A DNA stretch of 64,000 nt, taken from Branchiostoma floridae. Its lineage: Eukaryota > Chordata > Leptocardii > Amphioxiformes > Branchiostomatidae. Made by a program: the position numbers and the translations under genes. The notes under the pieces are model-generated. The model worked only from the letters and a program-made list of their open reading frames with translations, was not told the origin of the DNA and ran no database searches. The stretch spans positions 17,065,375-17,129,374 of the forward strand of contig NC_049986.1 in NCBI RefSeq assembly GCF_000003815.2, given 5' to 3'. Positions 1-64,000 of this stretch are shown here, piece by piece. The number at the start of each line of letters is the position of its first letter. The first letter of the stretch is position 1.

Positions 1-2011
1 TGAACTTTGTTCTGGCAGTGGTTCAATTCTCCGCGTCCTCTGAAGGACCCTTGGCTGTTAAATCCGCATTTTTGATCTTGAACTTCGCCTGGAGTCTGGT
101 AGAGGTCCTTGGAGTTTTTGAAGAAATGTAAATCCGTTGTTTCACCCTGGCAAACGTCCATGTGTTCAGCTGCTGGGGTAAGGGTGGGTTCGCTGTCGTG
201 TTGATCACCAATGGTATAATTTGGAAGGAGTGAGTCACAACATAAACATCATTCAACATGGCGGGTCCCGGCCACACAACGGAACGATTCGGTTTTCCAG
301 CATTGCTCTGGTGTGTCGAAACCTCTCAACCACAAGCCAACAAGGTCCCCGTTTAGGAAATAAGCAACAGATGAAAAGGACAAAGAGCTGTCAATCCACC
401 CGCCGCACATGGCCCGGGGAGGACGCCATGTTTGTGTGTTTGGCTTGGCGTGGCCTACCTCATTTGCATTAAGGTTGATGGACCGCACCACTCTACACGG
501 AGGGTGGTTCGTTAACAAAGGCCGACGGTATGAAATACAGTTTGTACTGTGTATTATGCGTACTAAAACCGAAAAATGCTCAACTACACGATGCATGCGT
601 GTTTCCTTTGACAAACCTTTCTACGATCAATAAATTCTATACACCCTGGTTGTGAAAACCATTCAATTGAATTCTATTTTTTCGTGCTATGTAGTAGACT
701 GGGAAAAGACACCTGGAGCAGAAATTCGATACAAATTGCAAGAAAGAGCAACGCTTATGTAGTTGCGACTATTAGAATTAAAGATGAATTAAAGGTTTGG
801 GACAACATGAGGTCTGGTAAACCGGACGTTCGTCCGTCTCCATGAGCGATGTCAAGATGTTAATGATTGATCCCTGACAATCAGTTCTCTTGAGAATTCC
901 CGTGAAGACAACACATAACAAAGGCACTCCTTTTGTGTCTGCAAATGGATGCGATAAACACACATGGGGGCGCTCAGTAAACAATGGGAGATCAAATGTT
1001 GAATCGGAGACGAAAGATAATGGAGGAAGTCAACTACCCAAGTAGATAGTATTTCACATTACATTGCATTTTAGCTTATGATGAACACACTTGTCAGTTG
1101 AGCCTTTACCCATACTATCATGAATGTGCAAACGTTGCCGCTCACATAGACGTAAATAGAAATAGGCTATTTTAGACATGCAAGAGTATCTATATTGTTA
1201 GATCCACGGAATCTTCATATGCCTGATCATGTTATTTTATTTTGCAACACAACGGTGAACCGGTAATACATTATAACGTACTTTTTATCAAACCTCTCTG
1301 TGGACTCGTCCGGAAAGCTAATGGTCCCTCCAGCTAAATCCTCACAGGCTTTATAAATGTATATAGCCCGAGGCCAAGCTAGTAGGATCACCTTCATTGG
1401 AGTAAAGACGTTTTTGTGTTTTGTTTTCTTGTTACCATCATTATCATGTTCGCTTGCATCTATTACAGCTTGATTAATCATTTCAATACACAGTGCAGTG
1501 CACAAAGTAAGGATGTCACACATTTTATCCCTCTTCTGTATACTGTATTTATTTAAAAAAAAACAATCTTCAACAGTGAAACTTCAATACACTCGCACAG
1601 ATGGAGACCCTTAAACAAAAATACAAGCAGACAACTTCTGTTCACACTTCTCAATAAAGCACACAAAACAAACATATTTCTACAGCACTACCACAATTTT
1701 GTCCTGAAATAAAAGCTAAGTGCTATCCACCATCTATTAAATCATACAGGGACCAAAATAAGTACTCATTGATTCAAATAAAACAATTAAAGTCTGTCTT
1801 ATCTTAGTCCATGGCAGTGTCGGTGCTACAATGTTAAAGTAACCATTTCTTTCACACTTTTCTTTTCACACTTAATTTTACGTTCACAATAGATGATCTT
1901 CGTCTCCTAGATCCTCTGTTACTCTAATTCCATAAGTGTTTAAACACAAAAATGATGGCCGCTAGCGCTAAATAATAAAACTACTTTAACACCTGACATT
2001 TAAAGACATCC
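1..2011. other. Non-coding stretch left of the ATPase gene
   Basis: No convincing gene is seen. A well-placed ATG at 258 (context AACATGG) opens a 32-codon plus-strand ORF ending at 356. Overlapping short ORFs on both strands occupy 23-633, in a locally GC-richer patch that could be a first exon or promoter, but no clear donor follows. From 640 to 1970 the sequence is AT-rich with no coding signal. For the minus-strand ATPase gene that ends at 2012, a reverse AATAAA lies near 1547-1552 and could be its poly(A) signal, giving a 3' UTR of about 450 bases. That assignment is an inference. Confidence 0.5.
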
Positions 2012-3766
2012 TCATTCATCCATATTTTCATCTGAACAGTACCCACTTGGGGTACTTCCTCTATCATTGTCTCTATTGCGAAGGCGTGGCCTTCTTGTTG
2101 GAGTAGACGGTCCACCTCTGTCTTCGTTTGGTTGGCTCCTCCTCTTCTTCCTGCTGCTGCTACTTCTCCACGCCCATGTGCTACCTGTGCGAGTCGTCCT
2201 GGGGGAGACCACCAAGTACATGGTGTTGGGGTCATTGTCACTGACGGGCTCGGCCATTGCTGCAAGTTCATCACTGTCATAGATGTGGAGATGGAAGGAG
2301 CCCGATTTTGTATGAACTTGAACTTCGTCACAGTCGCGCTGGGATGATCGCGAGGGTTGGAAGCCCCACTCCACATCGTCGTCTCCGTAGGACGCCACGT
2401 ACACGAAGGCCAGCAGCACTGACGTGAAGAGATTGTTGGCCTGGTGTCGGAACAGTTGGAGCTGTTCAATCCTGTCCACTCTGTCGCGTACCTTCTCCAA
2501 CAGAAAGCCGATGTCGTGACTGTGCCCGAGCTGGTATGTGAGTCCTTGGAAGGTATGCCTGTTGTATGTCAGGAGTTTGGGTGCCTGAGCTAGGTACTGT
2601 GCGTTGGGGTTGTACGTGCCCTCGGCCTGTTCTAACAGTTCGTCATCCACCAGTTTGACCTTGGCGTCTGTCATGGCGACGTGGTCGGGCCCCTGCAGTG
2701 GGAACCGCTTCAGCCACAGCGTGAGCTCTCCCTCCGTCACAGGTTCAAGGTCCCAGAAGTCCTGGTCGGGTAGGCGGGACGCGTACTTGTAGAGCAGACA
2801 TTCCAAGATGTCCCAGTGGACGTCTGTGAAGTTCTCGCAGTTGGGGAGCCTGACTCTGTCCTGGCCTTTCTTCTCCACGAACACGGCTATCTTCCCCACT
2901 ACTCCTCCTGTGGCGTGGAAGATCCGGTCCACCTGAGCCGCGAACGGTGGTTTACCTGTAAGTGTCTCTACTAACTTTCCTACCTCTCCTTTCTTCCTGA
3001 GCGCGTACAGACGGTGTACGTTATACTTGGTGTCGTTGAGAGAGGGGTATTGTACGTACCCTCCCAGTATGTTACTAAAGGTGTCTCGCTGGAAGGCCAG
3101 GATCGTGACGAGGCGGGAGCTTCCCGTGAGCCATCCCAGGGCGTTCTTCGACTCACCTATGGAGTAAATCTGTTCTACAAACAAACGACTTCTCCGCAGT
3201 CTCTCGTGGTCTGTCTCCCCTACCTTCACGTACAGGTCCTGGATTTCGTCCACCACCACGACTGGAATGTAAGATTTCTCGTACAGAAGGTCCAGCACCA
3301 CACTGATGTCCCGTGTACCCTCTCCTTCCCCGTCCTCGCTAGTCTTGATCCCCAAACTCTTCACCTTTCTCCACAGGGCCTCGGAAGGTAACTCCCACCT
3401 CTCGGCACAGTCCACGTACACCGACACGATCTGTTTCCCCCCGAACTCTATTGCAGACAACGCCTCCAACAAACTGCAGAGTAGCGTTGTCTTACCGACC
3501 CCCCTCCTGCCGACCAGGAGTATGTTGTTACGGTTATGCCTCCCCTGCAAGACCGAGTACACGGAGTCTATGAGATCGAGCAACACATCTTTGTTTTCCT
3601 CCGACAAAAAGTATCTGGGGTTGCCTTTGCCCTGCGTCTTTTTCCACGCTTGCAACGCCTTCTCTCTCAGTTCGGCCGGCCCTGTTCTACGTTGGGGGTC
3701 CCCAGCGGAAGATCCAGCCCCCTCGAAGCCACCCCTGGCTGCCTCTTTTCCTAGAAGGTTCCCCAT
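2012..3766 (-). CDS. Intronless P-loop (AAA/STAND-like) ATPase, 584 residues
   Basis: An uninterrupted ORF encodes a P-loop NTPase. Walker A is GRRGVGKTT at residues 86-94. Walker B is VVVVDEIQD at 169-177 (Asp173, Glu174). A sensor-like LTGSSR lies at 213-218, a pattern recalling the archaeal-type ATPase (MNS) branch of STAND NTPases; ORC/Cdc6-type AAA+ is the alternative. Residues 250-400 are globular and probably include a lid or winged-helix region. Residues 420-445 could form a short coiled coil, followed by a hydrophobic patch at 446-460. The tail is basic with serine (RKKRR at 539-543, TRRPRLRNR at 557-565) and then acidic, so it may be a nuclear signal. The start MGNLLGK has a Gly at position 2 that could be myristoylated, though position 6 is Gly rather than Ser/Thr. 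The start context is strong (A at -3, G at +4). The substrate and pathway are unknown. The absence of introns in an intron-rich genome suggests retroposition, capture from a mobile element, or transfer. I do not recognise a named gene. Confidence 0.85.
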   Translation of the reverse strand: MGNLLGKEAARGGFEGAGSSAGDPQRRTGPAELREKALQAWKKTQGKGNPRYFLSEENKDVLLDLIDSVYSVLQGRHNRNNILLVGRRGVGKTTLLCSLLEALSAIEFGGKQIVSVYVDCAERWELPSEALWRKVKSLGIKTSEDGEGEGTRDISVVLDLLYEKSYIPVVVVDEIQDLYVKVGETDHERLRRSRLFVEQIYSIGESKNALGWLTGSSRLVTILAFQRDTFSNILGGYVQYPSLNDTKYNVHRLYALRKKGEVGKLVETLTGKPPFAAQVDRIFHATGGVVGKIAVFVEKKGQDRVRLPNCENFTDVHWDILECLLYKYASRLPDQDFWDLEPVTEGELTLWLKRFPLQGPDHVAMTDAKVKLVDDELLEQAEGTYNPNAQYLAQAPKLLTYNRHTFQGLTYQLGHSHDIGFLLEKVRDRVDRIEQLQLFRHQANNLFTSVLLAFVYVASYGDDDVEWGFQPSRSSQRDCDEVQVHTKSGSFHLHIYDSDELAAMAEPVSDNDPNTMYLVVSPRTTRTGSTWAWRSSSSRKKRRSQPNEDRGGPSTPTRRPRLRNRDNDRGSTPSGYCSDENMDE

Positions 3767-3880
3767 CTTGATCTAAATCCACCCGGGACGGCCGATGTCG
3801 GCTCTTACCTGCTGTACCGACGCGCTGGGTCAGCTCTGCTGTGTACAAAAATGGCGTACGCTGCCTGGGCATGCCCTTTG

Positions 3881-3942
3881 TGACGTCATTATCTAAACAA
3901 AGAAAACGCTGGGTCATAACGCCCTCTCGCAACTTTTATATA
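3881..3942 (-). promoter_or_regulatory. Core promoter of the ATPase gene: TATA box, CRE
   Basis: Read on the minus strand, TATATAAAAG lies at 3942-3933, which predicts transcription start near 3910. That leaves a leader of about 145 bases before the ATG at 3766. A perfect CRE palindrome TGACGTCA sits at 3881-3888, just downstream of the predicted start. A YY1-like CGCCATTTT lies at 3847-3855. The leader contains ATGs at 3889 (19 codons) and 3872 (overlapping the main start out of frame), plus a good donor-like CAG|GTAAGAG near 3813. Translational control or an alternative first exon is therefore possible. The TATA box and CRE are seen directly; their use is inferred. Confidence 0.6.
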
Positions 3943-4986
3943 AACTGCAGGTGTTTCTAGCCGTAGCCTTATTCTAACCGCGGTCACATCCTCGTGGTAA
4001 CAACCTGACGGCTTTGCTGCCCGTAAACTATGAAAAAAATGGGCCTGGCGGCGCCACTATCCTTTGTCTGATTTCGCAACCCCATTTGGACAAAAAGGGT
4101 GGAGTTAGTTATAACGGCACGCCTGAGACCATTTGATATATATAGTAAAACCTCTGCCTGAAAGCCAACACAGTACAGGTCACCATACGACTCGGATATG
4201 TCTATAATCTTGCAACAGTTTTCCATGAAAGAGTTTTAAGGCCACGACTTGGCTGTAGTACTGGCACGGAAGGATATGATGAAGGCGTCCGATAACAATG
4301 CATTGCTATGCGCAGACGTCTCGTAACAATCTCCTAATAATGATTCGACCCCCCGTCCAAGTCCTAGAGGATTGTCGACGATGCGGACGCATCTCTGCAG
4401 AGAAGAATGTCGTGGAGTGGAAAGTTAAAAGAGAAACTCTCCGTTGCGTTTCAAAGGTGCAAAGAGGAATTATTGTCTAGTCATGGAAAGTTTTAGATAC
4501 TATCTACACCGGCGATCTGTAACGCCTACGTGCTTTCACTTTGGACATCAGCAAGTACGTAAAACACGGGATTTAGGACTTCAACAAAGTCATTAGTTCA
4601 CTGAGTTCGACCCAAAAGCTGGCCCTCTGCTCGGATTGGGGATAGTTAATCCCACAACGTGCTTTAATCTCCCTTTAAAAGGCTTCACTTAGCGGATAAA
4701 GTTGCTCGCTAAGAGCCTCTGCGTTTGCCAACTAATACCCACCTCGTGCATGTTCATGGGTGATACCGCCGTTTGGAAATATTTCCCCGGAGTGTCGCTG
4801 ACGATAAGAGCTTTTTCTTCCGGCGCCGTCTGATACTGTTACTCCTCAGATCCGATCTTCCGGGGAAGGAAAAAAGGTCGCTTTCCCGGTCCCAATCCAC
4901 CCCCGTGTGTGCAGTCGTGACTGCTGTAGTTTTCCTGTAACCTTATCCACGCACTCCGCTGAACTTCTGAGGAAGAGAGTTCCCTT
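3943..4986. other. Intergenic, nothing recognised
   Basis: Short ORFs exist on both strands (for example 3984-4226 minus and 4298-4480 plus) but none has a domain, plausible composition or splice context. I see no repeat pair within this stretch. It separates the TATA-driven ATPase gene from an inverted-repeat element that starts at about 4987. Confidence 0.5.
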
Positions 4987-5293
4987 TACCAGGCTCCGCG
5001 GATTGTTGGTCTAAAAGTAGAAATTAGGCAAAAAGAGTCAATAGTACGGTAGGGGAGTCGGCCGGCCAGAGGAGTTATTTCCTTACCGCGAAGTCTGTGC
5101 GGTATCGCCATCTCAACCTCCTTGATCTTCTTTGAAGACTGGTGAGGAAATGATAAATAATGATAATAATAATAGCCTTTATTGCACATTCATGCTCGAT
5201 CGGGCAAAGTACAGTATAACTCCTCTGGCCGGCTGACTAACCTACCGTACTGTTGACTCTATTTGTCCAATTTCGGATCCACGGAGCCTGGTA
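4987..5293. mobile_element. Inverted-repeat element (MITE-like), about 307 bp
   Basis: The left arm (4988-5076) and the right arm (5218-5293, reversed) match over about 75-85 bases. Shared blocks include ACCAGGCTCCG, AGAGTCAA.AGTACGGTAGG and GCCGGCCAGAGGAGTT. The left arm carries about 12 extra bases and both have scattered substitutions, so it is an old copy. The centre contains an ATAATAATAATAG run followed by CCTTTATTG, a tail style seen in many invertebrate repeats. No ORF. I could not define a target-site duplication, so the superfamily is unknown. Confidence 0.7.
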
Positions 5294-5339
5294 GATGCTA
5301 GTATAACAGACATAACACCCCCACACTGTCTTCCAGTTT

Positions 5340-5503
5340 CAGGCATCTAAATAGACAGGGAAAGTTTAGTGCTCTTTTTGATTGCAATATATGTTATTAT
5401 CGTGTCATAGCGAGGCCTTTCGGAAAGACAAGTTGTAGAGGTGACCCATCACCTGTTTTGTCTCACCCTCCATTTTGTAACGGAAAGTTCAATAAACAAA
5501 TAA
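5340..5503 (+). mobile_element. Possible LINE-like 3' tail
   Basis: This segment ends with AATAAACAAATAAAC at 5491-5505 after a T-rich and pyrimidine-rich run, resembling the 3' UTR end of a non-LTR retrotransposon. A similar AAATAAACAAATAG ending occurs at 35993-36005. There is no adjacent reverse-transcriptase ORF. It could equally be a gene's 3' UTR. Confidence 0.3.
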
Positions 5504-5529
5504 ACATAAAAATAGATGCGATAAACTGA

Positions 5530-8500
5530 TAATTTATGCAACAAATATTGATTTAGTGCACTTTATTTTACTCCGAGCTTCGAGTACCTCGAGTACCTCA
5601 GCTTCCACCACGCAAAAGTTCCCTGTACGAATTACGCTAGCCAGATTGGCCCAAATTACTACCACTGATGTATTTGATTGCCCCAGACCAATTTCCCACC
5701 CAGGAAGCCTCGGAAGAAGAGCACACAACCTGTTGATGGTGGCTCTATTAGTCTGGCGTAAAATCCATACCAACACGGGTCGTCAGTCATGCTGGAAATT
5801 AATTACTTTTGCCGCGGATGAGGCTCGGAGGACGGATCGGTGGGACTCCGTGGGAGGGTATCAATGGATCTTTGGTTTACTGAAGCTATGTGCCACACAC
5901 TGGTTTTCACGATTGATTAGGTCGTGGGCACTGGAATGGTATAGTAGATGGAGAAAGAATACTCAAATCCTATCCTAAAGCCCGTTACAGATGACCGGTT
6001 TAAGTTGCTAGTACTTGCTACCCTTACGTATATCCCAGATTTTTCCCTGATGAGCGACGAAATTGTGGTTTACTTTGACCCACCGTTGTGCAGCATAGTT
6101 TTTTGAGCAGAAAAATTGGCTTTTGGGGCCACAAACTTTACCTAAACGAAGAAAAATGTCAATACGGACCTAATGCTGACTTGAATATATACGCACAAGT
6201 GTAAACGAGCCCTTAGCCACAGCCAAGAGCATCCTGTAGCTTATACTCCCGAGAAATCGTGCATTTTGTTTTTAGACATAAACTCGATTTCTACCGGGGT
6301 CTCCTTGCACTCGCTGCCCTAAAAAATTAGGAATCGGATGGTTGTCTTTACCTGGATATATATGAATTCAGTATGCATTTTCTCGTTTCTCCCTTTACAA
6401 TCGGAAGTTCGAAGTCAACACCCTACAGATGTATATATTGCATTTACGACTCGATGGTATCCATTCCCAAAGGTTGACTAACCCCTCTGTATGTTTGTTT
6501 TTACGTTCTGTTCGCCCCCTCTTAGATCGATAGCGCACACGAACTTCGTTTAATGGCCTCAGGTGCCCGGCAGGGAACAACAAATATTGCTTCGTTCTGC
6601 CTTCTTGTGGTAGTTCATCCTGTTCCTGATAAATCACGAAGCACGGGAGATATCTAATAGTATGATGTTGAAATCGCGCTGGGTATAAAGAAGTCTCTAC
6701 CAAACTGACTACGCTCGCCATTCTAGGGAGAATAATTTGCCAGGGGAGTTTTGTTACCAAGGAGTCTGGAGGGGAAACATGAATCTAAGCGCGGACTGGC
6801 TCCCCCGGTCAATTTCCCGGTTTTTTTTGCCAAATTCTAAAATCCCCGAACCCCCGTAGGACGGCCTGGTGGAGGCTAGATATAGAGTTGGGTTAGATAT
6901 AATGTCTTTTCCTGAATGACCCCAATTCAGACGGCTTCCTGTATTCTTGGAATTTCCGTTTCTCCTTAAGAAAGGCTCTGAGGAAGTGACGTATTGTGCA
7001 ACAAGCTTTATCCTTCTTAAAGTGAGATAAAGTGTTTCCCCCTTTTAATAGCCTCTCTTGACGTTATACGAGAAACACGAAAACAGTGCTTAGACCGGGT
7101 TGGTAGGACACCCCCACGTAATCATAACTGGTTCTCCCCAGAGACTGGGTACTTGCCAATACTCTGGAGTCGTGATCAGTGAAGTACTTTTGCGTGTAAT
7201 GTTAGAACGAGTCGGGTGGAGTTCGATCTACCAAAAACAACACGGGAGCTTGTAAGCGGCGATGAAGTTCATGATAAGACCACGTAACGGCCTATTGAAT
7301 GGAAAAATACCTTCATCGGTACCCCCAGCGTAGAGTAAGCATAAAAATGGGAGACAAATGAAAGGAAAACAAAAACTATAGAAAATATCTCTTACATTTG
7401 CATTTAAATCCTTCCTATACACTATAGTCAAATATCTTTCATGAGATCATAGGGATTTGTTTTTCATCACTCTTGCATCTGCCTTGTCCCCTTGATTTTT
7501 ATATTGTCATGTAGCGTAACAAAAGATGGATATTTATAGCGCTATCCTCTGGTGTCGACGTCTAGTCAGCGGATGTGGCAAAGTATCTGAACAAAGAACA
7601 CTCAGAAGGAAGGGACGATTGAATGTTTTTGAACTGTAAACCACCTGCGCCCACGGCTACCGCAATATCACCGACACACGGGCGGTAGATCGGTATCAGG
7701 TGCCGCCTCAGGTGTTAGCGCAGTACGGTAATAAGGACCTGTTCAGCCTTCCATAGCGGGCTGGTGATGTGGACTGTCAACAGTATAACACCATGTACTA
7801 TTTGTGGTGGATCCGGGACACACGCTTCAAAATTTTTTGACGTCAAACAATAAGTTGAGAAATTAAAATCTGAAGAAATGGGTATCATTTTGTATGACAT
7901 TTATATCTGTTTGTTATCATTCATCTTAGAAATATTCACTGATGGTATATTCAGTACAATCCGTCTGCTTTGTTTATTGCTGGGAAGCGCAATGGAAACT
8001 TTGCTCGCCAAACGACAATGGTTACCCCTAGCGACCAACAGGTAATAAGTGGTCGGGCACGACGTAGCCGCCTGACATAAGGGGAGTACCGTTACTGCCA
8101 CCTAGCCACATCAGCGTCCATTCAAACAGCACTTCTATTTCGTAATGGAGAGTTTAAGATGTCATAATACCTGTCACAAGCATATTATCTTGGCTACAGA
8201 ATCGCTACATATAAATCGTTTGATATCCTACCCTCCTGCGACCCTATAATGAACAGTAACGTACTGTCCCTTAAGTCCCTATCGCAGTCAAGTGATTGGG
8301 ACCTTGCAGTGACGACGAGGGTCCCCGGAGAGAACCCGTGCCTGTACCTGTGTGTCTGAACGTACCTGTAGACGACCTGTTGGTAAGCCATGTAGCTCTT
8401 CTAGATCCGGTGTGCCATAAGCAGGTGAGAAGAACGTAAATCTCAACCGTCATTACGATAGTTCTACCTGTTGATTCACAAGGGGTTTTGCAAGTATCCA

Positions 8501-9998
8501 TTCTTAAGAGGACCGGGCTTAACTGGTTTTGGGACTAAATATAGAATGATTAGATAGTGCTTCAGTCTCTGGCCTAAGCACTTAGGCAGGTAGGCGGGCT
8601 TCAGACGGTCGGGTTCAAAATAAACCACGCCATGGCCATTCCAGTGATGTGTAGTTATTCTTTGCTGTAGATTGTCTTGTCATTCAATGGTTTACTGTGT
8701 TTTGGGGTGCTCTACTGTCTGGCCAAATTTTTAGGGATAGTCCATATGACGGTGCTTAACACCATCATGTACGTACAGAAGTGTTAGCAGTGGTATTAAC
8801 ATCAGCAATTCCCTGTGGTGTTTGGCAACTTAGACAGAATTTCAGTTTTGACCTGTATATGAATGTGTAGAGAGTGGGGGTGTTGGCCAAGGGTTGAAGG
8901 GAAGCGGTCTTGCTACTCATTACCTATTTCCCAGAAACTGGGCGAGACGCCGTGAAGACAACAAGAAAAGACAACCACACGTTTCATGCTTGAGAAAGGG
9001 CACGGCACGTTCCCCTGAAAAGATACAAGCCGCTAGTTTGTTTATATTTCAATCACTGTGGTTAGACTTGTGGTCTAGTGGATAATCATAAAGGCTTTTA
9101 CTCGTCCCGTAGGACTGTGGTTTATTTGGGACGGGCACAACACGTCCTGGTAAAAAGAAAACAGCCGTAGGCATTACTGTAAAGCGTTGACAAGGACATA
9201 TGGTGTAGAAGTTTCGGCGGAGATACAAGGTACGTATGTGTGCGGCAAAGAAAAGTCAACAAAGAATTCGAATAACCGATAAGGTCAGAGCGGACATATG
9301 TTGTTTATTTCTCCTTATCTCTGATGTGCCAAAGCCCGAGGGAAGTCAGGTTTGTAATAGTTCTTTTGATAGATTAAGTTATTAACTTTTTTTCTAGATT
9401 TTGCCGTTTCACCTTGCTGTACCGGAAATGAAGAATATGAAGACGGAGCATCTTGGTCAAACCGTATCATCAAAACGGGAATTTTCAATCCTGCCCTGAC
9501 CAAAAGCTACAGCTGGTTGTGTTTTCAGTGCCCCAGTCGGAGAGGGGGAGGGCACCCCGATTCTTTCAGTCAGCTTTGACACTGTCAACTATAGAGTCAC
9601 GATAGGAACACTTCTTTTTGTTGGTTTTGCCACCCTATTATTCGTCTTTTTTTGCAGTATATATTTCGCAGATAAAACAGCCTGGGAAATTTCACCTTGT
9701 GGTCTTTTTCTGAACATAACAAATATGATTCATTGTTGGCTAGTAACGCCACTGGTATTTAGTAAGCTAATTTATATCAAATCGTTTGAAATATTGACAT
9801 TCAGTGACTCTTATCTCATTAGCTTCTGTGCGCACGTTGTTGACAGGAAAGCGTTACCAGCGTAAACTTGAAGTATTTGATTTTCACATTGCAGGGCAAA
9901 ACAAATACAACTCATTGCATGCGGTTTATATCATATAAACATGGCCACCACCACTCAGCCAATCATAGCACTTCAATTACTGTGTTTATATCTACATA
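5530..9998. other. Long non-coding stretch
   Basis: ORFs up to 140 codons occur (5556-5978 plus, 6395-6760 minus), but their composition is frame-neutral. They overlap antisense ORFs of similar quality and show neither a domain nor exon borders. I see no inverted-repeat element or tandem array here beyond simple A/T runs. It may be intronic or intergenic; nothing supports a gene. Confidence 0.5.
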
Positions 9999-10192
9999 GT
10001 GCAGAAAAGTGCGGTACTACGAAAAAGTGTGGTACTATGAAGTCATTTGCATAAAATAGGGCAACGCTTTTTTTTCATAGCACAACACTTTTTTCATAGT
10101 GCAACCCCTTTTCATAGTGCAACCCTTTTTCATAGTATCACACTTTTTCATAGTACAACATTTTTTTCATAGTACAACACGTTTTCTGCACC
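9999..10192. repeat. Degenerate minisatellite bounded by inverted ends
   Basis: A unit of about 18-22 bases with the core TTTTTCATAGTGCAAC is repeated at least six times between about 10070 and 10180, with T-run length differences. The segment starts with GTGCAGAAAA (9999-10008) and ends with the inverse TTTTCTGCAC (10182-10191). The first part (10006-10040) carries the same unit in inverted orientation. The whole can fold back, consistent with a small non-autonomous element with tandem expansion. Confidence 0.65.
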
Positions 10193-10426
10193 ACTGACAC
10201 TGAGTCTTTTTTCCTTGTCCTGGTTGTCACTGTACAAGGTCCATGTGTCATCATCAACATTTTGTAGTCTGCTAAACTGGAGTCTCGACGTAATGACTTA
10301 AAATTGAAAACATTATATCTCTCGTGATATGAAGTCTGAGATGCTGTAAGAAGCCCACACGGCGGTATCACTTCACAAGGCCAAAGTGTCATCATCATAC
10401 GATACTAGGCCCACGTGCTATCATTA

Positions 10427-10730
10427 GACTGAATCTCCAACTACATCGTGATATTCTGTAAGCGAAAAATTAAAATTCTTGGATGGGTAGCTTATCAATA
10501 GTTGCAAAAGGTACGCAAGAGTCGCGACAATAAGGGTCGTTGGCAAAACATCCTCGCCTTCTGTATGGGAGTGCAGATAATTAGACGATCTCCAAGTACA
10601 TCGTGATTAAAATCACATCGTGAAAAAATTAAAATCCTTGGATGGGTAGACTCATTATGATTGTTGAAAGAGGTATTCAAGGGACACGACAATGAGGATG
10701 GTAGGTAAAACATTAGGGTAAGTTTCGCGC
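10427..10730. repeat. Two-copy tandem duplication of about 156 bp
   Basis: Copy 1 begins near 10427 and copy 2 near 10582. Both contain ATCTCCAA.TACATCGTGAT followed by AAAAATTAAAAT.CTTGGATGGGTAG, then a divergent CAAGAGTCGCGACAATAAGG / CAAGGGACACGACAATGAGG block and GGNAAAACAT. Divergence is roughly 20-25 percent by eye, so it is not recent. No coding frame is shared convincingly. Confidence 0.65.
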
Positions 10731-10739
10731 AGTTTTGTT

Positions 10740-12260
10740 TTATCTTTTCTTCCTGTCCTACCACATTTTTCCAATACCATTGTCCAGCGTCGCATTTTCT
10801 GTGACCCCCTTGTCAATTTGTATTCTGAATATGCTCCTCCCATCCAAAGGACCATTTCTGGTTTGTCCCTAAGTAGTCCTTGAAAGCAGATGGTTTTTGA
10901 CTGGCCTGTGCGCGCAGTTAAGACATCACTTGTTATCGGAGAACCATTAGGTGTTCACGTGTGTGTTAACGTGCCGTCAGCGCACCAAGCGTAGTGCGTT
11001 CTTCTCAGAATTCTGGAGCGATGGAGAACAATCAAAGAGGCAGGTGATCTCTCTTTATTTGTCGCTTGAGTCACCTCAGGTGTTCCAGTGGAACAAGGAA
11101 GGACCATTTAGGGAAGCAAGAAGGGACTATAGAGACAGCTAAGGTTCCCGTGTCATACATTACACAGCGGGCTTGTAACAATAGATTTGGAAGAGTCGTG
11201 GACCGATATCGTACAAAATTAGTTGTCTTGTGTTGGAAAAGGTTGCCTTAAATCCTTGGCTCTCTCATTGCCTCGACACTACGGCAAAACAAGATGACAT
11301 CTTCACTTACGTTTGATTATGCAGAGTAGACGCAAATCTCTATATGCTAACGTGGGAGTGATGTAAGCCAATTTCGTTGCGCATGCAATTAGAGCAAGAG
11401 AAATGTTTACAATTCTTATTCATATTTTCTAACCTTTTAATGATTTACCACCAATTTGCGTCATATCAAGCTTGTACGAATAGCAATATGTAAACTTGCT
11501 ATGATACATCTCCCCTGTAGGCAAACACCTCGCGAAATAGGATATGACTACAACAAGTATGTACACAATGTAGGATATCACATCGGTCAACAGAACCTTT
11601 TCATTTGACAGCCTGGCATTTTACTAAGGCCTGTGCTTTGTTTACACGACGGAGTATTATCTGCGAACACACGGCCTGCTCAAATCTCGGAGTCATGTAA
11701 ATGTAAACATGTAATTGTGCTATTCTGACTCATACATAAATACGTGTACTCCACTTTAGGATAGCTTCCTGTTCATGCTTTACATGGTTGTGCAAACAGA
11801 AAATAAGCCATTTGTCGGGGGGGGGGGGGTACCTTCTTCGTAGTCGATCTGGGAATGGATGTCAAACCAAACGGTAGTGTTGGGGATCATCTGTGTACGA
11901 AATGATTGTGCGGCTGCGCACTTAGTCCCAATTACTCTCTATTACTAAACACCCATTCTCTTTTCGTGTCACATGTAGCTATGAAAATTAGGTCAGTGCT
12001 CTTATGTTTTCGGGAGCTTGTAGTTTAACTACGCGCATGTGACAACAGAATCTACCAAACTAGCTGCATTGTAATGATCGTATTTTTTTGGCTATATTGC
12101 AGATTCTAATTCAGTTGTTCCTTAGAATTCATGTCAAAAACATTGCGCATGTAATTGACCATCGTCACAAAGGACCTGTGACATGATTTATTAAATCCTT
12201 TCTCATATCAATCTTTAATCTTCTTACTGTTGACGCTCTTCGTCCTTTTATCTTTTACAG
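10740..12260. other. Non-coding, likely intron or upstream region of the 12.4 kb gene
   Basis: No coding signal is seen. A 13-base G run lies at 11817-11829. The stretch ends in a good acceptor (TCTTTTACAG at 12251-12260), so the right part is probably intron of the following gene. The upstream exon is not identified. Confidence 0.45.
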
Positions 12261-12391
12261 GTTATCTATGAAGATGTTTGCGTGGAGATAAATCCATGAG
12301 CATTTACAAAACAAGAAAACGCCAACAGGACTACGCGGACATCCTATTTTTGTAACAAGGGACAAGAGTGAAGCACCGGAAAGAAGACAGC
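12261..12391 (+). promoter_or_regulatory. 5' untranslated part of exon with two upstream ORFs
   Basis: Following the acceptor at 12260, two complete upstream ORFs precede the main ATG: 12268-12291 (7 codons) and 12296-12355 (19 codons). Both end before 12392, so the main start could be reached only by reinitiation or leaky scanning. This is a common way to keep translation low. The exon border and uORFs are seen directly; the regulatory effect is an inference. Confidence 0.45.
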
Positions 12392-12715
12392 ATGCGTGTT
12401 CTACTGCGTATCCCCACATCCAATCAGCGGAGACGGTCCTCGGGAGGATCAGAAGGAGGTCTGGAAGTTGGCCCCAGGAAAATGTCTCTCCCGTCGGTGA
12501 CGGTACCACCGGAAGTTCTCCAGAAGAGGCGGAGCTCCGTCCACCCCCTGCTGACTAACGGTAGAGGCATCTCGGTGGGAGACTCCGACAAGGCGCTGTC
12601 GCCTAACGCCCACATCTACCTGATGCTGGTTGTGACTCTCTTCGTGCTGGGGGTGTCCGCAGTCTTCACCCTTCTCCCGAAATGTATCGAGACACTGTTC
12701 GGTATGACGGTTTGA
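12392..12715 (+). CDS. Small membrane protein with C-terminal transmembrane helix, 107 residues
   Basis: This coding exon opens at the first ATG in frame, 12392; the frame is open a little further upstream but without an ATG. Residues 1-70 are basic and serine-rich, with two RRSS sites (14-17 and 46-49) of the PKA/AKT/14-3-3 style. Residues 75-95 form one hydrophobic helix (IYLMLVVTLFVLGVSAVFTLL). The tail is about a dozen residues ending GMTV, compatible with a class II PDZ ligand. The layout suggests a tail-anchored protein with its N terminus in the cytosol, or a type II protein. GC content is clearly higher than in the flanks, and antisense ORFs of 63-91 codons are shadows of this composition. 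No named family is recognised. The coding status is likely but unproven; the 5' exon is elsewhere. Confidence 0.65.
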   Translation: MRVLLRIPTSNQRRRSSGGSEGGLEVGPRKMSLPSVTVPPEVLQKRRSSVHPLLTNGRGISVGDSDKALSPNAHIYLMLVVTLFVLGVSAVFTLLPKCIETLFGMTV

Positions 12716-13007
12716 CTGCAACAATTTGCTTCTAAATCACAGTGAACTCGAAACTGCACCGAAATTATAAGTTCTTCAGAGCTTACGTTGACAGGCTACG
12801 GTGCGAGGTTGGCATAATTTAGACTTAAGATGTATGTGCAATGATAAGGTGGAAGGTCATCATCAATTTTCATAAATATATGGTATTGCTATTGCTGAAG
12901 AGAGCTGGCAATTGGGTCGTCATGGTGGTTTTACCCCCCTGCTAGCGGTTTATCGGGTACCCTGGATTCCCCTTGGTCGGGTACAATCTTTAGTGCCAGT
13001 AAAGGTA
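12716..13007. other. Probable 3' UTR / non-coding
   Basis: AT-richer sequence follows the stop at 12715. No canonical AATAAA is seen before the inverted-repeat element at 13008. A CATAAA lies near 12871. Confidence 0.35.
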
Positions 13008-13338
13008 CTAAGGGCACAACCCCCCGTACGTGCAGATACGTGCTGTCTACGTGCCAAAACGTGGGCAATCTTTTGGGATCCGTAAGTGGTAAGTACCGCC
13101 TCCGTACGAACTCGTAGGGAATCCGACGGATTTTGGAGCACGCAGACACGCCGTAGAACTTTACGTGCAGGCAAAACTTTGTGTGCCATCGGGCTGCGGA
13201 TTCGCCCCCCGTATCTGCTTGTACGGGCGTCGCGACTGCCCTGTACAGCCGGAACGTTTTCAGAAATACGTGGCGGACGTGGCCTCCAAAAAAAAAAAAG
13301 TACGGACAAATTGCACGTACGGCGGGTTGTGCCCTTAG
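13008..13338. mobile_element. GC-rich terminal-inverted-repeat element, 331 bp
   Basis: The ends are CTAAGGGCACAACCC at 13008-13022 and its reverse complement at 13324-13338. Similarity continues into CCGTACGTGCA on both sides, so the TIRs are about 27 bases with one mismatch. The interior is GC- and CpG-rich with repeated TACGTGC motifs and an A run at 13289-13300. Overlapping ORFs of 80-147 codons on both strands come from this composition and do not look like genes. No clean target-site duplication is seen, so I do not assign a superfamily. Confidence 0.75.
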
Positions 13339-15271
13339 CCTTAAAATTATGATTTGCGCAGTCACAGCAGTTGAAACATATCAGACCAACCACCGACTAC
13401 AAACCGGAATGTCCACGGGATTATAAACAAGGAAACTAAAACAAACGAAAGTATTAAGCGAGTCCATGGTGTCTGTTACTGTGGAAGCGTACATAATTCG
13501 ATGTTATCTGTTAGTATTCGGAAATTTCTTCGATGTTTACTTAAGTTAAATATGGTTATGCTTACAACATCCTTGCAGATGTACCAACTTGAATGTACAA
13601 AGACCGTGTAACGGATATTTTGATGTTGCTTTTGTCTCTTTCCCGAGTAATGTATGTTTATTTTGATCTCGTTAGCTAGCAGGCAGGCGGTGACCAACAG
13701 TTTTAAAAGGTGATACAAACAAACACTAGACATTTGTCCTATGCGTTGACTATTTCGTAATGAATGAAAATGTTGTTATGGACTGATAATTGTCGCGTCT
13801 ACTGCACAGAAATTCTTTTGTAAATTATTTGTAGTGCCGTCACAGTGGAAAGGAGTGGGTTATACTTATTGAATATTATGTGTACCTGATAGGATATAAG
13901 GTTGTCAGTATTGGACATACAAGTCTTGTTACTCAGCAAAATCCAACTACCATTCAGTAATTCCATAATGCAAAATTCTGGGATCAATAAGAAAAAGTAA
14001 GGTGCCTTGTGGCTGTTCAAACGTTGCACAATGTCCCGATTTTCTTCACAACGTTGATTCTTGGCCCCAAAGAGCATTAACGTTATATTTTTGGAGTTGC
14101 AAATGTTGAATGTATTTTTAAGAAAATTGGATACACATGTACATGTGTGACAAAGTATGTATATCTAGTCTTATACGATCTATGGATACTGGTCTCTACA
14201 CATAGATCAGCTCCAGAAAAGTAAAGCTAGAGCTGCTATCACATTGAAATGACCAGCTTGTAATGACATAGTGAAGTAGGTATTTTACAATTGCAATGTT
14301 TTTGTGCTCCGGTCGATATCACACGACTTGGAAAGGTATGAGAAAACTCAGTGTGTATACATATCTGTATGTGAATTCAAATGTAAATGTTTCGACTGTC
14401 CAGATATAAAATAGTTTGTATGCAATACATCGTTATCATACAGTACCATCTTGTTTGTCATTCATAGTGTGTAATTTTAGCTCCGATGAGTTACAATACA
14501 CCATTGCCGTGCTGCCATCACGTTCAGCTGGGTGATACATCAAAACTGCATTTTTCCATCTTCTTGGATCAGACACTACGGAGTTCGGTGTGAAATTATG
14601 GTGCTGAAAACTGCTGAATATGGCTATGCAATCTACAAAAAGATTATACGCATTAACAACTAACGCCACCACGTGATATTGATATAATTCAAGACGCCAG
14701 ACAAAACATAAATCACTGTTAGTAATGTATTCCGCGCCGAGAACGATAATTCGTGGTCACGATCATGATTAGATCCAAAGCAATTTTGGTCGCTGGTAAT
14801 GTAAAGATCAAATCAGAAGTCGATATCCAGTAAGTGTTGACACAGAATGGGACGTCGTGACGGCTCAATGGACAGAATTCGAACCCTTCTTCCCCAGTGA
14901 TAATAGCATTTTCACATATCCCCCATAAAAAGAGACACAAGAGCCGAGTAAGTGACTAAGGATCCGCATCGTATGACAGGATGTCAACGGCAGGATGAAG
15001 ATATTTCACGACAGGTGGCGATGACACGACGAAGAAGATGACAGTGGCGGATTTGCCGTAAGAAATTCAATAGCCTTCTGACGGAGGGGATTGCCAACGG
15101 TTGTCAACGGCACTATCTTAGCCTCGCTGAAATAATTCAACACGGCGTTTTTCACTACTACACTACTTTATACCCCCTTTCCGCTAGGACCGCGCCCTCT
15201 CTGCGACCTAAAAATTGACATGTCGCTCAACGAATTGAATAGAAAAGAAACGAATCTTTTTTACACTTTGA

Positions 15272-15292
15272 GTGTGTGTGTGTGTGTGTGTG
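15272..15292. repeat. (TG)n microsatellite
   Basis: About ten uninterrupted GT/TG dinucleotide units followed by TTTT. Ordinary simple repeat. Confidence 0.9.
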
Positions 15293-16437
15293 TTTTGTCT
15301 TCTCAGTCACACTTTAACGTTTTGTATGATATAACCAGTGTGAAAGCGAAGGTTACACATATCCTATTTAGCAGTGCGACCGTCTTATCCTCATAGGAAA
15401 AAGCCCACTCTTTAAATCAGGACGACAAAGCTCAACTGCAACCATAGACTGGTCTAAATTTATAGCAATAGCCATGACTACATGGACAAGGACATTGCTG
15501 GCCATGTGTTTCAATCAAGTGTGTAACTTTCAAACGGAGTATCTACTTCATCTACGCTGTCTCATCTCAGAACAGTTAATTGGATGGTTGTATCTGCTGA
15601 AGAAAAAAATGGGACTGTCAGTCCTGATTACTTTTGTGCTGATGATGTTCTTAAACCTTGAAAGACTGATGTATCTGTGAGGCAGCGATAGCTTTTGATT
15701 AGAGAAATGCCGTCGGCATTTGGAGGGTTGTAAGAATAAAACCTAGGGCGTAAACATACACCTGTGTATCGGTAAATCTCACCAAGTTAATTAAAATCTA
15801 TTTTCCTCACAGACGCTACTATTGGTTCTGCCTGTATTTAATACCTTGCTAAATATTAATGCAGTGTCGATCTGACAAAAAACAGGGTTGCACAACTTTA
15901 CGAGAATTCTATTGGCAAGCAAGCTTCCGATTTCTAACGGACAATGCGTCTGAAGAATGTAATCATTGCACTACAGGGCAGATTTTCAATGGCCGCGGGA
16001 AGACCTCAAATCAACGTGACAGAAATACATAAAATATAATCGCAGAAAAACAGACAGCTGACTCCATTATGAGATAGTAGAATAAATCATATAAGATAAT
16101 ACAAAAAGAAAACAATTTAACATTTCATGAATAATAGAGTTTGAAGGCTGTAGTCCTCCAAAATAGTTTAAGGGGTGTTAATCCACTAGTAACATGCACT
16201 AAGTGGTAAAATCTGGTGAAATAATGTGACAGCCATTAACATTAGAAAAAGTAGTCATCACAGATTTCGGCTGAAAAATATTATTGAACTAAATAGATGT
16301 GATAAATTGACAGTTCTAGTCCTCCTCCCTAAGCTATTTCATCACCACGGAATCTCCTCGAAGATGACTACGTGATGCCAGCCTCCACATTATAGGATTT
16401 AACTTCATGCCCAACCGGAAACTGTTAACGACTTCAC

Positions 16438-16565
16438 AGCCCGCGGCGTCGTTAACGTAGGCGTCGGACGTACACAGCTCACGACGTCGTAAAAGTCAAC
16501 GTCGGCGCGCACGTATTTCACGACGACATACAAGCAGGTGTCGGGCGTGCGCATATCCTAACGAT
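16438..16565. other. CpG-dense island in AT-rich DNA
   Basis: About 130 bases hold more than fifteen CpGs (GGCGTCGTTAACG, CGACGTCGT, GTCGGCGCGCACG and so on), far denser than the neighbours. No ORF spans it. Motifs such as TATTTCACGAC recur near 15000-15010. It could be an unmethylated regulatory element or part of a repeat. Confidence 0.4.
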
Positions 16566-17802
16566 GATCTTTATTGACACAGCAAAAGTACAGCGACGTT
16601 CGTAAGGTGTACTGTAACTACATGTCTGAACAAACAGGTGTATGCGATGAACGACCTACATGAATCTCTAGATGAAAAAGTATCGACATGTAGAGTCTAG
16701 AGTATCATTTACACAATTGGTTCTAAGGTATAAACATTCTTTGATATATTTCCCAAATTTGTACAATATATGATATCACACGACAGGTGTAAATAATCTG
16801 TGTTTTTTCAGCCTGCAGGTTTCAGTGTCACCAAGAGTCAAAAAGGAGGAGCTCGAGAATGACTCAAGAAGGGTGTTTCTGATGGATTGTGTGAGTTAAG
16901 TTTGGATAAGGATCGTATTGCCTTTTCTATATATGTATGCTGGTATCGCGATGGACAGTTATCCCAAAAGGTGTTTATATTACTATTGCCCATGGCGATG
17001 TGCCACAGAAACTTCACAAGGCTGATATTTCATTTGACGACGACTGACCAACACAGATAAGATAAACGAAGACGAAATTACTGGCACTTGATTGGCATTC
17101 GAGACAGAGAACCCGGAAGGAATCGCGCCATCTATATTACAATTCTCCTGTGGTATTGGGAGATAGCGTTAGTACGAGAGGGTTATCAACTCCGACTGCA
17201 GGGTCACGATATGGATATTGTGGTCACTGTCCATTTCCGCCTCAGAGGAAGATAGAGCAATCTAGTTAGAGAAGTGTACGTGATCATTTTCCGTATTGCC
17301 CCGTGTGATGAATCTTTATTATACATGATAATAGACAATGGGCGATGCAGTCCCATTTGAAGTCGTATGTCTAAATCAGAGGTAGAAGTTTTACCACTTA
17401 TCCAACCACTGTGTTTTATGTTCTACAACGCTTACTAAAAGCTTTACTGATACAGCAAATACATATACCATAAAGATTTCAGTCCCTTAGTTACACGGTG
17501 TGAAATTATGTAAGAGACAATTCATGGGCGAGTTCGGAGGGAGATGTTAGCACGGGTCAACAGCAGAACTTGATTGCTGCTTATTTTTCCTGGGTACATG
17601 AAAAAAGAGTCAGAAACCCCTCCTAGTATCAAACTTGTACGCCATGTGTATTGAATTCACTGATTCACTAGATGTTTGAAAAGTTTGCACCGTAGATTGA
17701 TCAGGCATTGGGACATTGAAAATACAACTGTGACAGAGATTATGTCAAGATAGCAATTGTACCATGCATGTGTGCCGTCCTTGGGGTCTACCTAATATTG
17801 TA

Positions 17803-17808
17803 AATAAA
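17803..17808 (+). terminator. Candidate poly(A) signal
   Basis: AATAAA in the context TTGTAAATAAAGCC, followed by a T-rich stretch. It would end a plus-strand transcript, possibly a very long 3' UTR of the 12.4 kb gene or an unseen gene. Only the hexamer is evidence. Confidence 0.25.
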
Positions 17809-18233
17809 GCCTGTTTCATTATATCGCTTGGAGGCATGAAATCTGGTTAAAAACAACTTGTGACGATGTCAGAATGACTGATCATCAGGTGGGGATTACT
17901 CGTATATTGCGTCGCATTTGGAGTTGGAAAAGAACGTGTCCAAACTTTACGGACGTACATTTGGTGCCACAAAACCCGACAGATAAAAGACATTGAGGGT
18001 GTCTAAGTGTTACGTCGTAAGTGAAACCCCTGGATTGTTTCCCCTGTGTAGAACTAAAAGAATATCTGTAATGACGGGTCAGGATCTGCTTACAGTTGCA
18101 AGTTGCTTTCATCAGTAGTGCTGAAGAATAGCCTGCACGTTAGCTGATGCGAAATCGATTTAATGAATTATTGCGAAACAAAACTGGATATAGGAAAATT
18201 ATTGTCCACAACCAGTAGGTACTTACCTGGCTT

Positions 18234-18265
18234 ACGTTTCGCTGTCTCTCAGACACCTTCCTCAG
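18234..18265 (-). ncRNA. Hammerhead-ribozyme-like motif in pLTR
   Basis: On the minus strand, CTGAGGA (CUGANGA box) is followed by a stem-loop GGTGTCT-GAG-AGACAGC and then GAAAC. This is the box order of a hammerhead core, and hammerhead motifs are known in Penelope-like pLTRs. One extra base sits between the first box and the stem, and the stem has one mismatch, so catalytic activity is doubtful. A decayed inverted twin lies at 18911-18938 on the plus strand; its second box is lost. Confidence 0.5.
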
Positions 18266-18295
18266 AGCTTCTGACTGGAGTTCGGCTTCTCGCCG

Positions 18296-18904
18296 CTAAG
18301 TAGCTAATGTAGGTGGCGCTTTTGCGGCGAGAAAACAATTCCAAATGCGGCTTAGCTTGTATCCCCCCTCGTCCCGGTTCATCACTGGGGTTGACTTCCT
18401 TATCCACACCGCTGACTTGATCCACCGGATCCGCCTGTTGTCTATAACCTTGACCCCCTCCTATTCAATTACGCAATTGTTCCTGTCGATGTGGTCTGTT
18501 ACTGCCGACTTCTTCTCTTCTTTTTGTGCATGTATTTTCCGAGGCATTGTGTATCTTAAAGCTTCTTTTCTGTGTTTTTCCAATCTCGTCCCAAAGGTTC
18601 TAACAGTTTCTCTAATGTACACCTGCATGGACACAACTCTTGCACGGAATTTTGTAAACGCAGTCTGTTTTGGCTGAATCCTCTTGTTTGTCCTTGGAAT
18701 GCACCAACAAATTCCTCCATGAGGTTTTAGGTTTGACTGCGGTGGCTATACCATGTTTCAGAAAGACCCTTCCCAACGGTTCCGTGGCTCCTTTAATGTA
18801 AGGGATGTCCACCATAACTTTCAAAGTTTCATCTTTTCCTGTTGTTTGTTGCTCCGTTATTTCTGTTTGGGTCTCTTCCCCTGCTACTTTACTTTGTTCA
18901 ATCA
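18296..18904 (-). pseudogene. Broken Penelope-like RT/GIY-YIG endonuclease ORF (C-terminal part)
   Basis: Reading down the minus strand, a frame with VDIPYIKG, then KDK, then CVYKIPCKSC is followed, after a +1 or -1 frame slip near 18620, by VYIRETVRTFGTRLEKH. This is the GIY-YIG signature of Penelope endonucleases (YKIPC..C..VYI.ET.R). Further on are DHIDRNNCVI, an in-frame TAG where the family has Trp, VKVIDNRR..RWIKSAVWIRK, MNRDEGGY and a natural stop at 18296. The reverse-transcriptase palm and fingers are missing. With one frameshift and one nonsense codon, this copy is dead. ORFs on the opposite strand here are shadows. Confidence 0.85.
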
Positions 18905-18981
18905 GTAGCTCTGAGGAAGGTGTCTGAGAGACATCAAGGAATGATGTCAAGTAATAAGCCAAGTAAGTACCTACTGTACTG

Positions 18982-21900
18982 GGTGTGGAAAAGAATTCTC
19001 CACACATATTCTTCCACTATATTCTATCAACCTGATGAAATTATTTTCGGAAGAAGCAAAACTGTTTTATCCATGAAAAATGCGAGTTTTGCTCGCCGTT
19101 CGATTCACTAGTTCCACAAATGTACTTATAACTGGCATAGTGACTACCTTGGCAGATGACCAGAATCTAGCTGCATGTATCCCAGTAGATGTATGAGGAG
19201 ATCCAACCTGCCCTCACGCGATACAGGCTAACTCGGAGACGCTCTGACGTTTTACAGGGAAGAAACATTGCACACCTTTGCTTAAAGGCAGTTTTATTGA
19301 AACTGGATTAGCATTGCTACAAGCTGAAGGCCATTTGCTCTGGGTTGTGGAGATTGTCTCATCAGGTTTGGTTTGATTGAAATGAATCTAATTGTATGTA
19401 TGTATATATGCAGTGTATATCATTCTTACGGAGATTTCAGCTTCCATCAAGAAACGTACACGACTTTTCACTGACTTACACCAGCATGTATCTGTGCCAC
19501 TTTTGGTACACGTTTTTCCATGTCATTTAACAAACAACAAACAAGCTTAGAAGATACATCTCTACAGTACCACCATGGGTATACATGAACATAATTGTAG
19601 CTATCTTTTGTTGATACCGTGTAGGTACAGCCGTTGATGCATTGCCGTACTCTACATGAGAGCATAGATTGAAGACCACTTCCTGTTAAGACGACAGCGT
19701 GAAGAATTGTTACGTCGGGACGAATGCCTCGGCCATCTTGATCGATTGTGTTCTACTGAATCATATTCAAGTCCAGTCCTTTGATGTCAAGACCAAAGCC
19801 TGGGCTAAACGTTTCCCGACCATCACAGCCCACTTGAGCGTTGCATGCTGTTATCAGCAGCAACATAAACCTTACTTACGACCGTTCCTGTATTTTCAGC
19901 ACCGTTATTACACCGTTATATCGCTATCCTCTCTGTGTCCAAAATGACATTTGGAGCAAGCAAATTATTTTTCCACATATTGCCAGCCCTTTGTCCAGTC
20001 TTTATTCAAAGCCGAACATCTCCAAGTGTCCGTAGTTCCTAAACAAATGTTTCCGCGCCAGCTCAGGTCGTATTGCATATACGTAAGAATTACCAGATTT
20101 AGTGGCAGAGACAGTAAAACGACTGTAAAGCAGCATACATACACCCGTCATGTAGTACAAAGTAAAGCACATTAAAGCATGTGAATAGACATACTGTGTT
20201 GTTACGTACGGAAATGGCTTCGTGCGGTACTGGAAACCAAATAAGAGCATTAGAACATAACTTTTGTCGGAGATTACATGCCTTCTACTGCAGCGGAGGA
20301 GGATAGGATATATTGTACGATTGCCATCCTTGATAAAGACTGTTTTACACGAGCCATACTTTCCAGAGTAGGTTTATTGACAGTACTTGGTAACAAGTTG
20401 GCGCGAATGTAAGAAGAACACACAGCTGCCAATTCAAACAAGAATGTTTATCGTAAAAGCAAAAATATCCAACAAGGTCAAAATGTGTGGCTAGAAAATC
20501 AGCTAATAACCCTAATTCACTTTTCGTTTCAGAGTAGTCTTTTTTGTATTCATGTAGAAATATCTCCAACGGCTCCTGTTTATAGAAGCCAATGACGTTA
20601 TATAACTTCCCTGTAGAAACTCATTAGCGCCATGTTGTGTTGACACGAAAAAACTCATAGACGACAAATAGAAGAAGGTCATCTTTATAAACGTTGCTCC
20701 TCACATAAATTGGTTTGATATGATACATCTTTCCTCATTCAGTGAAATAATGTTTTCTGCATAGTGGAGGAAAACATTTCCCCGAGTGCTGTCTCCTTAT
20801 TTCCCGATGCTCCCCGGTAATAAAGTGCTGAAGGCCGCTGAACCAGCAGACAGAATTGCACGGCCGTGTATTGATGACATAACCAGTGGGTGGAAACACC
20901 GAGGGCGACTCTGGCTTTATCAACAAATGGCAGGCCAAGCTCGACCACAAAGAACCATGTAAAGTTCGCTCTTGCTGACCGAGGCTCCAGCTTTTTGCTT
21001 TAGAGCATCTCTAACTCAGGAATTGCAAAAGAAACAAGGTAACGTCCCATCGATCTAGTGTATCTGTTAATCTCTATGTTTTATTCAACGTTGCATTGTA
21101 GGGAATCAAACTAAACTCCATGTGCAAACAGAGGCTCGTGGAAGATTGCACCGTCGCCAATACTGCGGTGTAATACCACCTTAAGAGCCTTAAAGCCTGA
21201 TATGTTTGAGGGAAAGTTCACTCGTTTGAAATATATGGAGGTAATTCACTTCGACGGCTCAGTCTTAGGCGCGATAGGAAGTGACGCACCGTGGGGCTTT
21301 TGTGACTTCCCGTTCTGGCAAGATGCCACCTCTCAGTACGTACGCGCACTCAGCCCAGGATTATCTAAGTCAGTTGGTAAATCCACTTTTAAAAGTGCAC
21401 CCACAGAGTCCCAAAAGCTCCTGAAGCTTTTTGTAGGCGGCAATACTCCGGGTTGGAAACCCAGGAATATAAAGCTGTCAAAACTGGATAATGGATGAGG
21501 CTATTTGTATCTTAGCTTCTCCTGCCGTGAGCTGTAAAGCTCTGAGAACGAAGTCTTGGGGGTAAACGACCGGCAAACAGACTACTAAAAATGAGGGAAT
21601 TGTGTCATGGATGAGTGGGATAACGGAAATTAAATCTGAAGATTTCGCTCATAAAATGGATAACTTCATAGAATAATACATAAAATTGAAAGGAAAAGTC
21701 ATAGGTCTTTTCGCAAAGGACCTACATGTATAATATAGAAAATGGAGTATATTGAAAGGGAAAACTCATTAGGTTCGTGATGATGCAAAATTCTTCCATC
21801 CGTGATTCTTTTCTATATTTCTCACAATCACCAGCTTCTGGTCATTCTATTCGTGCGATGTACAGTTCCTTCCTTCCAGACAAATGATATGATATAACTT

Positions 21901-23438
21901 TCTACAGACGCCCATGGAAAGTTATATTGTATCAACTGACAGGCACCAGCAGTCATTTCAGGGATTTGTAAGGTTCTCTAGATTACTACAAGTCGAAGGC
22001 GTTAAATCTTCCTTACTAAGAGGAGCACAAACATTTGAGCACCACTACGTCGATATTCTTGAACGAAAGTAAAGATTTCACTAAAACTATTAGATATGAC
22101 TTCTCAGACGTCGAGACAACTGACGGATCCTATTTTACTTTATCAGTACGCCAGAGGCAACACGACGCCTGCTGGCGATTTCCACAACTTGTACTTTAAT
22201 AACGTGGTCAAAGCTATCGTTTATTTTGTTGCCATAGGTTCTTAATAGACTTTCAATCTGTATAGCATGCGTTTATCATGAACACCACGGTCGTATAAAC
22301 TTGTATGGCGCCTATCGCATATTTCGGGCACGTACATGGTTTGACGACTGGCTAAGTGCATATCACTTTACAGTTCGTCTTGTGCATCGTTATAAAAATG
22401 GGAAATAGAATAACGAGCATCTCGAAATAGCAATTCTACCATAATATAAGGTTTTATTTTACAGTCTGTGGTATTTCCTGAAGCAACATTGATATAATGG
22501 AGACGTGAGTTGTATGGTTCTGTGCAAAATCGATATTTATAAGAAAAAATCTTGAGATTTTGTCTGAATATCAAAGATGAAAATATGTACTCGTGAACCA
22601 TCATTTGCAAGCTAACGCATTATATTTCACTTCCATCTCTTCTACCAATCAGCAATCATCATATCTCATTCACATCTTCCTCCTGGTTGCTTCAGTATCT
22701 TGTTACTTGGTTGAAAAATGTTTTATGTTCGTAACTCCCAAGATTTCTTGTCCTTCTTCCCCAATAAAGAAAAGAAGAAATCAATGTCATCCACAAAAAG
22801 AAGTTTGCTTCGTCCATTGTCAAAGAACATGCCAATCAATATGGTTGAAATGGCAATCGACAATGGCATTACTAGCGCTAAGTAGGTTCCCGCATTATGG
22901 AAAATTTGATGGGTGTTGGTTTGGCCCACGGATTGGCCAACATATTTTGTTTCGGGAAATGCTATTTCATCATTCATATTGGTGATTTTTCAGTAAAATT
23001 GGCTATTATGTCACTAAGACATACACCTCCAAAACTTGGCCGTTTGTCGCTGCTATCGACTTTAAAGTTTCTCTCAAAACAATCATTTTCTTTTGTCATA
23101 TTTTGTTCTCTCTCTCTATTCCTTCTTTGTGGGAAAGTGTGGATATCATACACTTGTGTGAGGTAATGGGAATAAAGGGGTGTGGACAGGGGGAAGCTAT
23201 GACGTCTGAGTACGGTGTCATGTACGATGTCATCAGTTATTGTTAGGCCACAACAAGTACATTTGATGGATGACATCTTCTGCAAACCGCAAAATTATGA
23301 GATAGGATGAAATAAAAAAAGATGGCTAAATTTTGGAATTAAACACCATAAACATTGAAGCGACAAAAACATAGTATAACAGTCATTCAGTCCTTTAGTC
23401 AAGATCTAGAAATGCACTAGTGTAGTAAAAGTGACACT
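18982..23438. other. Long non-coding stretch
   Basis: Several ORFs of 60-130 codons occur. 21202-21498 plus (98 codons) and the overlapping pair at 22593-22985 plus and 22723-22977 minus have partly plausible composition but no domain, no exon borders and competing antisense ORFs. I see no clear repeat unit. Confidence 0.4.
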
Positions 23439-23648
23439 ACTAGTGTGGTACGTTTGTGAAGGTACACCTTAGCCGTTACCTTTTTTGTTTATTTAAAACA
23501 TAAGAATCATTCTTTGTTCCGAGAAATTGTTTTTCTTCATTTTCATGTCACTGAGGAAGAAAGATGGATGTCTTCCGAAACGTCTGAATAAAATTTTTAT
23601 ATTATCCAGAAGAAGATTTTGAACCATCATCTATTTACTAGTGTGGTA
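23439..23648 (+). mobile_element. Solo Penelope-like pLTR with target-site duplication
   Basis: A 186-bp insert (23451-23636) is flanked by the 12-base direct repeat ACTAGTGTGGTA at 23439-23450 and 23637-23648, best read as a target-site duplication. The insert carries the Penelope/hammerhead-like motif and an AATAAAATT after it. No coding sequence remains, so it is a solo terminal unit or an extremely 5'-truncated insertion. Confidence 0.7.
23551..23581 (+). ncRNA. Hammerhead-ribozyme-like motif
   Basis: CTGAGGA at 23551-23557 and GAAAC at 23577-23581 flank a segment that can pair GGAAGA with TCTTCC. The box order matches a hammerhead core, with a stem register that is not canonical. Its location inside a solo Penelope-like unit supports the family assignment more than activity. 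Confidence 0.45.
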
Positions 23649-24949
23649 GATTGGTACCACTTACCAGGTTGGCAACTTCACTTATGTATCTGTGTCACCA
23701 GTGGGGCTCTTTGTCTTCTTCCGCTATCATAAAAGTCATACCCAACCTCAGGTATAGGCAGCACTTGTGTTCGTGTAGTCTCTTTGTACAATAATGTTTA
23801 TCACTGTTCATTGCTTCATGCCTATCTTTGTTTCGCCAATGAACTTGCAACTAGCCCACGAGCATGAACTTGAAAATAATATTTCTCTTTTTCGAAATCG
23901 GGCACACGCTGATGTCGTCCATAACATGTAATCGCTGTGGCCTAATGCAATTTGTACTATCTGTCACCAGCCTGCTTCCCACAGCTTATTTCTCCTGAGT
24001 CGGAATGTTTTAGCTGTAGTCAGCTTCAATTAATATTTCACCTCTCGTGAGAAACACTTCAGGTACAATAAGTTGTACTGCCACTTTGTTCAACATTTGA
24101 CAGATGTTCGCCCCTCAACGAGTAGTTTTGTATTCATCGCTTATTTCTAGCTTTTAAAATGATTGTACAAACATTATTGCACGCTATCTTGACAATATTT
24201 TTAACGTTAACTCAGTTAATAGATATTTCATATCCTACTACAATTCTTAACATGCACACGTTGCACACAACTAGTGGGTTATTTGTAAACGTTAGAGTTC
24301 ATCGACCATTCTATTTTTAACTGTCCAGAACGGCCCAGTTCTGTCACAGAACGGTGAGGGGAACTGTCCAGGGACTGTGATTGCTTGTGAAATATTTGCT
24401 GCGCCAGATAAGACTGCCTCCTCCTATCAATCAGTTGGTGTGAGTTTGCCTTCTTTACGGAAATGAAGAAATCCCAAGACGTGCTATTGTCGTTACAAGG
24501 TTCGACCGGACTGAAGCGCTGTGAGATTCCGCCATTGCAGCTTCAACGTTGGGCACGTCCAACTCTTTCAAGGACGTTTTAAAATTCAAAATAGCGATAA
24601 GAAGGAGACAACGTGTCGCTGTGCTCTTCTTATGCAAATTATCTTATCAGCGCCACCTGACATGGATATACATAATTACAATGACAGTATAAAGGGGCCA
24701 TTATAGCGACAAATGTACCGATATTGGTACAATGGGGAATCAAATAAATTTGTGTTTTGGCACTTTTTTGACAGATTAACCGAAGACGTTCGGTAGGCGT
24801 CACCCCAACGTTATTGTGGATATATCGTGTAAAGAGCCTTTCCCAAGGGCACAATATCAGGACATGGTGAGTATCGAGCGCGGGGCCTATTGGTTCTGGG
24901 CCCAACGTTCTAACCAGTGCTACGTTACGCAATACCGACACAATGACAC
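23649..24949. other. Non-coding, nothing recognised
   Basis: AT-rich with no coding frame. A small palindromic cluster around CAGAACGG...CAGTTCTGTCACAGAACGG lies at 24329-24352. Confidence 0.4.
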
Positions 24950-25081
24950 TAGCCTGGAATCCAGCCGTATTGTGCTTTGGTCGCTCCCCTGAGGTACGCT
25001 TCCTGCCAATACACAATACAATACAATAGTTCGCACAGGAAGCAGAGCGACCAAAGCACAACACGGCTGGATTCCAGGCTA
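24950..25081. mobile_element. Foldback MITE, 132 bp, with 9-11 bp target duplication
   Basis: The terminal inverted repeats are 37 bases with one mismatch, starting TAGCCTGGAATCCAGCCGT on each strand. CAATGACAC is present directly on both sides (24941-24949 and 25082-25090), and the match extends to 11 bases if the outer T/A is counted as target. The two halves also pair further in (CGCTTCCTG / CAGGAAGC), so the whole element folds. A 9-base duplication would fit a Mutator-like origin; that is inference. Confidence 0.85.
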
Positions 25082-25090
25082 CAATGACAC

Positions 25091-26448
25091 TGTAACCATA
25101 GCTTAACATCCTCTCATTTACCGAATTAGCAATTCAAATTCTGTATGGGATGGGTGGCTTCTATATTCTATATGCATACGTAGACAATTACATTAGCGAT
25201 CAATCAGTCAATAATTGAATAAAATAAACACACACAAATAACATCCATACGCATGGTGTATCAGCAATTATTATGTTCACCCACGTGCACAGAAATCCAT
25301 CTTTAAGAAGAATACGGAATATCAGTTAATGATGAGCTGGCGACGGCAACTTGTACGCAGGCTGTTGACGTCACACCTCTGACTATGCACATATGGAGGA
25401 ATATTGAGTCACAACAAGACGCAGGAGCTAAAAATACTCATTGTAGTTGAGAGTTATTGCCGGCGTATTCTATAGAAAGACATGGGGTGCATACAGAACG
25501 AGCCTAAATGGCCAGACTGTAATGATATCAGTGGTAATGGGACGTCGGTGGCATATAAAAAGGAATAACCATGACTCAGTGGAGCACGTAACAGTTGGCC
25601 AAGATTGCACCAATTTACCATGATAACAATCGTCCCAGAGTGGCGTTACTACCGTGTAGTCTAGTGTCTGCCTGACGGGTCAAGCCTGAGTGCCGCACAT
25701 ATACGTCTATGCCATACGCTTTTCTATATAGTATGCTATGATTATCATAATCAAGTGGCGCATTCAACATGTCATTCAACACAGTCAGACAATTCTAATA
25801 GCTTAAAACATGTTTATTTGGACCTTTATTTATTCACCTGCAGGCAGCTTTTCATTGCGGCCATGAGGCAGGTCAGGTTCAGATAAAATATAGCAGAGAT
25901 ACAGGTTACATCGAGTCCTATCTATCAACATATATCACTAACGTTACATGTACATGGTACAAATTATCCACACAGGGACAGAAATGCAGTAGAATCTTAA
26001 CCGTCCGTGTTCTACTTTTTTCACTTCACCGTAACCTCACTGACGTGTGCTTATTACGTGAGCTTGCATATAAGACAAAAACATCAAGTGGCCATTGCTA
26101 TATCGTTGGTTTTAAGAGATTATGAGATAAATTGTTCATCTAATCAAACAGATAGTATCATATTAATCAGGAATGGGAATCAAACTGTCTCTCGTGATCA
26201 TGAGGTTGTTTAATGATGGGTGGAGAATCAGCCTGAGATCCCGAAATCTCCCGTTTGGCCAGGTACTTTTCCATGTTGCAGAGCCGTCACGTCAAGAGGG
26301 TAAATGAGCAAACTGGAATCAGACAGGTTTATGGAAAGGGATTTGGCAAGGTACGAGCCGCTTAACAAGGCTATTTCCGCGCATCCCTCAGCAGGTACAT
26401 TCTTTACTGACGGTTAACATCTTTCACAAGCGGTCGCTCTCGTTCGTA
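25091..26448. other. Non-coding, nothing recognised
   Basis: No coding frame or repeat is apparent. The stretch could contain the promoter of the candidate exon at 26449. Confidence 0.35.
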
Positions 26449-26500
26449 ATGGCCCAGCAAACTGTGAGAAAAAATGGTGATGATCCTGCCAAAAATGAAG
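26449..26500 (+). CDS. Candidate first coding exon (low confidence)
   Basis: An ATG with G at -3 and G at +4 opens MAQQTVRKNGDDPAKNE, and the exon ends at a consensus donor AAG|GTAAGT (gt at 26501), phase 1. The peptide is hydrophilic and unrecognised. The next exon is not identified: joining to the acceptor at 27590 would give a stop at once. A chance occurrence is possible. Confidence 0.3.
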
Positions 26501-27593
26501 GTAAGTCCGTGTTGGTCTTTGATGTATTTTCAAATGCTGCGCAGTGCTTCATTACCTCTGGGGTAAATCAAGTGATGCGCCAGGTGAAAATAAAGGTGCC
26601 CTTTTGAAAAGTCGCATCTTAATTCTGGGGATGGCGCCAGGAAGTTATCACGTCAAGGTGACAGCGTCTTCCCATGTGACCAAGATAAGTGGGACAGAAT
26701 TCCCTCTTAGAACCAACCAAACTGCACTTAAGTCTTCGACTCAGAATTGAAAATGAGGCCAGGGATGTTCAAGGCTTCCTTGATATCGTAGGTGTAATAG
26801 ATACTGTCAATGAAGAGTATATGCATAGATATTAATGAATAGATTCATGTCATTGTGCTATCTGTGGGTACTCACGACCATGGCACAACATTCTACAATA
26901 TTCTTACATGTATAGATTTATATTCATACCAAACACTTCATTATTAGGAATGTTCAAAGCATTCCGTTGCAAAGTATGCCTTTATCACTCGTGCATACAA
27001 ATTATGACACCGGGTCTGCTACATGCTACACAATAAGTAAGATAATCACATGCAATATAAATATAAATGGAAAAACTGTATCAATTTATAACACAGGATA
27101 CAATGTTTTAAAACGTATTATATCACTGTATGTTTTTAGTACGTTTTTTATTTGTTGAAGGATTTGTTTCGTTCTGAACAGCCCAGTTTGAGAAATTGTG
27201 AATGGATCTTGGTGACATTTGGTATGCGGGTAGGTGACAGCAGTCACAAATTCATTGTCAGCAGGTTCGAGATCCACTTTTCCCGTGGTTCGACAATCGC
27301 AGCTGCACAATACTAACGGTGGTGATGTCATGTTGCAGTCAAGTGGACTTCTGCCATCGCCTTTTCATACAGCTTGCACCAGCCTTCATCAACCGTTTAG
27401 ATAATAAAGTATAATTGCTACAGAGCCACAACAGCAGATGTCTGAAGGACTTCAATTAGTAGCATTCATTGGTAGTTCAACATTTAAATTTTATCCATCT
27501 GCCTTTGTACCATTTGAATATGGAATCTTTTCTCAATTAGAACTAGGGACTAAGATACAGCTTTGCAATATCTGCCCCGTGTCCGTCTAGACT

Positions 27594-27647
27594 ATGTCAG
27601 ACGGTGATGTCAGTGGACGAAGAAAGTGCCAACGGCCAATCAACGAG
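27594..27647 (+). CDS. Candidate coding exon (low confidence)
   Basis: ATG at 27594 (A at -3) opens MSDGDVSGRRKCQRPINE and ends at donor GAG|GTAGGT (gt at 27648), phase 0. An acceptor-like GTCCGTCTAG ends at 27590, just before it. The peptide is unrecognised. It may be a first exon of an otherwise invisible gene, or chance. Confidence 0.25.
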
Positions 27648-29684
27648 GTAGGTCTTATAACTGTTACTAACTGTGCTTTGGTTTGTAATTGTACTTTGAC
27701 TCAATTTACAAACAAAAATCCCAAAGCAGACATGAGAGCCATATGGAAGAAGTCGGACCTTACCATGAGGATAGTGATGAAAACGTGTTGAATGTGTACA
27801 CTAATCTTTAAAATAAAAACTCTGATGTTGCGTCATCAGCGAGTTAGAAAAAGGTTGATGTGAAAACATGTGCATACGCTGTAGCATATGTATACACAAG
27901 TAGACACCATTGGGACTGTTATAACCCTTCCAGCCAATTTCCGCCTGATATATGCAATTACATTTGGCTGTAACCTTTTCAGTTCTGACCCCTGTCTACC
28001 CGCACGAACATCCTGAAGGACTCTTGATTCCCCCACAATGCCCTCATGATTGATGGGGTGTCAGTCACCTCACATTCCCTGCATCGATCAGAACAACAGT
28101 TGCCGGCAATTGGGATTAATAACTTCTTGGGGTATCTTGCTTAATTAGTTGACGTGCAATTAGTCAGAGCTTGTGCTGTAGTCCTATCAATTAATAGATT
28201 AATTCTAGCGTTTAGATTTACATCGTGCTATTATCTACATCGATCAGCATCGTTATCTTTGTGTAGATCACTGTCGTGACCCCCAGAGGGTATCGGCAGC
28301 TTTCACGTGACATTAACGATAAATGGACGACGCCCCGGAGAAACATCAGCTAAAACACACGCTGGTATCAGTAAATGAGGGGGAAGTCATGTGGTCTCTG
28401 CCTCAGCAAGCTCCACATGTACCTTCTGTAGAACATAATGATGACCTACTATCGTCTGTGTTCAGCCCTCCCCTCTGCGCCTTTAGCACTCCCTCTGATG
28501 TAGTTTTAGTGACGGATAGCCTCCAGTTACATCCTGCTGGTAATTTGACTTGACGTGCATGAAATAAGCTCTTCTCAAACAACGATAAAATAACCCACCC
28601 GGGCAGCAAGACAACTGCCAAAAGTTCAAAGGAGAGGTCAAGTAAGCGAAGGTGATAAAGGAGTCGATTCGAGAACTTCAGAATGAGTCACATACCGTAC
28701 GTAGGGTAATGAAAAATTTTCCTAAGCATGTCGCAGTCTAGTTGTTCATTTGGCTCTATCTGTGCACAGCGTGAGGAATTGTGTAGCTCATCAAAGATAG
28801 GAAAGCTCAGAAGATTGGAACATGCGTCACATCTACGTCAGGTGCTTGGAGATAAAAGTAATCTAAACTCAATTGGTATGCTGCTTGCTATTCCAAGAGC
28901 CATATAGCACACCGTGATAAAAGTGTTCAAACAGGCTCTTATCAACAGCAATTCTTTGAAAACCGTTTAAGGACTCTTTGCTGGTTTAGTTTACGGTCCA
29001 CTTATTATCCAAACCTTGGTTCTTCAATCTAGATATCCCAGTATCATGGGCTGTTAAAATGCATTGCGGTGTCGGATACTTTTAACATCAGGATCTAGTA
29101 ATATCTGCTACCCAGGACAGCAAGAAATGTTGAAAGATAAGCTGTGATAGGTTTTGATGACCAGAGCATTGCTGATACAGCCTGAGCTATCGTTTGTAAG
29201 ATTAGACACCATTCGTTTTGAGATGAGAAAACCCTATTGCTCTGAGTGTGTATATCCTGGTAAAAAATAAAAATGAAATAACTATACACTTATACATACT
29301 TAGCTTTCTGGTACGAGGCAATGTCATACGATTTCGTTTTGCTTTATTTGAATATTTGGATTTTGGCACCATCAAAGTGTTGCCTGATTCAGTGTTCTGA
29401 AAAGAGGTCATATACAGGTAAAACACGAGTTACGCAAGCCATGCGTCACAGAATTTATAAACATGCCTGGAACTTCCAGGCTGGAAGGCAGTTATGGATA
29501 CATTTCTTGTGAACCCATGAATAAATGTGCACCCTGTTTCACAGACGCTATATCAAATCTGGTTACCTCCTTCAGGGCAGTGTAGTGACATTTACTGTGC
29601 ACTACCATTTTCTGATGTATGTTCAAGCTCCTTACGTATATAGTACGTATACGTGCGATGGAACAGTTACCAATCAGTGACAGC

Positions 29685-29845
29685 AAGCGCGAGACGAAAC
29701 TGTAATCTTGGGCTGGAAAGTTCTGTCCTGTTCTGTACCACAAGGCATGCTCCTGGGGCCGATTGTATTCCTGGTCGTCCTTGACGACGAACTGAGAGAA
29801 CTGGTGTTTTATAAACCAGACCAACTAGAAACTCAGACACGTTAA
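29685..29845 (+). pseudogene. LINE reverse-transcriptase fragment
   Basis: In one plus frame, CSVPQGMLLGPIVFLVVLDD lies at 29729-29788. This is the strongly conserved SVPQG..LGP..F...I.D segment of non-LTR retrotransposon reverse transcriptases, followed by a stop at 29843. Upstream similarity fades after a TGA near 29680, and no FADD box follows. It is a short, dead remnant. The minus-strand ORFs of 93-110 codons over this region are shadows. Confidence 0.75.
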
Positions 29846-31150
29846 GTACAATAAGATGTTGAACCAGCCAATGCAGGTTCACTGTACCTTGTCCAACTCT
29901 TAAACATGCAAAGCTAAATGTGGATTTATATGTAATTCTGACCTCCACCTGTTTACATTCTTATAATTGTTCAGACGTTTAACACGAGTAGTATTTTCAA
30001 CCTTTAGAAATAGAATGTTTAACCTCTGTATGACCAGGCTTTCTTGATTATTCTATGGTTGTAAATTACGTCTACTCGTATAATGATTTTAGATACTTGA
30101 AAGTTTTATTATTTGTAGTCCAATCAATCAGCTTATAACTTTATATGTGTTACCTCGTACGGAAGGGGCATGCAATTAAGTCGAAAGGCAGCGAAAAAGT
30201 AACAAGAAACCATTCATTTAACGATCACACTGCCACCTCGGTGCGACAAAAATAGGATTTGTGTATACTTTTGATTTCATAAATTTTGTAATATCATGAT
30301 GCAAAATGTAAAAGTACACGTGAAAATATAACTAACACACACAAGAAAAATCAGTAGCCCTATAGGCCTAGTAGGATGGGGTATATGGAGATACAAATTA
30401 GCCACGTTCAGGCTTCCCGGACCCTTACGTCATCACCACCTGCTGTCGTCTGCATGTCTGATGAACGTGACCTGCCTGTACCATCCGAAGGTCAGTCCTG
30501 CTAGTCTGTGAGATGAATATTACTGCAGCTTCGGGCGGTGATTGTCTACTGGTGACTTACAGAAAACATTCCAACCCTTACCTCTAACGTTTGGTAGATT
30601 TATGGCGATATCTATTTGCCTGGATATCCTTATGGGCGCTTTCAGAGGCGGGAGGTGGTTTTAAATCAGAGGAATGTGTCTTATGGGATATAGTTGTTAC
30701 TACCTTTAACGAAGATAAATGCTCATTTCATATTATCTATCCCATTCAATTAGACTTGCAGCCCAAATAGATAGAGGGTGGCGACGATTCTTTAGGGAAG
30801 TGTAAAATAAGGTAGTCTTTAACTACCGTAAAAACACATAGCATAAAAGTGCAGATTTATTGCGCTGCCTGGCTTGTTAGTCCTATTTGGGCAGGGTTCC
30901 ATGCTCAGAAGTCCAAGGAATGGGACATCCATCCATTAATCAGTTCTTTTGCGTCTTTGCCCGGGCGCTCTGATGTAGAAACATTGCGGACCTGTTTGGC
31001 ATGGAAACACCACCCCGTGAATCCCTAGACGTGACTGGAGACTGTAAATATTTTAACCAGGAAAATCCGAAGGTATCATTCTGGGACTTTCACGCCCACG
31101 AGAATCTCCTGACTAATGCTCTGTGAATGTTCTAATGCAGCCGCCGCTGC
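29846..31150. other. Non-coding, nothing recognised
   Basis: No coding frame. A patch at 30400-30660 is slightly GC-richer but carries stops in all frames. Confidence 0.4.
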
Positions 31151-31321
31151 TCAAGAGGAACGGCCAAACTGTTGCGCCTCCGGCTGGCGTTTTGGCGCCC
31201 CTTTGACTTCTACATTCACGGAGTACATGTAATGCCGAATCTCTTCACATTCCGACTGATCCTGACTCAGTTGGATAAAAAAACTTCCTCCTAAGTAATG
31301 TCTGAGGTAAGCCTCGGCCAT
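31151..31321 (-). CDS. Candidate small ORF or exon, 56 residues
   Basis: ATG at 31321 has a strong context (GATATGG, G at -3, G at +4). The product starts MAEAYLRHYLGGSFFIQLSQ, is hydrophilic to amphipathic, has natural amino-acid balance and ends in FGRSS. The segment is more GC-rich than its surroundings. No signal peptide, no domain. An antisense plus-strand alternative exists: an acceptor TTCTAATGCAG ending at 31140 followed by a 21-codon frame to a stop near 31206. Only one of the two can be right, and either may be chance. Confidence 0.25.
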   Translation of the reverse strand: MAEAYLRHYLGGSFFIQLSQDQSECEEIRHYMYSVNVEVKGAPKRQPEAQQFGRSS

Positions 31322-31711
31322 ATCTAACCTCCCCACCAAATGACCAAATACCCTCGAATAACACTAAGTACCATCTGCCCACCTGCCAGGCAGGCTGGAA
31401 TATTCGCACTACACATCACTACTAGCGGTCATGACCCCATAAATTTGGAAAATGGCGATTGCTCCATTACCGCTGATTGCAGCGTCACCGCAGACATAAA
31501 TTTGTCGAAAAGTTGAATAAATCTTTGTCACTACGTCTCCTTTGTGACGTTGTCAAACTGACATATTTTGATCTCTCAGTTGGATTTCAGATTAATGAGC
31601 CATTCTAACATCTCAAACTGGGTACATATACATTCGGTATATTTCTACGGAGTTTATCTTGGAAATGATATGACCATTACTTTGTTTCAATTATTTACTT
31701 GTTTACAAATG

Positions 31712-31885
31712 CAGTAGAAGCTGTTTAATTGCACACTTCATTTTCCAGCATATTTCGTGCAATTAGCCGGGTGGTGCAACAAAGTGAAGTTATCCAGCTG
31801 CACCGAACCACCACGGGATTTTGGGATTCCGCGCAATTAAAAGGAGTGTGCGATAAGCCGCTGTGCAGTTAACTGGCTTCTACTG
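31712..31885. mobile_element. Small terminal-inverted-repeat element, pogo/Tigger-like
   Basis: The ends CAGTAGAAGC (31712-31721) and GCTTCTACTG (31876-31885) are inverted. Pairing continues loosely through TTAATTGCACAC and GTGCAGTTAA. The CAGTAGAA start, the TTAA.TGCAC subterminal repeats and nearby TA dinucleotides resemble pogo/Tigger-derived MITEs. No transposase remains. Family assignment is by resemblance. Confidence 0.55.
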
Positions 31886-32270
31886 TGTATATTTTTTCTT
31901 ATATTTCAACCGGAAAGGCAAACCATGAAGCCGCAACCCCTGTCCTTGGCCTTGGCCACATTATTGAGATCCTCCCCTGAAAGGCAGTCTGTTATGATCA
32001 TTGCACCGGCGATGGCACATTACAGGTTTCTGAATTACAACAGGCATTTATTCTGATTCAGTCCATTCATATTGATTTAGTCTTGCATATTCTGCACGTT
32101 TATTGATTTGCAATAAAAAGTAAGGCTTAGACTTCTGTCCCCAGAATATAGTCCCTCTTTATTGATAGAATATCTACGTCTCATCAAGCAAACTGTTTCC
32201 TCTTATTGCAAACCATTAACGTCGAATGCAACCAGTATAAATCTAGTAAACCTTATTAATGCAGATGTTT
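31886..32270. other. Non-coding, nothing recognised
   Basis: AT-rich, no coding frame. Confidence 0.4.
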
Positions 32271-32630
32271 TTATTTGAACATACAAAACGCAAAGTTCTT
32301 ACATTTCACTCTGAAACCTCTGCAGTCCACAGAGGAGAGGCTTTGCTCAACGAACCAGAAGTTTACCGTGAACGAGATGTTTCCGTGGTAAATATGATAC
32401 ACCAACTCGACTCCCAATAATAGAATTAAGAAGAGAGAACTCAGAATAATAATAGCTATTTTTAAAGACCAGTCCTCCAGCATCCCATAAGTGTTCAACT
32501 TCCCGTAACAGCAGGACGCATCTTTAAAACTGACCAGACGGTGACCACTAGCTGCTGATTGGAAATGATGGAGACTGCTTGGTGCTTTATCTTCGTTACA
32601 CACATCCCAATTCAGATAACAACAGGCCAT
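32271..32630 (-). CDS. Possible single-pass membrane protein, 119 residues
   Basis: The frame runs from ATG at 32630 to a TAA at 32271 that is embedded in an AATAAA. One strong hydrophobic helix lies at residues 55-75 (SLKIAIIILSSLFLILLLGV), followed by HGNISF with an N-glycosylation sequon. Cysteines cluster at residues 3-4, 11 and 40-41, and near the C terminus. The start context is weak (T at -3). No family is recognised and no splice site bounds it. The long continuous helix and sequon favour a real gene over chance, but only modestly. Confidence 0.3.
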   Translation of the reverse strand: MACCYLNWDVCNEDKAPSSLHHFQSAASGHRLVSFKDASCCYGKLNTYGMLEDWSLKIAIIILSSLFLILLLGVELVYHIYHGNISFTVNFWFVEQSLSSVDCRGFRVKCKNFAFCMFK

Positions 32631-34359
32631 TGAGGCTTCCTTAATGAGCGTTTTGTGACAATTCTTCTATTGCAATAGCCTAAATGTGGAACATTATGCG
32701 TTAAATAATGTGCTGCGCGATACTTTTGACGCTTCCCCCAGTCCGGGCTTTTGGTGATTGACCTGAAAACTCAGTTTGTCCGGATTTAAAGGCCAGTCAA
32801 ACGACTGTTAAAAAAACTTCTCAATTAATATTTCACAGAACTTATAACTTGAAGGAAAAAGTCTAACGACCGCAAGTGTGTTTTTCTAAATTTTCATAAG
32901 TCTTCAAAATCGACGAGAAAACACATATGACTTAGGAGACAGCTTCTGCTACTAACAATGACGCACTTTATAGCCACGGTCGATGAAGCAGAGCATCAAT
33001 CACCATCACTCTTTTGATTAGATTTACTTGGAATTTGCAATTCCTTTCAGAACAACGTTTTCTCCCATAGAGATCTCTTTCAGCCACCTCTCCAACTCGT
33101 GCCTCGGTTATATACGTGCTTGACATGAAGGCGTTTTCCCTAAACGCTCCACTGAATCCCCAGTGTCTGCGAATTTTTATTAGACTGCGGTGCAACTTGC
33201 CACAAAAAGGATCAGGTAAATCTTTTCGTGCTCAGGAATTTTCATCTAAATGTAGCTGCCAGCTCGCCTATATGTCACAATTCACTGGAGATAGCTGATC
33301 GTGGCCTTTCTCTCCCCAAAAGCTATAGACTTCTTGTCAAGCTCATTGAGAAAGAAATTGAAAAATAATGATGAAGCTCGCGTAACACAGAGGTGAGAAT
33401 GCGTCGCCCGTTGCGTGCATCGATGCCCAGCCCTTGGCATATTTAGCGCACGTATCGCGACCGACTGTCAGATGGGAAAGTCTACAGAAAAAACGCACTG
33501 TAGACTGCATACAAAGAGACGCCAAGCTACTCATTTTCCCTCCTCCTCTTCAGCGAAGGATCTGTGAGACAGGGACATCAGACGTGATGGGTAGAAACAG
33601 CGGAGAAGCAGGTATGTATTTCACAAATTTACGGCCCGCACTGTTGGAGAAATCGTTATCTGTTTTTGATCAGGGATATGTGACCTTGTAACGTAGAAGA
33701 TCTATTTTGTTGTGAGGCTTCGTTGAACAATTTGAGATGGATGTTGTGGCTCCGTATCCAGAGCAAACGTTACTTTCCGTCCCTGTCAGGGGGAGCTTAT
33801 CCACTCTTATTAGGGAATACGTGATTAGTTTAATGACGCTTATTACAGGGAATAATTGACAGCTCGCAAAAAACATGCACATGGAAAATCTGTTATGTCA
33901 GTGCGAGATGCATGCTCAGTGATACGTCAATGAAGGTTACAGAAAATTATAGGAATTAAACGAGCTACACTCTGACAGGTTGGTACAAGTGATGTACACC
34001 ATGGGAAGCTTTTCTTCGAAATGCAGATTCTTCCACGAAAACGCAACCGCCACCCACACTATTTTTGGACATATTGTATCAAGGAAATTTTCTCGAGGGA
34101 GACATATTTCAAATAAACGCTCTTATAGAATCGCGTCTGGCAAGATTTAATAAGCTAGTTCAATCACAATTTTCTGTCATATTGCTCATCGCCCGTCCCT
34201 GTGAAACAAAGTCATTCGTTTTGCCTCAGAAAATATAGCAGCTGCCCTGAGCCACGGTCGACTGCGGTTATTTCTCCAGGCAACGCCCTTGTCCTCACGT
34301 TTCCTCACATGTCTATCTCATACTTGCGACGTTTACAAATGTATCTCGATTACAATGGT
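32631..34359. other. Non-coding, nothing firm
   Basis: An acceptor-like CAATTCCTTTCAG ends near 33050, followed by about 25 open codons to a stop. A short ATG exon at 33587 ends in a GCAG|GTATGT donor near 33611. Neither is supported by a partner. No repeat stands out. Confidence 0.3.
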
Positions 34360-34420
34360 CATTACGAGCCCGTATGTTTTGACATTACGAGTCCGTTTTG
34401 ACATTACGAGTCCGTTTTGA
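34360..34420. repeat. Three-unit minisatellite, 19-23 bp unit
   Basis: CATTACGAGTCCGTTTTGA occurs perfectly twice in tandem (34383-34401 and 34402-34420). A 23-base variant, CATTACGAGCCCGTATGTTTTGA, precedes it. Confidence 0.9.
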
Positions 34421-35769
34421 AAGGAGCACAAATAGTAAGATCGAAAAAATGCTATACGCCAAGTGTTAAAATGAAATCAGATAGTATAGACGAATGGTTT
34501 TCCCTGTTCATTCTTGTCCGCATATGCAGAGGTAAAAACAGGCATGCGAGTTCTGATGTACTGTAGCGACTTTAAAAATGCTAGTTATCACCCCACAGCA
34601 CGTACAGCTGGCGCTGAGTAGTATGGGAGCGCGCAAAAGGGCGAGAACATGAGATGAATCTTTCATTTCGTCTGCTTCGACACACGAGAAGAAAGTAAAC
34701 ATGTCTCCTCAGGGCTTGGTAATTGTTGTTTAAAATCGTTTATAAGAATAATAAACGGACGAAAGACTTTAAGTAGACATATATACATGTATACTGTATC
34801 CTTCAACTATATGACTTACTCGCCATACCGATGACGAATATAGAAGACAAAAATTGAAGGCCAAGTTTGACATCATCGCACATTAACTTAAACAAGGTTG
34901 AACTGATCAATCAATCGATGTACTAAAGAGAGCCCTTGGCGAAAAACAGAGCAGTCTCATTATCGTGAGTCTCCACTTGTTAATGATGAAACATTGCCGT
35001 GGTGCACTATCTAATGAGGCTGATGTTTTTTTATCATGCATAAATCTGGCGACATTGCTGCCATTCATCGATGCATCAACCTAGTAATTGGTTAAATGAT
35101 TGCTCAAAACATTCATTGTGGCTTAAGATCGGAAACAGAGGTTAACGACCTCCTGTCTTGTGAAGATAAAGCGTCTGCATACTTTATTGCTCCAAAAGAT
35201 AAATGCCCGGGGTACAATGCTATCGGTCGACTCAGTGTCCACTGCCTGAGTGCACCAATCTCTCACTGTAAACTGTTACGGCGTTACAACAAGTCGGACT
35301 TGTCCAATGTAGTTTGTCACGACACCCGCGGTGACTACCGCCAAGATTTACCGTCCTGTGACCATTACACACATGACGGACCTGCCTATTGATGGTGACA
35401 TTTTGAAAGTGTACCTTTTAGGGGATCTTCTAGAACGACTCAGACCACCGATGCGACTGATTACGTCCTACATCTCCGTAGTTACCTCCAGCCAGAGGCC
35501 AACTGCCCAAATTGGCTCTGCGCCGCTTCCATTCCCCCGGAGCCAGATGACCCCCGAGTCGCGCTACTGGCAGGTTATTAAAGGTGCTGTAGGTGGGAGT
35601 AGGTGTAGGGAGCAATTCCGTCAGGTGCTTATCTCAGAGTGGTGTACGTGTTCCAGAATACACGCCATGATATACGTACACCAATCTTACAATGGCGGCT
35701 ACCTCACTGCGACCTGTGACAGATCGTTCAACTAATCTATTAGATGAGAGCGAACCTTTTCAAGCTTTG
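34421..35769. other. Non-coding, possible retroelement interior
   Basis: Two overlapping ORFs (35096-35392, 98 codons; 35331-35735, 134 codons) precede a LINE-like 3' tail. They show no reverse-transcriptase or endonuclease motif, so I do not call them coding. They may be decayed retroelement sequence. Confidence 0.3.
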
Positions 35770-36005
35770 TAGTATATTCTGTTGCCTTTTTCGTAGTACT
35801 TTAACATTTTAAATAATAATTCAATTATTCAATTATGCATACTTTTGTATTTTGTTTAATTCATATACATTGTAATAAGTTAGTAAAGGCAGGCCTTCTC
35901 ATAAACAGAAGCTTTCCGCCTCCCTTGCGCTGTTATGTCCTTTTATAATTCTTTGTCATGTATTCATTGTTTTCTTCTTTTAAGTGCGAAACAAATAAAC
36001 AAATA
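35770..36005 (+). mobile_element. LINE-like 3' UTR end
   Basis: The order resembles the 3' end of a CR1/L2-type LINE: an AT-rich part, then AAGGCAGGCCTTCTCATAAA, a hairpin-prone AGAAGCTTTCCGCC, a pyrimidine-rich run, and finally AAATAAACAAATAG. A similar terminal AATAAACAAATAAAC is at 5491-5505. The absence of a coding match keeps confidence low to moderate. Confidence 0.45.
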
Positions 36006-37208
36006 GAATCAGTTACATAAATCCAACTAAGGTCGCAGCGCCATTATCGTCTAGTGGAATGCAAGCCATAGTAACAGTGGATGAAAAAAGTGTCAACGTC
36101 ATTGCCATAAAATACATGGAAAATAAAAGATTGCCCCCATAAACTGTAGCAATTTACAATCTCATTTACACTGCAGTCATGGATTGACAGAAAGGCCAAT
36201 ATACAGCAAGGTAGGCTCTGTTATTAGGACTAATATCGGCATCCTTGAGAATGGACGTTTTGATGAATTGCTCATTATGTAGACCTTCCCAGCTCCTACA
36301 GCTCAACCTCTTTACCAACAAAAACGCGCAGGAAAATTCACCGCTGACCTTTCAAGACTCATCATTTCTCATGACATGGGACTTTATTAAACATTTTGAT
36401 GGAAAATCAGACGAGTGTGATACCGGCGCTCTCATAATGATATTGGATGTACCGTAACCGCGTCCTTACATAACTTACCCCATGTATTTCATGCACGCAT
36501 ATTGTAGCACGCCCCTACCATTTGACGGGTACACAATCCAAATCTGGAGAATATTTACACGTACTTAGCGATTGCCCAAGAGAGGAGAAAAATATTAACA
36601 CGCTGTTATCCTTCTCAAGTGAATGCAGAGACCGTTTTGTATTGACCTATCGCTGCACTGTCTGATCCAGACAAACAGACCGTCATTAATTACCCTGCGG
36701 TATAACCAATGGCTGAATGGTAGGGTAGAGACAAGGTAACATTTTGGCAGGGAAAAACCGTACGTCTTGCTGTTCCTGTGGCTATCTTCGCGCCTGGTTT
36801 TAAATTCAATGCAAATCCACGCCGGTAACGATCGTTATCTGTGTGTAAAATATTGTAGCTGTCTGGCCTGTTTGGTGAAAATGAGCCGCGTTGTACTTAC
36901 GTTCATCTTATCGTCACACACACGCCGGCTATGCAGAATGTGATTAAATTCATCGATATCATTATTAGCAAAAAACGCACCTAGGCTATCCTTAATGAAA
37001 CGAAATCCAACAAGGCTAAAAAAAAACTATATGTTCCATTAAATGACTAAGTGTTTGTGCAAAATAATATTTCATGAATATTTCATTTTTGTATTTTGTT
37101 TATTTCAAAATATTTCATAGTTTGATATTTACGAATCATATCATGCACACCGCACGTCTACACCTATCAACGGTGGCCAATACTGTCAATTATAACACTC
37201 TCTTTCAG
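36006..37208. other. Non-coding, right end probably intron
   Basis: AT-rich with no coding frame of note. It ends in CTCTCTTTCAG (37198-37208), a good splice acceptor for the exon carrying the 446-codon ORF. The 5' exon of that gene is not identified. Confidence 0.45.
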
Positions 37209-37231
37209 TAATCGGCATCCCACCTCTGTGA

Positions 37232-38572
37232 ATGATAATGGACTACCCGGTCAGCGGGCGGCGCTGCTTGAAACCTGCATCCCTCCGTGAACAGAACCAA
37301 CCATTTGACTCTGTTTCCAGAAACGTTACGCGCCGTCCTGCCGTGGAGAGTTGGCTGAACCAGTCCTACACACCCGACATTCTGCAGGGAGGACTGAATA
37401 TGACGTCCAGGCCAGATTTCCCACCTACACCATCCTCGGCGCCCTTCTACGATTTGGACTATATGAAGCCGCCGATCGACCATAAACGATATATCCTCGT
37501 TTCTATTGCGCTCATCATCATATTTGGTCTTCTGGCGTGGCTGATCATCTTGCTACTAATGAGATACCGGGATCAGCATGGAAGATGGTTTTGGAAGCCT
37601 GATTTAGGCAGACTGTTTCGCGGAAGATTGCAAGGATGCCGGAATTTTCTACGAGGCCGCTTCTCGAGGGATTCAAGCTTCAGAGGCGGCTACCCGCACG
37701 AACGTTCATTTGGCGTGGGGAATTCGAATGAAACTGCGTTTAGGGGTGGCTTCCCTCACGAGAGTACAATAGGAGATGGCTTTATTCCGGAGCCCTGTAT
37801 GAGAGGAAGCTTCCCACACACACCGACGTTATCAGATACACTTCCACGGAAACCCCGCGAATCACACATACGCCTACATCGCTGTTACACGATAGCCGGG
37901 GATATACACCCTTGGACAACCGCCCAGGATTACGGGGCGCAACAGGCTTCATCAGTTAACGCCGGACGGCGATTCTCAAGAAGCAGCAGCGTCGATTCAA
38001 GGGACGGTTACCTGCGCAATGCTACCTCGCAGGCAGACCTAAGAGATGGCCCGCCCTCCCTACATCCCGCGCAACCTATCATGAGTACAGAGGAATTTGT
38101 ACCGCAGTATGATCCTTCGAGAAGACCCTCAGGCAACACGAAACGCACAAAAATTCAAAGGCAATACTCCTTTTCTTACGAGCATTACGGGGAGGTTCCA
38201 TTATGGCTTGCAAGCCATACATTCAACACGGAACAGATCGCGGTGCATAATTACGGGCAGCCCCCACCGAGCCCACCGGACGACACGCCAACCATGGACG
38301 CCAGGTATGACGTTATGTACGAGCAGTACGGCTCAGACGAGCCGCCCGGCGGACTGGAAGCGCACCAATTAGACACGGCTATGGTGATAACTACGGCAGA
38401 TCCTCTGACCATGAGCCCCGAGCAGGCACCTGTGCTGACGTCCGCGGGGACGGATGCATCAAACATGCTGAAGCAGAACTGCACCGTGTGGATGCAAACC
38501 GAGCATCGCAGACCAGATCGGATATCTCCTGTAAGACAGTCATCAACAGCCTCAATAGAAACGACTGTCTGA
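37232..38572 (+). CDS. Single-pass membrane protein with tandem cytoplasmic repeats and PDZ ligand, 446 residues
   Basis: One exon, preceded by an acceptor at 37208 and a 23-base untranslated part with an in-frame TGA just before the ATG, encodes the whole protein. A second ATG two codons on (37238) has the better context. Residues 1-85 form a Pro/Ser-rich segment with sequons at Asn31, Asn43 and Asn56. Residues 87-110 are the only transmembrane helix. There is no signal peptide, so a type III topology (N out, C in) is likely. Residues 149-208 hold three 20-residue repeats with the core FRGG[YF]PHE. Further on are RRFSRSSSVDS (basophilic kinase or 14-3-3 style), two related tyrosine blocks (YEHYGE, YEQYGSDE) and PPPSPPDD (SH3-like). 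The C terminus ETTV is a class I PDZ ligand. The function is probably a membrane scaffold or adaptor, which is inferred. No named family is recognised. Confidence 0.8.
   Translation: MIMDYPVSGRRCLKPASLREQNQPFDSVSRNVTRRPAVESWLNQSYTPDILQGGLNMTSRPDFPPTPSSAPFYDLDYMKPPIDHKRYILVSIALIIIFGLLAWLIILLLMRYRDQHGRWFWKPDLGRLFRGRLQGCRNFLRGRFSRDSSFRGGYPHERSFGVGNSNETAFRGGFPHESTIGDGFIPEPCMRGSFPHTPTLSDTLPRKPRESHIRLHRCYTIAGDIHPWTTAQDYGAQQASSVNAGRRFSRSSSVDSRDGYLRNATSQADLRDGPPSLHPAQPIMSTEEFVPQYDPSRRPSGNTKRTKIQRQYSFSYEHYGEVPLWLASHTFNTEQIAVHNYGQPPPSPPDDTPTMDARYDVMYEQYGSDEPPGGLEAHQLDTAMVITTADPLTMSPEQAPVLTSAGTDASNMLKQNCTVWMQTEHRRPDRISPVRQSSTASIETTV
37676..37855 (+). repeat. Three 60-base coding repeats inside the 446-residue protein
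   Basis: Residues 149-168, 169-188 and 189-208 share the core [SAC][FM]RG[GS][YF]PH[ET] at exact 20-residue spacing. The third copy is more diverged. Spacing by whole codons shows the duplication kept the frame, supporting that the ORF is translated. Confidence 0.7.
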
Positions 38573-40455
38573 TCCACTACCTGATACCTATTCACATTTT
38601 GAAAAATATTGATAGCTTGGAGAGGGTGTATTACTAGATGGTAGATCCCCAAAATGGCGAGAGCTTGTATCTCCTTGGACCATTCCCTTACTGATAATTC
38701 TTATTCATTTATTCTACGTATTGCCTGCTTGAATTATTTAGGGTGACAACGTCTTGGAAAGCGGTTTGCCTTACTCTGAATATGTTTTCCATCAGAGGTT
38801 GTTGGCATCAATAGCTATTTGAATCCATTACATTCTGAAAAATATAATATTCATGGGAAGAAGGAAGTGCAAATTGTGACAATGCGTGTGTGATTGTATG
38901 TCTGAATAGATTCACCTACTTACAGCATAGAAGTCAAGGACAGTAGTCAAGTGTAATTCATGTTTGTACCAAAGAGTAGTTTTCTACAGGTGTTGGTACC
39001 ACATTTGTCATGATTTGTTAAGTATTAATCAGGCTAAGAACTGCCTATACTGGCCTTAACACTGTAGAGAATATGTTGCCCCGTCACAGAATGTGTAGCG
39101 GGTGCGTCGAACTGCCGTGGGTTGCTTAATTGGCTGCTGCAACCAGCGGCAATAATGAAGGATTCTCTGTTGATGGTTGATGGCGCCTTCTTTCCAAGGA
39201 TAAAAAGATGGAAAGCCCCTGGTAACCCTGAATATCTGCAGCATTCACTGAGATCGATGCTTTAAAAACTTGGTTTGAATGAAAACACACTACTTTTATA
39301 AGATATGTTGAGTATGTCATACTTGTAACAAGAATGGATGTATTTTTGTACGTACGTATACGTGATGTCATGAAAATTTTACCGTTTGCAAGTTCGTAAA
39401 AATGCCCTGGCTTGCTTCCAACCATATTTTCTTAGCTGCCCGGCTTGGAATGTGATCACAGCAAGTGAAGATGATCTAATTTCGCAGCAAATCTACAGCC
39501 ATGGGGCCATTAGTTTTTCATTAAATATGTTGCTACCTCTGCATGTAAAGGAGTACTGCTGAATATTTGATCAATTGTATTTCTGTACGAGTTGTCCTAC
39601 ACAACATGGCACATCTAGCTGGATTCCTTGTGATGTTAATTGAAGATGAGTGTTTCTGTGATGTTGACGCATTACCGAATAAATTACTATCAGACAAACC
39701 CTCCCACTTCGCACTCGTGCGCTCATAAACATGTGCAGCGATGCCTGCCCACGCTGTGCTCGTCAGTATGACGACGTGACATGGTTCCAATACCAGCCGA
39801 TGTTGCACACGTACTGCAACATGTAATCAGTTCTATAGCAGAATAGGGTATAGCCGCAGACAGCATCTTTAATATTGGGTAGTCGACAACTTATCACTTG
39901 TATTATCTGAAGAATGTATCACAGGAGTCAGTGTTCCACTAGAGTCAATACAAGGCCATCCCGGGAGAGCTGACGCTGTGGTTGGGTAGATTCTGCTTAA
40001 AATCAATACCTGGCTCTTCGCTGAGGTGACACGGGGTACAGGTGCATGATTAATCCTTTAGTTTAAATGGGACAGTTTATGCAGCTTTACTTGCTAAAAA
40101 TACCTATTTAAGAACGAAGAAATCAATATGTACAGTGTGTCATTGGGATCCTATCCCTTGATGATTACCCGACCAGGAGGTTATATTTTTCACCAATTGT
40201 TGCATTGAGGTGCTAGAATGTGCGTGTGTGTGTGTCTTTGCACTGCCTGGTTGTTGGTCAATAGAATTTTTCTAAGTCTGTTTTCATATCAACCCATCTT
40301 TTCATGAGAAAGAGATCAATCGTTGGAAACAATGTGGTCAAATATGTAGAAATCGATTTAAGATTTTTTGACAGAGGATAAATTGCTTTGGATCGGAGTC
40401 TAACGGCTTTGAATGCTAAAGAAACGCCCAGACTTCAATTTTTGTTAAACAGAAG
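38573..40455. other. Probable 3' UTR, then non-coding
   Basis: After the stop the sequence is AT-rich without coding signal. The first clear AATAAA is at 39678-39683 and could end the transcript, giving a 3' UTR of about 1.1 kb. A short (GT)n lies at 40223-40234. Confidence 0.4.
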
Positions 40456-40535
40456 ATGGCGAGAAAGAAGATGTATACACAGCCAGCTCGACAGACATCA
40501 CGGGAAGAATACAAACACCGTACCAAAACAATTTG
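40456..40535 (+). CDS. Candidate coding exon (low confidence)
   Basis: An acceptor-like TTTTTGTTAAACAG ends at 40452. ATG at 40456 (A at -3, G at +4) opens MARKKMYTQPARQTSREEYK, and the exon ends at a consensus donor TTTG|GTAAGT (gt at 40536), phase 2. The peptide is strongly basic and unrecognised. Splicing to the acceptor at 44371 would add about 25 codons and then a stop. Start, donor and acceptor all look good, but nothing confirms transcription. Confidence 0.35.
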
Positions 40536-43500
40536 GTAAGTATTAACCCTGATCAGGCCAGGCTGCGGAAAATACCTGTTGTTTTAGCAAAAACAACGGG
40601 CGAAGACGATGAGTTATAAGAACGAGTAGCCAGTACACGAACAAATGCCTATTTGACATGTCTCATGATATGCCATGATCAGTTATGTAATTAATATGTG
40701 GTAAGCTCTTTGATAGCTTTCTCTAGACATGGCGTCTACGTTCGTATTCGCCTGTCACTCAGAAACTGATCAGATCTGACAAACCTCAGTTATGTATGAG
40801 GGGTTAAATTGCCACACTTGAGACCCCTCCCCCGTATATGTTTCTGAAGTCGATCCTTTGAGTGATACTGGTATTATCCTAAGGTAACACAAAGCACATG
40901 CGTTGTTATAGACCAATGGAATGACATATATAACTACCGCGGCCATACCCCCCAAAGGCTCGTCGTTCAAAGCACTAGCACAAAGACGAATGTTAGAATC
41001 TCTCTATTGACATTGCGGGGGAGGTTGGGTATTATACTTGTCGGAGACTGTATGAAAAATGCCGATGTGCGGAACTCATTGCTTTCGTTAGATGTCTATC
41101 GTTTCTCTACTCAGCCTCATGTAATGATACCCGCATGATAACCATAGTTTCTGTCAGGTTCAACATTCATTTCATATCAGAGCTGCACAGCAGAAAAGTT
41201 CAACATTTGTTGTAAGCCCATGAATCTAACAGTACAGTGAAACTGACCATTGTATTCTCCGTTGGCTTATTGCCAACAAAGACAATATTGTTACAGCAAC
41301 AGAATACATCACATCATCATTCATCACAAAATAATTCATATAAACTCTATGCAAGCTTGGTTGCCACATATAACTTGATGTGTTTGCCCGAGTTACTGCC
41401 TTTAGGGTATAGACTAGAACTCTGTTGACATTATGCCTCACACGTAGGACCTTACAGCATATGTTTGCAACATGTAATCTATTCAGGCATCCATTACTCA
41501 ATCGTTCATTGCCACAGTTGCTCGCCTTTTGTAGCCACAGTCCCTGCCCGAGGAGGAACGCTCCAGGAGTCCATAATTGGTAGGAATCACAGAATGATGA
41601 CTTTGCAATCAGTTCTGCATCCCAACTGGAGATGTATGATCGATTCTTTTTTTTATTTTCACTTAGCACGTGATGCAATTGTCAGATGGCAGTATGTCCT
41701 CCATGATTTTCTTGAACACAACAAAGTGCAAGTAAATCACTACCTCGTTTGTAGGTAATTCGTATCGATTTGACGTGAAGTCAATCAAGGTTCGTGATTG
41801 TGCCTAAGCTCTTATTACCGAACTATTCCATGGCGCATTACAACTGTGCAATATTAAGCACGGAGGATTTATACCCTCAGACTGTGTACATTTATCTCAA
41901 ATATTAACTTTCTGCTCAAGTCCCCTGGAGCCTTCTCAATGTCAATAGCCAAGTTGAGTCTACCCTCTAACCAACCTTTGGTAATTATATCAAATATGTC
42001 TGGTTTGTATATTTCATCTAGAAGACAAGGCAATGACTTTCCCTAAGAAATGATTGGTTAAATCATTTGCTCTTAGTATTTGTCATTCATACGGCAGTGT
42101 TGTTCTTATGTTCTCATAAAGGATACATGTTTATAATTTCTTTATTTCTGAGTACTCTTTATCCTTACTGGAAAATGACTTAAAGTTAATTTCTGTTAAT
42201 TACATTACTAAGGAATGCTTAATCACCTTTTCACCTGTTGTTATCTTGACAATCGTTACTTCTGCACGGAGCCTTTGTCTGTAGACTCAGTCGTGAACTC
42301 AGTCTTCCACCTTGCCAGGACTGTAGAATGTTGTGTCAAGAATGGATTACCATTACATTTTGTTTCAGGTTCATGAAAATGACGTTACAATTTAAACTGA
42401 AAATCATATATATGTTTATCAACCTTGCAGAGAAAATTCCGTTGTCTCAAATTAAGCTTGTTGAAATTCAGTCCATGATCCATTGCAAGTCATTGCATTA
42501 ATTGCATTGTTCTTGGTTGTCATTCAACTACATGGCAAGCTTGCTGCAGTCTCACTGCGACCTAAATTGGATTTGTGTCACACTTAGATTCATACTTCGA
42601 ATACCATGCAAAATGACAAAATTCAACAAAAGTACAACAAAACATACAAAGTATCAAAGATATTGTTTTTCTAACTACAATTCGATAACAGGTCTGTCAA
42701 AATTTAGATCACAATGTGGTCGCCACCCTTGAGGAATTGAGTTTTTCGCAACCATATATTTACATTTCGATACATGCGTTGTAAAAGTTGTCCATAAAAA
42801 GTTTGTTACGCGTACTTTACTGATCCCCATACCCTTTGGGATTCTGTCTGTCAGGCTGATGAATTGGACTGAGAGCAAACGTGCATTATCCAGCAGTATA
42901 TACCCTTTAATTATGAGGGCCTTCACAGATTCCCCCCTGGCGATTGTGTGAATTAGACTTTCTGGTGTTAGTGTACTGTACGTGTTTCACATCGGGTGTT
43001 CATTGCATCTTCTGTCTGCAGACAACAGGGAATCTGATTAAACATGCACCCCGGTCGAATTACCCGTAGGTGCAAACGGTATGCCTTTCCCTATTGATTT
43101 TGCGTATCCTCTGATGAAGGAATTATTGGTATTCCACGTGCGCTTGCACTGAGGCCGGTAACAATCATTAGATATGCTAGCTACAATTCATCAACAGTCG
43201 CCAAGGCTCGGAGATGCCCTTCAGTCACGTCTTATGTCTAGTCTGAGTTGAAGCCAAGTGACAAAAAGTTAGAATCGAGAGTGAAAAGCATGATGCAAGA
43301 GCTGAAATATGCATGGTAATGGCTTGAAGTTAACTACTGTACTGCCTGTCCCCATGGTAAGCACATACGTGTTAAGAAAACTAAACACAGTTAATGGCTT
43401 TTAGTTGCAGCAACATATGGTTCAACGCGTTGGTAATGTTCGTTTTAGTCATGCAGATTCGCAAATGATGCACTTAAGTGCATATGATTTATACCTTGTA

Positions 43501-44371
43501 ATTTTCATCTCCACTGATGACAATTCTTTACCTCCTGGCACGTCAATCATGTTTTCGAACTTACAAGCAACATCAGCGGCAATTCTCTCTAACTCTAGAA
43601 TCTATCATTATTTTCTACATATGCACACCTGTAAACAGACATTAGACATTATATCAAGGAAAGAAAAGCAAAGTCATCATCACCATCAAAGCAAAGTAAA
43701 ATGTACATAATTAGATCACCCTTTAGATTTATTACAGGCATTGCTGCCAAATCATAATAAAATGATTTAGAAGAAAATCCAAGGTTTACCAACAATGTTT
43801 CAATATTAACTTAGCATGATTCTAAAATGAGGGAGCGATTCAAATTTATGGGATGCATGCTGCTGCTGAATGACCTCAGGTGTTTATCACTTGTCATTTC
43901 AGCAAATGATGTTAAAATTTCCTGCGTCCACATCAGGAGACGGTCGACAGCTGCGTTAGAAACGCCCAGCAATTTTCACCACACACTCCTCTAGTTATAG
44001 ATGATTGCTCTGAGTGAGAATCACCAAATGAAAGGAGTGTAGCCACGTTATTAAGTTACCTTTATTTGGTAGAGAGGGACCTATTCTTACCTTTCGACTC
44101 ATTCTTTTGAAAAGATTGACTGAATATGTGATTTTGTACGAAGTTCTGTTGCATGTTGGAACCTTGCCACGCCAAGAAACGACAGTAAGCTCATTCTTCG
44201 CGACTGATATGAGGTAACATCTGTCTAAAAATGTGGCCATTGTACTCACTCTCAGCTGTGTGTCATAGTGCAAAAAGGAGAAGCAATTCACTCGTGTATG
44301 TGAGACTGTCGATTTTCATCTGCTATTTTTACTCTACCAAATGACATCTGGCCCTTTATGTTGCTCTGCAG
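40536..44371. other. Non-coding, possibly intron
   Basis: ORFs up to 150 codons (41226-41678 minus) overlap antisense ORFs and show no domain. A tiny exon-like interval lies near 43021-43066, with acceptor TTCTGTCTGCAG and donor-like GTAGGT. If the candidate exons at 40456 and 44372 belong together, this is their intron. Confidence 0.35.
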
Positions 44372-44532
44372 CCCGGGCCTCCTGCCAGGCCGCATGGAGG
44401 TCAACACTCGGGTCTCTCGGGTCAGCAGTGGGAGGCTAGTCCATCTGTGACCGCATTTGCTAAGTATCAACCAAGTCACAATATGTATTTCTATATGATG
44501 TTTGACAGGTTTGGGAAAGTATCAGAGATACT
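44372..44532 (+). CDS. Candidate internal coding exon, 161 bases
   Basis: A strong acceptor (TTGCTCTGCAG, ending at 44371) and a consensus donor (ACT|GTAAGT, gt at 44533) bound the segment. Only one plus frame is open across it, reading from PGPPARPHGGQHSGLSG to MMFDRFGKVSEI. The left half is GC-rich, unlike its flanks. If the exon at 40456 is joined directly, the phase selects another frame that stops after about 25 codons. So either exons lie between them or the two are unrelated. No domain is recognised. Confidence 0.35.
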
Positions 44533-46396
44533 GTAAGTTTTAGTTAAGCAACTAAAGCTATATACCAGATATCGTAGCTTTGGTAAAATGACAGCTCAGA
44601 GACGGTATTCGACCGGCTATATACCTGGTTATTTGCCGGTGCGTCGCTGTGTTCATTGTGTAGTATCTTATACTATTTCATGGACACCATCCACAACAAC
44701 ATGGCCGTTAATACTTAGAACGGTATGGCTTAGAAATAGAAACTACCATCTACAAAAAAACGCGACATCGCGACAACATTTACCAAGCACGTAGATATGT
44801 TACGAATGTTGCACATGGAGGAAAAAACTCATTGCATTACATTACATTACATTATGGTCTTGTCATATCCTTTTGGCTCCTTGCATTGCCATCGTGGACT
44901 CAACGTTTTCTACATTAACTCGTGGTGACGGTTGACTACTTTGAATTCTATGGCACCATTGGTATTCTGAATGCCAAACCAGATGAAAAAGGGCGCCATA
45001 TTCCAGGAATAATATGGGCTCCAAGCGTTATCAGGAACACTCATAAGAACCCACAAATCCCTGTTGCCAGAACCCAGCAGATCCATTAGCTCGACTGCAA
45101 CTACAGAGGTATCGGCAGTCCCTGGTGCCTTTTCTACAGCCTAAAGAGACGCAATAGAACAAACAAAACGCATTCTCGAGCAATTACTGCCCACGTCGGC
45201 ACTGATAGTGAAGCACCGAGCCGCTCATCGCGTTCCAGCAGGCTCCCGGGCTGATGGAGATACATATCTGTCTTCCCTGGGTAGTTCAGCGATAATCCAT
45301 GTCCACCAGAATCTCGGCATTCAATCAAGCAGCCAAATGATAAAACAGGTGCCAGCATATTGAATGGCTGGTGGGGCAGTCGGTGACCTTCCGTTGTGCC
45401 AGTGGGAAATGCATGCGGTATTGACTTGTCCTATATCTCTTCAACCTTCAGGATATAGGAAATCACCGGCACTGATCCTTCCTCAAAATAGAGATGCATT
45501 TTATAGACAAGAAGTCAAAAGTTTGATCTTTTCTATGCTACCTTAATGGTGGAATACATATTTATTGATTTCTTAGCTGATGGATTATCAGGGTCGGCTC
45601 TTGCTTTCATAAAGCCGGCTTTGGTATCTTTTCTACCTACTTATAAAACATAATTTAAAGGGACATGTCCTCATAGTTTGTTATCCTATTGATTCAATAA
45701 TGGTTTGTCTCGAATATGTCTAAATATTCAAGAGACAGTACATAGTACTTCCTATGCCCTTAGTGTATTGAACGGCAAGTTTTTCCACCTTTGGATATGT
45801 TGTAATCTGCCGCCATATGGGAAACGACCTCTGCAACCAAAATCCTACGATAAGCACTATTATGTGGGCTGGAGGCAGTATGTACTTTACTGCCTATAAC
45901 CAGATTCTATCTCTTCTGGGCTGCTTTAGTGACAGACTCAAAGCAAGATCCATGACCCTTTGCCAAAGCATCAATCAAAGTCAGCAAAGCTATGTCTATT
46001 CGAAACTTGATTGAATCCATTCATCCTGAAGCGAAGTTGACCTGTAATTTCCTACATAAAACTGGACTTACCTGAATTTCCGACTGCCCAAGTCCAGCCT
46101 TTGCTCAGGGAATGAGCAATCCTCTACTTCTATGACTTCTTGTGACATTGAATTATCATTGAAATTTACAAGAGCAGGGTTCTAGGTTGATGTATGTTAT
46201 ATGCGTTTAGATGATGGTTATTTGAGCAATCACTGAAGATCTTTGATATTATAATCACCGGTTGTTGAGCAGGGGAAACTTAAGTATTGACTTAATAGCC
46301 CTGAATGCACGATGGAAATAAGAGCAATGCTACAATTTAGAATATGTTCCTTTCTACGAGACCGTGACTCACCATCAATGTTAAACACATAGTAGC
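44533..46396. other. Non-coding, nothing firm
   Basis: A short ATTAC array lies at 44836-44852. ORFs up to 74 codons have no coding support. Confidence 0.4.
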
Positions 46397-46814
46397 TAGG
46401 GGTGGGTACCGGTACAGAAAATCCAGGTCCGGTTCAGGTCCAGAGGATCAGGTCCAGGTCCGGACCTGAACCTGAACCTGGAACTGATTGAGCATGTCAA
46501 AACTAGTGAATGGACGATACTGAAAACAACGGTCCATTTCGCTACAACTAAATCTGTTTTGTGGAGTATTTGACCCCCACTGGCGTTTTAAGATCCTACA
46601 AGGTTAACTGCCTTTGTACGATCGACTGCAAAACTTGGCAGGAATAACTACTCTACTCTACTTATATACCTGAATACCTGAACATATAATCTGTTCATTT
46701 TCCAATAGGTCTAACATCCGGTCCACCGATTTTTTTCAGGTCCGTTTTTTTCTGGACCGGTGCAGTACGAAAAACCGGTTTTGTACCGGTACACCGTACC
46801 GGTACCCACCCCTA
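46397..46814. mobile_element. hAT-type MITE, 418 bp
   Basis: Perfect 19-base terminal inverted repeats TAGGGGTGGGTACCGGTAC lie at 46397-46415 and 46796-46814. The flanking octamers ATAGTAGC (46389-46396) and ATAGTAAT (46815-46822) match at six of eight positions, fitting an 8-base hAT target duplication that has since mutated. Subterminal CAGGTCCGG/CCGGACCTG repeats occur on both sides. No transposase frame remains. Confidence 0.9.
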
Positions 46815-48008
46815 ATAGTAATCATAACCCCTGTCGTTCTATTTACTTCTGCCATTTATATGAGCTGACAGTGCTGTAATGAAATACTGCCAATGAACCT
46901 GATCAACTCAGGGGGGAATATTGTCAGTCGTTGAATAGGATTGACAGGTTGTGCCAAAAGATTCTATCTGAAACTAATTTGCACAATTCTCCAGTCGACG
47001 TTGGTTGAAGTAGATTGAACTGTAAACCACGTGGGAAGGTCCTGATAAATGACAAGATAGGCATTGTTAGACATTATCGGCAGCTTGAAATCCTTTGGGT
47101 TTAAGAAACTTTAAAATTGATGACTAACTCTTCTCAAACTGAACGTTTCGTCAGAGTCACGAAGAAGAATCATGATCAAAGCAACGCCACCCACTCTACG
47201 TGTCGTTCCAGTTCTTTTCCATAGGGGGCATCATTAGACTACACCTTGCCTCATCTTTAAGAGCGAGGTTTGATGGTGAATCTCATATTTTACAGAATGA
47301 CTATGAATGATTTTCTTCATAACCTAGTTTTAAACTTTGGTTCTGTTTTTATATGCAAACCATGTTTCCTCTTAATCAACAATTCGTCCCCAACATGAAG
47401 AAAGAGAATGATTGCGACTAAGATATCATTACCCCACTTCACTATTGTCATGCCCTCTAATCATAATCATCCTTTGGCAGAAACTCATTTTTCCTAGTTT
47501 TCTTCCTTGTTCATTCCGTAAATGGTGCACAGTTAACGTTCCAGCCGTATGTTACGGTTGCTTGTCTGTATGTCTATAGAAAGTCATGTTACATTGTTCA
47601 GCGACGTCTATGGGTTTTTAAGATACTAAATCGTCATCATTTTTACAGTTTTGATGGTGCTAGAGTATTAAGTAGACATAGAAAACAAGGCCAAACAAGT
47701 TTCTGTGAAAGGTCCATCAGGGAGCGTGACAATTGTAAAGTGGGGTAATGATCTGATCGAGTAGTCTGTAGGTTGTTAGAAAAGTGATTAAGGAATCGGA
47801 ACTCGATACGTTAACGAGAATTTCATTGATATATAGTGGACATGATTATGTCGAGCAAATGAAGTCCCCTCAAAAGAGGTCACACGCACTCCGTAGGCAT
47901 ACGTCAATATTCCAAATTGTTCCTTGTCTTCAAGAAGAGCAGATAAGACCATGTGTTGGGTATAACAGTGGTCCATCCGAGTTCAACTGACTTATACCTC
48001 CTCCCACT
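46815..48008. other. Non-coding with one weak Penelope-like motif
   Basis: At about 47141-47168, read on the minus strand, TTCTTCGTGACTCTGACGAA is followed by ACGTT. The GAAACGTT box resembles the end of Penelope/hammerhead-like motifs, but the first box is not intact. The rest shows no coding signal. Confidence 0.3.
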
Positions 48009-48130
48009 GTGGTAGATAGAATTTGCATATGTATTAGGATTTACTAACATGTATTCAACAAATTTCCAATGTGGTAGATAGAATTAGCATATGTATTAGG
48101 ATGTACCGAAGTGTATTTAACAAATTTGGT
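48009..48130. repeat. Tandem duplication, 62-bp unit, two copies
   Basis: GTGGTAGATAGAATT.GCATAT starts at 48009 and again at 48071. The copies stay about 85 percent alike through GTATTAGGAT and the AACAAATTT end. Confidence 0.9.
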
Positions 48131-48527
48131 TCGAAAGACAACGCAGCTTCTTCAATTAAATATTTCATCGATTACACATAATCACGGGTTGTCTCCGTTG
48201 ACAAGGAAAGTAAACGCACTACTCTGGAACAACGAATATGTCGGCATTGCAATGTAGATTATGCAGAAAGAAAGCTGAGCTATATATAGACTGATGATAC
48301 CTTGCCTATGTTTCCTTACTTCAAACATCTAAGTAACAGATACAAATTCATATTCCTAATAAATTTGGACAATCATATCTGTCCCTACATTTTCAGTATT
48401 ACAGAAAGGCGGGAAGAAGTCGAGTTGACTTAGTAGAAAATGATTCTTGTGCTGTTTGAAATTTTATACTTCTCCGTATCTGTCAACTATTCTTTCGTTG
48501 CTACCTGTACTAATTGAACCAGTGGGT

Positions 48528-48583
48528 ATGAATAAAGACCTTTAATTGTATATATATATATACAATTAAAGGTCTTTATTCAT
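48528..48583. repeat. Perfect 56-base palindrome
   Basis: ATGAATAAAGACCTTTAATT followed by an alternating TA centre and then its exact reverse complement. It can extrude as a cruciform or fold as RNA. It lies directly left of the Penelope-like terminal repeats at 48.6-48.8 kb and may be their junction. Confidence 0.95.
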
Positions 48584-48599
48584 TTCACAGATGGCAGTC

Positions 48600-48850
48600 A
48601 GTGTCACTGACGGAAGGTACGGTGTGTAACACTATGAAACACCTTCTTGTCTGTCCCTCCTGTCCGATCCATGCACCAAGAAGATCTGGAAGCTCTGACC
48701 CCAGAGGAAGGGAGTGTGTGGAGTACTGGAGCAGGAAAGTGTAGTGATGACACGAAAGAAGAAGAAGGTACGGTGTGTGATTCCTGAAACGTCTGACCGT
48801 TTCCAAAATCATATCCAGTTGCTTGTGAGTAACTGCTCTTTAGCGCACCA
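48600..48850 (+). mobile_element. Penelope-like tandem terminal units (two hammerhead-like boxes)
   Basis: GAAGGTACGGTGTGT occurs at about 48613 and 48765, in the same orientation and 152 bases apart. Each is followed within 10-15 bases by GAAAC (TATGAAACACC and CCTGAAACGTC). The first is preceded by CTGACGG, near the CUGANGA box; the second by AAGAAGAA. The second continues into GTCTGACCGTTTCCAAAATC, a stretch I associate with Penelope pLTRs. Tandem pLTRs are the normal arrangement in that group. No ORF remains. Confidence 0.5.
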
Positions 48851-50835
48851 TATACATGATTTGTGTTATGGATTTTGAAGAGGCAAACTGATGGCTCTAC
48901 TGCTCCGAACCCTACTTTTAGGGTTATGTGTATTTCTACCTTACACTGTAATTATATCACTGCCGGTCGTGTGGAAAGATTTGGTCCTACGGAGCATACA
49001 GACTGCCATGTAGACTGCCACGTTCCCATTGGGATTCACACAAGCAAGTATATTGATGGACTAGTTCATATCCACACCTGACCGTACGTGTTTGATCTGG
49101 GACTTCTCAGGGCGCCGGTGACAGATGGAGTCCTCCTCGGGAACCCAGTAATAGCCTTTTGACGGCTGCTGCCGTGGCTGTCAAAGATCAAAGAATCGGC
49201 AAGCTCCTTTGGGACACTATTGTCAAGTGCAAGGGTGACTATATAAGCCCCAAAGGCTTTAAAGTGCTTTTCTATATTCAGCTTTCACGACCATTTAATA
49301 TCAAATATCTTTAATACTAGAAATTATTCAAGTCCAATTTTCATGTGAACCTAGGATCAGTTAGACGAGTTACCCTTTCTATCACAAAAAATAGAAATGA
49401 ACTATGAGACCTATTGATTGGAAGGCCGTCTAATACAAGACACAAAGGGTGTCTCAACTGACATTTTTCACTATTACTACCTTAGTTTCCATCGAACGGA
49501 GCACACAAGACCAAACACTGGTAAAAAGGCAAAAGAGGCTTTAAGGAATGATGTTCAAACCCAACTCCACTGACATGACGATTCAACCATACATATTAAC
49601 GCAATAACAGAAAGGGTAACTCAGCCATGGAAAACATACAGATCCCAGTTGCAAGCTGCTCTCTTACAGTCTCTGATAGGACTGTATGTACGTAGGTCTC
49701 TGTATTGTAAATTAAAATGAATAAAAAAACATCTAATCGTATTAGCTTCTCAAAGTTTCAGGGAATACTATTACATCTGCGAAAATTAATTAGGTTTTTC
49801 TTGGAAGAGACGCAAGAGAGACAGTGAGGTCAGTCTCCATACTTGACTTTGAGATAATATTAGCATTGTTATTAACAACGTGCCGCCCTAGCATTGATTG
49901 GGAACAACCTACTACCCTGTGTGTCTCCGGGTCCGGGAGGAAAACCTTTACCTTTGCCATTGATCGGTCGAGTGTAATCAACAAAGTTTCCTTAGCATTT
50001 AAAGCTGCGGAGATTAAAAGCAAAGTGGAGGCTTCAAGTAAAGGTCGGTGCTATAAATATCCCGAGAGTCCGTTTTATTTGGCACTTTGTTGCTTTGCAA
50101 TTTTATGGTGATCTCAGGTCGTCTTGAGAAAATGAAGAGGTGGATGGTGATGTCTGCCAGACGAGTACGGTTTATTTTATGGTGATTTTCGAAGCAAGAT
50201 GTAGGATGTCGACGAGTAGAGTGAACCGGAAAGGGCGGAACGGTACCTCTTATCTAGCAATGCCCGCCTCGTTTGCCCTGCATTTACTCTATGGAAATAT
50301 GTCTGCCATAGCCTTTCTGGCTTTCATCGTCCCTATTATAACGATTCCCTATTTAGATATTTCTATTTTATTTCTTCATCGAGCTGCCCTTTGCCCTTTG
50401 TACTCGCCTTACAGTAACATTAGAAGGAGGAGAATTCTTCGGTCGCGCACACTTCAAACAGATTGGTAACATTTCTATTCAAAATTATGCACATATGGCA
50501 ACACTTTATGGTATTTCTTGTCAGTTCTCTACTGCCTCCACAGGATAACTAGACGAAAAAACATTTATGTTTTTTAGTATTCCGTTTTTTTTGCAAGGAA
50601 GATTGTTCAGCTGAAGCTCAGCATCTTTACGACCTCCCCGTTGATTGGTCGGCATCCCTACCGGTGAGGCTCGACACAACCGTCATCAAATGAAGAACAC
50701 GACGTAATTATCTGAAGATGCTAGAAAATGGCAGATGATAGATATCCTCCGTAACGATGAAGCAATCAATGCCTAAAACGTACGAAGAATAAGAGCGTTG
50801 TGATCTTTTGCCTATACGTGGATTACACAGAAGCC
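48851..50835. other. Non-coding, nothing firm
   Basis: The 109-codon plus frame at 50140-50469 contains a hydrophobic stretch, but no family signature or exon borders. The 95-codon frame at 49824-50111 has a competing antisense ORF. No repeat is visible. Confidence 0.35.
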
Positions 50836-51125
50836 GTAAACGGGAGCAGTCATTTTGAGCGGCTTTGTAGCCGTCGGGCCTGCGCATAGATATCGACTTT
50901 TTGGACGTCTAAAAGGCGCCACACAACATCCATCATGGGTAATGAAGTGGGACATAGCCTCAGTCTGACTGATCACCGGAAAGAAAAGTCGTACAAATGA
51001 AGTCAGACGGTTTTACCACCTCACTGAGTGACCAGATTGCTTGGTGTTTGTAACCATTGCCTCCAGTCATTTCCTGTGACATGTTATTTTTCTCATCTGC
51101 ATATACCTCTACGAGAAGTGACGTG
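50836..51125. repeat. Dispersed repeat, copy 1
   Basis: This segment matches 53434-53640 in order: GGGAGCAGTCATTTTGAGCG, a TATCGACTT...TTGGACG block, ACACAACATCCATCATG, then GAAGTGGGACATAGCCTCAG and GTCGTACAAATGAAGTCAG. Its right end is one unit of the internal repeat described for copy 2. On the minus strand the unit reads WSLSEVVKPSDFICTTF. Confidence 0.85.
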
Positions 51126-52970
51126 TGCGATTTTTTTTCACCTGAGGGTTCCACGTATGTCTGTTTCTTTCTATCTTCAAGCTATACTACGTCATTGTGA
51201 TGTCCGTTACTTTGTCCTGCCCCGTTCGATGGGGTCGCTTTTACCTGATAAGCATGCGGCGTCGATGTATGCTATTTCCCTGAAAAGCTGTAATGCCCAT
51301 AGGTTTTACAAAGTCTTTTGCATTCGTATTGTTGAAGATGACTACCCTCCCCATAGCCTGGGGTGCATTTGCCAGAGCGCATAGATATTTCATAGACGTG
51401 AGGGTCTGAAGTTCACGCTGGCAGGTGTCCCTAATCTACCATTTGGAGACATTAATGACCTTGACAACAAATCACTGTCATCTGCATGTCTTCTCAGAGC
51501 AATGGAAGGTATTTGTGATGTCCTAAGGACTTTCTCGTCTAAAGCTACGTCCACCGGGTGATATAAGGGTCGGGTCGATGAACGTAACTGCGAATGATGA
51601 TCTTACTTCAACAATTGGTTACTAACATGGATGTTTGGGCGGTGGAATAATTCTGTTATATTCTATTCACTATCGACTGACCTGATATGGATGATGTACT
51701 GTCTAGGAGTTTCTAAGGGTGATATATTGTCAGTCAATTTCAAAATTCGTCTAGCCATATCCGTTTACTCAGGAAAATATTTCTCTGAAATTGAGTTCTT
51801 TAATCAAAAGGGGGTTATATGAAAATTGTCGTATTCATTTCTTCTAAATATTGTTCTGGATAGGCGGACAAGGCCATATGGCGCCATATTCAAATTCATT
51901 TTATTCTTACATCTTCCTTGACTGTAGACTTCATGGATTCCGCTAGTAGGCATTTCCGGTGAAACGCCAGCACGCAGCCACACGTGTAGATCGAAGGTAG
52001 CTTTAACACATGGGAGATTTAGACAGTAAAAGTAAGAAAACGTTGCACGCAGCTAGGAACTCTACAGCAATTTTGTTTGACAGGCTGAGTACGAGTAGAA
52101 ACCGTTCCTGTATACGTAGATTCAATGAGAAGTCTCACAACAGCGTCTTTTGATTTCATCAGTGGGGTGGATTGCGTGAAGAGAGTACCACATCTGATGG
52201 GACCCTAAGTAGTCAAACTTGCCTTTTTAGCATGTTTAGATGTTGGCACCCTTCCATCTACACACATCTAGATGAAGGCAGCAGCCTCTGTATGATATTA
52301 CTACCCGGGGGTGGTTGACAGCGTCTTCTGTGGTTTTGTGGGCCAATCCTCGCATGACCATCGCGGCCACAGTTGGAGCATATGAAGGCAGATGAGTTCC
52401 CCGGTTGAATTATATTTACGTCCTCAGCATGTCAACCTGTTCAATTGAATGTAGAGTGTTCGATTCACTGGTTAGATATATACTATCTTGCCAGTGTATC
52501 ATTTTGTTTATCATATTTCATAGATTTACGGTGATTCAAATAAACCTTATTGAGAAGACTGACCGGTGATGTCTTTTTGTTTTCAGAAAAAAAGTACCAT
52601 GGCCAGTTCCTTGATGGCGATTCTAAGATCGAGGACAGCCCTCCGAATAATATGCGTTGAATAACTGGATTTTTTTGCCCACCCATGTTCACCAGCCTGT
52701 TTTGCTGTAAACTGTGTAACTACCGTGCTGCAGTTTTGATGTATGACCGTCGGTTTCCTAGGGATTTTCCACACCGCCCTGTCGTTACTCTCTTGCTAAT
52801 GGGACGAACAGTCTCGCAAAGGCACAGCGCAATAACGTTAACACTCGCCATGTCGAACACTTCGAATGCCGAGGGGCATGGGGTAAATATAGCATCTCTA
52901 GGTCACTGCCATCTGGTTGCATTACACGTTGGCTCCTGAGTATTTCACAGGACAGAATTGAGCGAAGCCG
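51126..52970. other. Non-coding, nothing recognised
   Basis: Lies between the two copies of the dispersed repeat. ORFs stay under 85 codons beyond the repeat and lack coding features. Confidence 0.4.
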
Positions 52971-53036
52971 AGGAAGGAAGTTTGCTGCGGAAGAATAGAC
53001 GGGCCAGATCTACCTTCCACGGCAAACTTCCTATCC
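52971..53036. repeat. Imperfect hairpin, 23-base arms
   Basis: AGGAAGGAAGTTTGCTGCGG at 52971 pairs with the inverse of CTTCCACGGCAAACTTCC (53014-53031), with about three mismatches over 23 bases and a 20-base loop. Confidence 0.75.
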
Positions 53037-53068
53037 TGGCATAAGAGAACCTACCCACCGTTGAAAAT

Positions 53069-53211
53069 CCCCCCCCCCCAAAAAAACAACCCCGTTCGGC
53101 CAGCAATCTAAGATTTGTATTGTCAATACAAATCTTAGATTGCTGGCAATACAAATCTTAGATTGCTGGCTGAACGGGGTTGTTTTCTTTTTGGGGGGGG
53201 GGGGGGGGGGG
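53069..53211. repeat. Foldback unit abutting the assembly gap
   Basis: A C run (53069-53079), A run and CAACCCCGTTCGGC are mirrored by GAACGGGGTTG, a T-rich run and a 19-base G run (53193-53211). Inside, the 23-mer starting CCAGCAATCTAAG (53100-53122) is followed by two tandem inverse copies (53124-53146 and 53147-53169). The G run ends exactly at the gap, which suggests the structure stopped assembly. Part of it could be an assembly artefact. Confidence 0.8.
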
Positions 53212-53311
53212 NNNNNNNNNNNNNNNNNNNNNNNNNNNNNNNNNNNNNNNNNNNNNNNNNNNNNNNNNNNNNNNNNNNNNNNNNNNNNNNNNNNNNNNNN
53301 NNNNNNNNNNN
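53212..53311. other. 100-N scaffold gap
   Basis: Exactly 100 N. The round number is the usual placeholder for a gap of unknown size, so distances across it are unreliable. Confidence 0.98.
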
Positions 53312-53433
53312 ATTAGCCGATCAATGAACGGCAACTACCTATACAATTTCTCAACACACATCTGAACACACAGCCCCTGTAAACAGAATATGAACTAATC
53401 AAGACCACTCTTTCGTGACCTATGACCTGTCCA

Positions 53434-54070
53434 TGGAGTAAATGCGAGCAGCCATTTTGAGCGGATTTTCAGCCGTCGGGGCTATCGACTTCTTGGACGA
53501 CTAAAGTGTGCCACACAACATCCATCATGTGTAATGAAGTGGGACATAGCCTCAGTCTGACTGATCACCCGGAAGAAAAGTCGTACAAATGAAGTCAGGT
53601 TTTACCACCCCACTGAGTGACCAGCTCGCTCAACTCTTGACTCCCGCTATTGCTGGGGATGATGTATTGTCCAATTAATAGCCACTGTAGGTGATGTAGT
53701 ATTTCCCACCTTTACTGGCTACCATGAAGTCAGACGTGTTTACCACCTCAATGATTGACCAAAATGCACAGCGTTGGTAACCCTTGACTCCCATCATGTT
53801 GGTGATGACATGTTTGGTATCGTCCAACCACTGATGATGACGCTTTCCCGCCATTCCTTGTGAGAACCTACTTTTATCCGCCATTGGGATGCAAATGAAG
53901 TCAGACGTTTTTACCACCTCAATGACTGACCAGATTGAAATTGAACCGTTGACTCTCGCCATTTCTCGTGACATGCTATTTTCCAGCCGTTGTCTGTAAC
54001 ATGTTATTTGCCCCGCCATTTCTAGTAACATGATACTTTTTCCACCGTCACTGTGGACACGTCCGGACAC
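53434..54070 (-). repeat. Dispersed repeat, copy 2, with three internal translatable units
   Basis: The left part matches copy 1 at 50836. The sequence ATGAAGTCAGACG followed by TTTACCACCTCA recurs at 53589 (diverged), 53724 and 53895, at spacings of 135 and 171 bases (multiples of three). On the minus strand, 53675-54070 is open for 131 codons and repeats WS[VI]IEV[VK]xTSDF. The 53589 unit encodes the same motif but has a stop nearby. It may be an expanded coding motif from a mobile element or a satellite whose period happens to be triplet-friendly. Confidence 0.7.
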
Positions 54071-54289
54071 AATGCTTTTCCAGCCATTACTACTAACAGG
54101 ATAATTTCCTTATGACGTCATTTAAACGATTGCACACAACATATATTGCTGATTGAGGAGCTTTCGAGATTCACTGTCTTTTTTTCAACCCGAATTTTAT
54201 TACCATTACTTGTAATGTTTTCATGCAATTGTTGATGACATTTTTTGTTTCATCGCATTTGATTCATTACAACGTGAAAAGGAAGGCAA

Positions 54290-54500
54290 CACATATGCAT
54301 GAGCACATTTTCAACGCCAAGGCAATACCAGCAATATATAGTAAAGTTCTTTTAGACACAACTAGGGAAGTACACACATTCAACGTTGCGATGTCTATCA
54401 GACACCATCATCAGTGTTAGAATGAATGCACCTTCTTCTTGCCGCTACTTATAACCGCTGTAGGTGGCGCTACATCAGCAAATGCCGTCCCGAACATGAC
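54290..54500 (-). mobile_element. Penelope-like 3' end fragment with hammerhead-like motif
   Basis: On the minus strand the segment reads GTAGCGCCACCTACAG, then AGCGGCAAGAAG, then CTGATGA (54414-54408), a perfect seven-pair stem GGTGTCT-GAT-AGACATC, then GCAAC (expected GAAAC) and GTT. The CGCCACCTAC...GCGGCAAGA part matches the end of the coding remnant at 18.3 kb, so it is the same family. The A-to-C change in the second box would be expected to inactivate a ribozyme. Confidence 0.7.
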
Positions 54501-55365
54501 TCAGTTTGCATCCAGCTCAATGTAGGGTACATGGTAACTTTGCAAATTTGTTTATGATTGACAACAACGAAACCTTATCTAGAAGTGATAAATTTGTGGG
54601 GTATGTGAAAGGACTACAGTTTAGTTTCTTCAAACAAGACCCAGCATATGGACTTTGAAATTTATGTTTTAAGCAAAAACTTGGCAAAAGTAATGATTGT
54701 CTGCTATTACAATACCGCCACCTGTTCCACGTCATCAAACTATTGTACATGACACTGTGCTGCATCGCTTATTTATCATCGGACAATTATTCGAGGAGTT
54801 ATGACGGATTGAATTTGCCGATAATCTTTTTATAAATACGCGCCGATACATCAAAGATGCTGATAATATTTGTTAGCGTAGAAGAAAGACAATTCTAAAT
54901 CCAGGGCCCCTAGAGTGCCCTTGAAATGGATGTAACTGTCTGACAAAGACGAGTTTTATCGATGATTTTACAATACATTCCAATTTAAACTTCTACTTAT
55001 GCACCACTCGATACTCTGAATGTCAAGGCCCTACATAACAATGTACCATGCAAAGGCGGGCATAGCTGCATTATGAGCACCGATGCTGACGAGGTGAAAT
55101 TAAGGTAGCGCACCAGTATGAAAAATTAACAGGATGCAAATTCGTCTTGACACTGGCGTGGAATTATTGAAATGCAATCATGAAAGGCCATTTACTGTGA
55201 TATCGATCTGGAAAATAGCACAAAGAGAGAGAGTGGGTCTGCAGTTCAGTGCCGATATGAATCAGCAGGATAGCGGGAATGTGATAAGGTCCCGGTAGAT
55301 AAATGTATGGAAAGCAATTCAGAAATAAGAACTCGATAGTTGTACAAGAATGTGACGAGACTTTC
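54501..55365. other. Non-coding, nothing recognised
   Basis: AT-rich, no coding frame with support. Confidence 0.4.
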
Positions 55366-55621
55366 TTAAGGTGGCATCTACTGCACTTGGGGCACCGGAG
55401 CGGCACTGTAGGGTTCGAAAGATTACTCAAGGAATTTGAGACATAAAGGACGAGTTTTCTTACATTTTGCGAATTTTGTTGTTTTCTATGTCTTACCTTT
55501 TAGGTAATACGCAATAACTAAATTATTAAAAAATATTGGCGAAAATATCACAACAGTGCCGCTGTGAACGAACCCCGCAGTGCCCCTCCTTTGCCCCATG
55601 TGCAGTGAGATGCCACTTTAA
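55366..55621. mobile_element. TTAA-flanked TIR element, 248 bp
   Basis: TTAA at 55366-55369 and 55618-55621 bounds an element whose ends, GGTGGCATCTACTGCAC and (reversed) AGTGGCATCTCACTGCAC, continue as inverted repeats for about 50 bases (GGGGCA, GGGCACTG.GGGTTCG). A TTAA target is typical of piggyBac- or Kolobok-type elements. A relative lies at 61555-61782. No transposase. Confidence 0.8.
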
Positions 55622-58600
55622 GAAATGATATGGATTGTATACAGAAATCAGAACTGTACTGATGTTTTTCGAAAAGATATGGACATGAATTTCCATTGTT
55701 GAGTATCGTTCAAAGACATAGATTCTATAGCACACGCATTTAAACAGCCCTATCATGATTGTGACTCTTGCTCACGGGATGCATAAAGCAGCAAGTGGAG
55801 GCCCGTAGACCATTCGCTGCAAGTGTGAAGAGCAAGCAATGTGGTCTATCGACCGATGTTTTGGTATTGATAACCCTTTCGTATCACCATTATTCATCTC
55901 AAGGAAATCATGACAGCCGAAATTTGGTATTACATAACGATCACACATGATGGACGACCATTTCAAGTATAATCTATCGTGTACTTGCTCTCGTTATATA
56001 GGGTTTAATTTTAACTTTGGAGGTTATCACAAATCTTATTGTAAGTACCGTCGTTTTGCTTTGAGATAATTGGATCAGGTGACTTTTTTACTTTTTGTCG
56101 TCGAAACAGACAGATACGAAAAATCGGGGTCTTCATTGGGCCAGGGTAATGCTAGGTCTGTTTGTCGTAGTACTATAATTTGGCATTCTTCATGTATCTT
56201 TGCTTTTTGTTGATGCTGTATTGCTAATACCAATATCCAAAGATAAGCTAATATCAATTTGACAGACGTTTCAAATAGAAATTGCATAACGTGCATATCT
56301 AATCGCCAAATCTATGGGAAATATGTCGAGTTATGATGTAGATAGATTACCGAATCTGCGCTACGATTACGCCGCTGAACGTCAAAAACTGTAGACTATT
56401 AAACCCAAGTCTACCTGCTACACGAGAGTTTAAAGGTACACACCGTGTCCCTGGGGTTTAATTGTAAGAAACGCTTGATGGAATGTATCTACGATTTACA
56501 ATTCAAATCTAGAGTCTATAAGCCGGGTAGAATACCAAACGGCATCACTTACGACAAAATAACCGCAATATCTGCCAAGCAGAAATCCGCCTTCTGGCAT
56601 CAAAATCTCATAATTAAGTTGTGGGCTGAGACTGCTACCTGTGTCAGGATTGCAACCTATTGTGCTCTTTGTCTATCGTAATTGTATTCACTCTAGCACC
56701 TCTTTCCTAACTTCGGAACCATGCGTAATTACATTATTGAAGAAGACGTGCATTTCACCGTTTTGTGGTACAGCTGCTTAGCATTAACTTCAACAGATTT
56801 GATCTTGAGTAACGTGCCCAGAATCGAAGGTAAGTTGGAACAAAAGTGTTTTTGGCCAATCTACGTAGCTACCGTATCATTCACGAAAAGCACCGTGAAA
56901 GCAAGATCTGGATTGTAGAATGGAAAGAGGAGCCCGCTTGCAAGGTGGAACGTTAAGTCTTTTTAGGGGGCTCTGGGTCTTACTAACGCTACTACAAGTT
57001 TGTTTCACTATGATAATACACACTTTTCGGCACATAACAGGCGTTTGAAAGATTTAATGAGAGCTACAGACGGATTAATGTACATGTATGTTGAGATTAA
57101 AACTTTCAGGGACGTCTTTCATGCTTTCAGTTTTTAATTGCTGTGAAAGCAACTCTGGCATTATAAACATCACAAAACTGTATGGAGACGTAATACTGAA
57201 ATTTGCAATAGTTAATTTTTTTTTCGTGTTTTTATATGTGACTTGAATGTTCGTTATGTATATCTTTTCAATCATTTCCCCTGATTAATGATTCTACACG
57301 ACGAAATACATTGGCAAACAATTTACCTTCATCATCTTATTTAGTTCAGGCACCGGCTTACAACCATTATTCACGATACGTAAATAACGAACTCTCGTGA
57401 GAACACACCTTCTTTAATCATCATTGATGCAGGATTGCGCAAATCAACCGGGACTCGCCAGAATGGTAAAACGCAAACGGCAATTTTAGAAATTGCGCGT
57501 TACTTCCACCTTTGGGAACAGTTCTGGTTGAGTGCTTCCAGTGACAAACAAAGCAGTTAACATAACATTGTGTCATTTCCTCATAAGAGTCACATGTTCC
57601 CCGGTCGTACCGTGTAGTGTAGAGTGTCAGACGGTTGTATATTGAGATATATTACTATATTACATGTGGATAGGTTGTACAATTTCTATTCTATTCTACT
57701 TAACATCTTTCTCAAAGACTACTTTTCGTACCATCATTTTCTGTTATGCTTCATATTGTTTAAGTCTGATTTTCTGTTGTCTGTTCAGCAATTTTTTTAC
57801 ATCAAATTAACAGAGCAGCAGAGAAGTTACGTATCCTCAGTCTTCCCAAGTACCATTAGATTAATTAGAATATCTTGTACAGAATTATCTACTATATGAC
57901 ATCAGCATTTCAGTGCCGGAAGTATTGTCATAATTAAAATGGAATTGATGACTCAATATGATGCTGCCAATTACGCCTCGCTTTACCAGGTAAGTTTATA
58001 ACTCCTGGCTGTGTCTTGTTTATAACTCTAGATTGCCAATTATACCACCTCGAAAATGAGGATAGTACGTTAGCCAAAATCACCCTTAGACAATCATTGA
58101 ATTCAAGATTGGACTATGTCGAAATTCAGCTCAATCTGCAAATAGATAGAAAAGTGGGTTGCCGGTGAAAGCAATTGATGGAACCTAAATGAACCACCTG
58201 AGCTCAAGAGATCATTCGGTTGATACTTAACCCAGATGTGCGATTGTACATATAAGACACAAACCAAACAATCGTGTAAAGTTAAGAATATCTGCATAAT
58301 TAACAAAGACTATCTATTTAGAATATCTAACGTTGATCATCAGATGCTGTCAAAAAGATCAGTCGATCTGATTAAGGATATCGATGTGTACTTTCTTTCT
58401 TGACTTTACTTCCTTTTGAGACTTTTGACTTTTGTTTGTGTACATGTTTTTTTTTCGTTCCCTGGAAACATTTCCCTTAAGTTATAGGCAAATATCTATT
58501 TTTGTCAGTCATTTTTAAGAGGTAACGTTGTCATGCAATGTCATGTGTGTCTTCTGGAGTATGACATCATAACTTTCAGCCTCTCGAGACTCTGCTGAAC

Positions 58601-58639
58601 CATCCGAGAGATGGTGGAGGAGCATGAACAAGAGAACCA
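55622..58639. other. Non-coding, nothing firm
   Basis: A 78-codon frame at 56445-56681 has fair composition but no exon borders. The remainder is AT-rich. Confidence 0.35.
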
Positions 58640-61554
58640 ATGTGGGATTTATCGAAGGCAACTCCTTATGTAAGTTATAGCTGGGATCTGATAGATAGCT
58701 TCTCACCAGAATGGTGTCGATGGTGCCACATTATCTGGACTATATATGATACTTCTCTACTCACGTATGCTATAAACACTGGAGCAACTACATCGTTGTG
58801 CAGCAAATCGTCCCCACTCAGACCCATGACAAGACTGGCCTTTGACCTTTATGAAGTTGAAGAATACCTCCATAGCTACATTAACATTCACGTAGAATAT
58901 CCACCGGCCGTGGCCGACCTAACCTGGATCGAAAGCTGATTCACATAAAACAGGACCAATCGGTCTTGCTTTACACCCTGTTACACTCTTGAATAAGGCG
59001 TTGAAATACCCAACGCGTTTATGACTGCAGGTGATTCCACCCAGATGGGCTATAACTCAGCAAGTCTTATCTTTTAACATATGTGGACATAATTAACAGA
59101 AGTGCTTACAGCGTAATCTGTTCCAAGTAGGGCATCGGCCTCATCTGTATTAATCATCAGGATGTATTATCTATTCTGACCTGACGGTGCGTGTGTGAAG
59201 ATTATTCTCTCGCATTCATCACTCGGAATGCTCAGGGGTGTGAGGAGACTACACACGTCTGCAACCCCCGCAATATTGAACATAGCCCTGGGACCACAGC
59301 GCCTCAGCTAATCTAAACCGAGAAGGATCTACATATATCCTGCAGGCGACTGCCGGGTGTGAAGTCTGCTGTTCTACAAAGCTGGGTAAACCGCAAGTTC
59401 TCCTTTGGAGTAGTTGTGCACTCTGCTTGACTTCATACAAGAGGACCTCGTCTCGTATGACGTATCGATCATAACATGGCAAACTACTTCATCACTGTAG
59501 ATTGCTAGCCTTTCAAGCAATGGTAGCAAAGTCGACCTTGAACCTCATACTGTCCCAGTAGAGATCAATAAAGTTTCCGGTAAGAGATACGATCCCAATT
59601 AGGTCTGAGAACAATCACCACCGCTGCGTGTGATTGATACCTTTGTGTTGATGGCTTAAGGCTTTGGGCGGGCTTCTGAATTCCCAAGTTGAGTAATACA
59701 CAGGCATGAAAGGACCAGCTAGGTATTTCTTCTGACGTATGGAAATATACTTTTATGATAGTTGTATCCCAGACAAACCATAGATATCCCAAATAAACAC
59801 CTTGAATAGTGCGAATATCTTTTTATGTTATTTGGACTTAACTCATTCTAACCGAGTATGATGTACTTATAAAAATAATTACATGTTACGCGATTTGTTT
59901 ATAAAAAATGAAACATTAGCATTGGAGATAACCAAGGCATATTTATGTCAACATTATTGCTCAAATTAAATTTTCACATCTATAAAGCTGTGATTATTGT
60001 AGCGGCGAGGAAAACCATATCAAAGAAATTTACACTCAGTTTCGACTCTTTTAAAGCAGATGTGGCATAAGAATGAAGACTGTATATTTCCATGGCAAAT
60101 GCTATGCAAGTGCTAGAGATGAGAAGGATCTGTGATCTTTCAAGGGAAACCCTCCGCGGCACAATACTACCTTTTTACTTTGGTCCGTATGAGTGACCGT
60201 CATGAAGATGGAGAGTAGGGGAGTCATACATGTACCCAGGAGACTCCGTGATCGATTCTTCAGATGCAGGCCTCCTGGCTACGGGGATCCCAGGAGGACC
60301 CAAGTTGTTTCTAAAAATGCTGCATTGCAGTCCGCTTCAATGCCTCATACATATCAATACGCAAATGGAACAAAAAGCCGTTGTCCTAAATGAGATATCG
60401 CAAGTGAGTTCAACGACATCTTCACCAGAGCTTTTGCAACTGAACTGGGATGCATCGTACATAACATTAGTGATGGATATGCATAGCCCATTGAATAGTT
60501 ACGATGTCTCTCTGAACACCAGCTACCATATCAGCTATGATCCCAACAGAAGCATACCTCCTGGAGCTACTACTAGCCATCATTCAAGTACCGTATTGTA
60601 CAGTTGATGCAAAAAAGAGGCATTGACTCCCATTGCACAGTAAGGGTGCAGTGCCCTTTGGAAAGAAATAGTTCGTTGTATCTGCATCTTCTGTGATATA
60701 CGAAGCTCCATTTGCTACTGTATAGTAAAGCCTGACTCCATTAGGCGGTAAGACGGACCATGGAGACTAACGCGTTCGTGTCCAAAGGCGGGAAACAAAC
60801 TCATTAATCATAAGTATATTGATAACTACCTTTACCGGAGGCAACGGAGATCTGGCTATCCTTGCTTCTTTGACAAACGCTATCAATAAGACCACAGGGG
60901 AGGTCTTAGGTCAGCTGAGCGGCTGACCCTGGCAGTAGGATTGGAAACATAATGATGAAATATCACTTGTCAGCAGCCTGGGTTGCTGTAGTAAGGTCAT
61001 GGAAAATCCCTCCAATTTGGCCAAAGAGGACTTGTTCAATGAGGACAGGGAATGTAGTTTTGCCGCTGAAATAGGAACTCGTTCGTATTTAACGTTATTT
61101 GCGGTCCCATATCATCTTGGTAATAAAGATATACCCTTCTCCTTTGGGGAATACAATCCCTATATTTAAGACCTTGTAATGTTACTCAAAAGCACTTTTT
61201 TTATTTGCATGGAACGAGGTCGCTTGATAGCCGAGGCGATGGGGAACTAAATCAAACGAAACGACGCCATTTCGTCTTGCTCTTTCATTAGGTAAACCCC
61301 ACAATTCCACCTCAATCGAAACATGGCGGTCAATTTTCACGAGAGAGATGGAAGTGGTAATGAAATTCGTTCTTAACGAGTGGGCTCATGTGCCGCAATA
61401 GTAACAGCATGGATAACGTCGCGTAGAGAATGGTGCAGTGGTAAACAAATAGCATGGTATGCTGGAAAATCCTTAAAATACGTGGGTTTTCAACTATTTC
61501 TCGTCGTTTCGCAAAGCTACACTTTTGAGCGAAACGTATAAAGATATAGTCGCA
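58640..61554. other. Non-coding with two doubtful ORFs
   Basis: The frames at 58640-58939 (99 codons) and 60230-60607 (125 codons, plus) have plausible amino-acid balance. The second overlaps a 66-codon ORF in another plus frame that is equally plausible, as expected of a decayed or frameshifted gene or of chance. No domain is recognised in either. Confidence 0.3.
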
Positions 61555-61782
61555 AGGTGGTACCTCACTGCACTTGCGTCAAGCTTGTGTCACTGCGGGG
61601 TTCGTTCACTGCGTCACCGTTTTGTTATTTTTTTTCATGAATTTATATTGCGTAATACGTAAAAGTATGACTTAGAAGATGACAAATACACAAAAAGTAA
61701 TACTTTATCTCTGAAATTCGTTGAGTATTTTTCCAACCCCGCAGTGACGCAAGCGTGACGCAAGTGCAATGAGATACCACTT
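61555..61782. mobile_element. TIR element related to the one at 55.4 kb, 228 bp
   Basis: The left end AGGTGGTACCTCACTGCACT and following GCGTCA..CTTG.GTCACTGCGGGG are mirrored at 61737-61782. The CACTGCGGGGTTCGTTCAC block is shared with the 55.4 kb element. The flanks here are not a clean TTAA, so insertion details are uncertain. The interior is AT-rich with no ORF. Confidence 0.8.
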
Positions 61783-63732
61783 GAAGTTGTTAGTATATGA
61801 ATTCCGTACGTTTGTGAGTTTGAGCGAATTTTGAAATTATTTCAAGATTTTTGACTTTTTTAGGGTCAATTGCAACGGGACTTTACCCCCTACGTTTTCT
61901 CTTCAAATATTGGTATAACGTACAACTTGGTGTTGAGGAATGTCACAGTACCCAAAGGCAGGTCATGTCTCACATCACTTCGATCCGCCCGGGTTGTCTA
62001 GTTGGGTTTGTACAGACTTGACAAGTTGCCCCTTTGATTAAAGCTTATGACCTTTATAGATCTATTTGATGGCCATTAACCTGCGATAATGCCCTTGTCG
62101 TTCAAAGGTCCCTTTTCCAGACGACCGTCTCTAGACATCATGAAAAGTTCAATATCACAATCGATAAACCTGTAAACTAGAATTACCAAAATATTCCGTA
62201 CCTGACTCCAAATATGATCATGGATTAGGGCGGGGATTGGGATCGACCGCACGTACCTTTGGCCGCTGATAATGTTGATTGTATGATGCTATATCGTTCC
62301 TCTGGGTCACGTAATATATACTTTGTGTGGATTCTTGCCGTTATACACGTCCAAGTAAATTTTGAGGTCACAAGTTTATGTTTGACCGATGGAATTGCTC
62401 TGTAAATTTCATTTTAAAGTCTTGTAACCAGCAAGGTAGCTTTCGCATTCATAAAACGTCATCGTGAACTGAAAGAGGGTTATTCCATTGCACGAGATGC
62501 CAATGGCTCCTTTTAATGCGATATTTTCCGCTGAGAGACCTTTATTTACGAGCTAATACTATAGAATATACTATCTTTATTGATGATAAATATGCTTTTG
62601 AAGCTCAGCAATACTTTCCTGTTAAAATGACATTAACATGGCACAAATAACACGAGCGTTGACATGGAAAAACGATTCGCCTTGATCCACAAATAATCCT
62701 CGTCAAGCGCACTATTCACTCCAAGGGGAATACTGATGAACTGCATATCTGTGCATTTACCATCTGGCTCCTTCTATGGAGAAATCTGTTGATATGATGA
62801 TTGATATGATGATGAATACTACTATGCAGCAATCTAGAGGTGCTGACATCGGTTGTGATGTCATGAGACCATGCTTGTTCTACAGAAGTGATCATATCTG
62901 TCAGTGTATTACTTGATCAAATCAATAAAAAAAATTGCAACTGATACTACTGAATACAACATAATCCAGCATTAACCAAACTTTTATTTACAAATATATT
63001 CAAAACCTTATATAGGCAAATTGTTATTCTCTGTAGAGGTAAATTCTTTATCTGCACCAAGCGCCTTGATAAAATTGTTGCTGAGTATGTAATACTATCA
63101 AGTATAAGTGATTTTCTTTCTGAAGGAAATGGGAAAATATTTGAAATTGTTACGTAGTATATAGTTTGCATTTTATATAATATTAGACAGTATATTGTTT
63201 AGTAACTATTTTGATAACGGTTCTTCGGAGGGGAAATGACACGTGGCACCAGCTGTTGGAATGTATGTTTCAGGAATGTCCCTAAATGACAGGATACAAT
63301 GACACGTTTGGCAGAATGACTTTCTTGTAGCAGGTTCTTTTACTTCAAATAATCTACAACTTCAACCCCTATGAAATGGAAAATGTACTTTTTTACAAAC
63401 GTGATGTGCTACAAATGATCCTTGACGTAGTCTTATAATAATCATTAGAAAATAATAGGGGACAGGAGATCAATTATTCAGAGTTGAAAAAAATACTGAA
63501 TAGAAAAGTTTTGTTTCCAAAGTAGCTAACGTCTAAGCAAATGAAATCCACTGCAATTGCGATTCCCCACTGTTGCTGCAGTTTCGTCCTGAAAAGTGGT
63601 TTCTTGGCAAATTCCTTTTATCTAGAAAAAAAGTGCACTGGCATATAGTATCTGATGTATTTACGTACGTACGAAGAACAACAACAATACGTATTTGGTT
63701 CCCTACCAATATGTTAAATGCATTTATACAGC
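61783..63732. other. Probable 3' UTR of the right-edge gene plus non-coding
   Basis: On the minus strand an AATAAA at 62988-62983 lies about 745 bases after the stop at 63733 and is a fitting poly(A) signal. Left of it, 61783-62940 has no coding frame. Confidence 0.4.
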
Positions 63733-64000
63733 TTAGACTATTGTTTCAGTGGCAGGATTTACAGTCATATCTTCGAAAATGCCTGTCAGTTTACTTACAG
63801 TATACACATCGGGTATTTCTACAGTCTCCTCAGGATCTATACTCTTAACACAAGACACGTTAAATCGTGACTCTGATGCTTCCTCCTTCTTTAACTTGGC
63901 TAATCTCTTATTCTTTCGATCGTCTCTGTTTCTTTCCTTGGAACATTTCATAACCGCACAGACCAAAATCCACAACAGGGTTCCTAGAGAAACAGCTGCG
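63733..64000 (-). CDS. C-terminal exon of a membrane protein (runs off the window)
   Basis: The minus frame is open from the window edge to a TAA at 63735-63733, giving 89 codons including the stop. It begins inside a hydrophobic helix (AAVSLGTLLWILVCAV), followed directly by a very basic stop-transfer segment (KCSKERNRDDRKNKRLAKLK). A tail of about 50 acidic/polar residues ends ETIV, a class I PDZ ligand. This is the layout of the cytoplasmic end of a type I receptor or adhesion protein. There is no ATG at the true start; an apparent start inside the helix is a TTG, so the protein begins further right. The extracellular part and family cannot be known from here. Confidence 0.7.
   Translation of the reverse strand, partial: AAVSLGTLLWILVCAVMKCSKERNRDDRKNKRLAKLKKEEASESRFNVSCVKSIDPEETVEIPDVYTVSKLTGIFEDMTVNPATETIV

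Follow-up and report, generated by a model that had tools for sequence, protein, structure and literature searches.

The window, by which we mean the whole 64-kb stretch of the Branchiostoma floridae genome analysed here (G000:C8:17065375-17129374), carries close to its left end an open frame of 584 codons on the minus strand, gene A. A second frame on the same strand, gene B, lies just to the left of the window, and the coding regions of the two are 2,046 bp apart. The features of the pair, with the kind of evidence behind each, are as follows.

2012..3766, minus strand: gene A (protein P0001), 584 codons plus stop, an open frame in the 64-kb window
3936..3942, minus strand: candidate TATA box of gene A, from its motif only
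1548..1553, minus strand: candidate poly(A) signal AATAAA of gene A, from its motif only
2567..3685, minus strand: residues 28-400, common to gene B in three segments at 37-42% identity, from local alignment
3488..3511, minus strand: Walker A motif, GRRGVGKT, residues 86-93
3245..3262, minus strand: Walker B motif, VVVVDE, residues 169-174
3116..3127, minus strand: TGSS motif, residues 214-217 (TGST in the paralogue)
2177..2566, minus strand: C-terminal module, residues 401-530, without detectable similarity to the gene B nuclease, from local alignment and profiles
2015..2176, minus strand: basic low-complexity tail, residues 531-584, with KKRR at 540, from the sequence
1..2011, minus strand: spacer between gene A and gene B, the ATG of gene B being 36 bp left of base 1
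G000:C8:17063639-17065339, left of the window, minus strand: gene B, 566 aa from its ATG, uninterrupted, from the genome search and its frame

The frame of gene A, described in the preliminary description as an uninterrupted run of 584 codons, is real: its stop-free run reaches 586 codons, whereas 300 shuffles of positions 2001-4000 that preserve dinucleotides gave longest runs of 142 codons on average and of 271 at most. GC content at codon positions 1, 2 and 3 is 0.57, 0.41 and 0.67, and the 2-kb block with the gene has a GC content of 0.544 versus 0.367-0.458 in the other 31 blocks. An in-frame TAG is located 9 bases 5' of the ATG. A codon log-odds score with two other window frames as its training set distinguishes gene A only weakly from other frames, its frame being the highest of the six in six of eight blocks (the exceptions are residues 74-146 and 220-292). 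The gene had also been called intronless. The uninterrupted frame and the lack of any acceptor-like site above the scoring limit between 4000 and 1400 favour this, against two donor-like sites in the region, one in the leader (3809) and one inside the open frame (3157), all scored with a consensus matrix; hence, introns are likely, rather than proved, to be absent.

Two other signals fall within this region. A perfect, CRE-like TGACGTCA is found at 3881-3888, downstream of the TATA box and ahead of the start codon. ARAGORN places a tRNA-Ser at 2284-2377 (+), antisense to the coding region of gene A; Rfam gave nothing at gathering score, and the tRNA call is most likely a false positive.

Gene A had been portrayed as sitting alone, and this is not the case, given the 566-aa paralogue next to it and another long frame in the window, at 37232-38572 (+), which stays open for 446 codons. 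The latter frame contains a stretch that looks by eye like a membrane span, and its best Pfam match has an E of 0.13. Pfam searches with sets of six and ten other window frames (one of them in both sets) gave nothing better than E 0.035. Inverted-repeat pairs with arms of 37-46 nt that are 84-97% complementary occur at 24950-25081, 61557-61780, and 47425-47752 (three of the seven listed across the window), and there is an array of 18-19 bp units at 10005-10186 with an adjoining inverted block. The assembly has a run of N at about 53210-53310 (position taken from translated frames), beside a G-rich stretch.

When the gene A protein was searched against its own genome (431 contigs totalling 513,431,437 bases) at E up to 10, exon by exon and with the best candidates scored (here both of the two), the two matches were gene A itself and gene B. 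The match to gene B (C8:17064068-17065306) covers residues 34-431 with 38% identity and an E of 6.8e-72, so that the search for paralogues, one of the checks suggested for this gene, yielded one in the genome, in tandem. In the coordinates of L003, gene B occupies 4140-5840 (-) and base 1 of the window is 5876. No third copy was found by tblastn at E up to 1 in the window and in the stretches fetched to about 35 kb to its left, where the only additional match of the A and B proteins spans 18 residues (E 0.23). On the same side, L014 (G000:C8:17030501-17040500) contains a 374-codon minus-strand frame that is reverse transcriptase-like by eye.

Gene B ends in a nuclease domain. Its residues 437-535 match PDDEXK_9 (PF08011) with an E of 5.1e-14 and 52.6 bits (cut-off 25.5), and it scores 40.6 bits (E 1.1e-14 for a search size of 1) against a home-built nuclease profile, in the alignment to which the helix Glu, GR-D, and FE-K positions are present. 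The PD-(D/E)XK catalytic pattern of gene B thus looks intact at the sequence level. This profile was built from seven bacterial and viral relatives (L006-L012, the start of L006 being incomplete). Five of the 12 plasmid matches listed (of 42 matching records) were retrieved, with the mite-symbiont and skin-bacterium matches deliberately left out.

The first half of gene A is an ATPase in all likelihood. Pfam AAA_22 matches residues 77-199 with an E of 6.2e-8 and 33.5 bits (curated cut-off 27), and AAA (PF00004) is barely over its cut-off (21.3 of 21.2). AAA_14, ATPase_2, and AAA_16 are under theirs, ATPase_2 reaching 22.0 of 33.2 in gene A and, slightly under the same cut-off, 30.5 bits in the ATPase of gene B. 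PADLOC and PHROGs contributed weak matches to P-loop regions (best E 0.003). With AAA_22 above its cut-off and the Walker A, Walker B, and TGSS motifs all found, the last being a mark of the STAND / MNS clade, the ATPase call of the preliminary description is borne out, and gene A is predicted to encode an AAA / P-loop ATPase. The NCBIfam orc1/cdc6 model also matches, with an E of 3.5e-6, yet at 26.1 bits against a cut-off of 181. Such a match would be expected if gene A belonged to an ordinary annotated animal family with a housekeeping role, for instance an ORC-like ATPase. Considering that no close relative was found among solved structures and that the nuclease domain of gene B would be unfit for a replication factor, this explanation is very improbable.

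Comparison of the two proteins places the end of their similarity near residue 400-410. The local scores of residues 28-75, 76-260, and 261-400 are 63, 319, and 233, none of them reached in 2000 shuffles. Residues 401-530 score 26, a value reached by 1274 of 2000 shuffles, and for the tail the score is 30, which 59 of 2000 shuffles attained. MAFFT gave 35% identity overall; identical positions number 17/46, 75/178, and 55/139 in the segments common to A and B, and 23/120 beyond them in the C-terminal module. Up to residue 400 the alignment comprises 368 codons, in which the two genes differ at 49% of first, 37% of second, and 62% of third positions. The smaller difference at position 2 than at position 3 is what is expected under selection, which suggests that the protein was kept in the duplication, and a difference at 62% of third positions argues for an old duplication. 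It might be thought that gene A is a duplicate in decay or without purpose, its frame kept by chance, since the catalytic signature is missing from it. However, a stop-free run of 586 codons whose base composition depends on codon position, and ATPase motifs that are still intact after so old a duplication, make this improbable.

The C-terminal module of gene A was compared with several collections. The nuclease profile scores -1.2 bits against the whole gene A protein, and the [EQ]xK motif is absent beyond residue 298. When the C-terminal region of A was given alone to hmmsearch with this profile it was not reported, and 748 of 1000 shuffles were; a comparison with shuffles is therefore an artefact here, the figure to be used is the -1.2 bits of the whole protein, and neither result holds a positive sign of a nuclease. 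Pfam found no family in residues 263-584, solved structures gave nothing better than E 1 for the module, fold searches gave no significant match, and PHROGs returned a family of unknown function (E 0.11-0.22). The predicted structure has a pLDDT of 56 for residues 396-528 and of 37.5 for residues 28-535. In the former, low-confidence model the last elements are a long helix followed by three strands, then a short helix and one more strand, an order that would suit a decayed nuclease core and proves little. Gene A thus appears to be devoid of a recognisable nuclease. Since the similarity is at chance level and both the nuclease profile match and the [EQ]xK motif are absent, the nuclease of gene A would have either been exchanged or decayed so far that it is no longer recognised; the module may also be a diverged, active nuclease.

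An exchange of domains, in which an unrelated effector or sensor replaced the nuclease and left gene A as a stand-alone switch with a different output, agrees with the fall of the A/B similarity to chance near residue 400-410 and with a nuclease profile unmatched in A. We regard it as somewhat unlikely, because no known domain was found in the module by Pfam, solved structures, or fold searches (the PHROGs family, at E 0.11, being one of unknown function) and because the helix-strand-strand-strand-helix-strand order of the low-confidence model is compatible with a decayed nuclease core, little as it proves. We consider it highly probable that gene A is the twin of an ATPase-PD-(D/E)XK protein and itself has no recognisable nuclease.

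Both ends of the gene A protein had been interpreted as targeting signals, a lipid anchor at the start and a nuclear signal in the tail. The Met-Gly start and the KKRR are present, and their chance frequencies mark them as weak motifs. The PROSITE-type myristoylation pattern, as applied to a Met-Gly start, fits gene A and would do so by chance in about 1.4% of cases at such composition. Shuffling the tail produces a KKRR-type motif in 8.8% of cases, and shuffling the whole protein does so in 41%. A basic C-terminal tail is common to the gene A and gene B proteins, and these tails suggest, though weakly in view of the KKRR frequencies, a nuclear location.

An origin by transfer from another lineage, also put forward earlier, finds no support in the prokaryotic, viral, phage, and plasmid collections, which gave no full-length relative. 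Pattern scans, which reach close relatives only, confirmed no relative among viral contigs (with A, B, and the A/B alignment) or among 84,980 prokaryotic species genomes (with A and the A/B alignment). Gene A gave nothing below E 3 in tblastn against phages and plasmids. With gene B, the same search found one phage record (E 0.05, residues 395-509), whose frame reads as an ATPase with a PDDEXK_9-type end, and one plasmid match (E 0.9); the C-terminal 186 residues of gene B had no match among plasmids at E up to 10.

The idea of a mobile element fared no better, as no terminal repeats could be tied to gene A. An ATPase (TniB/TnsC/IS21-like) acquired laterally or belonging to a mobile element would account for the weak Pfam matches to TniB (E 0.21) and IstB (E 0.056) and for the presence of TnsC of Tn7 among the solved structures matched (E 0.61). 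All of these matches are non-significant, no transposase tied to gene A was found either, and the A/B pair is embedded in a contig of 25.6 Mb, with prokaryotic and viral collections devoid of a full-length relative; we therefore hold this origin to be improbable as well.

Some repeats do occur near the gene. A foldback at 4987-5293, with arms 4987-5003/5277-5293 (94% complementary) and 5020-5078/5216-5274 (88%), adjoins gene A, begins and ends in TA, and looks like a small inverted-repeat transposon. A weak arm pair, 1104-1131/5182-5209 (79% over 28 nt), flanks gene A. Both were considered as terminal repeats of gene A and rejected, the sequence at 5182 matching only itself with up to three mismatches.

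The layout of gene B has counterparts in known systems. Crinkler-RHS-type (CR) proteins of eukaryotes are built as NTPase + HTH + REase (Zhang et al. 2016, as cited in PMC5289972), and section 11 of that review reports the view that regulation of the REase domain would fall to the NTPase domain. The same review describes N-terminal headers other than Ubl or LXLFLAK among CR proteins and assigns the ATPase-nuclease layout to effectors and conflict proteins of eukaryotes, including free-living ones and land plants. Gene B is similar in having a P-loop NTPase, a middle region, and then a PD-(D/E)XK (REase-type) nuclease in a genome of eukaryote size, whereas gene A differs in missing a recognisable C-terminal REase-type nuclease, the comparison being one of layout and description. 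As regards the NTPase, which in CR proteins is of the CDC6/ORC1-STAND type, gene A has a sub-threshold orc1/cdc6 match and an AAA_22 match above cut-off, to be set against a CR set known by description. No header of the Ubl / LXLFLAK type is seen in gene A, the LXLFLAK motif being absent on reading residues 1-60; since other headers exist, this is compatible with the CR class.

DUF1703 proteins combine PF09820 with PF08011, are spread across bacteria, and have a role given as undetermined in PMC6387759. They are like gene B in their N-terminal ATPase and clear PDDEXK_9 end, but their ATPase half is unmatched by both A (-0.8 bits) and B (4.1 bits). Among the 25 of 26 Pfam matches listed for gene A there is no Crinkler model, no PF09820, and no PF08011; gene B has PF08011 alone. 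The profile search proposed for STAND, AAA+, and Crinkler-type families was thus successful for AAA_22, with ATPase_2 remaining under its cut-off and no Crinkler model among the matches listed, and the Crinkler lead itself proved useful. STAND / MNS ATPases (Pfam ATPase_2, AAA_14, AAA_22) share with gene A the Walker A, the DE Walker B, the TGSS-type motif, and the AAA_22 match. They differ from A and B, in both of which ATPase_2 is under its cut-off and superstructure repeats, usual in STAND proteins, are absent among the Pfam matches shown. As the nuclease that marks both CR and DUF1703 was not found in gene A, we file it outside these two classes, as a nuclease-less relative. Judged by sequence, the pair represents an ATPase-nuclease family with a layout resembling Crinkler-RHS-type and DUF1703 proteins, one copy of which appears to have lost or exchanged its nuclease. 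A search of the literature, mostly outside subscription papers, found no description of the A/B pair.

The same ATPase in both proteins, with a cutting-type domain in B and none recognisable in A, makes A and B a possible pair of enzyme and regulator. We infer that gene A acts as an ATP-dependent partner or regulator of its nuclease twin gene B, and we would give this reading a probability of roughly 0.45. A and B would be an old tandem pair, each with an N-terminal segment, a P-loop ATPase of AAA_22 / ATPase_2 / ORC-Cdc6-like type, and a middle region, after which come a C-terminal module that varies and a tail of basic residues, the module being a nuclease in B and eroded or exchanged in A. 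From the established behaviour of such P-loop ATPases, ATP binding would drive the assembly of the A and B proteins, which would co-assemble through their common ATPase half. The non-cutting A could then dilute, inhibit, or guide B, either keeping it inactive or bringing it to nuclear DNA, with ATP hydrolysis as the switch of the complex and perhaps invading DNA as its target. In its full form this model is a two-gene animal nuclease system: an active ATPase-PD-(D/E)XK protein would join with a twin that is nuclease-dead or module-swapped, and their mixed, ATP-gated complex would control the cutting of foreign DNA in the nucleus. That form is speculative and, as a whole, unlikely, and the immune-type role suggested earlier is likewise conjectural. 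A resident tandem pair with the nuclease signature in one copy only would nevertheless provide a testable case of a host keeping and regulating such proteins, rather than of their deployment against a host.
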